Positions 1 to 64,000 of a DNA stretch of 64,000 nt are shown here, one piece after another; the stretch's first letter is position 1, and each line of letters starts with the position of its first letter. Made by a program: the position numbers and the translations under genes. The stretch is from Ulva prolifera. Its lineage: Eukaryota > Chlorophyta > Ulvophyceae > Ulvales > Ulvaceae. The stretch lies in contig CM041198.1 in assembly GCA_023078555.1 (NCBI GenBank), positions 11,041,874 to 11,105,873 of the forward strand. The letters run 5' to 3'. The notes below the pieces were generated by a model. It had not been told where the DNA came from, did not search any database, and saw only the letters and a list, made by a program, of their open reading frames with translations.

Positions 1-760
1 ACACGCACACGTCGCCGATCACCGGCGAGCCAGGGAAGAACGCGAGAATGTCACCGCGCTGAGCGGCGCTACGCGACCGGGGAGGAGGAGCCGAAGGGGC
101 ACTCCGGGCGTTGTCCGACCGCCGCGAACGCCGCCCGGCCGCCAGAGGCCGTCGAGGGTCAGGGGCTTCATGCTCGTCGCCCGCCGCCGCCGGCGCCGCC
201 AGCGGCGCCGCTCCGGGCTCAGCCGGGGTGGGGGTCGGGCCGGCGTCGGGGGCAGGCGTGACACAGGGAGCACACCCCGAGGCAGAGACAGCAGCTGCGT
301 ACGTGACAGGAGGGGGAGCCTGGGCGCCTGGGAGGGAGCGGGCGCGGCCGAGGCAGGGGAGGTGTCGGAGACAGGCTGAGCTGTTGCAGGGAGAGCTGGC
401 CAGGGGTCGACCGCGTCGTGGGCGCGGGGTGACTGCGCGCGGATCGCAGCGGCGCCGAGGACGACAGCGCCGAGGACCGCGGCATCGGCATCGGCAGTGC
501 ATGCGGCAGCAGCCACAGGGAAGATGGAGGGCAGAGCCTGGGCGCCATGAGAGGTTGCGGGCGCGGCCGAGGCCTGGGCGGGTGAGGGCGCAGTGGATGG
601 TGACGTTAGGGTTGCTGCCGGGCGTGCCGGGAGGCCACGGCCGAGGCCCTGCGGGAGTCTGCTCAGGTGCGGTTCCACCGCGGAGGCGATGCCGCTGCAG
701 CGTGTGACTGCTAGCGGCCAGATCACGGACGATCGCCTTCACCCTCACCAACATGGATCA
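1..760 (-). pseudogene. LINE-type (non-LTR) retrotransposon fragment, cut by window edge
   Basis: The minus strand is a GC-rich reading frame that begins near 726 with a VEP-LSRLPQGLGRGLP segment and runs through Ala/Pro-rich sequence. Near position 1-60 it reads RGDILAFFPGSPVIGDVCV in a second frame. Both segments have close counterparts at 36689-37340 on the plus strand (VEPQLSRLPKGLSRGLP, and RGDILACFPGAQVIGDTCV), so this is a second copy of the same element in the opposite orientation. I read it as the region between the reverse transcriptase and the C-terminal domain of a LINE ORF2. Frames are interrupted, so it is dead or badly degraded. The element's 3' part lies outside the window. 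Confidence 0.6.
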
Positions 761-3700
761 TGTCAGCCGCTGGCTATGCACCAGTATACAGTTTATCCAG
801 GACTGAGTCATTAGACACCGTGCACAGCAGTGGCGATAGCAGGCGGCCTTGCGCCACTCCCACTGGACCGGGATTGTTGGCGAGTCTGAAGCAGCCACAA
901 TGACACAATCGCTTGCTGCGGTGGGCGTCCAGTCAAGGCTGCAAAAGCATTGCTAATGAACCTTGCGGTGGATTAAGGTGTTTTTGCACATCGTGGAACG
1001 CCTCCAGCATCGAAGAGGCACACATCTGAGATATGTGTGGACTGGCTAGTGCGACCTGTCGCCTCTGTGCACTCTCTATGATGTCTTGGGCCACGCCCAG
1101 AATCATTCGCACTGCTGATCAGGCAATGACACTTATCTCTTAAGAAGATCTATGATGCGGTACATGTTTCAAGAGAAGCTTGTCGACACACAAAAGTGCA
1201 GTCAGCGGCGTGTACTTCCACAGATCTACCAGCAGGTCAGGAGCGCTGAAGAGTTCACAAGCTGCACTAGCAGCCCAACCAGACCCACTCCTGGATGCAG
1301 ATCAGCGCCTAAACCTGTGAGATTCAGCATTCAGGGTGGCGGGAGCTATGGATAGGGTGCGGGCAGCCTGGCCGGTGTTTGTGTCTTCCTCGGCCTTATG
1401 TGCTAAGGTGGCACATTGCGTAGCGATATTGCCCTTGCATCACATGGCCCTAAGATCCAGATTCATGTTAAAAGCTTCTGACCCAAATCTCTCCCCGGCC
1501 GAACATGATGCCGATAGCGCGCGGACATTTGGTAAGAGGCACTGCATGCAACCATTGCCCACTCACTTTGAACGGGACCCATCGCAAGAAATACAACTGA
1601 TCAAAATTATTTAGCCGACTAAGCAGACTTCGCAATTGCCTTCCGAGATACGCATGACTTGCAAGTTGCAAGTCAGGGCTCTTCATCCCGGTCGGGGATC
1701 CCGTCAAAAATGGCAAAATTTGGGCAGACCCCAAGGGCCGGCGCAGCCGGCACAGGTTTTGCCTTGTAAGCGCCAGCGTCGTACCGGGAGCATTACGGTG
1801 AGCCGCGCAGCGTCTCACCGGGGATCCCGATAACGGGCAGCCACGCAGCGGCTGCACGTTGGTGTTATGCACAACCATCGGGAGAAGCTGCTGTTTTAGA
1901 AGCTACATGATGCACTGCATGTGACAAATGACAAGCGTGTTGTGCTGCATTTTTTGATCTTGGTGTCGAGCTCGCGAACATGCGCCAGAGTTGGCAGCAG
2001 ACGACGTAGGCATGCCATTGAGGAGCTTGAGAAGCTGCTAGGAGAGAATCTGTAGGATGTACAATTGATTTGAACATTATCGGTGCTTGTTTAAACTTAT
2101 GAATCCCTTGCACTACTTGCGAATTTTGTGCAAGCCCCCGATTATCATTCAGCACACTACCGGGATTTCCCTTCCGCTGCAGGAGAGTCACCGGGCACCG
2201 CCCGGTGGCAGAGACCAACTTTCTTTTAGTCGGAGATCCCGATAGCAAAGGGAGGGTTTGAGAGCCCTTCTTGCAACAGCAACGACAGACCGTGAGATAT
2301 GAAAATTGAGAACCTTCTGCAACGGAGTGATCGACTTGTTCCTTCAATTACAACATGTACAAACGTCTACGAAGAAAATTAAGATCGTGGCTCAGATCCA
2401 TCGCCAAGGTTTACAACAACAAAACAAATGTGCTGTGCGTTTCTGGCCATGAAGAAAATCGCAAATCGTAATGCATCGTCTGCCCTCAGCCTCGCGCAGT
2501 ACGAACCAGAGCTCTACATCCCGCTTGATTCCCGCTGAAACACAGCCCTTGTCGACAAATCCCTCCACGGGTGAGCTTCAGGCAGCGGTTTCGCCCGCTG
2601 AAACAGGCTGATAAAGAAGATGTCAGCGGGCGCAGCGGGCTTGCCCGCTGAAAACGTACCACGAGAGCGAAGCGAACGGGACGTTCAGACAGCGTGATCT
2701 GAGCGAGCAAAAAATCAGCTGAGCGAGCAAAAAAATATCTTGGCATCCCTCTTGGCATCCCTCTGGAATCACAGCATTACAGCGGGATAGCCCTCTGAAA
2801 CCGACAAGCCTCAGAGGGGTAACACCTCTGAAACTCGAAAATTTCAGCGGGAAATCCCCCCCCCCCCCCCCCCCCCCCCCCCCACTGGTACGAACTGTAC
2901 TCCATGATACGTTAGTGGACAACTGCAGTGCATTATCTCGAGATAGAGTAGGTCTAGCCGATGTGGTTGGTGTCACAGCGCGCGATGAACAGGAACATCT
3001 GTTCGGTCGACCGCTCCAGACAGTTACAAAAGAGTGAACGGGAGAATACAAACACTGAAACCGAATCTCATCCGAATCAATCACACGAACACTACAACCA
3101 CACTCCGCTCCAGACAGTGATTGTAGGATAATGTCGTGCCGACATAAATCGCAGACAGCTGTGAATAGTTGGCAATACTCTCAAGTCTTCATCAAAGGCT
3201 GAAATGTTACCGGCAATCACAGTCGATCCCGGAAGCAACAGGTGACCACGGATCCAAACTGGGGCGTCCGCAATCTATTCCCGTCGGCAGACTGCATCCC
3301 GGCAATGGGACAACACATGCAGTTGACACCGAGTTGCTTCGCACGGTTTCACGGCGGTGGCGTACCACGCGATGCCATCGAATGCATTGCCACTGCGCGT
3401 GCGTCCTGTTACGTTTAGACACAGTCGTGAACGGCGCCGCGTTGCACAGTCCAGGCAGCTCGCATTTTCGTCTTGCACGAACGTGGATGGACAATCAATT
3501 CCAAATCACAAGGTGATATGGTCACGCTGTTTTTTGCTGCAAGAGTGCCACCCGCCAGTCGGTCTGTGAATGCAGCGTCTCGAGATCGCTGGTGTCGACA
3601 CGAGTGGGGTATAGATTGGGGTTGCAGCCCACAACTTCACACCGACGCAAAGTCAAGGCAAGTCAACTTTGCTGCTGCTGTGTGGAATTATGCTGATTGC

Positions 3701-3961
3701 ATGCCGTTTTCATCAGGCTCCAAGTCGCTGAATCTGTCGCACACGCTCGTGCATTGCTCATTCTCTAGGAAGCACGTGAAGTGCCCGCTGGAGCTCGCCT
3801 ACCAGCAACTAGGACTTTTTGTCGTAACATGCACCCCACTCACATCCCACGTCAGAGCGGGAATCCTCTCCTTCGCGATTACAACAGCTGCGCACCTCCA
3901 TACCAGCTGTGATCTTACACTTGATCCGCGTGGTTACCAATAGGTGTTGGAGTAGAACAAC
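761..3961. other. Intergenic stretch upstream of the CDPK; no gene recognised
   Basis: No open frame here resembles a known protein or shows a convincing exon chain. The open frame at 3473-3943 ends just before the CDPK start and is probably chance. Several short motifs recur, including GGGGATCCCG (1695, 1809) and the related GGAGATCCCGATA near 2230. The 5' region and promoter of the CDPK must lie in the last few hundred bases, but I see no clear TATA box. Confidence 0.5.
2560..2883. repeat. Palindromic CAGCGGG/CCCGCTG motifs and a 28-C run
   Basis: Between about 2560 and 2850 the motif CCCGCTGAAA and its complement TTTCAGCGGG alternate repeatedly, for example CAGCGGGCTTGCCCGCTGAAA around 2633-2653, so several hairpins could form. 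The tract ends in an uninterrupted run of 28 C at 2856-2883. Two adjacent AGCGAGCAAAAAA units lie near 2700-2730. No coding function is evident. Confidence 0.6.
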
Positions 3962-6478
3962 ATGGGAGGCGTGTGCTCATGCTGCGGAGCTGGCAGCAAA
4001 ATCGATGAAGAGGGGGAAAGTCATGCGCGTCACAACCAAAGATCGTCAGCCTATGCTGTACCACAAAAGAAGATTTTAGATTTCGGATTCCGGAAAGACT
4101 TTTCATCTCTATTTTCTGTCGGCAGAGAGTTGGGGAAAGGGCAATATGGCACCACATTCGAGTGAGCCCTGATCATCCGTGACAGTTTTCCAGTCTCTGA
4201 CAGAACCTGCACACCAATTTGACGACAGCAGCATAGTATGAACTGACATGACCCAGTGATGCTAATTTATCTCAGGATACGGTAGTTTGTGACAGGTGCA
4301 CTGAAATTGGCTCCAAGGATGAGTACGCTGTGAAGAAGGTTGTAAAAAGCTCTCTAACAGACAAGCAGGCCATTGATGATCTCGAAAGAGAAGTCAAGAT
4401 TTTGACTGTGCTGAAGGGCAGATCGAATATCGTACACTTCTATGGAGCATATGAAGATGAGGAAGCTGTGTACATGGTGCTGGAGTATGTCCAAATTCAT
4501 CTATCTAGTCACAATTGCGAGTGCGCAGGTTTACCCAGCAAGCAGAGCACTTGTGTGCCATTTTCAGGTACTGCCGGGGCGGAGAGTTGTTTCAGCGCCT
4601 GCTAGACAAAGGAAAGTACTCAGAAAGGGACGCTTCTGTTGTGATGCGGCAGATCCTGCAGGCAGTTGCCGATTGCCACACAAACGGTGTCATCCACCGT
4701 GACCTAAAGCCAGAAAACTTCCTGTATGCCAAAGCAGACCCTGATGCTCCACTCAAGGTCACAGATTTTGGCCTGTCTGACTTTTTTGATGCCGCACAAC
4801 ACAAAACATTTGACGATGTAGCTGGAAGTGCATACTATGTTGCACCAGAAGTGCTGCGAAGAAAGTACGGGCCCATGGCAGACCTATGGAGTTGTGGGGT
4901 CATGATGTACATTCTCCTTACTGGTGAAGTGCCGTTTTGGGCTCCCACTGAGGCAGGTACGCTGTGAATCATGACCCTGCCGCTGCAGCGGTAGATCTGC
5001 TGTGAAACACAATTGGTGACGCTTCCAGGCTCAATATGTAGCATGGGACCGCATTTTGGGGTGTACTCATGGGCTTGAAACTTTAAGAACAGCCCTGAGT
5101 CTATGCATACTTTGGTGTCAGTTTGTTCATATCTTCTCCCAGAAAGTGATGTCTTTGACCAGGTATTTTTAAACAAGTTCTTGGTGGTCAGCTAGATCTG
5201 AATGCGGGGCCCTGCAAAAATCTGTCTCAGGAAGCAAAGCAGCTCCTCCTTTCGTTACTGACACGCGATGTAAAGGTCCGCTCTATCGACATGTTTCATT
5301 CATGATTGAAATAGTTATGCTTTCATATCACATAACACAGCACGTTCTGCAAGGCTCTGATTGTACACACCCCATAATTGAAGTGCAGGCACGATATAGC
5401 GCTGCTAGAGCCCTTGCTCATCCATGGATTTCCCAAGATGGTGCAGCACCTGATGCCCCCTTGGATGTTCTTGTCGTACAAAATATACGAAAGTTTTCAG
5501 GCTACAATCGAGTAAAACAGGCAATCTTGGTCGAGATTGCAAAAACTTTTGAAGCAAATGAGATCGTCGATCTGCGACGGCAATTTGCTCTACTTGACAC
5601 AGACGGCAGTGGCACCATTAGTATAGAAGAAATGGTCAATGCGCTCAGTCATCTCAGGACAGGGGAAACCGCCAAAAATGTCTTCAGTGCACAGGACATA
5701 CAGGAGGTGAGAGTCCCAGACTAACAACATTTTATGCATGTGTTTCCCATGCACAAAGCCAGTGCTGCAAATATCACGTGTCAATCCGGAAATCCCAACT
5801 GTGGCGCTGTTGCAGATGATGAGGACACTTGATGTAGATGGAGACGGTATGGTTGACTACATGGTACGTACAGTGCACTAGGTGACACATCACAGCTATG
5901 CTTCTGTCGCAGGTGCGAAGGGAACATTTGAAACGACCATGCGTCCTTAATGTGGATACTGTTGCAGGAATTCGTTGCAGCGTCAATGTCTGCATATCAG
6001 ATGTCGCATGGACTGTTGGCTGGCTCATCAAAGGCCTGGCAAAATCGTGTCAGAGTCGTGTTCGACAAAATAGACGAGGACGGGAATGGGTATGCCCATG
6101 CCCTGCGAACCTCTACGCCCACATCTGCTCAATTGACGCATGTCTGTTATGTGCTGATATGCTGTAGAAGGTCAACAAATTTGTGCAGGTTCATATCCAA
6201 AGATGAGCTTGCCAAGCTGATGGGAGATGATGCATCTGTTCGAGAGGTCATTGCAGAGGCGGACAAAGATGGTGCGATTTGGCGTTTTGACACGAATGAC
6301 TTGTATCCAAAAGCCCTAGCATGGAGTCTCGGAATTGTCCCATGTGCCACTTCGATAGATTCCATTCATCCTTTTAATATTCACATCAGGTGCTGATACA
6401 AATATTGATACAGGGAACGGCCTGATCGACTTCGAAGAATTCCATGTGCTTCTTCGCAATGTCATCCGACGTCGCTGA
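3962..6478 (+). CDS. Calcium-dependent protein kinase (CDPK), nine exons
   Basis: Ser/Thr kinase switched on directly by calcium. Exons as read: 3962-4161, 4296-4484, 4568-4956, 5163-5275, 5389-5706, 5816-5863, 5968-6089, 6189-6271, 6414-6478, giving 508 aa in one frame. The N terminus MGGVCSCC fits N-myristoylation at Gly2 plus palmitoylation of the cysteines, so membrane attachment is likely. Kinase marks in order: glycine loop GKGQYG, lysine in YAVKK, HRDLKPEN, DFGLSDF and APEV. An autoinhibitory junction follows HPW, then four complete EF-hands starting DTDGSGTISIEE, DVDGDGMVDYME, DEDGNGFISKDE and DKDGNGLIDFEE. Two of the EF-hands are assembled across introns, which supports the splice model. 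The last acceptor was placed at 6414 because an alternative AG at about 6390 would break EF-hand 4. CDPKs of this layout occur in plants, green algae and alveolates. Confidence 0.95.
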
Positions 6479-8780
6479 GTACCCTGAATCTGAAGCTGGT
6501 GTTGGAGCCACAGAATTCTTTTGCTTGAAGAGCATTTAGGCTTGATCTAGGCACACACCTTGCAGAGAGTATTTGCTGTGCTGCAGTGATAAATATGAAT
6601 TTGCGTACTGCCACTGCCGGCATTTGTTCAGGCTTGTCAGCAAAACTGTGGCAGCATGTTGTAGCAATCACGAAAATAAGGTGATGCGTTATGGCTTCAC
6701 AGGATTGTTTGTGTGACCTGGAGTACCCCTGCCGTTATCCTTGGCAAAATAGCTGCGATTCAATATCGTTATTTCGATATGACTGCAGAAGTACCCAGTA
6801 CGTTCAAATACACCATGCCCGATTATCAGAATCTGGTCAATCAGAACACGCTTTAACCGCAGGTCGCATGCTTGCTCGTTTGCTGTGAACAGTAGTATGA
6901 GGAAGATAGCTGAATTTCCGGGCAAGAGAGCGTTCACATTGTTCCTCGTCTTCCTGCATCTGTGATGTGTGCTGCTGTGGCTGTATGTGTGTGTGTGTGC
7001 TACCTTGCCCGACTCGCGCATTGAGGGCGTCGGGCTCCTGTTATCCCGTAGGCCCTCAGCCCTGGCCGGCACTCGACGCGTACGGCTCGGCGCCGCGGAG
7101 GCCCTCGAGCACACACTAGACGGCAGCAGATACCGTCCGGTTGTCGTGGGGCAGTCCCTGGATCGCTGCGCCATCGCTGGAGCGGCTGTCGGCGGGGAGG
7201 TCCCGTGTGAGGACAGCATACATCGCACCACAGCGTAGCGCGGCGCACCGGTGCACCGCGGTGGAAGAGATGTAGATCTCTAGTGGTAAGATAGCGCTGA
7301 GCGTGCTCTTCGATGTCTCCTGCGGTCGTTTGGCGAGGCCTTGTCGCACCGTAGAACCTGTGCCCAGGGCTGCTGCCAGCCACTGCTCCACCCCCTTCAG
7401 ATCGACGTCCAGTCGGACTTCCATCCACACCGTTCTGGCTACTGACCAGGTTTTGGGCGGTTGACAGATGGAGCGGTCTCGGCGTGTTGACTTCGTTCAT
7501 AAACCAAGCTCGCTCGCACGTGCAGTCAAGCAAGACGATGCCTTGCGGAAAACCGCAGCATGATCGCGCACAAACAAGGCACGACGCACGTTCCATCTTG
7601 TTCTCACCACCGTCTCGTGCCAGCAGCTACTGCACCTCCTTCCGATCTTTTGCTTGCGATCTTTTGCTTGCCCTGATGTCCGATAGGCTGCTATCGTTTG
7701 CAATCGAACACCTGCGGATGCAAAGTGAAATCATACGGAATCTGCTATGTGGTGATTCAAACAATTCCAGACATGCATTTTTCGACATACTCACAGCTTT
7801 CTACTGTGAGTAAACGGTGGCGTAGGGGGCCATGCCAGATACACAATGTTGCCATCTTTGCATTCTTTAACTGCGCTTCCCCGAAAGGCGCGCGAACGAC
7901 GGCAAATACGCCGGCGTAAACAGCAAAGGGGACTGGCTATGGCTACATGGCCACTGAACGCAGTTGTGAGCCAGGCACCAACATAACCACCTAGGACTGC
8001 ACATTCTGTGCAGGACAACAGAGCAGCACAGCAACACACATGCAGTGCACCCAACATGACCAACTGGGACAGCACATTCTGTGGAGGGCAACGCCATCAA
8101 CTGGTACATTCTGTGCAGGGCAACAGAGCAGCACAGAGCAGCACAGAGCATCACACATGCAGTGCAACACCATCAACTGTTATACGCTCACGCACGCATT
8201 ATATATACTCAGGCAGCAGCCACATGGTATTCTATCAACTAACAGGTTTGTTCCGACCTGGTAATCGCTCGAACCATGCCATCTGCTGTGCGTATGCTAC
8301 TGCGGGGATGCAAGTCGTTGCGGCAACAGGCTGCAGCCGTTCTCATCTCTGCTGTGATGATCACACTTGAATCAGATAAAGACTGTGCTGTGTTTTGCTT
8401 TATGAGCTGTGCATATCTCCATGCACCATACAGCGGTGCTTGGTGTGGAGCACCACTTGAGCCTGCCCTGCACTTGCGTGAATAACCTGGGCTGCTATGC
8501 GAACTAAACTCCATACTGAAAGACACATTTGCATGTAAAGCCTTTTTCTTATGATGGCAGATTTCCATTGAAGCAGCAGGGCAATAGACGGGTGTTTTGA
8601 GTCCGATCAAAACAAGCCCACGACGCCACATATGCATGCACCCACCGTCTGCCCTCGCTGTGGCATGCGATGACTATTTGCGGGCTGTCGCTGCATTATT
8701 CATATGATCCAGCATTTTCGATGTATCTGCGCATGCTGGAGATGACCGCAAATGCTGTCGAGTTCAGAGGCAACGAGGCC
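6479..8780. other. Intergenic stretch with a GC-rich island
   Basis: No gene recognised. A GC-rich island at about 7010-7240 interrupts AT-richer sequence and holds an open plus-strand frame without a recognisable family; its composition resembles the LINE fragments elsewhere in the window. The remainder contains only short frames. Confidence 0.45.
7985..8185. repeat. Locally repeated GCACATTCTGTGCAGGRCAACAGAGCAGCACAG unit
   Basis: The phrase ACATTCTGTG-AGGRCAAC followed by GCAGCACAG and CATGCAGTGCA recurs three times (about 7998, 8071 and 8106), with CCATCAACTG repeated between copies. Spacing is uneven, so it is a degenerate local duplication, not a clean tandem array. It has no visible coding role. 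Confidence 0.55.
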
Positions 8781-8789
8781 TCGTACGGC

Positions 8790-9445
8790 GTAATGCAGTG
8801 CGTGCGTGCGTGCGTGCGTGTGTGCGTGCGTGCGTGATGACCTCACGCCGCTCACAGGCCACCCGGCCTGAGCGGCGCTGCGCGCCCGCGCGGGCTGCCT
8901 GATGGGCGGTCGTCTCTGCGTACGCTCGCGGCCTCGTCCGCTTCGTCGTAGTGGCGGCCCTGGCGTGCTGCGCTTCGCCGTTGTCCTCCCCGTGCGTCTG
9001 CGTGGGGCCCGCCATTGGGGCACAGCCGGGTGGTGTGGGCAGGCTGGGCTGGACTTTGGGGGGTTGCGGGTGGGCGGGGTGGGTTGTGCTGGGGGAGGCG
9101 GGGGCCTCCCCGGGGCGGGGGTTGTTGTAGGGGTTTCGCTGTTTCTTTGCTCGGCAGCCTTGGCTGTGTGTGCTTTCGGGGCTCTTGCGCCTGGCTGGTG
9201 GGCGGGGTGCGGGTGGGGGTGCGCGTGTGGATGTGCCTGTGGGTGTTGGGTGGGATGCTTGTGTGTGTTTGTGGGTATGTGTGGTCGTGTGTTTGGCTGT
9301 GTGGCTGTGGCCGGCGCAGGTGCTGACGTTGCGTGGGTGTGTTGGTGTGTGCTGCGTGTGGCTTGTTGCGTGGTGTGCGATTCCCCTGGTTTTTTCTCGC
9401 GGTGCTGCCTGCCTTGCTTACTTTGTCCCTGTAACACATGTCGCC
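8790..9445 (-). mobile_element. GC/GT-rich repeat element ending in the GTTACARGGACAAAG repeat
   Basis: On the minus strand the unit starts at about 9440 with TGTGTTACAGGGACAAAGT, followed by a CA-rich stretch and then a GC-rich stretch. It ends near 8840-8890 with GCCGCTCAGGCCGGGTGGCC followed by TGTGAGCGGCGTGAGGTCATCA. The same terminal phrase, slightly changed, is present at about 31270-31310 and, inverted, near 37690-37730. A simple TGCG repeat lies at about 8793-8835. Long open frames exist on both strands (up to 384 codons) but are low-complexity by-products of the base composition. I infer a mobile repeat, class uncertain. Confidence 0.5.
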
Positions 9446-10251
9446 GATCAGCGATACCCCAAAAATATCGAGAGTAGGTCGTCACGCTGTGTGCCTCTGC
9501 GAGAATGGGGCATGGCGGATGGATGGAGGGGGGGGGGGGCAACCGCTGCCACCAGTAAGAGCCCTCCAAGAGCCCGAAGGCATATGCGTGCGTGGGTGCG
9601 CAAACGCACAAACAAACAGCAACTCCGGGCAGATCGTTGGAACTGACAACCATCGCTGTAACTACAAGCAAAACTCCTCGATCGCAACACTCACAACCCG
9701 TCCACTGGCTCATCAACACCACACGTGCAATGATCCTTGCACGAACGGGCCATGGCGAACAAGGTGCTATCGGAGTTACAGCACAGGCGATTCGCCGGAG
9801 GATAACCAAGCCCGAAATTTTCGTGCTGTTGTTGCCAGCTGCACAGCTGCACACAGGTCCCGCGATAACTCGAATTGGTCATGTCAAACGTCATGGTGCC
9901 GGCCAAGCACTGCGTGATGTTCTGAACCTGGTGGTTTGGCAAGACCATCGCTCCGAGTAGCTACGGGGTTCTATTAAAATCATCACTCAAAGTTTACCCA
10001 AATCATGACTCGCAATCTCGTGAAAGAGCGATCTACAAAATCCTACCACATCACTGCCCAAGGAAACCTCACGAGCAAAGGTGCGGCTTGAGACCATTGA
10101 TGTCTTGACCTTGCCAGTGGCACTCTGTGCAGGCAGGTGACATGCCTCTGTATGCAGCCGACTTGTGTTGAAAGGTCCTGCTGGCCAGACAGCAATTTCG
10201 GACAGCAGGCCACATTTATGCACCGTACAACATTTCACCGGTTCACCCTCA
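9446..10251. other. Intergenic between repeat element and UFC1; unassigned open frames
   Basis: Frames are open on both strands at about 9691-9960 and on the minus strand at 9987-10118, the latter after a possible AG acceptor. Neither resembles a protein family I know. It may hold the 3' UTR of UFC1 or exons of an unrecognised gene. Confidence 0.35.
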
Positions 10252-11104
10252 TCACGACTTGGCTTCTATCGCTCCAGTGGAAGCAAGGTATGGAACTTCA
10301 GCCGCAAGCCACGGCCCCAATCCCATGCACAAAGCATGGGCTATTCCGAACGATGGAGAGTTGGCTTTCCATAAAGGCTTGAAATGTGCAGTCAGGCAGA
10401 TGGCTCCTGCAACAGTGTCCTCTCCGCAATGTGTCGCACATGAGGCTCAATCACATGTTCATCAGCAGCCAGTTCCACAAGTCACATACCTCCACGGTAC
10501 TGCTTCGGAGTCTTGCCTATCAGATTGGGCAAACGTATCTCCGGTGCAGTTGCTGGGTACAAGGCAGGCAGCTCGAAACTAAAATCAAACTCATACCGCA
10601 ACAGATTGCACACCCACCAGCATTTACCTTGCCAGTTCAAGCCATTCTGACTGGGAGCAATAGTGAACCAGTCGTTGCCATCGTCTTTGCAGCTACGAAT
10701 GTACTGTACCAACACGGTCAATTCCTGCAGGTCATGCGATGTTCAATACAGCATACATGAGTGTGCCACAGCAGTCAGCGACTTTTCCGGTGTTACCTCT
10801 TTCAATCTTTGGATCCACTGTTCAGAACCGGGAAACGCGTCCACCTGCGGGGTCTTTGTCTCTCAGTGCTTTTGCTGTGATCAAGTACCAGTGATTCAGC
10901 TGGAGAATAAAAGCATAACAGCGTAGGTGGGGATGTAAACGGCGATGCAAATCCTTATCGGTGTCAACAGCAGACATAGGCCAACAAGAGGACAAGCGAC
11001 AAATGCACGGAAGCAATTTCTACGCATAAGGCATCCGACCTGACCTTGAGCCGTGGCAACTGTTTCATGCGTGCAGAGGTTACTCCATCTAAAATTTCAG
11101 ACAT
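10252..11104 (-). CDS. UFC1: UFM1-conjugating enzyme 1 (UFC1)
   Basis: E2-like enzyme that accepts the ubiquitin-like modifier UFM1 from UBA5 on its catalytic cysteine and passes it to the UFL1 ligase, acting mainly at the ER and ribosome. Minus-strand exons: 11045-11104, 10797-10844, 10490-10724, 10252-10406, giving 165 aa against about 167 in animals. Family marks: [11 protein letters not shown], then [44 protein letters not shown] and the active-site segment [11 protein letters not shown], followed by [20 protein letters not shown]. The cysteine of ICLT is the expected catalytic residue. The residue before ICLT reads Ala where family members normally have Lys, and it lies right at the last splice junction. 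Exon 1 ([20 protein letters not shown]) joins in frame, and the ATG is the only plausible start. Confidence 0.93.
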
Positions 11105-11555
11105 TGCGAGGCTACCTCAGGACCATCTGTCAGTCGAAAAGGGCATGACGCTTGGAAGGCGGTATCGAGAAGATGGTTTATTGACATCAACCAATCACAG
11201 CCGTTTCCCGCTGCCTCTCATTTGCAATACACAGCACGGCATGCCAGGGCCTGGCACCTGGCCAGACGCCTGCATGTACAATTGCGATGCGTCGAAGACC
11301 ATTTTCCCGAGTGATCACGACCCATGCACGCTGCACAATCCCACGGTTCTCTATTGCGTACAGCTGTGCTTTAGTCTATGGAGCGTTGCCGTTTCTGTGC
11401 AGGCAGCGTTGTCACGAATGCAGACGCATGCCTGATCCTGAATCCCTTGAGCGCGCAAGCACATAGGTGAATATCGTCAAAGTCCAAGTCACGAGTTGCT
11501 ACGTACTCTCATCGTCGGCTCCCATTGAGAACACATTTTGAGGCACGTCGCAAGT

Positions 11556-13551
11556 ATGTCAAGCTTTGCTGGCACCCCAATCTGGGGCACTCGCAGATTT
11601 GCATTCTTCACTGGGCAGCTCACGCACTCTTTCCGTGTGCATTCTTCGGCTGTGAAGGCGGTGTCCTTAGACGCCATAGTGAATGGTCCTCCAGTTTGGG
11701 ATGCAGCTGCGGCTCCCACCGTCGCCGCCTATGTCCACCTCCCGTTCTGTAAACGCCGTTGCCACTACTGTGACTTTCCGGTGGTAGCCACTGGAGATCC
11801 ACACCGTCAAGGTTTGTCTCTTTTGGCAATCGCAGCCCCCCCCCCCCCCCCCCCCCCCCACACACACAGCCAATCCCGAGCCTGTGGTTCAAGTGAGCCT
11901 GGTAACATGTACAGCTGCTGCAGTGGTACAAGATCGGTTTACAGTGTACATTGACCAACTTTGTAAAGAGATTGGTAAACAGCCAAAATGGAATGCTGAA
12001 CCACTGCAGACCGTGTTTTTTGGAGGTGGCACACCGTACGTTTCTGACCTGCTTTACCATGACAGAATAGCAGTAGAGCTGTGATGAGCATACATAATCT
12101 GGCGTACGTTCATGGCCATCTATCTGAGATGTTCATGTTGTAGGTCATTGATTCCACCCGTGCATCTGACAAAGATCATCAACACATTAGACTCATGTCT
12201 AGGCATTTCCGCTGGTGCAGAAATCACCATGGAGGCCGACCCTGGGACTTTTGATGCCCGAACGCTGAAAGCTTACATGAGTTCTGGAGTGAACCGTTTC
12301 AGCATTGGGGTGCAAGCATTTTCCCAGGTGTGGCCACAAGTGTTGACAATGGTCAATGGGCACTGTTCTGAATTGTATCGGGCACATTAAATGATGATGG
12401 CGACTGTGATGACCGTCCACAATGTGGATGTAGCTGCAAGGCCGTGAACAATTGAGACCTGTGGCATGCAGAATTCGCTCGATCTATGTGGCCGATCCCA
12501 CAATCTGTCTGATGTTCAAGCCGCAATTCAAGCTGTACATGATGCAGAACCCCCTTCGTGGAGCTTGGACTTGATTTCAGGTCTTCCAGGAGTTGATCTG
12601 GGCGATTGGGAAGCATCTATCCAGCAGGCCATCTATTGCAAACCATCGCACTTATCCATCTATGACCTTCAGGTGCACACCTATTTATGCTTTCTATGCC
12701 TGGCTACTTCAGAAATGTAGCACCTATGAATCGTGCGGTGTCTGTGCAATCTGCAACACATTGCAGGTCGAAGCAGGTACGGCTTTTCAGAGATGGCGGG
12801 ACCAAGGGGCGTTGGCAATGCCGAGCGAGACGACGGCGGTAGAGAGTTTGAAAATAGCGAGTGATTGGTTATGTTCCTCCGGATATGAACATTATGAATT
12901 GAGTAGTTTTTCCCAGCCTGGGCACAAATGTGCACATAATATGGTGTGTTTCCGTCTGATCACTTGCTGTATCACTGGCATGGATAGCTCCCGCCCCATC
13001 AGAAAAACAAATATGCTAGCATGATCTCCAATTCAGTGGTCAATTTCGCTTGATCGACTTGTCACCGACCTATGCTGCAGGTTTACTGGCAGGGTTACTC
13101 ATACTACGCATTCGGACTGGGTGCCGCATCGTACTTGAACAGAGTACGAACAACAAGGCCAAGGTCAATGCAAGCATGGCATCAGTACGTAAACGATATT
13201 GAGCTGAATATTCCCAGTAAGACACATGCATCCGGTGAGCCGTCAGCATCGTGTCAAGAGAGGATCTTCGAAGCTATAATGCTGCAACTGAGGTTGACAA
13301 AGGGTATGAACTGTTCATGGTTTGCAAACGGTTTTGGCAGAGATCGTTTGGAGTGTGTCTTACATGCACTTCGAAAGCACGTCCATGAAGGTAGAGTGCT
13401 ATTTGAAGTAGAGAAATCTTCAGCAACGCTCGCCCAAGTTATGGCTGCAGTTGATCGTCAAGATGTGGCACATGCGCGTTTGCGTGATCCAGATGGGTTA
13501 TTATTGTCTAATGATATTATATCTGATGTGTTTGTTGCACTGGAGGAGTAA
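11556..13551 (+). CDS. HemW/RSAD1-type radical SAM protein (coproporphyrinogen III oxidase-like)
   Basis: Radical S-adenosylmethionine enzyme of the HemN/HemW family. HemW members are proposed haem chaperones; the older label is oxygen-independent coproporphyrinogen oxidase-like. Exons: 11556-11811, 11924-12035, 12144-12327, 12472-12672, 12767-12943, 13081-13551, total 466 aa in one frame. The cluster motif is CKRRCHYCDF (CxxxCxxC). It lacks the extra cysteine of true HemN, which favours HemW. Next come FFGGGTPSLIP, MEADPGTF, GVNRFSIGVQAF, LDLISGLPG and YELSSFSQPGHKCAHN, then YWQGYSYYAFGLGAASYL. The first ATG gives about 50 residues rich in Ser, Thr and Arg before the core, consistent with an organelle transit peptide. 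Intron 1 carries a 24-C run at 11836-11859 followed by an AC repeat. Confidence 0.9.
11836..11869 (+). repeat. Poly-C plus AC microsatellite inside HemW intron 1
   Basis: Twenty-four consecutive C residues followed by ACACACACA lie within the first intron, so they do not touch the reading frame. Length is likely to vary between individuals or between sequencing reads. Confidence 0.8.
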
Positions 13552-13686
13552 AATCCACCTTTCCATTACTATGGCACACAACCACAGGTGGCTGACGACA
13601 TCCGGGATGTGATGTCGACACCTGACCCGACATAGCCAAACATCCTCAGCTCCATGAGCCGCATACATTGAGGTGGACTCAACTGT

Positions 13687-14566
13687 CTATGCAGTGGAAT
13701 CCTTCAGGTAGGCTATCAGATCAGCGCGATCTTGTGGCTTCTTCAAGCCAGCGAAAACCATCTTGGTTCCTGCACCCAGCGTCATACCAGCAACGGACAG
13801 TTTTCAGCATTTCAACAACATAATACAATGATCAGACGAGACACACCAGGAATATATTTCTTTGGATTCAGCAAATACTCATACAGGGTGTCCTCATTCC
13901 ATGTGACAGCAGCGTCCTTGTTTGCTGTCGAGTACGAAAAGCCTGCAGCCTTGCCAGACGTGCGACCGAACAAGCCACCTAGGCAAGGGCCCTGCACACG
14001 TACATTCGGAACTGTCAACAGCGCACCCCTGTCTGAAAAACAGGCACGTGGCGTGCTTACAGTTCCCGGCCTGTGCCAAACGTGAGACAGCGGTCGAATC
14101 GAGTTGCATACGATGCTCTTGCCAGCACTATTCACCGGGGATGAGTGTGGCAAGCGCAGCATGCTGCGCGTCAGAAGCCAGAAGCTGTGGGACGAGAAAC
14201 TTTTGTACGCTTGACGCGTCACACGAACTTTGGTGAAGCAACTTACACCTACGCCGGCCATACCGATGGGCGCATGTTTCCAAAATGGTTGACGGGCATG
14301 TATACTTCGCAGTACGATCGCGCTGAATTTGTCGCTACGTCCTTTATGTTTGCCTTGGTGTTGTTTCAATCGATGTGGGGATCCAAATTCACCCAGTCGG
14401 CAGTTGAGTGCCGCCTCAGGGCAACGCCTGCTCTGAGATCGATGGAAAATCACACCTGCTTGTGACCACCGCCCTGCTCAGGTACGTGACACTGAGAGCA
14501 CTTAGCTTTGAAGATTTTCGCGCCTTTGACTGCGTTGCCCTCGGGGGCGTCGGCGAAGGTGCTCAT
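13687..14566 (-). CDS. Cytochrome c (mitochondrial intermembrane-space electron carrier)
   Basis: Carries electrons from complex III to cytochrome oxidase. Minus-strand exons: 14456-14566, 13847-13991, 13687-13769, giving 112 aa. The haem site is CSQCH, followed by [10 protein letters not shown]. The second exon gives [18 protein letters not shown], then [18 protein letters not shown], and the third gives [21 protein letters not shown] with axial Met in TKM. The N terminus [11 protein letters not shown] and the KGGGHK-like loop match green-algal cytochrome c closely. One oddity is GPC at the start of exon 2 where almost all relatives have GPN, adding a cysteine; this residue lies two codons after the splice site. 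Stop is TAG. It is convergent with HemW, with 135 bp between the two stops. Confidence 0.96.
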
Positions 14567-15623
14567 TGATGCTCTTGAAGTGTTAACGTGTGCAACGGAT
14601 GTGGATGAAATTCGGCATACTGTCCATCACGCCAAAAATCTACTTTTGACGCCACATCTCTGTACTGCACCGGATCTCACCTCATCGTGACTCTCCGTCA
14701 ATCACTTGGTCAAGCTGAGTTCGAGATGTCGCGAGATATGAAGAATCCACGGTTGAGCACGCATGCTCCTTGACTTTGACACTCGGCTGTAGTAGCTCAG
14801 GGGAGATGTCGATGACAGCCTGCCACTTCAGATGTGGGCCTGTACGTGGCCGCAGAGCATGCTCTATGCACGGTGCATGGAGGTCTTTTGGATGTACTGA
14901 TGCTTTCGGCGCGAAATTAGTGGCTGGCCAGAAATGCTTCCATCGGAGTCAGCATAAGCCAATTCACAATGACGTACAGTACTGAAATGCAACGCGTTCA
15001 ACTGTCTCTGCGGTCACACTCGTGAATGTGAAGAGCCATCACGGCTTTCCGGCAGCCTGTTGGAACACGGCCTTCGCGGTTTCTGAAAGTCATTGCGTAT
15101 CAGCCATCACATCGCTGGTACTGACGATCATTGTGCAGCTTGTGGGCCGTCCGAAGGATGGACGCGGATGCCGGTGTGATTCCACATCCATACGTATGAG
15201 GCCTTAATGTAGGGACATGACGCCGGTTGCACTCCTGAGGCTGTGGCATTGCATCACTGGTTCACGTCGCCCGTAGAACTCGTTTTTCGGGGATCAAGAT
15301 GATCCCCTCTAGGAGACGACAGGACGGTCCTTCAGACATTGATGCATACGTCCAAGATGGCACCCACCTCCCATACACATGTGTGCCAAGTGTTGGTGGA
15401 GAGAAAATCACCGTGGAGTTGACTTGATCACAATCACATTGTTTCTTGTGTCCTCTGTATGCGCAGCCACTGTACACAGCGGTCGCCCCTGTGGGGCAGA
15501 CACCGATCCGGCCAGTAGAATTGAGCCATTGAATCTGTTCTCATAGCTTGTACGATGTATGTAACATCCAGGATGTGACCAGTGTCTTGATGTCAAGGTG
15601 GCGACGTGCTGCCCAAAGAGGCA
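14567..15623. other. Divergent intergenic region between cytochrome c and eIF2B alpha
   Basis: About 1.05 kb separates the two start codons. Only short open frames are present and none resembles a known protein. It should hold both promoters; no TATA box or other motif stands out. Confidence 0.5.
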
Positions 15624-16789
15624 ATGGATGGCCTTGCCATGGAGTATCGAGCGATCGCCAATGAGAGCCCAGAACTTGCTGTTAGCACGGTAGCTATCAC
15701 AGTCCTCACATCAGTCATAGAGCGCAGCAAGGCCACAACTATGATGGGACTTGAAAAAGAAATCAAGGAAGCTGCTGCTGTCTTGCGCCGGTATGGGCAC
15801 CTTGTCCGGTGTGTGTTTGTGTTGATTTAATTTGCGGATATTGGCTCAATGGGGTAATCTGGAATTCTGATTTTGCGTCGTTCTTGACGCCTGCTAGCCA
15901 GATAAATACTTTATATATCTACCTCATGCAGGAAGAATCCACATTCTATACCCCTGGAAGCAGGATGTGAGTTGTTCCTCAGGTACACAACTCGTACATC
16001 CGCTGTAGAGAATGAAGACTTTGAAATCACAAAAGCTCGTCTGATTGAAAGAGGTAATCAATTTGCTGACACATCAACACGTGCCCGCGCAACAATTGCC
16101 GAGATTGGATCGCGTTTCATCAAGCAAGACTCTGTCGTTATGTGCCATGGCTTTTCTCGGGTCGTATTGGCCCTGTTGCAACATGCTGTCAATCAGGGCG
16201 TCCACTTCACAGTGATTGTGACGGAAGGACGGGTAGCAGAGGCCGGCCTCGAGTGGGCAAGAAAACTCGCACCGTTGGGGGTCCCTGTGTCCATTGTCCT
16301 GGACTCGGCGGCAGCATTTCATCTTGACAGGTCTGGACCCTGTCAAGTTTCATAATGGATTGTCTGCTAGAGTGCCCCCGCTGGGTTCCTGAACTACACA
16401 GTGCTGCAAATTCCATGCATGTAAGTCACCTCCTGCTTTTCAGGGTTGATCTTGTACTCGTCGGAGCAGAAGCTGTGGTTGAATCGGGGGGAATCATCAA
16501 CATGGTTGGAACATATCAGCTGGCTATATGTGCACAAGCACTGAAGACGCCGTTTTATGTTGCAGCAGAGAGCTACAAATTTTCGAGACGCTTTCCCCTG
16601 AATCAAAGAGACGTTCCAAGTGAACCGCTGGTCGTATCTGAGATTGCACCTCTGATGGCGAAAGGCAGCCGGCAAGACACTCCGAAGCATGATTACACAC
16701 CACCATCATATATATCTTTGCTTGTTACCGATTTTGGAGTACTGACGCCAGCAGCTGTCTCAGATGAGCTTATCCAATTATATATTTGA
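15624..16789 (+). CDS. EIF2B1: Translation initiation factor eIF2B, alpha subunit
   Basis: Regulatory subunit of the guanine nucleotide exchange factor for eIF2, which senses phosphorylated eIF2 and sets the rate of translation initiation in the cytosol. Exons: 15624-15808, 15932-16330, 16444-16789, giving 309 aa against about 305 in animals. Diagnostic segments: LEAGCELFLRYTTRTSA, then FEITKARLIERG, VMCHGFSRVV, TEGRVAEAGLEWARKL, VPVSIVLDSA, GAEAVVESGGIINMVGTY, YVAAESYKFSRRFPLNQ and the C-terminal VTDFGVLTPAAVSDELIQLYI. The ATG at 15624 was chosen because the upstream in-frame extension begins with GTG, not ATG. Stop is TGA. Confidence 0.95.
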
Positions 16790-19700
16790 CTACTGCAAAT
16801 TACATGATATCGAACAGACTCTTGAGCCTTACTTATGTTGGCAAGTCTGTGCTGCTAAAATGCGTCTTCTAAGTGTCATGTAAATTCTGTTCGTGTGGAG
16901 TTTGCGTGGATCTTGCTCCATCAACCCTGTTTGGGTGTGGGCTGTGCCCCGTTTGCGAGTGCAGATGGTCATATTCCTGTGAAGGTGCCATGATGTAATG
17001 CTGCCCCTTGAATAGGGCATTCCTCTCAAACCTGCTTCTAAAGTATGCAGGTGTTTCGTTACATTTCATCGACTGCGTGTGAAGCGTTTCGTTTTCAGTG
17101 TACCAGTGACAAAACAAATCGTATAAATTTGCATCCCTGCGAACCATGCATGGAGCATGCGCTGTCACTGTGGTCATACCTTTGAGCATGATAGGCACTG
17201 CAGTTGCCACAAGAACAGTGGTCCATGCTGGAGTCGATCTTGAGGACCTCTCAAGGCCCTCAGTTCAGCTGAAGCTGCATGCACTGCTGTGCGGAACTCA
17301 TACCCGACACATTGACTTGCGTAACGTGCACGAGTTCAGCATTGTGCACGCTGGCATACGGAGATCCTTGAAGCATGGTGCATCTGCACAGCCATCTTGC
17401 TACCAGCCCCAGGAGAGGCAGGAGGGCATTTGAATCATAAAACAGATCGCCTGTACTGACATCCTAAGATTGGAAAGTTAACAACACCCACCTAGATGCC
17501 ATGTGTCATTGGCTATGCTGTATGCTTTGGATGCGATTTTCCCTGCGCCCTGCGACTAGTGTACTACAAGCACAGTACTGCCACACGACCAGCTATGATC
17601 TGCGGTCTCAGTATGATACAACGCCAGCTGGTAGCAGCATCGGACCATGCATAGCAATAGAAATACAGAAAATGTGGCAACCAGTTCCTTGCCACCGAAT
17701 CTAGCGTCAAGGGCGCTGCCGTGCAGTAAAAGACGCATCACTCAGAACATGTACTGCATAGCCTGTGTGTCGCCGCACGTGCCGCAGTTTTGCCAAACTG
17801 TGCCCTGCAGCGGGTGGCCAGTTGACAATGGTAGCCCTCAGCAAAATAGTCTCAAGGCGAGTCGGCCGCTGGGAGGGCACTAGAGCAATGCTAACAGATG
17901 GACATCCCCCAGATAAACATGTACCAAGAAGGCCGGGTGGCCCGCAAGCTACTACTTCTTGTTCCTTGAGACCCGAAGGCTAAGCATTGGGATGCTCCCA
18001 TCAGAGCCCTAAGGTCCCGCTGCGGCATGTGGGGTATATGGGAGTTACAGATTGTATCGGTTGCTCCAAGTGGCACTGCCGGGCAGAAGCAGTATTGGAG
18101 GCTCTGGCCTCAACTGCAATGGCTGGAACACTCTGCTCATGTACCGATATTGCTGTGTGTGCAGCCTATGCACCACCAAGATTCCTAGAGACTTCGGTCT
18201 CCTATATATCCATAGCAGCGTGGCACATGATTGTGCGATTGGCGCATCTAGCACGGCTCTAGCTCTTGCAACATGTGTCAATTTGCAGCTGAGTCCTTCC
18301 GCAGCCCCAGCGGACGGCCGTCTGCCTTCAGCAGTAGTCATAGCTAGCCATTGGGCGGCTTCGGACTCCTTGCCTTCCCTTGGACTTCGTTCGGGAACTG
18401 GGATTATGCGTGTGGCCCCTGTATGTATGACACGTCTAAATCCTCCTCTATTGCCCCGTGCCCCCCCATCCTGATCCGTTTGTGATTGTTTGTGGAAGTG
18501 GAATTCGAGAAGGCTGCAAACTGTAGATGTGCAGGGCTGCTGCACAGCATGCACACTGGTACATTGGTGGGGCGTCAGGTGCCAAACAAGCATGTGCGTC
18601 AAGTATGTCTCACTCACACATTAATATCAGCACCCTGGAGGGTGGACTAAACACTGGCACATGGCCTATAGGTAGTGACCAACGAATCATAGCCATGGTT
18701 TGCAGCTTTGTTTTAATGGGGATGATTTTGCAACTGACTGCAGTGCCTTGGGATGAGCCAGCGCAGCAGCGATACCTACACTCCTGGCTGCCTATGTCCA
18801 GTGTGGCTGCCTGCGGTGGGATCTGTTATCTACCCTGCAGGGTCCATGTGCTACTTTCCTGCACGTGTATCTCGACGAGATATGACACCTGTCACAGCGT
18901 TCAGTTCAGCCCACTGACCCTAGGCCAATGTGCTAGACATACACACACCAGAGGCTCCCATCACGTAAGGCGGGCATGGCTGACGTGGACACTGCTTTGA
19001 AGAGACATCTAGACTGTGCTTTCAGATGGCTTGTCTTGCTGACGCCACATAATCTGGGGGCCATTGTCTACCTTCAACGGAGTCCCGTGCTGCAGCCGCA
19101 ATTACGATTTATGGCATGGCGGGATCTTCTAGAGTATCTTGCGCCACGCAACGTTATATATGTGACATGACAACACACTGTGTTACAAGGACCAAGGCGG
19201 CGAGGCGGGCAGCACAGCGAGCATCACATGAACACAACCACCCGCTCAGCACAACGCACCCACGCCACAGCCGTAGCCTGCGCAAGAAGGACCCAAAGCG
19301 CCCACGCCGACACACAAACGCTCCGAACCTCCAGCCACACATGACCCCGTTCCCCCCCCCCCCACACACACACACAGGGCGAAGGGCAAAGGGCAAAACC
19401 ATAGGCGCGGAACATGGCCCGGCACGGCGGGTGGGCATTGCGGGCCACAGCTGATGCCCAGCAACCAGAGCGTGGAAACTCAGACCGGGATGAGAATCAC
19501 CTTCAACCGCTTCGGCCACGGGTTGCCCAGCAGCGTGATCGGCGTCAATCATGTTTGTGTGAAGAAGTGTGAGCCTGGCTGTGCTCTGGTCCATGGTCTG
19601 TGCACGTGTGTTTGGTCATGGCCGCCTCTCAGGTGGCTGAGGCCAATGCCCATCTGGTGGAGACGTGATGCCAGACTTCAAAGTTTGTTTCTCATGTCTG

Positions 19701-20133
19701 CGGGCACCCAACATGGACTCATGAGGTGTGCAAGTGCTCCGCAAACATCTCCACTTTCGCCGCGCCACGTCACGCCTGCCAGAAGACCTTCAAGCGTACA
19801 CCCAACATGGACCCATGATGCCTATGCATGGCCGTGCACGGCAGCGCTGTCGACAGACCACGGTACACGGTTGTCCACGCAAGAGCGGCCAATACGTGCA
19901 CGCGGCAATCTGACGAAACGCCGCAGCCACACCGTGCCTTCGACATCGGCCTGACCATATGCACCGATGCACACAACATCGTTGGTGTGTTTCTGAGAGT
20001 TGTTGTATGCGAGCAGCTTCAACGAAAACTCACATTGGTTCACGTGATTCACCGTGATGACATGCAATAATTTCATCTGAATCTGCACTCCTGAGTCAGA
20101 GTCTGTGCGCGCTCGCTACCGTGTCCCGAAGCC
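16790..20133. other. Intergenic stretch, no gene recognised
   Basis: About 3.3 kb with only unconvincing open frames (for example 17146-17433 and 18052-18474). None has family motifs or a supporting exon chain. It contains one copy of the GTTACAAGGAC repeat (about 19179-19240) and a short poly-C/AC tract near 19351-19377. Confidence 0.45.
19179..19270 (+). repeat. Copy of the GTTACAAGGAC dispersed repeat
   Basis: Reads ACTGTGTTACAAGGACCAAG followed by GCGGCGAGGCGGGCAGCACAG and a CA-rich tail with ACACAACCACCCGC. It aligns with copies at 26870, 28787, 29768 and 30348. The plus orientation is defined by GTTACAAGG. Confidence 0.7.
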
Positions 20134-23100
20134 ATGTCTGCAGCAAGTGCGCGTACTGCGGAAGAGGGCACTGTGCCAGCGCTCTTGGTCCCCATTGAAG
20201 ATGCTATAACAAATCGAATGTCTTTTATGGATGCCATGGCCGTGTACATGGGTATGGAGGTGCCAAAGAACAGGGACCCTGTTGCCGAGGCAGAAGCAGC
20301 CTTGGCATTTCTGGAAAGCTTATGGCTCGTGTGCCAGGTTGGCCAGCTACCTTGATCATTCATTACGCTTACATGCTTCTCCCTGACTTCAGTTGCATCT
20401 GTGTAGAGCAGCGAGCAGGAATCCACTGGCGAACCGATCACAGGTCTCAATGATGGCGAGTATGCAAGGGCTGCCAAGGGGGTCCGAAACAAGGCATTTA
20501 AGCCTCTCAGATCAATAATCGACGGAGCAGCATTTGCACGGCCATTGCATGCATGCTCGTCGCAACAACAAGAACAGCTTTCAGGACTTCACACGACCTT
20601 TCGCGCATCGCAGGCAGTAGGCACTTGCATCTCCACAGCGCATGCATCCACAACGTACGTCCACCCGAACAGCCTTCAGCATCACGCAGGGTATGATGTA
20701 GATATATAAATGCACAAGGTGGTCCTAATTGGCATCTATCCATGGGACCTTCCATCCACAGATTCAAGTGCACTCAATTTGCAGTTATGAAGTGGCGCCT
20801 GGCAGCAAGGACCATATGGACCGTGTTTTGGAAGAGGCCATCAAGCTGCTATCCGAGGACGTCGACCAGTGTGTCCAAGATGATAGTCGACCGGAGAGGA
20901 AGCAGCCGCTGGTCAGCCAAATGATCAATAGTGTCTCATCTCACACCAGTAATGACCACATCCCACAGCTTCAAGAATTCATCTCCAAGTGCGTCAACGT
21001 CTCGTGTAATCTTGTCAGCTACAGGCTTGTGTGCAACGCTCTGCGGTTGTGCAGAGAGAAGCAAATTGCGACAGGTTTGATAGCTAGGTCAATGCAGACA
21101 GAGCATAAATCAGAGCAACTCCTCAGCGCAGATGCCGCGAGAGTGGCAGCAGAGCTGCATGTGTCAAATTGTAACAGTGGCGATGCTGTGGCCAAGCTGC
21201 GCCTTGCAGAACAAGCAATCAAAGCCTCCCTGGCAGCGTGCAGAAACGCTGCGAACACACGCAGGCAGAGCAGTGCAGTTTCAAATCTGAAAGCAAGTAT
21301 TGCTCACCTCTTCAAATGCATGAAAGACAGAGCATCCCTGCACCGGTACGGACAAAATTCTGGACATGCACAGTCCTTTGCATGAATTGATTTTTCTCAT
21401 GTGTTGACTAGATAGAAGTCGTTGGTAGGCAAGTGGCAGTGTCTGCTTCTGCTTGGTAATTGGCAGATGTTTTTGCAGCACCAGCACGATTGAAAAGATC
21501 CGACGTGATGCTGCAACTGCAATGTCTCTTTTATCGAGCGGGGTGAATCCATATGAAGTCCAAGGCCAATTTATGAAAACAGCTCAGCAAAAGCGTCACA
21601 ATATCCAGATGGAACAAGTCACTGCATCAGGACGAGAGCAAATAACCAATCGGCTTTTGCGTGAGCAGCATGCGTGGTCGACAGAGATTATAGCTGCGAT
21701 GAAGAAGCGGGTGTGTGCACGTTCTCTTGACACATAAGCCTTGTACCCTCCTGTTAGTAGACTTGCTGCACTCAGCCCGATTATTTCTGGGTGGGGCAGG
21801 AACATGAGCAAGCTTTTCAGCGTGAAATTGGTGGGAGCACTATGGAAGATAAAGTAGACCTTTACATGGCGAAGATCACAGAGGGTCAGAAGAAAATGCT
21901 GAACCCCACAGGCAGACAACCTGTTTTCCCCTCACAAGTGATGGCTAGGACAGAGCTGAAGGGTTCGACTCCGCTGCCAATTTCTCTTGAAGAACCAAAT
22001 CCTACAAATGAGACACATTTAGAGGAAGAAGCATACCCATTGGACCTTGGAAGCACACACTTACATCATGGATCTTGGTCTCTGAATGATGCTGTCAGGG
22101 ATTGCTGCACAGACAAACTGTCCAGCACATGCAAGGTGAATGTCCTGTAGCATAACTAGATACTGGATGGTCGTTCATGTGTGTGGGACCGGTGTTGCAC
22201 ATGCAACCCCTTTTACTGAGAAAGAAAGGCTTATCAAATGGTGCGCAGGACCGCATTACGCTTCATAAGGGCATGGACACCGGCATATTGGATGGATACT
22301 CAGGACCCACAAGATCTCCGCCGTTCATCGCAGATCCACCACAAGTTTTGTTTGAAGACTTTGAACCAGGCTCAACATACTATGCATGTGTCAAGCTCAC
22401 AAATGCTTCAGGGCACAGGGCGTCCTGCAGAGCCCTGGGTACAGCTGCGTGCGTAGCCGATGTGCTTGAAGTGGAGATGCAGCCACCGGGGTTTCTAAGC
22501 TCTGGCATGTCATGCCATATGCAAGTGAAGTTCAATCCGCAACTGAATGATGACATCAACACGCAGATCACTGTTCTCACAAATTGTGGGCGGATCGTGG
22601 TGCCGGTGGCATGCCTGCGCAAGCGAGCAAAACTCGATGTATCAGCATCCTTGATTGAGTTTGGGTCATGCATCATTGGCGAAAAGCGAACTCGCACATT
22701 TGAGCTGCAGAACTCGGGAGCTCTCCAGGTATACTCTAAGCAGTAAATCAAAGTTGAGCTCAGAATGTTCACTGCGGATTCTGCGATTTGCCCGAATGCA
22801 TTGTGCTTTGTGTGTGCTCAGGGGAGGTTCTTCAGGTGCACTGTGCAATGTTCGAAAGGTACATGCGCTGGCCTTGCAGGTGAAGTACTGTGTGAATGGG
22901 TTTGTAAAGATTGGCCAGTCAGGGGACGCAGGATATGACACGGCCGGATTCGGATCTCATCATGACTCGACATCTACAATGAACACTGACAACAATTTTT
23001 TGCAAGTTGGTCCATTCAGAATCAGGCATCAGCAGGGCATGTGTGCTGGACAGACGTCTGTGCACATTCAAGCTGTCTTCAAGCCCCTGGTGGTGGGAGA

Positions 23101-25737
23101 AAGCGAAGCTGTCCTGGAAGTAGCCTGTAAAGCTCTGGGAAGATGCGATGTGACAGATCAGAAGTTCATTGTCTGTGTTCAGGTGCAGCCCCTCCACAAG
23201 ATGAGTGGCTGCCTGTTTGTGACATGCCATAGCACTCTTCGAATTGCCTTGAACCTGCCATAGCATACGTACTGTCTGCAGGGTACTTGCACAGATTTGC
23301 CTGTCAAGGTGTATGCGGAACTTTTGGATTTCAAGACATGCATGGTCGGAAAGTCATACCGTGGACAGATTTGTGTGCAAAACAGTTCGCAGACAGCTTT
23401 GAAGGCGCACATCAGCGCGCCTCTTTGTACAGCTGGCTCACTGTCATTCACTCCTACATGTGGGTTCGTGCAAGGTCTTGGTGAACTGGCCTTTTCCGTC
23501 AACTTCTGTCCAACAGCTGGCACGTTGGAGAGGTGCAGCAAATACGCCTTGGCGGACAGTTTGACCATTGAGGTTCCCATATGTGTGACCGTTCCAGATC
23601 AACCTTATCCGTTGACAGTTTTGGTCAAGGCAGCAATCACTGCGCCTACGCTTCAGTTCAGCTCCCTTGAATACGACTATGGAACTTGCAACGTCAACGA
23701 AGCCATTATGTGTACCGTCATGATAAAGAATCCTACACGTTTGGAACAGACATTTGCTTTTACAGGCATGCCTGCGGATGTTCAGGTGCATAGCAGCACT
23801 GGCGTGATATCTCCAAACAGTCTGGCAGAAGTCAAGGTTATGTTGACCCCCAGAGCTGCAGGGTTTCGAGCCTTCCGCATTCAAGTGCTGTCATTGTGCC
23901 TATCTGTGGCCACACTTTCGTTCACAGCTGTTGTCACAGAGCCAAAGCTGTCACTATCTCATAATCTGGTGCAACTCAGGACCACTGCTCTCTGTGGGAC
24001 CACTACGGCCAGCATCTTGCTAAGAAATCATGCAGCAAGCACACAGCGATTTGCATTCGAGAAGCTTGATTCAAAAGATCTATCGATCACTCCAGCGGTT
24101 GGTTGTATATCAGGTGGTGCCGCATTGAGGTTGCAGATTGATTATTGTCCGAGCGGACCACAGACATCAAAGTACACGGGGCATTTGAGCACACCACACA
24201 CACCAAGTGAAGGCCCAAATTCTCAGCTTGTGGCGAGTGATATTGCAAATAGCAGGATCAGCAGCGCTACCAGGCCCCGTGTATTTCCCATGTCACATTC
24301 ACTTGCTTGCTACTACAGCATTTGTGATCAAGTTTCCGGGAAACCTGCTTGCACAAGTCTAGAAGTTCGTGTTTGTGAGGTGTCACCCAATGCCATGCTG
24401 GTCGGGGCTGATGTAGACCCTCATAGTTCCCGACAAATTTGTGACTTCGGCCTTCTACCAGTGGGAACTTCAACGCAGAAAACTCTGATGTTGAAGAATA
24501 TGAGCAATGATGATCTGGATCTCAAATTCATGCCCACAAATCCCTGTGGTGTATTTGAGCGGGTCACAGCCTGTCCACGGGTTCAAGCCAAGGACTCAGT
24601 AGTTTTGAGATTGCAATTTTCTCCGAGGTCAGGAGGCATTTTCAAGGAATTTCTTCAGGTTGAGGCCGGGCCTCTCTCCTTAATTTTTGAGCTACATGGT
24701 GCTGCTGCGGAGCCAGAGTGGCAGATCAACCTGCTAGATGTCCCCGCCGACCTGGGTGCCATACCCGAAACAGGCTCACAAGCGTTGGTGCAAGTTCGGA
24801 ATCCATGCCAGTTTGCATTGTCTTGTAGCCAGGAAATACGACCACAGTGCGTGTGCAACGTTGGAAATTCTCCATTGTTCATATCACACCCAAGCAGCAT
24901 GTGTGCAGCTTCAGGTGAATTCATGGCCATCAGTATGTATTACCGGCCGGACTGGCAGGTACGGTCCGTCTCACGATGTATACTATCACAGTCCTAAAAG
25001 ACTCTTTGTGTCTTTTGGCTGGAAAGATGCAAACATAAATAAGTGCAGCATTTATAAAGGGGCCACATTTCGACCAGCCCATGGACATTATCAATCCGGG
25101 CGGAACGAAAACAGTTGCACTGCATGGCTCCATGCTAGCAGGGAGCTTGCGGATATGTGGTGGACGGTACTCCTGTGCTGGGCTGAGGTTACCACCTGTA
25201 CTAGCACCAGAGATTTTGCACCTTGATAGCTCGAATGATGGTGTCATTCACTTTCCGATGGTGGCGGGGGGGGCGACTCAATCAATACAGGTTGTGGTGC
25301 GATCCTGTGCAGACGATCTATATCAACTTCTAGGTGTATCACTTGTAGAAGTGGAACATACTCAGTGCTGGCCAACACTTGATTCATGGGCAGTGATTCT
25401 TTTGCCGGACTGGAGGCACACCGATGTGCAGCTGACAAACACAAATTCCGCGAGATCAGCAGGAGATATGCAAGTATCACTCCAGGAACTAACAGCAGAA
25501 CAGCACACAGCTGGATGGCAAGTACAACCAATGGAGTTCTCCATTGGCGCTGGTGCAAGCACAACAGTGACGGTCAGCCTTCAGCTGCCCGATCACACGC
25601 GTGAGGCTTGCGCTGGGGCACTGGGCTATGCAGAGTGCTTCCTGATCAACCTCAGAGGCACTGTCCTTGATGATCGCGCATCTCCACACAAACATGAAGA
25701 ATTTCGTTTGACATTTCGTTCGCAACCAATTACTTGA
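20134..25737 (+). CDS. Large axonemal ASH/Hydin-like protein (CFAP74/DLEC1-class candidate)
   Basis: Probable cilium or flagellum structural protein. Supported exons: 21479-21710, 21800-22135, 22249-22728, 22880-23182, 23282-24958 and 25078-25737, all joining in frame. A further exon covers about 20762-21345; likely 5' exons are 20134-20339 and 20407 to about 20610, where boundaries are uncertain. Total is about 1,350 aa. The N-terminal third is helical and Ala/Gln/Lys-rich, with coiled-coil character (EKIRRDAATAMSLL, VTASGREQITNRLL). From about 22320 on it is a chain of immunoglobulin-like beta domains of ASH (ASPM-SPD2-Hydin) type. Typical phrases are FEDFEPGSTYYACVKLTNAS, IEFGSCIIGEKRTRTFELQN, YDYGTCNVNEAIMCTVMIKN, VQLRTTALCGTTTASILLRN and CDFGLLPVGTSTQKTLMLKN. 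ASH arrays are characteristic of central-pair proteins such as Hydin, CFAP74, CFAP65 and DLEC1; which one this is cannot be settled by eye. Confidence 0.8.
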
Positions 25738-26865
25738 GTAGACAACACACCTGTAGACATTAGCATTTTCCATGTTTGTCCCCTGTTCAGTCAAAACAGA
25801 AGGCCCATAATGTAGTTCTTTTACGGAGCTGTTCAAGAACAGACCTGCATAATTGCAGATATGAAGTTTGCACGTAAGTGAGTCATTTGAAATGTCAGAA
25901 GTGCGCGCAGTATGGTGGATGCTAAAAGATCTCGTGGCTGGTAGCTCCGCTATGCATGAACACAGTCCGGCAGGTCGAGTGGGGTACCCTATCCCCTCAT
26001 CGATATGGCCATGAATGCAATACTTATGAGCGAGTTCGATGGGTATAACAATCTGGTATCCTAACAAGCACACCAATCTAAGCTGGAGAGCCAAGCGCAT
26101 GCGACTGCCCAGTTTCAAAAAGCTGTGCCCGCTACAGCTGCTAGGCATGATGGCTGCTCTAAAGGACCACACATTGTGTAGATTTTTCAGCGGTATTTTG
26201 TAAGGTGTTCCCCGGCACGGCATGCTGCACATTGTGGGGTACTTTGCAAAGACGGAGTTGGACTGGCAAGTTGCACCGCGATGACGGCTGAAGCTGCCCA
26301 GAGAGTCACACTGTCAGCTCTACACAGTAGCTAGAGGCATGCGCTATTCCCAAACATCCCAGGCCGCCCTAAACTACGCGCTGACGCTCCACTCATCATA
26401 CTCCCCGACACATCGCCACAGGCACCCTGCCCCACAACCGGAGCGCTCAGCTGACTAAGATTGCCCACGCGGCCAGCACCAGATCTCAATTGCACCACAC
26501 AGAAGCAACCTCATCCCGTTGCAAGGGCGATGAAGGACACCACCACCAGGCTCCCGCCGCACATCAACACACTCTGCGTAGGGCCCAAGACTCCACTCCC
26601 AATGCAGTGTCAGTACATATTTGTTTATGTTAGACTCGCTGTCCACGAACAGATGACAGTGTGCGGCGAACAACGGCGTCTGCGATGTGTGTACCTCTGG
26701 TACCTGAGATTCTGGTGCACGTCTAGGCAGGCGAAAATGAGGTGATATCATATCACTGATATGGGATCTACCTAGCCATCTCCTGGTCGGACCTTGACGA
26801 TTCTGGGGTAGCAGGACCATATGCCGAGGTGTCTGTTTGCACACAGGAGGTGATCATAAGGAGGT
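25738..26865. other. Intergenic stretch after the ASH-domain gene
   Basis: No gene recognised. Open frames are short or antisense to the preceding gene. Confidence 0.45.
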
Positions 26866-27112
26866 GATGTGTCGCAAGGACAAAATACACACAAAGCCAG
26901 TGAGGCAGGTAGCGCTGCAGGCCACAAACAGGGGCAACACACACCCACGCAACCATCAACACGCAACACAGACCAACACACCCATGTAACCGCACACAAT
27001 GATAATAAGGAGGTGATGTGTAGCCTTAGGCGCTCGTTGCTGTTGTGCTGTGGTGTGCTGCTCCTGCTTGCCGCTGTGTTACAAGGATTAAGTCGGAAAG
27101 GCAGGTGGCACT
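26866..27112 (+). repeat. Two tandemly placed copies of the GTTACAAGGAC repeat
   Basis: The first copy (about 26866-27001) reads TGTGTCGCAAGGACAAAA, then GCCAGTGAGGCAGGTAGCGCTG and a long CA-rich tail. The second (about 27064-27112) reads TGTGTTACAAGGATTAAG followed by GGCAGGTGGCACTGCCGAGA. GGAGGTGATGTG also occurs twice (about 26859 and 27009), suggesting a local duplication. Confidence 0.6.
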
Positions 27113-28784
27113 GCCGAGACAATGTACAAGAACAACAACTCCACCGTGCATGGCGCTTTGTGTAGGCCTGTGCACAGGACGCTGTGGCGGCTCAGTGTGC
27201 GTCGACTGCTGGGCCCAGCGCTTGTAGTCTAACCTTTAGGTGCTGAGGCTGACATCCTTCTGGGCGTCACTCGCGGGTGTGTATAGATACACAATAGAAC
27301 TTCTTGGTGTGTACATTGTTTTGTAACCTGGCTGCCCCACCACAGCCCATTGCACGAAAATCACACCCACAACAAGTCCCTGTATACTCGGGTTTTGGGG
27401 AAACATCCAGACGCCCGCCACAGGGGTGCGTAGCTGGCTGCAGCAGGACACCCCACTACACAGCACCCGCAACATAATCATGGCGACATTCAGCTGCACA
27501 AAGGAGTCATGTATGTGTGGCCGTCTGGAAATTTGTGTCGGTTGTTGAGGTCTCGGTGGGGTTTGCGTGCGCTGGATGCGCATGTGGCGTGGGCGCAATG
27601 GACCAGGTTGGTGGTACAACGTTGTTTAAAGTAAAGTGAATCTGGATTGACTGAGCCGTGTCCTGAAGAGGTTATCGACAACTCCGATTGGATGGGACCA
27701 CATGCCGAAGGGGTAACCACCTGGAAATCCCCCTCACACAACCGTGCGCAACTCACAGGGCCTCCTCCTGTGCTAAAAAACGTGGTCACGCACGGCTGTT
27801 TCGATTCCCCAAACGCACGCAGAATCGAGTCCACAATTTCCTGAAAAGGAGGGGGCTGCATTTATACCGTCCTCCACCCATTGGACCATTAAGTTCTTGC
27901 GCTGCTTGCTGGTTTCGCGGTCCTGCCCGCCATGCCGCCTTGCTTCTTGCAACACAAAGGAGTCGTCCACGCCTGTCCAGGTCACGGAGCTCGACTTAGG
28001 GGGCAACCAACGCCAGTCACAGCGCTCATGTGCAGCCCCAGGGCGCTTAGCTCATGTGTGCAGCAGTGGAACTATGCGCAAAAACACCGCCTGACCAAGC
28101 CCCGTGTCGGCGCGAGCGTACGTACACGACACCTTACCACGAGTTCTGTGCCCGCATGTAGGCACGTAATGCGTCAGCATAGTCTGCTTATTATCCCTCG
28201 ACAAGGCTGCTACCACGAAATGCGGCCTGATTGGGGGGGAACTCAAGCCGGCTGAAAGTGGCGCGCATGAGGCAGGAGCCAATGGGTCAGGCCATTCGAG
28301 CCAAAAGACATGGCCCACCATACCAGTCATCATGGAGGATTAGACAGCATGGATTTGGGCAGCTTGACACGAATATGCCAAGAACTGCACTGATCGCTAC
28401 AACGATGGTAGGCATGCAAAAACTACTCTATAGAGACAAATTAGGCCTGCAAAGGCACTAGTTTACATTTCGATTCTTAGCAGTCGCGGGTCTGGTATGG
28501 CTGGTCCTTATTTAGCATACGTACCACATCAGATGGTGCACATAGCTGTCGGGATGCGCCGCCACACTTGTGCACACGCAATTCCTCATTGTGCCTGAAG
28601 GACATTGCCTTGAAAAATGTGTTGCAAAACGATGGGGGTAGATGACAAGAGAATCATGGCGGCATCCCCAGGGATGACTCTAGCTGGGGTACTTTTCTTC
28701 CTTCAAACGAGTGTTTACAACCGTAGAATGCAATGTGTTGAAAACATCTAGCGGATAGAAAGCTGTGGAACCTTGTATGTGATA
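27113..28784. other. Intergenic stretch, no gene recognised
   Basis: Short antiparallel open frames only, and no exon chain or family motif. Confidence 0.4.
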
Positions 28785-29174
28785 CAAGGACAAAGCCAGC
28801 GAGGTGGGTAGCACCGCCAGGGCAAGGCACAAGCACACCAACGCCACCGACAATAATGAATCCTTGTATGTGTTACAGTCTAAATGCTTGAGAGGTCTAC
28901 ACAGATCCAGACCTGACGGAAGCATCTGGATATATCACAGTGGCTATGTTGTGCACAGAGCAGTACATCACAGGCATTGGCCGGTTGGCCGGCCGTAGGT
29001 TGCAGGCGCGGGTGCTTTGCTGGCCGGCGCGCGCCACCTCTTCCGTGTGATCCGGCACTCGGACACGTCCCATAGGTACCGTGGCTTGGGCGTGCTTTGG
29101 CCTGGGCGGGCTGGCGGTGACGGCGCTGCCGTGTTGCTCTGCCACTCGGGGCTGGTCTGATCAGACGCGGGAGT

Positions 29175-29205
<31 letters not shown>

Positions 29206-29575
29206 ACGGCTGCGGAAGGTGGAACGGGTTGGCATGACAGAAACCCACGCACCCGCCCCCACGCCAGCTCCCGATGCACGCAGCCCTGCGCCTAAACGCA
29301 AAACGACCCCGCCGCCCGTGCGGCCGCGGCGGCCCAAGCCCGAAGCCCGGCCGTCGCCGGCCCGCCGCGCAAGTCGGTGTGTGTTCAGTGGGTTTCTATC
29401 ATGCTGTGGTTGGGCGCTGTGTGCGGGTGCTTGCTGTGACTGGGCGCTGTGTTCGGGCGAGTTAGGCGTTGGGTGACACTTTCCTGGCGTGCGTACGTTG
29501 GGCCGTTGGTATGCTTGCTCGTTGCCCTGGCGGTGCTACCGGCCACTCCGGCTTTGTCCTTGTGACACACCCACG
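28785..29575. mobile_element. Candidate terminal-inverted-repeat element with poly-G core
   Basis: The left end at about 28787 reads GATACAAGGACAAAGCCAGC, continuing GGTAGCACCGCCAGG. The right end at about 29527-29572 reads CCTGGCGGTGCTACCGGCC, continuing GGCTTTGTCCTTGTGACAC, the reverse complement with few mismatches over about 45 bases. The 0.8-kb interior is GC-rich and includes a run of 28 G at 29178-29205. No transposase is seen, so if it is a mobile unit it is non-autonomous. Alternatively these are two independent repeat copies in opposite orientation. Confidence 0.45.
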
Positions 29576-29767
29576 CAACCAGCAACACAAACCACAGACC
29601 AGACCAACACACCCATGCCACCGCACACGTCAACACCCGCACCGGCCGCAGTACATCACAGGCATTGGCCCTGGTGTGTGGAAGGCATATATATAAAACA
29701 TAGGCATATATATAAGCGTAGGGATGCTATTGCATCACCAACTTGTCACTGTCTATCTACGTGTCAT

Positions 29768-30196
29768 GTGTTACAAGGACAAAGCAAGCAAGGCAGGTGG
29801 CACCACGAGCAACAACCAGAGGAACTCACACCACGCAACGAGCCACACGCACCGAGCCACACGCAGCACACACCCACACCCCGGCGCGGGTGGCGGGGTC
29901 GTGTAGCGTATTGGCGTGTGGGTGTGTGTGTTGGGGGTTGGGTCTGGGCCGCGTGCGGGTGCGTGGGCGCGAGGGTCGGGTGTCAGTGTGTCGGTGCGTT
30001 TGGGGGTGGGTGCGTGTGGAGGTGCGTGTGGGGGTTGGTTCGTGTGGCAGTGTGCAGGAGTGTGGGGGTGTGTGGGTGCTTGTTGTGCCTTGGCGTTGGC
30101 TGTTGCTCTCCTGCTGCGTGCGCATTGCGTTTCTCGTGCTCTCCCTTTTGGTCCTGGCGGTGCTACCGGCCGCTCTGGCTTTTTCCTTTGTAACAC
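29768..30196. mobile_element. Candidate MITE-like element, 0.43 kb, GTTACAAGGACAAAGC termini
   Basis: The left end is TGTGTTACAAGGACAAAGCA and the right end is GGCTTTTTCCTTTGTAACAC, inverted with respect to each other. The interior switches from CA-rich to GTGTGGG-rich, so the two halves are roughly complementary in composition. There is no protein-coding content. A very similar right end recurs at 30890-30940 and 30465-30498. Confidence 0.5.
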
Positions 30197-30347
30197 CAGC
30201 CGCCCACCCCATACCCACAAGCACACCCACACGCCCACCCCCACCCCGCGAACCAGCCAGGCGCAAGAGCCCCGACAGCACACGCAGCCAAGGCTGCCGA
30301 ACAAAGAAACAGCGAGACCCCAACAACAACGTCTACGTCTACGTGTC

Positions 30348-30497
30348 ATGTGTTACAAGGACAAAGGCAGCAAGGCGGGCAACACCGAGAAAGAAGCAAA
30401 CAGACGAAGCAAACACCCACCCATACACGCATGCACAGACCCCGCGGCCCACACACAACAACATAACCGGCCCCTCCGGCTTTTTCCTTTGTAACAC
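30348..30497. mobile_element. Candidate MITE-like element, 150 bp, same termini
   Basis: Left end TGTGTTACAAGGACAAAGGC and right end CCGGCTTTTTCCTTTGTAAC. The left flank TCTACGTGTCATG is shared almost exactly with the left flank of the element at 29768, and CTACGTGTCATGTGTAACAC occurs once more near 31357. Confidence 0.5.
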
Positions 30498-30504
30498 ACA
30501 ACAA

Positions 30505-30852
30505 TGTCAGAAAGGCTATCCTTCGTCAGGTCAGACACGCAGTCTTACGTCAAGTCAGGAGGCCAGCATCTCATACCTGCTGCGCACAGAGGTAGAACCG
30601 GAGAGCTGCTGAGGGGAGACAAGATACAACTAGTACCGTGAAACAGTGAAGAGAATGGTTACAGCTCTCTGTGTGCACAACCATATATGCACACTGAATA
30701 GTCAAGATTACGGCGGGAGATCCTCGCAGGATCTCCCTCACTACTCCGGGACAATCCCGCTGGCGGCTTACCCCTACACGTGATCCGCGGATCATCCGTG
30801 CATGGGTGCACCTGTCACCACACTGCTGCCCGCAGGCGCATGCATTGTGACA
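30505..30852 (-). mobile_element. Solo LTR of the Copia family (minus orientation)
   Basis: About 348 bp bounded by TGTCAGAAAGGC and CATTGTGACA, matching the other LTRs of this family at 48745, 49562, 51810 and 58046. Internal landmarks: the TACCTGCTGCGCACAGAGGT box, GAATGGTTACAG, and GGATCCGCGGATC-like palindrome. Flanks AACAA and GACAA match at four of five bases, compatible with an old 5-bp target duplication. No coding sequence adjoins it, so it is a recombination remnant. Confidence 0.88.
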
Positions 30853-30859
30853 GACAACA

Positions 30860-31380
30860 CGACCGTTGCGTTTCTTGTGCTCTCCCTTTTGGTCATGGCG
30901 GTGCTACCGGCCCCTCCGGCTTTTTCCTTTGTAACACACATCAACACAACCGCCAACACCACAACGCCCGCCGCCGTACGACAGGGCCACGCCAAACACA
31001 CTGCTTCCTGAGGCCGCCCATCATGGCCGCCCTAGCCCCAAGCCCCACCCCCACCCCCGAGCCACAGCACACCACGCCAGCCCGGCACACCGCCGCGCAG
31101 CCTCGCCGGCCCACGCCGCACCGTACCCAGGACAATGCATCGCCCAAGCCGTCTCCGCAATCCCTGCACATGCCATCGAAGGCATCCCGCACGCCCATCG
31201 GACCCGGCCTAGCTGGAGTCAGAGGCCATCGGTTGGTGTGGTCAAGCGGACGGGACTCCCGAGGGGCACCCCGCCGCTCAGGCCGGATGGCCTGTAAGCG
31301 GCGAGAGGTCATCAGACGGGACTGTGAGTCCCGCCAAAACTGCCTTGCCCGTGTGACTACGTGTCATGTGTAACACAGGA
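30860..31380. repeat. Repeat arm plus GC-rich element related to 8790-9445 and 37660-37730
   Basis: From 30865 to 30940 it repeats the GCGTTTCTTGTGCTCTCCC, TTTTGGTCATGGCGGTGCTA and GGCTTTTTCCTTTGTAACAC sequence also seen at 30117-30195. A GC-rich stretch follows and ends at 31250-31350 with GCCGCTCAGGCCGGATGGCC, then AAGCGGCGAGAGGTCATC and GGCGGGACT-like palindromic phrases (GACGGGACTGTGAGTCCCG). The same ending, inverted, is at 37680-37735. Confidence 0.55.
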
Positions 31381-32801
31381 GCGTACATCACGGTACCTGT
31401 GCCAATTCGTTAGTGTTCCAAGCATAGGCCCCCCAAGATAATCGCTTTTTAACATAGGCACTGTTGCCGGCCGCCGCCACCGATCACCATGAGGATTACA
31501 AAGACTTGACAGCAGGTACTCGTGCGGTCGTCTGTGTCAAAGCTTTCGCAATCAATGTTTCCATCAAGCGCGTGACAGGCACATCTTCTGAACGCTTGAC
31601 GAGCATATCGAAGCCTACAAAAAACAGCAGCCTTCCAGCCCGCGACACGGCGCTCATCTGCAACCGGTTGCGTCGGGCTTGGCTGCTTGGTGCTGCCGTC
31701 CGAACTTGTCCGGCTCGGTGACCGCTCGACGCCGCGGCACTGCACTTGATACGCAACCACAATGACCACCAAGCTGTCCAATATACCCGCTTCCAAGCCC
31801 AGATAGCATCAGCTCACCAATACGCAACAGCTCACTGCCTGGCGCTCGCTCACCGCATGCCAGCGAGAGGTGGCCGTTTTTTGCCTCTGCTGATTCCGTT
31901 GGCAATGGCGCGCAGCTGCAGTGAATTGCTGCCCTGATTTGTACGTGCATGGGTCTGTTCTTGCTATACGCTGAATCGCAGCGAGCCGCGATCCGCTTGC
32001 AATGCACAATACATGTACCGGATCTGTATGTGCGTTCTAGGCTAGGAACACTGTCGTGCACCTACTGGTACCATGACCATGCACAATGTGCATGGCGCAA
32101 TTTTGCATGGCTGCTGGAACATTCAAGAAGAATCCTTTCTTCGGCATGTTTCGATCCGGTCACCATGCTGCTCTACTGCAGCGTACTGTCCGGTCTGCAG
32201 CGCACGTCCGGGGGCACGGGATCTGTCAGGTGTGCTCGACGGGTCTGTGCTCCAAAACTATATGGTGTGAGCATGTTGCCCTATGTTCGGGCCCCACGGC
32301 ATCCCGCACTGTGCAAATGTATGTGTTGAATTCCGCAGCGAAGACCGAGGATCCGTCACAGCTGTTCCCACCTCACGACCTTGGCAGTCTATTTCACAGG
32401 CTATCCTCGCCAACGCAGGCGGTTGATAATCGGTACTGATCAACACCCGACAGAATTTGCAGCAGTAGCAGCGATCTAGAGAAGATTCGAAGACGCAGGT
32501 AGTACACCAGGCCCCTTATCGGTACGTAGCAGACTGCAATGCAACATGGATCATGTTTCTTTGATTATGTAGCATCCTTATCTGCACATCACATCCGCAA
32601 AGTGAGGTTGGGGCTGTCGAGATGTGACATGACCTGACTGGTCTGATTGGCCAATGGTTCTGTGTGTGCATTGCGACATCAGCTGGCAGGGTCTACGCAA
32701 GGCTGTAGTCGCGCAGAATCTATGCTCTGAAATTGAGTTAATGCAGACGTATTTGTTACACCTGAAGCCCTGTTCCGTCGAATCTCCCCCAGTTACGCTT
32801 C
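31381..32801. other. Intergenic stretch upstream of PP2C
   Basis: No gene recognised. A minus-strand frame at 31496-31650 (GFDMLVKRSEDVPVTRLMET, ending AVKSL) has protein-like composition but no known relative. An undetected 5' exon of the PP2C gene could lie in the last few hundred bases. Confidence 0.4.
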
Positions 32802-35049
32802 ATGACCGAAGGCTTTCACGTTAAAGCAGAGATCTCCTGTTTTAAACTTAAAGGCGAAGACTTTCACTTCATCAAGCACTTCACTTCGTCGGCGACTATA
32901 CTCGATGATCATGTTAGCGTGTGCTACTGGTTGCTTGGAGTTTTCGATGGCCATGGTGGAAAGCGCTGTGCAGAATTCGCAGCCAAGCAGGTGCAGTCGA
33001 AACATATAATATTACACCTGACTCAACAGAACACAGTAGTGTCATGCTGCATGCCGGTCTAAAGCTCTCACTTTCTGGTGCAGTTCCCACATATGTTTGA
33101 GCAACACCTAGAGCACGGGCTACAGGAAGCTTTGGGAGCTGCTCAATTGGAATCTTATACTATGTTGTCCAAATCCGGTCACCCTGCCATCAATCAGCTG
33201 GTGCTGCAAGATGCGTTGGTGAAGTCTGCGCCCACAGCGCTAAAAGCTTCGTTTCTTCAAGTGGACGCAGAATTTTTAATGAAGAATGTGGTATGTGTAT
33301 TGGCACTTGGACCCGGAACCCTATATCTTGCAGGTCCACTCACACACATGGTGGTCGCAGGGGCAGGACACCTCACCTGCATGCATGTGCACCTCACAGC
33401 AGTGCCTTTGTTCAATGTATGCGAAAAAAACACATTCACAATCTGAATTTCACTTATGTGCTGACAGCTCAGATGCGTGTTTGTGGTGTGATGTTCAGTA
33501 GTGCTGTATATGACAAAGCCCCTGAAGCGCTGTATGAATTCTTCTGTGATCATGCAGGACAGCGGAACAACAGCGACTGTGAGCTTTATCTGTGGAGCTG
33601 ATGTAGTCACTGCCAATGTTGGGGATTCCTTGGCCTTTGTTGACTGTGGGTCTGAAGTTCACCAGCTTTCAGGCAACCACAGGATTGATGAGAATGCAGC
33701 TGAGAGAAAGCGTCTGGAGGCTGCAGGAGGGGATATCGCATCATCTGAAGTTGATGGGCATCCATGTGGCCCTTTGCGAATTTGGCCTGGGGGTCTGGCA
33801 ATGTCTAGGTACTTGGCTGATGCAAATGTGTCGCCCCAGGGGGCATGGCCTGTGCACTTTGCAGTCCGCAATGCCTTGATATATGTGTGACCTTGCAGGA
33901 CCATTGGTGACCGGCATGCTGGTGCCCGGGTTACAGCTGAGCCATCTGTATGTCAGGTAAGCATTGGGCGTGCTGGTGCACGGTTGGTGCTTGCATCAGA
34001 TGGGCTCTGGGATGCATTCAACAACAATGGGAAAAGCGTGTGTCATCGCATAAGAGATTTGCAATACACTAAGGCAGCTGCCCGTCTCAGATCAGCTGCC
34101 AAGGAGAAACGGGATAGGGATGATATTACAGTCATATGTGTGGACCTCCTGCCTGATACAAGTGTACGGATACCGCCAGCTCTAAGCGCCAGGCAAGGTC
34201 TGCAACTATGCCAGGTGTGACTTTTGGTCATCCTGCGTTGTTATTTTTGGAGGGCAAGACCACGATTTGCACTCGTGAATTTCATCATGGACGCTTGTCT
34301 GATCAGGTGTGGCATCCTTCTGAACATCCAAACGGCTGGTGTGATCATTGGGCCCGCCTCATGGACAGACGCAAGACAGAACATTTCCAACAAGACATGT
34401 ACAAAGAGGAAGAGGCAGCAGAATGCATCACAGGTGAAAGCAAAACTTCATCCCAAGAAGGCAGCCAGAGCACATGTATTGAAGCCCAGTGCATCCATCC
34501 CTCCTCATTGTACGAGCAGGTGAAGCGCTTGCAAATCACAAGCTCAGCAGATGAGGATGACAAGGACTGGGTGACTGTACCTGCTCGGCGGCCACAGGCG
34601 CATGATCCAGTAGGCAAGCCGTCAGCTTGTAACAGGGACGAGAAGCCCTTGGCTGGTAAATCTGCCAGGCGCCGCAACAGATACAATCGAGGTCGTGGCC
34701 GTGGTCGACGTTCAGACCAAGAGACAAGAGCATTTGATGTGCCAGGTGGTCACGGTATTCCGTTCTGTGCTTGTCCTTCCGCATGCCCAATCCTAGGACC
34801 GTCCCGTCGAAACCAATCCGGTAGAAATCCGTCTCCAACGTGATTTATGCCTTCCATGCAGACGGACCAGCAGAAGTCTCTGCAGTGGACCCTGCTGATT
34901 GCAAGGTCGGAGCTGAAGCTGGTGGGGAGATCTTCAATGCTGAAAAGACATCACGTGGACGGGGAGGGCGACTCGGACGTGGGGACAGACGATCTCTGCG
35001 GCGCACAGCTGACAGGGGTTGTCCCAAAAACCCAATTCCTGCCCCTTGA
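32802..35049 (+). CDS. PP2C-type protein phosphatase with C-terminal RG-rich tail
   Basis: Metal-dependent Ser/Thr phosphatase. Exons: 32802-32990, 33084-33290, 33558-33808, 33899-34214, 34307-34745 and 34862-35049, giving 529 aa with no frame break. Motifs in order: KGEDFHFIK, GVFDGHGG (metal-binding Asp), SGTTATVSF, VTANVGDS, NHRIDENAAERKRLEAAGG, GPLRIWPGGLAMSRTIGD, LVLASDGLWDAF and RDDITVICVDLLPD. The order and the RIWPGGLAMSR phrase match the plant PP2C12-like group. After the catalytic core comes a roughly 190-residue tail not typical of a minimal PP2C. It carries acidic ADEDDKDWVTVPARRP, then RRRNRYNRGRGRGRR and SRGRGGRLGRGDRRSLRR, suggesting RNA binding or nuclear targeting (inference). 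The tail depends on introns 34215-34306 and 34746-34861; without the first, the protein would end at 34220. Upstream exons cannot be excluded. Confidence 0.88.
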
Positions 35050-36259
35050 ACACGGACATTCAGTACAGGTAATTTAATGAATGCGTGGTAGTGTACTAAC
35101 GGTAACGTTGAAATTTTGGGTGTTGGATCTGGATTCTGTAAGGGTAGAAGCTTCTCATCTCACACTGAAGTGGACGCACAGATATGGCAATGATCAGTGT
35201 AAATACATTTCAACATTCTGCGTCTAGAACCAGGTGCCGTTGTCATGGCAGTATCTCGCCGTGGCAGCGTCTTGTACAGCTTCAAGGAGTGCCAGGGTCA
35301 CTGGGGCTCTGTGCATGATTGGAGTAGTGTCTGCAGGGCACAGCTGGCTGGCCATTGCATAGGCCTGTGATTGAGCCTCACACATCTTTTGCAGCGCATA
35401 CCCAGAGTACAGCCGCCTTGTAAGACAACAGGCACAAGGGTGGAAGAAGGTGTGAAGGGTGTGGGTCTGCTGACAGTACCCCTGGAGGGGCCACAACTGT
35501 GTCGCCACGCTTGAGTGGCCACGCCATCACTTCATTGAGACGCATGTATTGGGAGTGAAAGTGATGGTTGGCGTGACACACGATGACACACGATGAGACA
35601 CCTGTGCTGCACAGATGACAGACTGTCGGTCCTTGGTTTTGTTCTGCGGTTTGGCTCTCAGAATCTGCCCGGCCCACGCCGCAGTCGGCGATTGCATTCC
35701 CAAGCTTTGGTGAGTCGAACTCAGGAGAGCCTTGGTGCAGTCGGAAGGGGGGTGGCAGTGTGCGGAGGTACAGCGATGGGGCTGCGGCTTCATGTGCACG
35801 CGTGCAGTTGGGGTGGGGCAGGGGCTTGAGCGTCAGAGTCTTGTAGCGCAAGAACGAAGGTGGCGAGGAGGTCAGCCCCGTGAAAAACGCGAGCATGTTT
35901 CATATGATATCGGCCGTTTGGCTGGGTGTTACATGGCAAAAATTGGAGTGGCAGGTAGCACCGGAGGATCCGCGTGCACGACGCGGGGACACCCAAACGG
36001 GAACAACACAAGAGGCACACTACCCGTGCAGGCCATCGCCATCGCTCCACACAGAACACCACGCGAGGACGTAGCAGACGAGGGGCGCCTGACCTCTGCA
36101 GTGCTGCCCCATTGTGCGCTCGTTGATGGGGTGGTAAGCGGCCTGACATTGCGTAGTGATGCAGCTACTGCTGGACAGGCTGTGACTGGAGTGGGGCGCT
36201 GCCATCCCCGGCCTCGCCGACCACCCCACCAGCTCTGCAGCATGGACGCAGGATAACAC
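35050..36259 (-). pseudogene. Unassigned minus-strand reading frames, probably transposon debris
   Basis: From 35896 down to about 35224 the minus strand is open with one frame change: the first frame carries CHLCSTGVSSCVIVCHANHH and MRLNEVMAWPLKRGDTVV. A second frame then carries YALQKMCEAQSQAYAMASQL and ends NGTW-F stop at 35224. The Cys/His spacing suggests a zinc-binding segment of a retroelement, but I cannot place the family. The change of frame argues for decay. 35930-35965 holds a weak copy of the GTTACA repeat (GTGTTACATGGCAAAA, GGCAGGTAGCACCGG). Confidence 0.35.
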
Positions 36260-36266
36260 AGCGAAG

Positions 36267-37660
36267 GTGCAGTTGTCTCAGGTGCGACGGGTGCTCGCGC
36301 GCGCCGAGGCCGACGCCCGCAAAGTTGCAGTCTTTGAGGCCCTGTGTGCTGCCACCAGCGGGCGGTCAGCCCAGCTTGCAGAGGGAGCGCGCGCAACCGC
36401 TGCCCGCCTACGCAGCTGCATGGGGGACCTTGCTGCAGAATGGCTCACAGCGCTCCCGGCCCTGTGGCTGGTCTGTTCGACATAGAGTTTTGTGTGTATA
36501 CCCGGCGCGGCTCGGGGAAGACCTCCTACCGCGCCTCAGCAATGATGGCGACTGCCGCTGCAGATGCAGCGGGGACGCGGGCACCCACTCGCTGTTATGC
36601 TCCTCCCTGTGGGGCACCGTCGTCGCGCGACACACCCTGCTTGTCGAGACATGGCGCCGCGTGATCGCGATGCGGCATTAACTCGGCGGTGGAGCCGCAA
36701 CTGAGCAGGCTCCCCAAGGGCCTCAGCCGCGGCCTCCCGGGCCGCTCGGCGGCGGCTCACACGTCACCCTCTACCACTTCCCCATCCTCCAAAGCCTGGG
36801 TCGCGCCCGCAACCCTTCTTGGCGCCCCGGCTTGGCCCCTCCCCTCCCATGCCGCCACTGCCCCGCTCGCGCGCGACGCTGACGCGCGCCATGCTTGGTG
36901 CGGCGATGCTCAGTGCCGCCGTGCTCGACACACGGGTCCCTCCGGTCTCCCTCGCTGTGTACACCACGGCAGGCCCCCAGCCGCCCTCCCGCGCAGCACC
37001 CCAGCCCAAACCTCCAGCCTTCCCTACCTTGGCCGCTCCAGCAACCTTCTTGGCGCCCAGGCCCCCTCCCCCACCACCTATGCAGCTGCTGTCGCGTCCT
37101 CGGGCGACATCGAGATGGCCTGCGACCCCCTGGCTGCTCCGGCCTCAGCCGGCCCCGATGCGGACACAAGGGACCTCCCCTGTGCGCCGGCGGCCACTCG
37201 CCAGCCCCGCGACGGACAGCCGCAGGTGGGCCTTGTGCCCGGCGCCTCACCGGTTGCCCTCCTCAGGTCGCGCAAGGGCGCACAACGTGGCGACATACTT
37301 GCGTGCTTCCCGGGCGCGCAGGTGATTGGCGACACATGTGTCACTCACCCACAGGCAGGCTCGAACACACGCGCTGCAGCGCTGCGTGACGGCGCCGCGG
37401 CGGAGGCAGCTGACCGGCGGATGGCGACAGATACGGCTGCCCTGGTGGCGGGGCGCTCATGCTGGTCCCGCTGTCGCATGAGACATATGTTCGCGGCGGC
37501 CCGGCAGCATTTGATATCCTCAAAAGGCTTGCTGATGTGGCTGCAGGGGTGGAAGCTGTCTCACAACGACGGTTCCTCGAGAACGAGATGCGTGACCTCC
37601 ACACGCTCTGCCACGCAGTGACGGCCATTTTCACACCGCTGCCCCCCCGATAGCACGCCA
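36267..37660 (+). pseudogene. LINE-type retrotransposon ORF2, 3' portion, several frames
   Basis: Read in successive frames the plus strand gives an alpha-helical stretch, then a CRCSGDAGTHSLLCSSLW zinc-knuckle-like segment with VVARHTLLVETWRRVIA at 36540-36670. It continues with VEPQLSRLPKGLSRGLP at 36690, RGDILACFPGAQVIGD at about 37285, and PLSHETYVRGGPAAFDIL with RFLENEMRDLHTLCHAVTAI ending at 37653. The last block matches the C-terminal blocks at 58683-58940 and 62590-62818. These features are those of the post-reverse-transcriptase region of a non-LTR element. At least two frameshifts make it inactive. A shared GC-rich terminus follows at 37660-37735. Confidence 0.65.
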
Positions 37661-40600
37661 CGCGGGCAAGGAATTTTGACGGGACTCACAGTCCCGTGCG
37701 ATGGCCTGTCGCCGCAAACTGGCCATCCGCTCGGAGCATCCCCGCCCTCCCTCTTTTCGCTGGCCTTCGGAGGCAGGTGTGAGAGCTTTGCCGGCCGCCA
37801 CGCACCTGCTCACGTGCAGTCGTCTCCTCCGCGTGCTTAGACACCCGGGCACAGCCCGTGCGCGCCGCCACGTGTACCGCGGCGTGGGCAGGCTTCGGCC
37901 CAGGCGTGCGGGCGGCTGTGATGATGTGCCACACTGGCCCTGCCCTGCTTGTGCGTAGGGTTGCATGTGGGTAGCGGAGGGGAGGGGATCGGGTCTTGGG
38001 GCTGTGGGAGGCCCCCGGCTTCCTGCGGGGTGGTCCTTTGGCGGCCCGGCTGGCTTTTTCTTATTCGGATTATTTGGACCTCTTGTACGTCCAACGGTTG
38101 CCAGCGCGATAGTGTGTTTTGTATATATATATATATATATATACATACGCCTTTCGCGCAGAGAATAGGTAAGCATACCTCAAGCGGTCGCAACACAGTA
38201 TGATTCTGCCGAGGAGTGGCAACATCCTGCATATGGACAGGGTGCGGATAATTTGGTCTCAATGTAACATGCATGAGTCTTGTGGGCGGCTGGGCGAGGC
38301 CACCATCATGCACCGTGGCGGATGCTTTGCGCCCCCTGAGTGCGCCGTGGTACACCCAGGGCTGCTTTGCTTTGGAGCAAGATCTGCGTGCGGGGGGGGG
38401 GGTTAGGCTAAATCCGTTCTGGAAAAGGCTATCCATCCAGTTATGGTGCTTAAGCTGAACAGTTTGGCTGTCCCTAGCCAGTAGATCGAGCACGATTACT
38501 GAATTTCCGGCCTCATACTGAGATAAACTTACATGCCGTGAACAAGAGCACTCCCAGGACACCGGTCTTCACCTTAGGAATGCAGTGGGGTGAGAAGTGA
38601 CAAAAGCTCAGGACGCAAGAGCAGATTGAGAGGGTATGCAGCAACTGTGGGACACCAGTCGAGCATGGGGGCTGAGTACATGGGGACATCGCCGGAACCA
38701 CGGACAAGCTGACACACGGACACCATTACCTCGCACTGCATGCATGAATGCAAGTATTTGCGCATGGCTACACAAAGGTATCTGGTGCTGGCTCCTGTGA
38801 GGCAATGCTTGAGCAGGGAGTCGGCAAAGATCCTACTTTATATACACCTCTGAAAGTGAGAACCCATGCCACTCGATAGCTGCACTTTCCGAATGCCCAC
38901 TACTGATTACCTTGTCTGAATATGAACGCAACGTGCACTGAATTTGAGTTGGAGGCGTAATCGGTAGGACATGCACTGCAGTCATGAATACACCGCACCG
39001 CATGGTACCCCGAGCCCGGCCAGAAAGGTATCCCTGGCGTTAGCATGGCATCATCAGGGAAGTGCGACTTGGCTTTGAAGGAAGGTGTTATGCAGCAGGG
39101 GCCCACATGTATAGTTTCACATATAGAGGACCTTGGGCTTCTAGTAAGCGACACATTGGGGGGATGGCACCACACCCATCAGCGCATCGGGCCCAGCACC
39201 CCACGTGCTGATGCACCGCAAACACACTCACCATCAACAGGGGCACACACAACAGCCTTCTGAGCAGGCCTGTGCATGTTGCCAAGGCTCTATTGCAGGG
39301 CATTGCCAGTCGGCAGCACTACGGTCCGCACAGCCGCAGGTGCCAGCTCCGGAGCACCCCGATGTACCCTAGCTATAGAGGAAACGCCCACCAGGTCCGT
39401 CGCAACCAACCGGACACACAGGCCACAGAGTCCCCCATGCTTCCCCCCGCACGCACAAGGCATAGACAGGGTCAAATACGAACGTTGCATTCACCATCGC
39501 ACATGCAGCACCAGCCCCGGTGTCTAGAAATGCATGACTGATGTCATGTTCCTACAGCCGCAGCCACGATATCGGCCCGCAGCACATTCACTGATGATTC
39601 ACACACCGCAGGTCAGGGTCTTCCTGCCCAATAGCCAGTGGGCACACCAGATCCAGGTCCTCACAATACTGTGAGCGGCTTTTCACATCACCACTTGCCT
39701 CAAACTACTCGCCAAGGGATGTGCCTCCTCCCTGCAGAGGCAATCATGGTGCGGACAATGCCCAAGATCATGTTCAATGGGAGGTGGCGGACGAAGTGGC
39801 ATGACCATGTGCAAAGCTGCAGTGGAAACGCAGATCCAGACCCGTTGCGAGGCCGCCTGCGTCTGGGATGGAGGGCCCTTCAAACCGTTGCGTCGGCACT
39901 GTTACACAGCTGGCTATCCTGTTGCCGGGGGCACCCCATGCCGACCGTGCCCATGGGATTCCTCCTACCTGAGCTGGCTCATCGCTGCAACTCCTGGACC
40001 TGCACAAGCGGGCAAACGGCGAACGGTGGTCCTCTCCGTGCGATGTATTATATGTTGTACTCCATATGGCCTGTTGGAATATGCACACTGCACAGTACTG
40101 ACGGGTAGAACACACGGCACACGGCAGTCTACCTGCACAACACCATAAACCGTGATAACCCCACGGTCATCACCAATATAACCAAGCATCAAACATAATG
40201 ACCATACCTGCATAGACGAGCAACACGATGACTGGCAACGCTCTCACACACACAAGCTTATATACCATAGCATAGCCCGGGTAAAGCCACAGCGCGAGTC
40301 GGTGGGTTGCACATGCATGACATCATGTGGTGTGCCATGAGGCTGGATCTCCAACATGGCCTTCTAGCGAGCAGTTATGAAGTGCCATGGGGGTTCGCAG
40401 TCTCGCATGTATGCCTAGGCCAGCAGCTGGGCTTCGATGTCACAAGTGCATGGACAGCCCATGCCACATTTCTTAGGTCCCTATCCGTTAACCTTCCCCT
40501 CTTGGGAAAGCCCCCTACAGGGCCCCTGTAACAGGGGAGGGTGCAACTACAGGGTGCGTCAGCCGCGGCGCGTTGTGCCCTGACAGAGCAATGGCTGGAC

Positions 40601-41069
40601 CAGCTGGTAACGGACAGCTGCCATGACCATTTTGAGGATGAATCGCACCTCAAAATCTAGGTTTGTGCGGCCTGTGACGTGCGCAGGACCAAGCCTGGCG
40701 AGGCCAACGCGTTGCAGCGCGTACAGCCTCGTGACGAGTTATCCCGGTACACGGCGGCACGCCTGGCGAAAGGGCCGATATGATCGTGATGTCTGTTTGA
40801 AGACTTGCCATCGAGCTCATGGTTTGCGCTGATATCGTGAGCGCTCGCAGATTCAACTTTAACGAGCGCTGCAGTCTCGACTGAGTCTGCGAGGTAGATA
40901 TAGGCAATAATATCCAAAAGGAGCGCTGACTCGTCAAGGACCGCTTGTGGCATGTGGCGCTTTCCGGAAGTGATTATGGCCACTGCATGACTGGTCGAGT
41001 CGGAAGGTAGCCTTTGCTTCGTTGACAGTACTCGCTCAGCAGCAGCTCAGCAAATCCTGTTTCAACTAG
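37661..41069. other. Intergenic stretch with a TA microsatellite; no gene recognised
   Basis: A (TA)n run occupies 38122-38143. Beyond that I see only short or low-complexity frames. A minus-strand frame at about 40800-40983 (RHMPQAVLDESALLLDIIAY, then IYLADSVETAALVKVE) has protein-like composition and ends 87 bp upstream of the PIH1 start, so a divergent gene is possible but unproven. Confidence 0.4.
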
Positions 41070-42315
41070 ATGGACAAGGTCCTTGCACGGGCGATCAAAG
41101 CAGTGCCAAACGGTGCCGCGGCTGCGAACGAGATCTGGAAGAGATTAGATAAACTAGCTGAAGATGACCCTGCTGCATATAAGAAGTTCATTGATCAACA
41201 GATGGAGGAGGCAAGCAGTAACGATGTAGGTCATTCCAGCAGCATCAGCCAGCCGGGGGCTATACTGACTGTTGCAAGGATACATCCGCACATAGTTGGG
41301 AGTCCCAGAACGATTGTCATCGCACTTTTTGCATGTCGTACCTGCATCCGGCCAAACGCTGAAAGGTCCATGAGGATAGGCTACAAGGCTCACGCCGAAA
41401 CACTATCAATTGATTTCAGGGTGTGTTGATCAACGCAGAACATTTGCCCCACGCCACGATCAAGAGTGCTTTTGTTGACCTTGTTCATACAACACAGGAC
41501 AAGCGAGCAGCGTTTGACATCGGTGGAGGTCAAGATCAACGACGTGTATTTGAGCTGAACGCACACCCAGATGCAATAAATTTCATCTGCAAAAATCATC
41601 CGCCCGACTTCAGAGAAGCCGTGGTGGAGCATGTATGTCAGCACGTTGAGGCGCTTGCAGGAATCCGCCTGTGCAGGCACCAACGGACGCTGCAGGTACA
41701 CACTCGGTCAACCTTGGAGATCATAAAGCCACTGTTGGATTCCTAGCATCATCGACCCTCAGAAATCCACTGTTGCAGGTGTTAGCGGAGCTGGCAAGCA
41801 CAGAAGAAGTTGCTCATGCTGCTGCTTTATCTCGGGCTAAGGCACGTGAACTTGCAGCTCATGGTACAAGTCTTGAAGGCTGCCCTGGGCTTGTTGCACA
41901 GGTACAGGCAATCGTCAGCGAGTCTGGATCATGTCCGGAAGACACAGGACGGAAACCTGACCGGGTCCACAAACCTTTCATCGAAGAACTTGGCACACAA
42001 AGTCAGGCTTTCACGGCGTACAACCACCCGCAGTCAAACACCTTGAAACCCGCACCAAAAGTAGAACAGTGGAGAAAAGGAGGTGGAGCGTCAAAATATA
42101 TACAGTTGCCGCCAGGTTGTGCTGTAGATGATGTGACTGTGGCTTCTGATAAAGGCAACATGTACGTATTCATTCCGGGCCATCAAACAGCAAAAGTCTG
42201 CACAACTAGTTTGGAAATCAAAGATGGTCCTGTTAAATACTCGAAGACACATCATTGCCTCCGATTTTCGTGCACAGACCAGCTTGATAAACACAGGCAC
42301 GGCATAGGGTCATGA
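41070..42315 (+). CDS. PIH1-domain protein (PIH1D2/MOT48-like), dynein assembly or R2TP-related
   Basis: PIH1 proteins work with HSP90 and R2TP-like co-chaperones, and several pre-assemble axonemal dyneins in the cytoplasm. Exons: 41070-41225, 41420-41695 and 41779-42315, giving 322 aa, close to the 315 aa of vertebrate PIH1D2. The N terminus EIWKRLDKLAEDDPAAYKKF followed by IDQQMEE is characteristic of PIH1D1/PIH1D2. GVLINAEHLPH and the FELNAHPDAINFICKNHPPD segment match the PIH fold. The last 80 residues (KYIQLPPGCAVDDVTVASDK) look like a CS/PIH C-terminal beta domain. Exon 1 may instead run to 41294, adding a PGAILTVARIHPHI stretch that aligns plausibly with the missing PEP-x-x-x-TRI part of the domain. 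Confidence 0.8.
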
Positions 42316-42369
42316 TTGTCGGCAGCTGGACGGCTCAATGCGTGGGCCTCGCTTCCTGGTGAAGTCTTG

Positions 42370-42423
42370 TAAGACTGCCAGTGTGCCCTTTGAAAGTAAG
42401 ACTGCCAGTGTGCCCTTTGAAAG
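42370..42423. repeat. 27-bp tandem duplication
   Basis: The unit TAAGACTGCCAGTGTGCCCT-TTGAAAG occurs twice without mismatch (42370-42396 and 42397-42423), just downstream of the PIH1 stop, probably in its 3' UTR. Confidence 0.95.
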
Positions 42424-43010
42424 TGCCTGGGCACCTGAGTGGACACCAGATTTGGACACTTGATACATACGTCCACATTGCAGTGTTGTTGAATGTCCTT
42501 GGATACAGAACTGATTCAAGGCGGAATGTGTGCAAAGGTAGACTACACAGATCTGAATCCTGATGCAATGCAGAACCACAGGCATTAATCTGAAAGGGTC
42601 CTGCTGCTGCCAGAAGCGGGGAGGATCATGGTGACTTGGTAGCTTGACTAGATTTGATGTTTAAATTTGGGTTTGGAAAGCGCATTGTTTGAGTGCATGA
42701 CTTACATATTCCAGTATGTTGTAAGGGCACATTCACATGGAGATGGGGCCTGGGAACACTGACAGGCCCAGGAAATCAGCACAGCAAATCACAGACACCA
42801 CCCATGTATGAGTTCTTGGTCACATGGCCGCTTCTGAGGTCCACTGACGACAGCCGTGACTGATCACGAGACGCGAGCTACAGGTATGCTCCCGTGTGTA
42901 CTGCAGCACCGATGCAAAACCGAAAGCTGACATATTGATGATCTGGGGAGATGGCGGACTTGACTTAAACTCAAACTAGTAGACTTGTCATACATCTTGT
43001 CGGACATTTT
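42424..43010. other. Intergenic stretch, no gene recognised
   Basis: Only short frames. A possible 3' splice acceptor (TTTTTTGTACAG) sits at the end of the stretch, so an upstream exon of the next ORF could be hidden here. Confidence 0.4.
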
Positions 43011-43332
43011 TTGTACAGCATTGCTGTGGCGCACGTGGCCTGGCCAAAGCGACTGTCGCTTGTGTCCAACCGCAATGGCCTTTTCATGATACATTATCTG
43101 ATTGCTGCAACTGGACCACGATTGAAAATCACATATCTAGATAGCGCACAGGAGGCAGTCACAACTACATATCGCAAGGGCATTGCACTCATGAAGAAAG
43201 CAGCCCGAGCCGCGCCGGGGAGCCTCACGGCCGGGGAGCCTCACGGCCACAGTGGGCAAGGAGTTTGCGACCGATGAAGAATCAGAGTGGAGAAACAAAG
43301 TGGAGAAGTTTGCTGAAATTACAAACCAGTGA
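43011..43332 (+). pseudogene. Unknown ORF broken by a 16-bp tandem duplication
   Basis: The frame reads RLSLVSNRNGLFMIHYLIAA, continues YLDSAQEAVTTTYRKGIALM and reaches KKAARAAPGSL. There the 16-bp unit CCGGGGAGCCTCACGG occurs twice in a row (43215-43230 and 43231-43246) and the frame soon stops at 43277. In the frame one unit shorter, coding continues GKEFATDEESEWRNKVEKF and stops with TGA at 43330. The charged, protein-like downstream frame suggests that the duplication broke a genuine 3' exon. No family recognised. Allelic difference or sequencing error is possible. Confidence 0.5.
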
Positions 43333-43769
43333 ATCCTTTTATATGTGAAGAGATTCAGGCGCTGGGAAATCTACCTTCCAGCAAATGTGCACAAGCTAGA
43401 TGATGGAACACGAACTCGCCTTGCGCAAGGCAGCTGGAACAGAATATGATATACATGATGCCGGGGCGGGTGCCATGATACCGGAATCCGGCCGAAAGGT
43501 GCTCGCACTGCATGCAGCGGCATGCCATCGGAGGTAAACGTATGTCTACAGGGGCAGCTCATGCTGTCCTGGAATCACCGGTCGCAGACGTCCGGGGAGC
43601 CTCTTGGTAGCAAAGGACATTCAGCATGGGTTCGAATCAATGGTGCAACGAGCCACGTCGTGACTGACATCCACCTCGCATACCCTCGATCCCTGGTGGC
43701 CTTCAGCGCAAATTTGACGATCCAGTATACGCATAGCCTGTTATTCTTTGACGCTGGTAAGTTTTCATC
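43333..43769. other. Short intergenic stretch
   Basis: An ATG frame at about 43402-43540 (MEHELALRKAAGTEYDIHDA) is open for some 45 codons and then stops. It could be an exon or chance. Nothing else is seen. Confidence 0.3.
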
Positions 43770-44156
43770 ATGGCAGCTTCAAACTCCGCTACCGTATTCT
43801 TTGGAGTATTGGGAGGCCTGGCGGGCGCAGCTGGCTTGTTTTACACTGTCGCAAGTGGTGCTATTTTCCCCAGGTATACTCCTCCCGATCAGAACGATGT
43901 TTGGCAAACTAAATCAGAAGACCTCATGGCGGACGGAAAGTGGGTGTGCGCTTGTCGTCCTTTGCTCGCTCGTATTGCGCCGAGATGCGGTGTGACGAGA
44001 CCGTGTGTTCTTGCTTAGTGTTCTTGTTTCGAACATATGCCATTCGAACGTATGCAGCCTCGAGAAGCGGGAGGCCCTGTCCATCTGAATCCAGTGACAA
44101 ACAAGGTATCTGGGGCAGAATTTGCTCGGCAGTGCCTCACAGCAGCTGAAGACTAA
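43770..44156 (+). CDS. Small single-pass membrane protein, 90 aa, possibly mitochondrial
   Basis: Two exons, 43770-43943 and 44058-44156. The first gives MAASNSATVFFGVLGGLAGA followed by AGLFYTVASGAIFPRY, a Gly/Ala-rich membrane span near residues 8-30, then TPPDQNDVWQTKSEDLMADG. The second gives PREAGGPVHLNPVTNKVSG and AEFARQCLTAAED, stop TAA. The layout (short N terminus, one membrane helix, polar tail) is like small accessory subunits of respiratory complexes, but no family is recognised. The donor at 43944 (GTGTGC) was chosen because it alone keeps the second exon open. It converges on TRAPPC6 with 276 bp between. Confidence 0.6.
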
Positions 44157-44432
44157 GAACAGAACGCGCTGACATGTGTACACCGATGTACGGACAAGTT
44201 AAGCCGGACCAGATATGATGCACTTGGGATTCAGCCAATATGTAAAGGCTTCTGGGTTGTCCAATCAGTGCAGTGAAGCAAAATTTGGCATGGAAGCTGG
44301 CAGCAAATAACACCATAACCTGGTCTGACGTAGTTGATACATTCGGTTCCTGTAGGCGCAAGCCAGTTTGTATGATTACTGCGAACGTTGTGAATTGTTA
44401 CACAAGTGGATCATCATGATCTACCTTGCACA

Positions 44433-45213
44433 TCAATCGTGAATGTGCCTGCATAACACAGAGTTTGAGCAGATGACTGACATTGCCACAGAAACACCGG
44501 GGCAAAAGAGTGTATGCGCACATGCGGGTGCTCTGGAGCATGCGCCTGTAACATTGCAAGTCAAGTTCAAGTGAAACAGTGCACCCTTGAGACAGCCTGC
44601 TGCCAGCTTTACATATAGGTCTGCCACGCGTAGTCTTGTAAGTTGACTACCACTTTGCTCGCTCGCGGCATCAGATGTGGCTGGCTCTCTTGCAGGAGAT
44701 GCAAGTGGCGTCAGCCACCGCAACCTGCTGTCGTCAATGATAAATCGGCCCTGCACGATCATGGCCCATCTTTATTCAGGAGCGTTTCACAGACAGGCAT
44801 TCAGCTCTTCATATGTACGGGAGCGGCGGACTTTATGATTTGTCTTGAGCCCACCCGCATGGTGCCCCAACAGTGCCGTCCAGAATTCTTTGCAGACAAA
44901 CTTCATCTTCGCTAGTGGCTCTTCCATACGAGCCATTCCTTCGGTCAGCCTTGAAGCAAATAGCCGTAACGATCTCCTTGATTGGCATGGGTATCGGACA
45001 GACATGCGATAAACGAGAATGCGAGGATCACCTTTCAGCAAGTTGGAAACCAATCCGGAACCCCATTGTCTCCACTGCATGAACAGCCGCAACAAGATCT
45101 TGACCGACAGCATAATATCTGACCATCTCAAGCACCAGATAGTCAACTGTGCAATTCACTGAGTCCTGCTCCTCCACCGGCGGTCTAGCGTTGGCCCCGA
45201 AGACACTGGGCAT
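44433..45213 (-). CDS. TRAPPC6: TRAPP complex subunit TRAPPC6 (Trs33)
   Basis: Core subunit of the TRAPP vesicle-tethering complexes at ER-Golgi membranes, where it pairs with TRAPPC3 (Bet3). Minus-strand exons: 45032-45213, 44832-44949 and 44433-44750, about 205 aa. Diagnostic stretches: VDYLVLEMVRYY, VETMGFRIGFQLAER, AKMKFVCKEFWTALL (the MKFICKDFW signature), LKTNHKGRFIIDDSRLRWL and KLAAGCLKGALFHLNLTCNV. The start at 45213 is the first ATG; the longer upstream frame begins with TTG. The extreme C terminus after NLTCNVTGACSRAPACAHT departs from relatives, which end soon after a PACxFxV strand, so a last splice may have been missed. It is divergent from TRAPPC3. Confidence 0.9.
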
Positions 45214-45674
45214 AGCAAGCACGAGATGGCCGGTGGCACGACACGCTCCAGATAGGATGCTTCCTCCGTGCCACACAGTGTGCAAGTCACCGTTTGGTTT
45301 GTATTATGTGCGTGTCCTGCAACGCCGTGTACGTAGCATGTATAGCAAAGATAAACTCTAGGAAAAGGACAAGCAATGCTGCCAATGATTTCAGGCGTAA
45401 ATCCAGGCACTCAGGTCAATATGTCTCCAACACACGATGTTTCATAAGCCTGACTTCAGCAGAGAGCTCACACGCTGTGTGCGTCACCACCGCCACAGTT
45501 TCATCGCGTTGAAAATTTGCAAGATCGAGTGATCGCCGCCTGAGCATGACTTGAGAAGCAAGACGGTACTTCAGGCGTGGCTGTTCATAATGCACAATGC
45601 TCCGCACATGCGGATAGACTGCGTAACGATTCCCGCCGTTTCATTCCGTTCTGTCAAGGGAAAGCTCTGCAGGA
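45214..45674. promoter_or_regulatory. Shared intergenic region between TRAPPC6 and TRAPPC3 start codons
   Basis: 461 bp lie between the two ATGs, which point away from each other. No other gene is seen inside, so both promoters must be here or overlap. No TATA box is obvious. A bidirectional promoter is inferred from arrangement only. Confidence 0.5.
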
Positions 45675-46196
45675 ATGGAAGCAGAAGCGAATGCAGAGGT
45701 TCTTGCGCTGACTTATGGTGCTGTTGTTCGACAACTCTTGGCTGATCTCAACGATGTAGACAGCGTCAATTCGCAGCTGAAGCAGATGGGAAACAATGTT
45801 GGCATGCGCTTGATCGAAGAGTTTCTAGCAAAAACTGGGATAGACAGATGTAGTAACTTTCAGCAGACTTGCAAAACCATCGCGGAAAGGGCATTTCCAA
45901 TGTTTCTGGGCGTTCGGGGCAGCTCCAGAGCTGTTGAGAGTGGGGAAAGAGAGGCGATTATAATGCTGAAAGAATTACCACTTGCAGAATTTGTTGAAAT
46001 ACCTGCACACTATCAGGGCTTGCAGTATTGCAACATGGTGGCTGGGGTCATCGAAGGTGCACTGGCAAGAGTCAACATGACAGTGAAGTGTGACATTGTA
46101 AAGGATGTTTTGACAGGTGCGCAGGAATACGAGTTTCTGCTCAAGCTGTTGCAAGATGTCCCAGCAGAACAATATCCGTTCGGTGAAAATGATTGA
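45675..46196 (+). CDS. TRAPPC3: TRAPP complex subunit TRAPPC3 (Bet3), intronless
   Basis: Central TRAPP subunit, which forms a heterodimer with TRAPPC6 and contacts membranes and the Rab1/Ypt1 exchange site. A single exon of 173 aa: ALTYGAVVRQLLADL, QLKQMGNNVGMRLIEEFLAK, CKTIAERAFPMFLGV, LAEFVEIPAHYQGLQYCNMV and GVIEGALARVNMTVKCDIVK match the family from end to end (human protein about 180 aa). The cysteine that is S-acylated in animals is present in IDRCSNF. It is the only intact host gene in the window without an intron, which could mean a retrocopy or simple intron loss. Stop is TGA. Confidence 0.95.
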   Translation: MEAEANAEVLALTYGAVVRQLLADLNDVDSVNSQLKQMGNNVGMRLIEEFLAKTGIDRCSNFQQTCKTIAERAFPMFLGVRGSSRAVESGEREAIIMLKELPLAEFVEIPAHYQGLQYCNMVAGVIEGALARVNMTVKCDIVKDVLTGAQEYEFLLKLLQDVPAEQYPFGEND

Positions 46197-48739
46197 GACA
46201 ACTGGGCGGTGGTGGTATGGGAGATTGTTTGTAATTCGGCTGCTTCCAAACCAGATCCGCTCGGACGCCATACACTGCACTAAAGGTTGTGATTAAAATG
46301 GTGACCTCGATGCGTTTCTCTTCCAGGATTCAATTGCATAGATTGTCTGATTTATCAATGTGCCTGTGATGGACTGGCAACGCTCGCGACAAATACGCAT
46401 GAATGTGCGACAAGGTGATGAAACAGGTAGAAGCTGTTCAGAATCACGACCTCAGTTGCAGTTGGGTGGTTTGGGTCCCCTTATCATCGCTTTTTTGACT
46501 CTTGAAGATAGGCCACCTTTCATTTCATGCACAATTAATGCTTTTTACGGAGCCCGCGTTGCCCTCACATTTTCGGGACCATCACGAAGTATTTCCACAA
46601 GGTATATGATAGTGCGTGTCACTCTGGGGCAGCCATAGGGAGTCATGACTTGGAACGACATCCGCGCGAACTTGAATTCATGAAGCGGTCCTCCGACTAA
46701 TTCACCAGCTGACCACGAGCATGTGAATCACAGTATGGCGTCGTAAGAAGTCAGCTTTACGCGCGGACTTGTCATAACCGTTGGCGTTGAGCATTGTACA
46801 TACTGCCGCATATGTTGTGTAATGAAAATATACCGATCATATGTCACATATCTGATATATATCACATGTATATCTATATATACGCATGCAGCAAACGTAG
46901 GCGTTCGTCCTCCTCATGTTTGTAGATCTGTCACTGCACGCAGGTCTTTTATCGCTAGGGGCCTATCTTCTCGTTTCCTCTGTAGTCCCCGATTATTTGT
47001 TGTTGTGCGGCGGGGTGTAAAATAACACACTCTCCATGCTCATTAAGCATCCCCACTTCGCCGCGTCAGTGCGTGCCTCGCGAAGTGGGGATGCAGTGCA
47101 CATTTCCCTCATTTACAATGACGGCAGGATGCATGAGTGTGTTGGTCTATGCTGCGTGTGCTGGTTGCGTGGGTGTGAGGAGTGTGAGGTTCCCCTAGTT
47201 GTTGCCCGCGATGCTATCGCTTTGTCCTGGTAACACTGACGGCAGGAGGGCCTAACGACGCACCGAGATAGCGAGGCCGTGCGACAGTTTGACTGAACAG
47301 AACATAAAAAAACGAGCATATGCATGAGAGAAACAGGCAAGCACAGCCTCGTTTCGCTGCAAATACTGCATGAACTCTCAAAAATATTTCAATCAGGGTT
47401 GCAGCGAGATTAGGTAGGATTATGGCACCTGGAGGACACAGACCACAGCGCTTGGAAATTCGAAGATGAAGCCAGTACATTTCTATATCACTACTCTGAC
47501 ATTTTATTCGTCTCAATCCGATAGAGCGGAAGCTGCGCAGCGAGGGCGCAGCTACTGTTGGACGTCGCAGTCATCCCATCCTGAGAACCCGAGCATGAAA
47601 CCGACTGGGAATGCCATCGACATAACAGAATCATCAGCGTTTTGCCGGCAAGAATAGATTATGTATCCGAGCAGAATAGGCGACGGACTCTGAATAGTAC
47701 TGATGCCCACATGAGCGTGTGACGAAGCAAAACTGAATCCTGGAGAGTGGGCTGATGGCTTCATCTTGACCAAATGAAGAATCTAAAGTCGATTTGGCTA
47801 TCAATGAGATCACTGAAGCGCAGCATATGGCATATGGATCAACTGTTTGCACGCTGCTATCCGGTTGCTCGCTAAAAGCCCACGAGGAGACTCTGATCTA
47901 CGCAACTGTTTCCGAATTCGTTACGGCCGGCAAGGTATTCATTAAGAGCAGGCAAGCTGTGCGTCGCTGCGCTGGTCACACAACATGCTGCTGCTGAGCT
48001 TTGTCTTGAAGACATCAATACCGAAGTAGGGCTGCTGAATTAAAATGAAACACGGATTAAAGCACAATTTACAGAGAATTATGCTGCTGTAATTACATGT
48101 TAATTTGAAAATATGTGATTAACTAAAGACCAGTTATTCTTAATTTTGTCTTGCGATTACAGTACTAGTGTACATCATGATTAAGTTAAGCAATGAATAC
48201 ATTGATGTAAATGGTCCACCGGCATACGAAGGACTATGACCTAAAAAATCTTATAAATTCTGGGGATAAAATCCCCAAGGAGAGGATACTATGTACGACA
48301 CTGGATGCAAGCTTCCACGTGGACTATTCAAATTCTACACCAAACAGACACATGATTGCTTTGTGAGGATGCCCCAGCTTTTGTTGCAGCTCAGTGATAT
48401 GATCGTTATACCACTGGACTGCAACATTGTGCCTATCATGCTGTTCTACGAAGCCCAAAATCTGTGTCATTGCCGAGAACATTGCCCGGCGGCGAAGAAG
48501 TCTGTACTAGAGCTTACACTAGACTGCTGGCAGTGTTGCATCTACATAGGCGATTGGCACACAGCCTAATACACGCCTGGCGAGCACAACTGCAGCACTC
48601 GGCTTGTTGCACAGCACCCCCGCTGGCACGTTGACAGAGGCAGTATACTATCATATTGTATACTATACCATATATGCGGTATGTAGCAATGGCATGTGTC
48701 TGTGTCGATTAAACTCGCGAATGCTGACTAGCTGACAGG
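46197..48739. other. Intergenic stretch, partly AT-rich
   Basis: No gene recognised. 46840-46890 is rich in TATA-type sequence. 48030-48230 is distinctly AT-rich with many TTAAT motifs. A 92-codon frame at 48291-48569 is open but resembles nothing known. Confidence 0.4.
47140..47236 (-). repeat. Copy of the GTTACAAGGAC dispersed repeat (minus)
   Basis: On the minus strand it reads GTGTTACCAGGACAAAGCGA, then GCATCGCGGGCAACAAC and a CA-rich tail with ACACCCACGCAACCAGCACA. It aligns best with the minus copy at 9360-9440. Confidence 0.65.
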
Positions 48740-49096
48740 CCTACTGTCACAATGCATGAGCTTGCGGGCAGCAATGTGGTGACAGGTGCATCCATGCACG
48801 GACGATCCGCGGATGAAGTGTAGGGGTAAGCCGCCAGCCAGGATTGACTCGATGTAGTGAGGGAGATCCTGCGAGGGTTTCCCGGCGTAACCTTGAGTGT
48901 TCAGTGTGCATATAAGGATGTGCACACTGAGATCTGTAACCATTCTTCTTACTGTCTCACGGTATTAGCATCTTCCCATCAGTGTTCCCTCGGTTCTACC
49001 TCTGTGCGCAGAAGGTATGGAACACTGGCCTCCTGACCTGACCTGACGTAAGACTGCGCGTCTGACCTGAGCGAATGAAGCATTTCTGACACCTAC
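48740..49096 (+). mobile_element. Solo LTR of the Copia family with 5-bp target duplication
   Basis: The LTR spans 48745-49091, from TGTCACAATGCATG to TTTCTGACA, and is flanked by the perfect direct repeat CCTAC (48740-48744 and 49092-49096). Internal landmarks shared with the other copies are GGATCCGCGGAT-like sequence, GTGCATATAAGGATGTGCAC (a likely promoter TATA), and CTACCTCTGTGCGCAG. The intact duplication shows that the full element inserted here and later recombined to one LTR. Confidence 0.95.
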
Positions 49097-49561
49097 AAGG
49101 CAATTACAGGAAATCATTAATTGTTTAATTAATTGTTAATTTGACACCGAAAAAGCTGATTAGTTTAACGTAAACGATGTTAATTCCGATAATTTGGTTA
49201 ACAGATATTTGACAGTGTAATTATACTTTGTAATTAAGTGTTAATCTGAGACATGGAGAATGTAATCAGCAGCCGTATACCGAACACAACGTGTACACAG
49301 AGAATGCAGGGCTGGACCAAGCAGTGGAACTTCACTGTGGACAGTATGAGTGAACCATCCTTAAATTGGTTGCTACTGGGGATGTCAAGACTACATATAT
49401 GGGCCTTGCGAGATTACAATCGTTCAACAAGAAGCTATGCAATTATAAGGGACTTGACCACAAATTTCGCTACTAATCGCCTCAACTTCTTGCCAGATCG
49501 CAAGCCTTCGATTCGGGCCAGTGACTCAGTTTTAGGTCCACAGCATGGCACGGGGTGAGTC
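49097..49561. other. AT-rich spacer between solo LTR and 5' LTR
   Basis: 49100-49250 is AT-rich with repeated TTAAT and TAATTA motifs, resembling 48030-48230 across the solo LTR. A 101-codon frame from 49253 is open into the next LTR edge but matches nothing known. Confidence 0.4.
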
Positions 49562-49914
49562 TGTCACAATGCATGGGCCTGCGGGCAGCAGTGTGGTGAC
49601 AGGTGCACCCATGCACGGACGATCCGCGGATCCAGTGCAGGGGTAAGCCGCCAGCAGGATTGTCTTGATGTAGCGAGAGAGATCCCGCGAGGGTTTCCCG
49701 CCGTAACCTTGAGTGATGTGTGTTCAGTGTGCATATAGGCATGTGCACACTGAGATCTGTAACCATTCTCCTTACTGTTTCCCGGTACTAGCACTCTCCT
49801 CTAGCATCTCTCGGTTCTACCTCTGTGCGCAGCAGGTATGAGATGCTGGCTGCCCTGACCTGACCTGAATAAGGACTGCGCGTCCGACCTGCACAACGAA
49901 TAGCCTTTCTGACA
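49562..49914 (+). mobile_element. 5' LTR of a Copia-family element
   Basis: Bounded by TGTCACAATGCATGGGCC and GCCTTTCTGACA, about 353 bp. It is directly followed by a primer-binding site and a gag frame in the same orientation, which identifies it as a 5' LTR. GTGCATATAGGCATGTGCAC is the probable promoter. Confidence 0.92.
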
Positions 49915-49926
49915 TGGTATCGGTGT
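49915..49926 (+). promoter_or_regulatory. Primer-binding site (initiator tRNA-Met type)
   Basis: TGGTATCGGTGT begins at the first base after the LTR. Plant and algal Copia elements typically carry TGGTATCAGAGC here, complementary to the 3' end of initiator methionine tRNA. Confidence 0.7.
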
Positions 49927-50222
49927 TGTTAGCGTTTTATGTCTGTTTATGGTCTTGTTCAGGAAGCCGTCGGCCAATGTCTGTGCGCAGACACGGCGGG
50001 CATTCCACTGTTCTGCCGGCGCTCAGACTGCGGTCAAAAGCGCAGGCATCATTTAGCTCTCTCGTAGTATATTGCTGTTAGACACAATTCGAGAAGCTTG
50101 TTCCAATGATCAGCGCTGAGAAAAGCGAACGCGTTCGCTTGTTTTTCTCAACCTGTCGGCTTGCGAGCCAACCCATCAGTTAGTTGCTGCGCGCGACGAA
50201 CAACCGTCTGTCCTAATGCAGG

Positions 50223-50867
50223 ATGTCTTTCTCCAACGCTAATTCTAACGCCAACTCTCCTCGCGAGGAGAGGCGTGACGATGCTGACCAGCAGCCTCTC
50301 GTCGCCAGGGACGCTGACCAGCAGCTCCCTGACGGAGAACAGCCCGCGGGCATGTTGCTCCGTGGCGGACGAATTGTCCGGCCACGACCATCTTCCAATA
50401 TTGGGCAGAGTAGCCAGCAGGTGCCTCATTCCTCTCATGTTGTGAACGATTCTGGTCACACTGAGTCTCTCATATCACTCGCAACGTTGACTGAGGCGCT
50501 GCGCGCATCTCGAGGACGTAGCGAACCTGATTTGACAAAAGGAAAGTTGCCCGAGTGGAATTATAAGACTGAAAGCTTCGTTGCGTACGAGCAGAAAGTT
50601 TTTTTGTGGTTAGGTCAATTTGAGTTAGACCATTTGTTGCAGCACGCACCGTCTGCGGACGAACAGCGTGTTCATGCTAGGGCGAGGACACATGTCCTAA
50701 TGTCTTTGCCTGACGCGGATAGGACGACTGTCTATCGCATGTCACACCTGTGTGAAGCATGGTCTTACTTGACTGCCAAGTACAGACCCAGCACCGAAGC
50801 CGAAATCCACAGGTTGTGGAGTCGGTTCAATTCTTTATCACAGCACAACAAAGACGTTGCGACGAAG
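50223..50867 (+). pseudogene. Copia gag, N-terminal part, truncated
   Basis: Starts at ATG 50223 with MSFSNANSNANSPREERRDD and contains the capsid-like block LPEWNYKTESFVAYEQKVFL, then EAWSYLTAKYRPS and IHRLWSRFNSLSQHNKDV, typical of Copia/UBN2 gag. At about 50868 it runs into an inverted LTR fragment; the remaining open frame to 50942 is LTR sequence and not gag. The missing C-terminal gag with its zinc knuckle is present on the opposite strand at 56600-56981. Confidence 0.85.
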
Positions 50868-51148
50868 GAGAATGGTTACAGATCTCAGTGTGCACATGCC
50901 TATATGCACACTGAACACACATCACTCAAGGTTACGGCGTGAAACCCTCGCACGATCTCTCTCACTACATCAAGACAATCACGGCTGGCGGCTTACCCCT
51001 GCACCGGATCCGCAGATCGTCCGTGCATGGGTGCACCTGTCACCACGCTGCTGCCCGCAGGCGCATGCATTGTGACATATAAGATGCTGGCCTCCTGACC
51101 TGACGTAAGACTGCGTGTTTGACCTGCGGATAGATAGCCTTTCTGACA
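50868..51148. mobile_element. Rearranged LTR: minus-strand 5' part joined to plus-strand 3' end
   Basis: 50868-51077 is LTR sequence in minus orientation ending CATTGTGACA. 51083-51148 is the last 66 bp of an LTR in plus orientation ending TTTCTGACA. About 70 bp of the LTR middle is missing. This is an inversion inside an LTR or a fusion of two LTR fragments. Confidence 0.8.
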
Positions 51149-51189
51149 GAAAGCAGAATAGCGTGCATTGTTGAGTCCTGCCGCGTTCA

Positions 51190-51365
51190 GCAGAGCGAAG
51201 ATCTGCTGTGGCCGCGAGCTGAGAGCTACCAAGGTGTAGAGGACCTGCTGCCGCAGTGAGCTGAGACCTGCCCACGTGCAGAGGACCTACTGCGGCAGTG
51301 AGCTGAGACCTGCCAGCAGCAGAAGAGCGAGAACGTGCTGCTGCAGTGAGCTGAGATCTGATAGA
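51190..51365. repeat. Degenerate tandem repeat of about 43 bp
   Basis: Four units built around GCAGTGAGCTGAGACCTGCC and AGGACCTGCTGC follow each other, with moderate divergence. Just beyond, 51150-51809 is otherwise featureless. Confidence 0.7.
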
Positions 51366-51809
51366 CTGTTCAGCGACGAAAAAGCGCTGCACAGTTACGA
51401 AAGCAACACAAGTAGTCCGGAGAGGAGCACCACCAGGGCAGTGCTATACAATCCATGAAGCAGGTTACAGAGTGACAGTCAATGATTGCAAAATGTGCAG
51501 CTAGCATGGACTCAACTGACTTTGGAACAAAACAGCGGAGACAACTTTACTAATGATTCTTTATCAGATTGGGAGCACAGCAGGTTCCAGCATTCTGTAA
51601 TGCAGAGAAAGAGATCTCCTGATAGTAGCAGAGTTTGACATGACCTATCATGGGCAGAAAGAGTCAGCACCCGTCGCGGGCGGAGACAGCGAAGCCGTGG
51701 GCAAACAGAGCACTGACCTACCAATGGGCAGAGAGAATACAGCAATACCCTGCCATGTGCACAGAGCCATAAGCAGCGAGATAGAACAATGACTTGCCAT
51801 GGACACAAA
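51366..51809. other. Spacer between tandem repeat and 3' LTR
   Basis: No gene recognised. The short phrase GCAGAGAGAATACAGCAATA and similar purine-rich stretches recur loosely. Confidence 0.4.
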
Positions 51810-52159
51810 TGTCAGAAATCAGTTCGCATCTACAGGTCAGACGCGCAGTCTTAGGTCAGGTCAGGTAACCAGCATTCCATACCTGCTGCGCACAGAGGTA
51901 GAACCGAGGAATGCGAAGGGAAGATCAGGATACAGCTAGTACCGTGAAACAGTGAAGATAATGGTTACAGATCTCAGTGTGCACATGCCTATATGCACAC
52001 TGAACACTCAAGGGTACTGCGGGAAACCCTCGCGGGATCTCTCTCACTACATCGAGACAATCACGGCTGGCGGCTTACCCCTACACTGGATCCGCGGATC
52101 GTCCGTGCATGGGTGCACCTGTCACCACACTGCTGCCCGCAGGCGCATGCATTGTGACA
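51810..52159 (-). mobile_element. 3' LTR of the minus-strand Copia element
   Basis: About 350 bp from TGTCAGAAATCAG to CATTGTGACA in plus coordinates. It directly follows, on the minus strand, the pol stop codon and a purine tract, so it is the 3' LTR of that element. It differs at many positions from the LTR at 49562. Confidence 0.92.
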
Positions 52160-52169
52160 CTCCCCCATA
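52160..52169 (-). promoter_or_regulatory. Polypurine tract
   Basis: On the minus strand TATGGGGGAG directly precedes the 3' LTR, the expected primer site for plus-strand DNA synthesis. Confidence 0.75.
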
Positions 52170-52176
52170 AACCCTG

Positions 52177-55100
52177 CTAAGTCTCCACTAGCTGGAGTTT
52201 ATTACGAACTTCCTGCAAGGCAGGTCCGGGCAGCACTTTGGTAAACACATCTGCTAACTGATCAACAGTGTCCACCCATGCTACCTTAAGTTCGTCCATC
52301 TGGACATATTCCCGCACTCGCAAGTGGCGCACACGAATGTGCTTGGATCTGTCAGTGGACACAGCATTCACCGCCAAAATATTGGCACTCTTATTATCAC
52401 CCCGCAGAGTCGGCTTATGTGGGACAAGCTTCACATCGAGAAGCAATTGCTTCATCCACATGAGCTCGTTGGCTGTTGCGCTCATCGCAATGAGCTCAGC
52501 CTCTGTTGTATCCCCAGCCACTATACTCTGCTTCTTCGAACGCCAGAGAACACAGTTCCCATACACCCGAACAATCATACCAGACACACTCTTTAGATCC
52601 GCAGAATTCGCAAAATCTGCATCTGAAAAAGCCTCTAGTAAACACCCATGTCCCTCAGAGCCTATAAATTTTATTCCTAGATTTTTCGTGGACTGCAGAT
52701 ATCTCAGAACATGTTGCACGGCAGACCAATGTTCCTTCAGACTACTAGACATGTGCCGGGCCAGGGCATGTGCCACATAGCTCAGGTCAGGTCGTGTCAC
52801 TCCTGCAATATACTGGATGCTTCCTACATCACTCATGAACCTGGAATGCTCAGCAGCACTGGCTTTCTCCAGGTCAGGGTGCTCTTTCACACTCCTTAGT
52901 TGTTGCCGCGGCACTAATGGAGTGGGAGATTTACGACAGTCAGACATACTGTACTTGTCCAGCAAGTTCTGGATTTTGTTACGTTGTGTCTTTGTGATTG
53001 TTTTGGCCTTTCGATCACGCGTGATCTCAGTGCCAAGTGCCCAAGACAGGTCACCTAGATCTCTGCCTTCAAATTTCGTGAGAATGACACTGATGATGTC
53101 TTGCAGCCCCGCAGAGCAACTGAAAATGAACAAATCGTCCACCCACAGAAAAATAAAGCAGCGACTGGTTTTACTGACATACAGTCCGGGATCACTCTGT
53201 GCGCACACAAATCCCAGTTCAGCCAAGACCTTTACTAAAGCTTTATGCCACTCGCGAGCGGCTTGCTTCAGGCCATACAGAGTCTTATGCAATTTCCATA
53301 CACGTGCTGTCCCGTCTGTAAAGTACGGGGGCTGTTCAACGAAAACCTCTTCCTACAGGTCACCGTTCAGAAAAGCACATTGCATATCTATATGCCTAAT
53401 CTCCAAATCCTCCTGAGCAGCTATAGACAGCAACACACGCAGTGTCGCATAACTACCGACAGGGGACCAGGTCTCAAAAAAGTCTACTCCTTCTACCTGA
53501 GAAAAACCACGAGCTACATATCGTGCCTTGTACCGCTGAATCTCACCAGCGGGTCCGCGCTTGATCTTGAACACCCACTTGCCCGAGATAGCTTTCTTAC
53601 CCGCAGGCAGATAGCACAACATAAAAGTCCCGTGCTCACCCAGTGCTTCCACCTCCTCCTGCATGGCATGCAGCCATGCATCCCTGTCTGGACCCGCGAG
53701 TCCTTCCTTCATAGAAGGCAGATCAGGGTCGGAAAGCTTCTGCTTCCTGGCGGCAGCTGCTCTGCGCGACCCACGACGCTGAGCATTCTGCTGCTCACCA
53801 GACTCCACATGCTGAGGCTTCAGGCCTGCACAGGACACTCCACAGTCAGCCGCGGCTGATGTGTCCTGATCGCAAGTTGAAACATCAATAGCAGCTACAA
53901 CTGTCTCACTGCTAGCAATGTCAGAGCCCGCAGGCTCATGCATTTGTACAGCTGCTACATCCGCAGCCAATGGAACAAGGCGTCTGCGTACAAGAGGATT
54001 GATTTTAATACGTGGTAAGGCAGCTGGAATGGCCCTCACCTCGTCAGGCAAATCAACCCCAACTGCGGCTGAGGGGTCCGGATCCTCTCCCCCTAATTCG
54101 GACCCGGTCTCCACCTCATCTGGCTCGTCCTCCCAGAAGGGCCTCAGCGCCTCAGCTCCTCGCAAGGGCTGAGCAACTGCCCCCGCGCCAGATGCTGAGG
54201 CCGCTGCCGAATTACTCCCGGAACGGACCCGCTGAGCCTCCAGATTCTGATGGGCCGCAGCCCTTTCATCATCTGAGACGGTGTAGTCCATGCGCTGTTC
54301 GTCATCGTCGTCATAGATGCCAGGACCATCGTCATCCTCATCCATGTCGTCATCAGACGCACTGACAGACACTCGAACAGGAAACGCAGCTTCTACACCA
54401 GGGTCGTGCAGTGCAGCGTTGCGCGTGACAACATACTGCGCAGTGCGAGAGGGCATGGCGACAGGGTGATGCACTTCACCACGCACACGAGAGGGGACAG
54501 GGACGGCAGGGTGAGCCGCAGCTCTGGATATCGCACGCGTGCGATGCAAAGCTGTTCTGGCTGTTTCCGGTGTGGCCCGAGCAGGGTCACGTCGGATGAT
54601 CTCCGCAGAGGAGCCAGCTCCGAATTGCGGAGAGTACACAGCAGGACCGGGCTCCGGATTATCCTGCCTGAAAGTCATTTCCATGACAGGAACCCTACCA
54701 TGACCCGGGGGGGTGTGAAGCTGGTCACGCAGACGGCGCAACACTCCCCCGTCATACGTGTGTTCTGCCGCGAAAGGAGGAACATCAGCGTCAGTGACAC
54801 GCTCACCCTCATCGTCCCCCTCGAAGGCAACTGTATAGGAGTTCGCAAACTCCTCAGGCTCCCTCTTGTCCACAACGGCGGACGCATCGTACTTTCGTAC
54901 GTGGTGGATCATCTGATCCGCAGTGCACACAACCTGGCGCACAACAAAAACCCTACCCCCAGGAACATCCTGGGCGAACACACGTTGCATGCCGGGGCCC
55001 AGCCCAGCCCCGACCCAGTATGCAAGGTCACCCGTTTAGGACAACTTCCGCAGCTTGTCATGCCTAGGGTATGCATACACTTCAACCCCCCACGGACGCT

Positions 55101-56700
55101 GCTGCCGCAGCAGATCTTGGAACACCTCAACGGAGGTGTCTCTGAAAAAAGACATATAAGGAATGATGTCCTTATCACAAGACCGCACTAAAAACTCATC
55201 TAACTCTGTCGTCGCAAGCAACTTGTACTTGCGTTTTTCCTCTTCCCTCAACTTATCGCGCTCGGCCTTTTTCATGCGCTTGCCCTTCCCCAAACTCCGC
55301 TCAGCTTCGTCAACATCCGCAGATGCGTTGACAGCATGCTGACCTTTCTGAGATTTGAGGATACTCGCCAACTTGTCATGGTACAGCGCCGAGGACGGCG
55401 TGAAATTGTGACCATGTACAACGCTGGCGAGGCATTCTATCCACAGGAATAGAGGCAGGCCGCTCGCAAGCAGCACAGCACGGAGTGACTCAAAGGCAAC
55501 TCCGATCCTCCGTTCGATCATGCCATTACAGCGATGAGCGGCTGTGGGGGTCAAGCGGTGAGTGATGCCACGACGCTGGAGGTAGAGTTTTAAGGCCTCG
55601 ACCATGAACTCTCCCCCTTTGTCGGTGTGTAGGATGCGCACACCCGGTTCACCTGGCTTCACCACATTCACCCGAATGCGTTCAATAATATAAGAGATCA
55701 TGGCCGCAGCCTCACTCTTTTTGTGCAGACCGACCACGAAAGTATAGCGGGTAAAAGCACACATCACAAACAAAACATATTTCACACCACCAATTCCTAC
55801 CGGAGAGACAGGACCAGCTAGGTCGGCATGCAGTTGCTCACCAGGGAACTTGGCCTGGCCCATGAGCTCACGATCGTTGGCAGAAAATTTGCCCGCAGGC
55901 ACTTTGCCAATTCTGCAGACATGACAACGATTCCCCATTGGCTCGGAATCAACTCTTAAATTTAAATCACCATAAAACTCAGCGTTGGCTTGCATACGCT
56001 TCAGGACCCACGTTGACTGGTGAAAAGACAAGTGTGCAAGAAAAGCAGGCTCCAGCAAGTATGCATCATGTGGGACCTCAGATCCCCCAGCATTGGGTCG
56101 CTGCAGGTCAACGGCCGCGACCGCCACATGATGCCATTGCTGTTGGTCATCAATAACTGAGGTTGGGCTGCTCTGGTTAGACCAGACTACCCCCCTATTG
56201 ACCGGCGCACCGACGAGAATAGGTTTGGTCTCTACTGCCATTTTGAAAGCAAAAACAGGGTGACCATCTACATCAAGTCCCTGATACTTGACGTCGTCCT
56301 CTACGTCGGTAGCCATATCACCCAAACCAGGAACATACAACACATTTTTACGCGTATCTAGGAACATCTGCTCATGTCTAAGACCCATTGTACTGAGCAG
56401 GTTGTACGGACATTCAGGCGCGTAGTAAACACCAGGGATTTCCACATCTAACGGATGCGTGTTCCCACACTTGTCTACATAAGTACCCAGGTTCACCAGA
56501 ATGGTTCCCCTGCCCATGATAGAAAGCTGCCCTGGTCCCGCGAGATTGGCAACTTTCTGACACGGGCCGTACTCAGTGAACATTTCACGATTGCCTACGA
56601 TATGCATGTCCGACCCACTATCAACAATGATGTTCCATGGCAGAGACGCGTCTGGTTGGGAATACTTTTCAGGCATCTCAACAGTGCAAACATCTTTGGC
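52177..56700 (-). pseudogene. Ty1/Copia pol (protease-integrase-RT-RNase H) with two in-frame stops
   Basis: Minus-strand order is protease (IIVDSGSDMHIVGN, about 56630), GAG-pre-integrase zinc site (HLSFH ... CHVCRIGK), integrase (LHADLAGP, ILHTDKGGEF, NGMIERR, the D-D-E triad), reverse transcriptase (GKWVFKIKRGPAGEIQRYKA, FSQVEGVDFFETWSPV, HKTLYGLKQAAREWHKAL, FLWVDDLFIF) and RNase H (LRGDNKSANILAVN, DQLADVFTKVLPGP). Integrase before reverse transcriptase identifies Ty1/Copia. Two stops interrupt an otherwise open frame: TAA at 55036-55038 between integrase and RT, and TAG at 53353-53355 inside RT just after CAFLNGDL. The frame is otherwise long and intact, so inactivation looks recent. Stop is TAG at 52177. 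Confidence 0.95.
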
Positions 56701-56984
56701 CGCAGCCTGTTTGCGTTGGGGCAGTTCGCACGCAAATGTCCCTTCTTCTTGCAGAAGAAACAGGTCCTGGTCTCCTTGCGAGGAGCCTGGCCAGCCGCGA
56801 GAGCAGCGACCACAGGACCATCACCACGGGACTGCTTGCGCCAGCCTGGTTTGCCCGCGGGCGCCCCAGACCTAGCTTGCAGCCGCTGTTGCTTGAGCAA
56901 ATCGGCATGCTCAGTCAAACGTGAAATGATTACGTGTGGGGAAGAATGGAGAGCTTCGCCACGCACAGCGTCGAACTCCTCCCC
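56600..56984 (-). pseudogene. Copia gag, C-terminal part with zinc knuckle
   Basis: On the minus strand GEEFDAVRGEALHSSPHVII leads to a basic region and the CCHC knuckle CFFCKKKGHLRANC. Its frame differs from that of pol downstream, so a frameshift (programmed or by mutation) is needed to reach the protease. Upstream the gag stops abruptly at a plus-orientation LTR fragment at 56985. The N-terminal half found at 50223-50867 would complement it. Confidence 0.85.
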
Positions 56985-57295
56985 TGACAGGTGCACCCAT
57001 GCACGAACGATCGCGGATCCAGTGTAGGGGTAAGCCGCCAGCGGGATTGTCCCGGTGTAGCGAGGGAAACCCTGCGAGGGTCTCCCGCCGTAACCTTGAG
57101 TGTTCAGTGTGCATATAAGGATGTGCACACTATGATCTGTAACCATTCTCTCTACTGTTTCACGGTATTAGCATCTTCCCTTTCAGCGTTCCTCGGTTCT
57201 ACCTCTGTGCGCAGCAGGTATGGAACGCTGGCTGTCCTGACATGACCTGTATAAAGACTGCGCGTCTGACCTGCACAAATGTAGCATTTCTGACA
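56985..57295 (+). mobile_element. 5'-truncated LTR of the Copia family
   Basis: It aligns with the other LTRs from TGACAGGTGCACCCATGCAC to the end TTTCTGACA, but lacks the first 40 bp or so. It is opposite in orientation to the adjacent gag/pol and separates it from the LINE fragment. Confidence 0.88.
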
Positions 57296-58045
57296 GTCGC
57301 GACGGCTCCCGCATGCTGGGGGTCGCGCGAGTAGGCCGTGCACTTGTGCAGCTGGGGCTCCAGTCCGAGGGGCTCTGCCGTCGAGGCCAGCGCACCGAAT
57401 GCGGCGTCGGCGTCCACGTACCCCCCAGCGATGGTGCAGTCGTCCTGGTATGCCACGAGGGCGGCCGTGACCTCCCTCTCGGGCGGCTGGTGCGGGGCCA
57501 GCACGGCCCGGAGGGGGCCCTGGAGGGGCAGGGCGAAGGGCAGCGGGCTGAGGGGATCGCCTTGACGTACGCTGCGCTGAGACGTGATCACAGCGGTGTC
57601 GGGCGGTGCGCCTTCGATGTAAAGATTTGCGGGGAACCTGTTCAACATGAGGGAGAAGGGCAGCAGCGCAGGCTTGTAAAAAACAACGACCTCCAAGATG
57701 GCTGCACGAGACATCATGTTGAATGCATTCTTCCAATTCAGCTGTACAAGCACGAAATCGTCCCACGCCTGCAGTACGGCGCGCACAGCGTGGCCCAGGT
57801 TCTGTGCCTCCTGGCACCCCGACCCCCACTTGCAGCGGCGCGATGGAGGCACCCAGGCCGCTGCACAGGCTTACCAGGCGCTGCCACGTCTCTGCAATGG
57901 TGATAGGACGGACGCCTCCCTGCGGCTTCTGCTGCGGGAGGAGGCGGCAGTCCAGCAAGCGCGGGAGGTTTAGCAGCCGGCCGTCGAGGGCATCGTTCAC
58001 GAAGCAGAGAATCTCCGCGAGCGCGGCCATGGACGCCGTGCCGGC
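57296..58045 (-). pseudogene. LINE-type reverse transcriptase fragment
   Basis: The minus strand gives QQKPQGGVRPITIAETWQRL, continuing in a second frame with VQLNWKNAFNMMSRAAILEV, RQGDPLSPLPFALPLQGPL and the catalytic-site phrase VAYQDDCTIAGGYVDADAAF. These are reverse transcriptase blocks of a non-LTR element. A frameshift lies near 57840 and the C-terminal end is cut by the LTR at 57295. Confidence 0.85.
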
Positions 58046-58392
58046 TGTCAGAAACGCTACAGTTTGTGCAGGTCAGATGCGCAGTCTTCATTGCAGGTCA
58101 TGTCAGGACAGCCAGCGTTCCATACCTGCTGCGCACAGAGGTAGAACCGAGGAACGCCAAGGGAAGATACAAGCACCGTGAAACAGTAGAAAGAATGGTT
58201 ACAGCTCTTAGTGAGCACAGTCATATATGCACACTGAATAGTCAAGATTACGGCGGGAGACCTTCGCAGGATCTCCCTCGCTACACCGGGACAATCCCGC
58301 TGGCGGCTTACCCCTGCACTGGATCCGCGGATCGTTCGTGCATGGGTGCACCTGTCACCACACTGCTGCCCGCAGGCTCATGCATTTTGACA
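58046..58392 (-). mobile_element. LTR of the Copia family inserted into a LINE
   Basis: Bounded by TGTCAGAAACGC and CATTTTGACA. LINE sequence in the same orientation lies on both sides. Flanks CCGGC and CAGGC match at four of five bases, consistent with an aged 5-bp target duplication. Confidence 0.88.
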
Positions 58393-58640
58393 CAGGCAGC
58401 CCGGATGTGCTCGTACGTCCACCCCTCGGGCCGCTGCCCTTCGCCAGCTTGTCGAGTAGGCCCCGGAGCGTCGCCTTGTCGATTTGCAGCGGGGGCGCAG
58501 GCTCGGTGGGCTAGGTGTCGGGGGGCAGCGCTTCTGTGGGATGCAGAGCTGCCGCAGCTGCTCGCGCACTTCCGGGCTGTATCTGGTGATGGGCTGCCTC
58601 CAGTTTCGCCGGGGCTTTGCGGACATTCCCGTTGCCAAGT
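58393..58640 (-). pseudogene. LINE fragment upstream of the RT block, split by the LTR
   Basis: The minus strand (KPRRNWRQPITRYSPEVREQ) continues the GC-rich composition of 57296-58045 and lies just N-terminal to it once the LTR is ignored. Frame is interrupted. Confidence 0.55.
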
Positions 58641-58682
58641 GACCCGTGGACGGAGGCCGTATGTATGTACATGTATGTAGAT

Positions 58683-58940
58683 TTAAAGGAGGCCGGGCAT
58701 CGAGCCGTTGCTAGGAAGTCGCATGCAAATCCACTCAGTCATGGCACTGGGCCGCGCACGAGCGCGCACCATCGCCCTGCCAGTAATTCCCGCCAGGAAT
58801 TGGAACCCCGCACGGAGCACATAAGCATTCCCTTTGCACAAGGCCACACTCAACCGGCGCAGGGCATTCGTTACAAACAAAGCACGGTTCACCTTACCAC
58901 ACAGAGACGCAACCTCCGCCAGCCGATTCAAGTGATCCAT
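58683..58940 (-). pseudogene. LINE ORF2 C-terminal block
   Basis: LNRLAEVASLCGKVNRALFV and RRLSVALCKGNAYVLRAGFQ match the C-terminal block at 62650-62818 (LAEVASRCCEVDHGAFV, MSVALCKGNAHVLHMG). A 3' end piece of a second LINE copy, placed ahead of the RT fragment on this strand, so it belongs to a different insertion. Confidence 0.7.
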
Positions 58941-61553
58941 AGCAGGCTATCCCAAGCAACCATGCGTCTCATGTATGTATGTATGCATGAAGACATAAAC
59001 AATAATCAGGTTGTGCCGGCGCCGAGGTAAAGGGGGTTGTTTGAGCGGGCGTGCCGGCGTGTCGGCATATGCCCTCGTCTGCAAGTTACGTGTGTTTACA
59101 GCAAGCATTCGACGCCATTTGGCGAGTATGACATGTTGGTATGTTTGTAAGGCTGCTGCAATGCAAATTGAGGTGGTTCAAGCTGCTTAGAAGTGAGCAA
59201 TATCCATTTGGACATTGACAACTCTGGAAGACGGGTCCGAACAGGTGGCCGTACCAAGGAAGATTGCAATTTTGACATCTACATCGGTCCCAGCAAATTT
59301 GGCAATAGGTGAGAGTGAATGTACTGCCCATTCTCATGCCCAGGTGCAGACCCTCCAGCATGCCTATAGGGCAGTCTCCTTGGCCATGGACATGACTTGA
59401 TGTGACCAGGGGGGTCTGCACTCGGGCCGTGCACACGTCCACCGGGAACGCGAGCGACTTAGACATTGCCCAGGGCGCTGGGCGGTGTCTATAGACTCAC
59501 AGGTACATGCTGAGTGCACACAGGCGGTCCCTGGGCGAAACGTAGAAAAGTGTCCAAGGAAAGGCCTGTTCGGCCAAAATGCCGATTACGCCCATGGACG
59601 CGGATTTGGCGCCCAGCGCACGCCCAGTGAGCATACTGGGTTGAGAACACCCCCGAAACACTATAATTTGTCTAGTTTATGTGACCTAAGGAAGACGAAT
59701 TAGACCCTGCAGGTATCATGTGCTTCTGTGTGGGAGGTCAGACACATCCCCGAGGGCGGACCCATGATCCGGGAAGGCTCACACAGGATGCAGGATGCGT
59801 TCATGCGCATATTCCGGGGAGCAGGTGCCAGGAGATATCGTAATCTTTTGGTCTTACGGACCGGCACATGGTATTTACCACAGTAATGTGGGGCACACTG
59901 CTACCCGACTTAGCCTGAGTCGGTCGGTATACAATATATTTTCATGAAGAGTGCACTCAGCGTACTGTGCCAACGCCAAAGTCATATGCCAATGCTGTTG
60001 ATGGGGCCCACGCCCCGTGACAGCATGAAGGTCTACACCTGTGTAGCAGTGATGTTTCATGTGTACGCTCGAGTGGCACGCACACAAGACATGCTGCTAC
60101 CGTTGGGGCTCAACACAGGGCTCTGCAAACAAGTGCTGCCATCGATGCCTACAGACTACCAAATGTAGCGATTGTGTCTTCTGCGGACTTCTGTGCGTCA
60201 CAAGATGGTTGTGGCGAGCATTTCTGGAACGCAGGCTGCTGGGTGAAGAGCAATCCGGACTTGAACCCTGATGAATCCGCAGGCGCCACTGGCCCAGACG
60301 TACATCTGCAGCTGCTCTTACATCGCTACTTTTGCGTTTGCTGTAAGTCACAAGGCTATTGGCCAGCTTGCACACTGATGAGTACGGTGCTATGTGCGGT
60401 CGGACTCACTCATGGCTTTGCTTCTCGCATATGTGATGTGGTTATCAGGTATTGCGCTGACCTCGGAGAATCACCGGCAGTTTCACGACGAAGGAATCAG
60501 AAGCAGATTTTGCGGGTGAACGCACAGGTACATTCCGTTCCAACACGAGCATGCCGCTGGTGTTCTGAAGATGGATTCATATGAGCGACATAACAAGGCA
60601 GGCTGGATATTGCAGATTTATCTTTGTGTGCTATCCCACTCTGTAAGCGTCACCGATTTATTTGGTGCTGCACACATTCACGCTGGTACAGATGTACTGT
60701 TCTAGTGCAGCTTCGTAAATCCAGGATACCAGATGGTTGCTGAAAATCTCTGCTAGTTGTGCACAGGAGAGACACCACTTGTGCCCCTTGGACACAACAG
60801 AGCTGTCAAGGTGTATCACCTCATGGTTTAGAGTTTTCAACACTTCTGAGATTGTTTCAAAACTTCAGTGTCCCCTTTGCCTGACGTGTGAAGCTGAAGT
60901 CCGTATTCTACACTGCCTCTGAGGTTCAGTCCATTCTCAAAAGTGCACTGCCAGATTTGTTTGAATTTGCACTTAGTCGTATATCGCATGTGTAAGGCTT
61001 CAGGTAGTAGGTAGCCTGGAAACGTGCACCCTCTTCATGTTTTGAACTCTTATTGCCTCCGATGTACATCTTAGACTATACAGCACTGCCCCAAGGGGGC
61101 CATGGCCGTCGACGTTATGTTGACACAGCAACAGAACCATGCATACACACAAGTCATATGTATACATGGCACTGCCATGAGATTGGGCCACCTACACACG
61201 TGACAGTGGCTCTGAAGCTGCAAGCTACACATTCGTCTTCCTGTCCCGTGCTGGTGCATACCTAGGGGCAGCGCATTGCATGGTTGCAAGGTCATGGCCT
61301 TGTCTCCGAGATAAGCTGTATGGCCATGCTGCTGGATTGTGCATGATTGATCTATCCAAGTCTAAGGATGACGACCGGGTTTTTGGCCTGGCACATCTCC
61401 GTTGTCCTACACATGGAGCTGATCGACAATCTCCTGTTCTGGGCAGTGGCGCTTTTTCATGCACATGCTCCAGGGAGAACGTGCATGTGTCTGATTATGT
61501 GCACATGACGTACTCATCTTCTTACAGCAAGCTGGTAACATCTTATTGTACCT
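58941..61553. other. Unassigned stretch
   Basis: Several suggestive but unlinked pieces: a plus frame at 59195-59308 (RTKEDCNFDIYIGPSKFGNR before a GTGAGA donor-like site), a Cys-rich plus frame at 60180-60340, and a minus frame at 60658-60840 (LNHEVIHLDSSVVSKGHKWC) that may belong with the exon at 61554. None matches a known family. Confidence 0.35.
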
Positions 61554-61752
61554 TGAAGTCTGTAATTGGAGTGGAATTCTCCTTCTTCAGGCATTCTCTG
61601 GCAAGAGCTGTCTCCAAAATACTCTGCAGGGGATCAACTCCTACTACATCATTCACAATTTCATTGACCAGTTGAGAGTCAAATCGTACAGTGTATTTGG
61701 AGGCAGCTCCTGCTTGTAGCTTGATTAGTTGTGGCAGGTAGACACCAGGCAT
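61554..61752 (-). CDS. Hypothetical protein, probable first exon (67 codons)
   Basis: The minus strand starts with ATG at 61752 (MPGVYLPQLIKLQAGAASKY) and contains LVNEIVNDVVGVDPLQSILE and CLKKENSTPITDFK before a GTACAA donor. Composition is protein-like and the neighbouring LINE bias is absent. A possible later exon lies at 60658-60840. Function unknown. Confidence 0.45.
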
Positions 61753-62189
61753 TGATGACTGAGCTATCTGTGGCTGCAGGGCAAACTCAAGAACGATCTG
61801 GGCGGACTAGCACAAAAGCACGATCAATCGGTTTGTCATCCATGGCCAACACGGGACCCCAACACATACACTGCACACTTCCCCATTGTGATCAATCCAG
61901 CTCCTCACTCATATGGACTGTGAATCTTTCTCGGTGAGTTGGTGAAAGGCGTACATGCAGCAAAGCCGATGAACGCTGCAGGCAGAGAGAAGCCACAGAA
62001 TACTGCAAGGCAACAATAACATGTCCAGATTAAAGATGGCAGTCAGGTCCGAAGAGCTGCTGGTAGCATTTGGTCATTGGTGTTCTTGTCGACATTCTCC
62101 TGGAAGAATACTGGTCCCAGATTTCGGAATTGTCAATTTCCAAATGGATATGGCTATTCACGTAAATACATACTGTTGCGCCGATCCGG
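61753..62189. other. Unassigned stretch
   Basis: No gene recognised. 62100-62160 in minus orientation shares CATATCCATTTGG and ATTGACAA-TC phrases with 59190-59220, suggesting a short dispersed repeat. Confidence 0.35.
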
Positions 62190-62818
62190 CTGCTGGGGCC
62201 GCAACAGCTGGGCAGCGCGCCTGTGTGGAGCGACCCGCACTGGACACCGCACGAGCTGAGGCGCCGGAGGCCGGGGGGGGGGGGGGTCAGGTAGCGATGG
62301 TGCTGCAGGGGCTGGGGCTGGTGTGCGGGCCACGGTCACGCAACAGGAGGCGCTGGAGAAGGTTGTCACGGAGATGGCCCTGCGGAACGTAGGGGACATC
62401 ATATTTTTGCCGCCTGGTATCATCATGTATATACATCATATATAGCAATTTGTGCATAGGGAATGTGTTGGTTGTGAACCCCTGTGCGGGTACCTATTGC
62501 AGTGCTGCGGCGCGGGAGGATGTGTTCACTGCAGCGGTGCGGGATGGGCAGAATCGCAATGCAAATCGTGCATATGACCCCGATGCATATGATTTTGTGC
62601 CATTGTCGTATGAGACATATGGTAGGCTGGGGCGGCCTGCCATGGCACATTCGAATCAGCTGGCTGAGGTTGCGTCTCGGTGTTGTGAGGTGGACCATGG
62701 TGCGTTTGTGGCGAATGCTTTGCCCCAGATGAGTGTGGCTTTGTGCAAAGGGAATGCTCATGTGCTTCACATGGGGCTGCAATCTGTGGCAGGTATTGCC
62801 GGTAGGGTTGTCGTGTGA
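62190..62818 (+). pseudogene. LINE ORF2 3' end
   Basis: A GC-rich stretch with a 14-G run (about 62274-62287) leads into YDFVPLSYETYGRLGRPAMA, LAEVASRCCEVDHGAFVANA and MSVALCKGNAHVLHMGLQSV, ending with TGA at 62816. The FVPLS-ETYGRLG and LSVALCKGNA blocks are the conserved C terminus of this LINE family, also at 37459-37653 and 58683-58940. The upstream RT is absent (5' truncation is usual for LINEs). Confidence 0.75.
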
Positions 62819-64000
62819 GCTTGTGCCCGGCCTAGTGCCATGAATGAGTGATTAGGTTTGAGAATGGATTCCAAGAACCGGTAGCATGCCCGGCCTCTAC
62901 CTTCTAACTACATACTGCTGTATCAAGCTAACCTACTCAACGATGCAGCTGCACTGTTTATGCATCGCAACCACATATAATTGCTCTGCCCCAATTCCAA
63001 TTGATGATGCACTGTCACCTGATTCACCTGATGTTAGCACTGTTACCTGATGCAGCATTTGTCAAGACGGATGTGACATCGGCCACGCCACGCACGCCGC
63101 GCCCAGCACGGGCATCATTGCAGCATTCATCCAAAGCAGAGAGTAGTGTTACCGCGGGCCAAAGGGGAAAAGCCCATCTGAATCAAGAGTGGGCTGATAC
63201 GAGCCGATCTATGATTGCAATACATTGCATGACAAAATTCTATAAAGTACATGCAACTATATGTCAATCGCTCAGAAGCTCAAAGTTGTTTTCATGTCAA
63301 GTTGCCCAGCTAGGTCTGCTCAGCTGTGTCCGGGCATGTGGTATGCAGTAGACGGCATGTACTCAGGGAACGGCTGGGTCAACTTGAAGTATGCAGCCGC
63401 ACGACAGATTCACACCAGGTCCTATGGTTACGAGTGTCACAATGTCACATTAACATTTGAGCGGATTTGTTTTCTCCGTTCTTCGAAGAGGACAAGGTCG
63501 CTCAAATGTTACTGTGACATTGCACGTCTCCCTCAAGTACACCTGCTGTTCCTTAGGAGCGATAAGTTTTTGCATTGCAAGAAATAGGCAGGGGCGACCA
63601 GCAGACTCATTGCCTAAGATTAGCGCACGCATGTTGCCAGGTCCGACCAGGTCGTTTGTCGGTGTGATGAGATATCAAGACGCAGATCATCGCATGCCAC
63701 GAGACTCATCTGCCATATTCTGTGTTCAATTCGTGTGCTGGTGGTGCATTGCCGGGTCTCCGGGGGGACATGGAGACCCAGTATCAAGCGCTCGCGAGTG
63801 AACGTCCAAATCGAGGAGTCGTGTGCCCCGCGTGCACTGGGCATGACCAAGCACGTCCGGCTGCACCTGCTGCAGAATTGTCACCGGGACTGCGCAGTGA
63901 TCAATTGCCATCCCCAACCATCACGTCCGTCTGTGATTGCACAGCTTCCATAAGTCAGGTATGAAGAGGTATTCATGCCCGACCATAGCGCATGTTGTGT
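62819..64000. other. Unassigned stretch to the window end
   Basis: No gene recognised. An imperfect inverted repeat at about 63438-63536 pairs AATGTCACATTAACATTTGA with CTCAAATGTTACTGTGACAT. Confidence 0.4.

Follow-up and report, generated by a model that had tools for sequence, protein, structure and literature searches.

A head-to-head gene pair for TRAPPC6 and TRAPPC3, predicted partner subunits of the TRAPP complex

The TRAPP core, as described in a passage of PMC8204870, contains two TRAPPC3 and one TRAPPC6, with one TRAPPC3 bound by TRAPPC5 and the other by TRAPPC6; part of PMC8204860 refers to both Bet3 subunits. The TRAPPC3–TRAPPC6 (Bet3–Trs33) heterodimer is known from the structures PDB 2cfh, 2c0j and 2j3t, which contain both chains. 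Head-to-head gene pairs of plants, yeast and animals lie on opposite strands and diverge across a gap below 1 kb (definition in a passage of PMC2648788). In yeast, the frequency of such genes roughly equals the expected one according to a section of PMC3303733, and human neighbouring genes are, in a passage of PMC5572396, often co-expressed and seldom related in function. In mouse, members of one complex were found to be chromosomally linked above chance (an excerpt of PMC6762216).

We analysed a window of 64,000 nucleotides (C3:11041874-11105873), in which an initial annotation had noticed TRAPPC6 and TRAPPC3 as divergent neighbours. As in the pairs described above, the two genes lie on opposite strands, and 461 bp separate their diverging ATGs (Table 1), exactly as had been annotated. 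The binding of the two proteins to each other, also part of that annotation, rests on the published structures. In our preferred reading, to which we give a probability of roughly 0.6, both are ordinary single-copy TRAPP genes in a divergent pair that is specific to this lineage, arose through rearrangement and perhaps confers a weak benefit. Both proteins would then most likely act in the core of TRAPP, a Rab-exchange complex, as they do in other eukaryotes.

Table 1. Features of the TRAPPC6–TRAPPC3 locus (positions within the window)
Feature	Position	Strand	Remarks
TRAPPC6 gene	44414..45213	-	four exons, 187 aa, inferred splicing; PF04051 2.8e-23; PDB TRAPPC6B 1.5e-20
TRAPPC6 exon 1	45032..45213	-	start codon at 45213
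TRAPPC6 intron 1	44950..45031	-	82 nt, GT-AG
TRAPPC6 exon 2	44832..44949	-	carries MKFVCKEFW motif
TRAPPC6 intron 2	44751..44831	-	81 nt, GT-AG
TRAPPC6 exon 3	44522..44750	-	
TRAPPC6 intron 3	44449..44521	-	73 nt, GT-AG; missing from the initial annotation
TRAPPC6 exon 4 with stop TGA	44414..44448	-	TFTIDVQGRS; aligned up to residue 156 of TRAPPC6B chain
Divergent intergenic region, candidate shared promoter	45214..45674		461 bp
TRAPPC3 (Bet3) gene	45675..46196	+	single exon, 173 aa, stop TGA; Pfam PF04051 2.6e-30

Gene models of TRAPPC3 and TRAPPC6

The plus-strand frame matched 14 PDB sequences. Eleven of these are named TRAPPC3 or Bet3 and two only 'Trafficking protein particle complex subunit'; the E-values of this group of 13 range from 5e-34 to 8.4e-28, and the remaining match is a TRAPPC5 at 7.9e-5. 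The best match, a TRAPPC3, covers residues 5-170. By its best matches, the predicted product is TRAPPC3 rather than TRAPPC5 or TRAPPC6, in agreement with the initial annotation. Among the four PF04051 matches in the genome, TRAPPC3 alone covers most of the profile within one frame, and its gene carries no introns. In the alignment with the TRAPPC3 chain of PDB, the Cys of GRCHDF is retained in this protein, within DRCSNF; we take this to be the acylated (palmitoylated) Cys of TRAPPC3, and acylation is predicted here.

The introns of the minus-strand gene were inferred from GT-AG boundaries, reading frame and homology. Previously, TRAPPC6 had been placed at 44433-45213 as three exons joined by GT-AG splicing, with a product of 205 residues and the signatures MKFVCKEFW and LKTNHKGRF. 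Identity, strand and start were retained in our model, as were both signatures, the second of which is formed at the splice junction of exons 2 and 3. The end had to be revised, as 44433 is the stop of the frame read without the last splice. In the best five PDB matches, the last 21-27 residues of the 205-residue version lie outside the aligned part. We drew 63 candidate GT-AG introns of 50-151 nt from the end of exon 3 and scored each by an ungapped BLOSUM62 match to the 25-residue C-terminus of TRAPPC6B. The intron 44521-44449 scored 43, compared to 31 for the runner-up and 27 without an intron. With this intron, the tail of the product becomes ...PACTFTIDVQGRS, which aligns with ...PACKFQVMIQ of TRAPPC6B. 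Its addition raised the best PDB score from 72.2 to 77.1 bits and the Pfam TRAPP score from 78.1 to 82.8 bits, and extended profile coverage from 2-135 to 2-154 of 154 positions. Due to these score gains and the full coverage, TRAPPC6 most likely consists of four exons and ends 19 bp past the annotated coordinate. In the predicted splicing, intron 3 restores a normal TRAPPC6 C-terminus.

The spliced product matched six PDB sequences, four of them named TRAPPC6A, 6B or subunit 33. Another, 2c0j_B, bears the PDB name R32611_2 and is called TRAPPC6 in a passage of PMC8204860, and 7b6d_B is named by its clone only. On this gene model, the predicted product is TRAPPC6 with a full TRAPP domain.

Both proteins carry the same TRAPP domain, as would be expected if the pair were a never-separated remnant of the ancient inverted duplication that gave rise to TRAPPC3 and TRAPPC6. 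However, the two barely align with each other (9 of 25 residues identical, E 0.002, in a single comparison), and each matches its respective orthologues from animals and yeast, so that the split between them long predates this genome. The two genes presumably lie on different chromosomes in yeast, human and Arabidopsis, which also speaks against this origin. We consider it hardly conceivable.

The intergenic region and its surroundings

The 461-bp gap matched the genome only at its own position and is therefore single-copy. Its GC content is 51% and its CpG observed/expected ratio 0.97, compared to 0.66 across the coding part of TRAPPC3 and 0.71 across the TRAPPC6 gene; since the stretch after TRAPPC3 reaches 1.02, the value of the gap does not constitute a promoter signature. 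The gap contains one CCAAT, no TATAAA and short, imperfect repeats, and no distinctive shared promoter element was found in it. A bacterial promoter scan found nothing, though its model does not apply to a eukaryote. Judged by the start codons, TRAPPC6 and TRAPPC3 form a bidirectional pair (<1 kb), provided that the transcription starts fall inside the gap. One promoter common to both genes is allowed by the layout and compatible with the spacing, and thus a possible candidate.

It has been proposed for this locus that selection has maintained the gap as one bidirectional promoter, by which both binding partners would be produced jointly. The divergence of the starts across a short stretch of single-copy DNA is consistent with this, and Arabidopsis bidirectional pairs are, in a passage of PMC2648788, frequently co-expressed and tend towards a common function. 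On the other hand, linked pairs of mouse were no closer than random, as stated in part of PMC6762216. The argument from balance, which was the interpretation of the initial annotation, is weakened because the core holds two TRAPPC3 for one TRAPPC6 and because the TRAPPC5 gene lies on another contig (C8); the gene identities and the divergent layout given there were confirmed. In the assembled complex, as presumed here, the two TRAPPC3 would occupy opposite sides of the core, one paired with TRAPPC6 and the second with TRAPPC5. Selection is not implausible in view of the shared function of Arabidopsis pairs and the linkage of complex members in mouse, and we regard a selected bidirectional promoter as a tentative, somewhat unlikely explanation. 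In the preferred reading of a chance or weakly selected pair, arisen by rearrangement in this lineage, the two genes may share one open promoter or chromatin region with a weak benefit for co-expression or noise, and a one-to-one dosage device would be unnecessary to account for their adjacency.

Several other features were observed in the window. A protein kinase exon lies at 4515-4967 (plus strand; Pfam 4.1e-42) and appears CDPK-like by eye, and a weak match to the HemN C-terminal domain was found at 13072-13551 (plus strand; 1.6e-5, barely above the cut-off). The frame at 23297-24997 (plus strand) encodes Ig domains of the CFAP74/CFAP65/HYDIN type, which belong to a cilia protein; it is probably part of a longer gene at 22177-25737, an extent judged by eye, and suggests that a flagellated stage probably occurs in this organism. 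On the minus strand, 52180-53292 and 55039-56676 hold retroelement pieces with RVT_2, integrase core and Pol beta-barrel domains, which we take to be of copia type. Direct repeats of ~330 bp at 48744-49069 and 49561-49891, ~820 bp apart (families D1-D3, D5 and D7, 86-93% alike), are perhaps the ends of a small mobile element.

Other TRAPP genes and the chance of adjacency

The assembly searched comprises 88.9 Mb in 44 contigs, which need not equal whole chromosomes. No telomere tract of the TTAGGG, TTTAGGG or TTTTAGGG type matched in the assembly and rbcL was not found there, so organelle sequences and perhaps chromosome ends are missing from it, or the telomere repeat differs from these types. 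An algal identity is suggested by the initial annotation and by weak matches, below the cut-off, to DUF1995, a family with a link to the plastid. Eight TRAPP genes were mapped, with TRAPPC10, 11, 12 and 13 outside the survey. The four PF04051 matches correspond to three genes, TRAPPC3, TRAPPC6 and TRAPPC5, the first two found in one copy each, if the two TRAPP-domain pieces at C8:2304412-2305150 are taken as one gene. This gene is taken as TRAPPC5, since its second piece matched seven PDB sequences (E 0.014-0.09), among them four of subunit 31 and one TRAPPC5, with two named only ZGC 92866. TRAPPC4 lies at C3:11203519-11203982, ~115 kb from the pair on the same contig (43 bits to chains named TRAPPC4 vs 22 bits to TRAPPC1), and TRAPPC1 at C6:3986552-3986776 (46 bits to TRAPPC1 vs 20 bits to TRAPPC4). 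A Sedlin-type gene at C10:1052108-1052719 is composed of weak pieces (best E 0.0066) that are jointly over the cut-off. The genome search for Sedlin at the default threshold (E 0.001) found nothing; this gene was seen only with a maximum E-value of 10, where a bacterial control also matched, below the cut-off.

A TRAPPC8-type gene was located at C8:371804-373021 (PF12739) and a TRAPPC9-like fragment, under the family cut-off, at C5:255154-255342 (PF08626). A further PF08626 match at C8:374149-374502, on the same strand as the PF12739 match, was considered as part of a second TRAPP cluster (TRAPPC8/TRAPPC9), which we rejected: it most likely falls within the C-terminal portion of that TRAPPC8 gene, judging by the length that we assume for TRAPPC8. 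For the PF08626 frames on C8 and C5, no PDB match was found.

For each of TRAPPC1, TRAPPC4 and TRAPPC5, two open frames together make up the domain. Together with the three modelled introns of TRAPPC6, the intronless TRAPPC3 and the presence of retroelement pieces in the same window, this could suggest that TRAPPC3 is a retrogene, an mRNA-derived copy that was inserted beside TRAPPC6 and replaced the original. But a 522-bp gene without introns is unremarkable, no poly-A tract was seen between positions 46196 and 47500, and no second TRAPPC3 copy occurs among the four PF04051 matches. We therefore consider a retrogene very improbable.

The preferred reading of ordinary genes in a chance or weakly selected pair has to be set against the small probability of adjacency and the distance of TRAPPC4. 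For an assumed range of 16,000-8,000 genes, two named genes are adjacent with a probability of 1.3-2.5 in 10,000; for any two of the eight mapped TRAPP genes, this probability is 0.35-0.7%. Under uniform placement, the probability that some two of the eight lie within 2 kb is 0.0013. The proximity of TRAPPC4 favours linkage: given the pair, at least one of the six other mapped genes would lie within 115.5 kb in ~1.5% of uniform placements, and some three of the eight within 120 kb with a probability of ~0.0003, a threshold picked post hoc. These figures understate chance, because of the clustering of genes, the post hoc choice of the 120-kb threshold and the many gene pairs scanned in the initial annotation, and adjacency alone is therefore insufficient to establish selection.

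Selection or shared chromatin might hold TRAPPC6, TRAPPC3 and TRAPPC4 together within 118 kb on C3, as their spacing would suggest. Yet the distance of TRAPPC4 was noticed post hoc, 115 kb can hold many genes, and contigs C5, C6, C8 and C10, not C3, carry TRAPPC1, TRAPPC5, TRAPPC8, the Sedlin-type gene and the TRAPPC9-like fragment; such a regional cluster appears quite improbable to us. That this lineage gathered TRAPP core genes by selection, with TRAPPC6 and TRAPPC3 under one promoter and TRAPPC4 in the same 118 kb, is a doubtful proposition. If true, this would mean that two directly contacting subunits of a housekeeping complex are co-transcribed, a rarity among eukaryotes.

To look at divergent pairs more generally, a codon-usage scan was applied to 19 stretches and the window; it is crude, with a training set of four segments, and too weak to yield a genome-wide rate of close head-to-head pairs. 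Among 15 round-coordinate stretches, only L024, L029 and L032 contained candidates, and two of the candidates matched Pfam families (NAD kinase and RRM).

Comparison with known TRAPP proteins and head-to-head pairs

Each of the two proteins matches its family across nearly the whole domain, in line with the known heterodimer structures. Compared to the TRAPPC6B chain, the predicted TRAPPC6 begins ~11 residues earlier and has ~17 additional residues ahead of the last third of the domain. A close-relative scan of prokaryote and virus contigs gave no TRAPPC3 relative (96 + 5 pattern stretches), as expected for such collections. In the literature searched, no paper was found that brings up TRAPPC6 and TRAPPC3 in a head-to-head context, and none of the titles listed was about linkage of TRAPP genes, which is not proof of absence in print.

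According to work cited in a passage of PMC5572396, two subunits of the same complex are not encoded by any bidirectional pair of yeast or human, and the TRAPPC6–TRAPPC3 pair is for this reason unusual in kind. The initial annotation had called linkage of partners uncommon, a view that agrees with this passage; the mouse complexes of PMC6762216, in the part cited above, go against it. Head-to-head pairs are common, whereas pairs with directly binding products have been reported as rare. Divergent yeast histone genes and the collagen IV genes are exceptions, which suggest that co-complex pairs do exist. The arrangement described here is real and unusual for a pair of partners, and nothing in our data marks it as more than coincidence. 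Without conservation, the pair is a curiosity; if conserved, it would offer a clean natural test of whether complex assembly or expression noise alone shapes eukaryotic gene order. In strand, orientation and spacing it resembles the head-to-head pairs of plants, yeast and animals, and it differs from those elsewhere in that the products of its two genes would bind each other directly.
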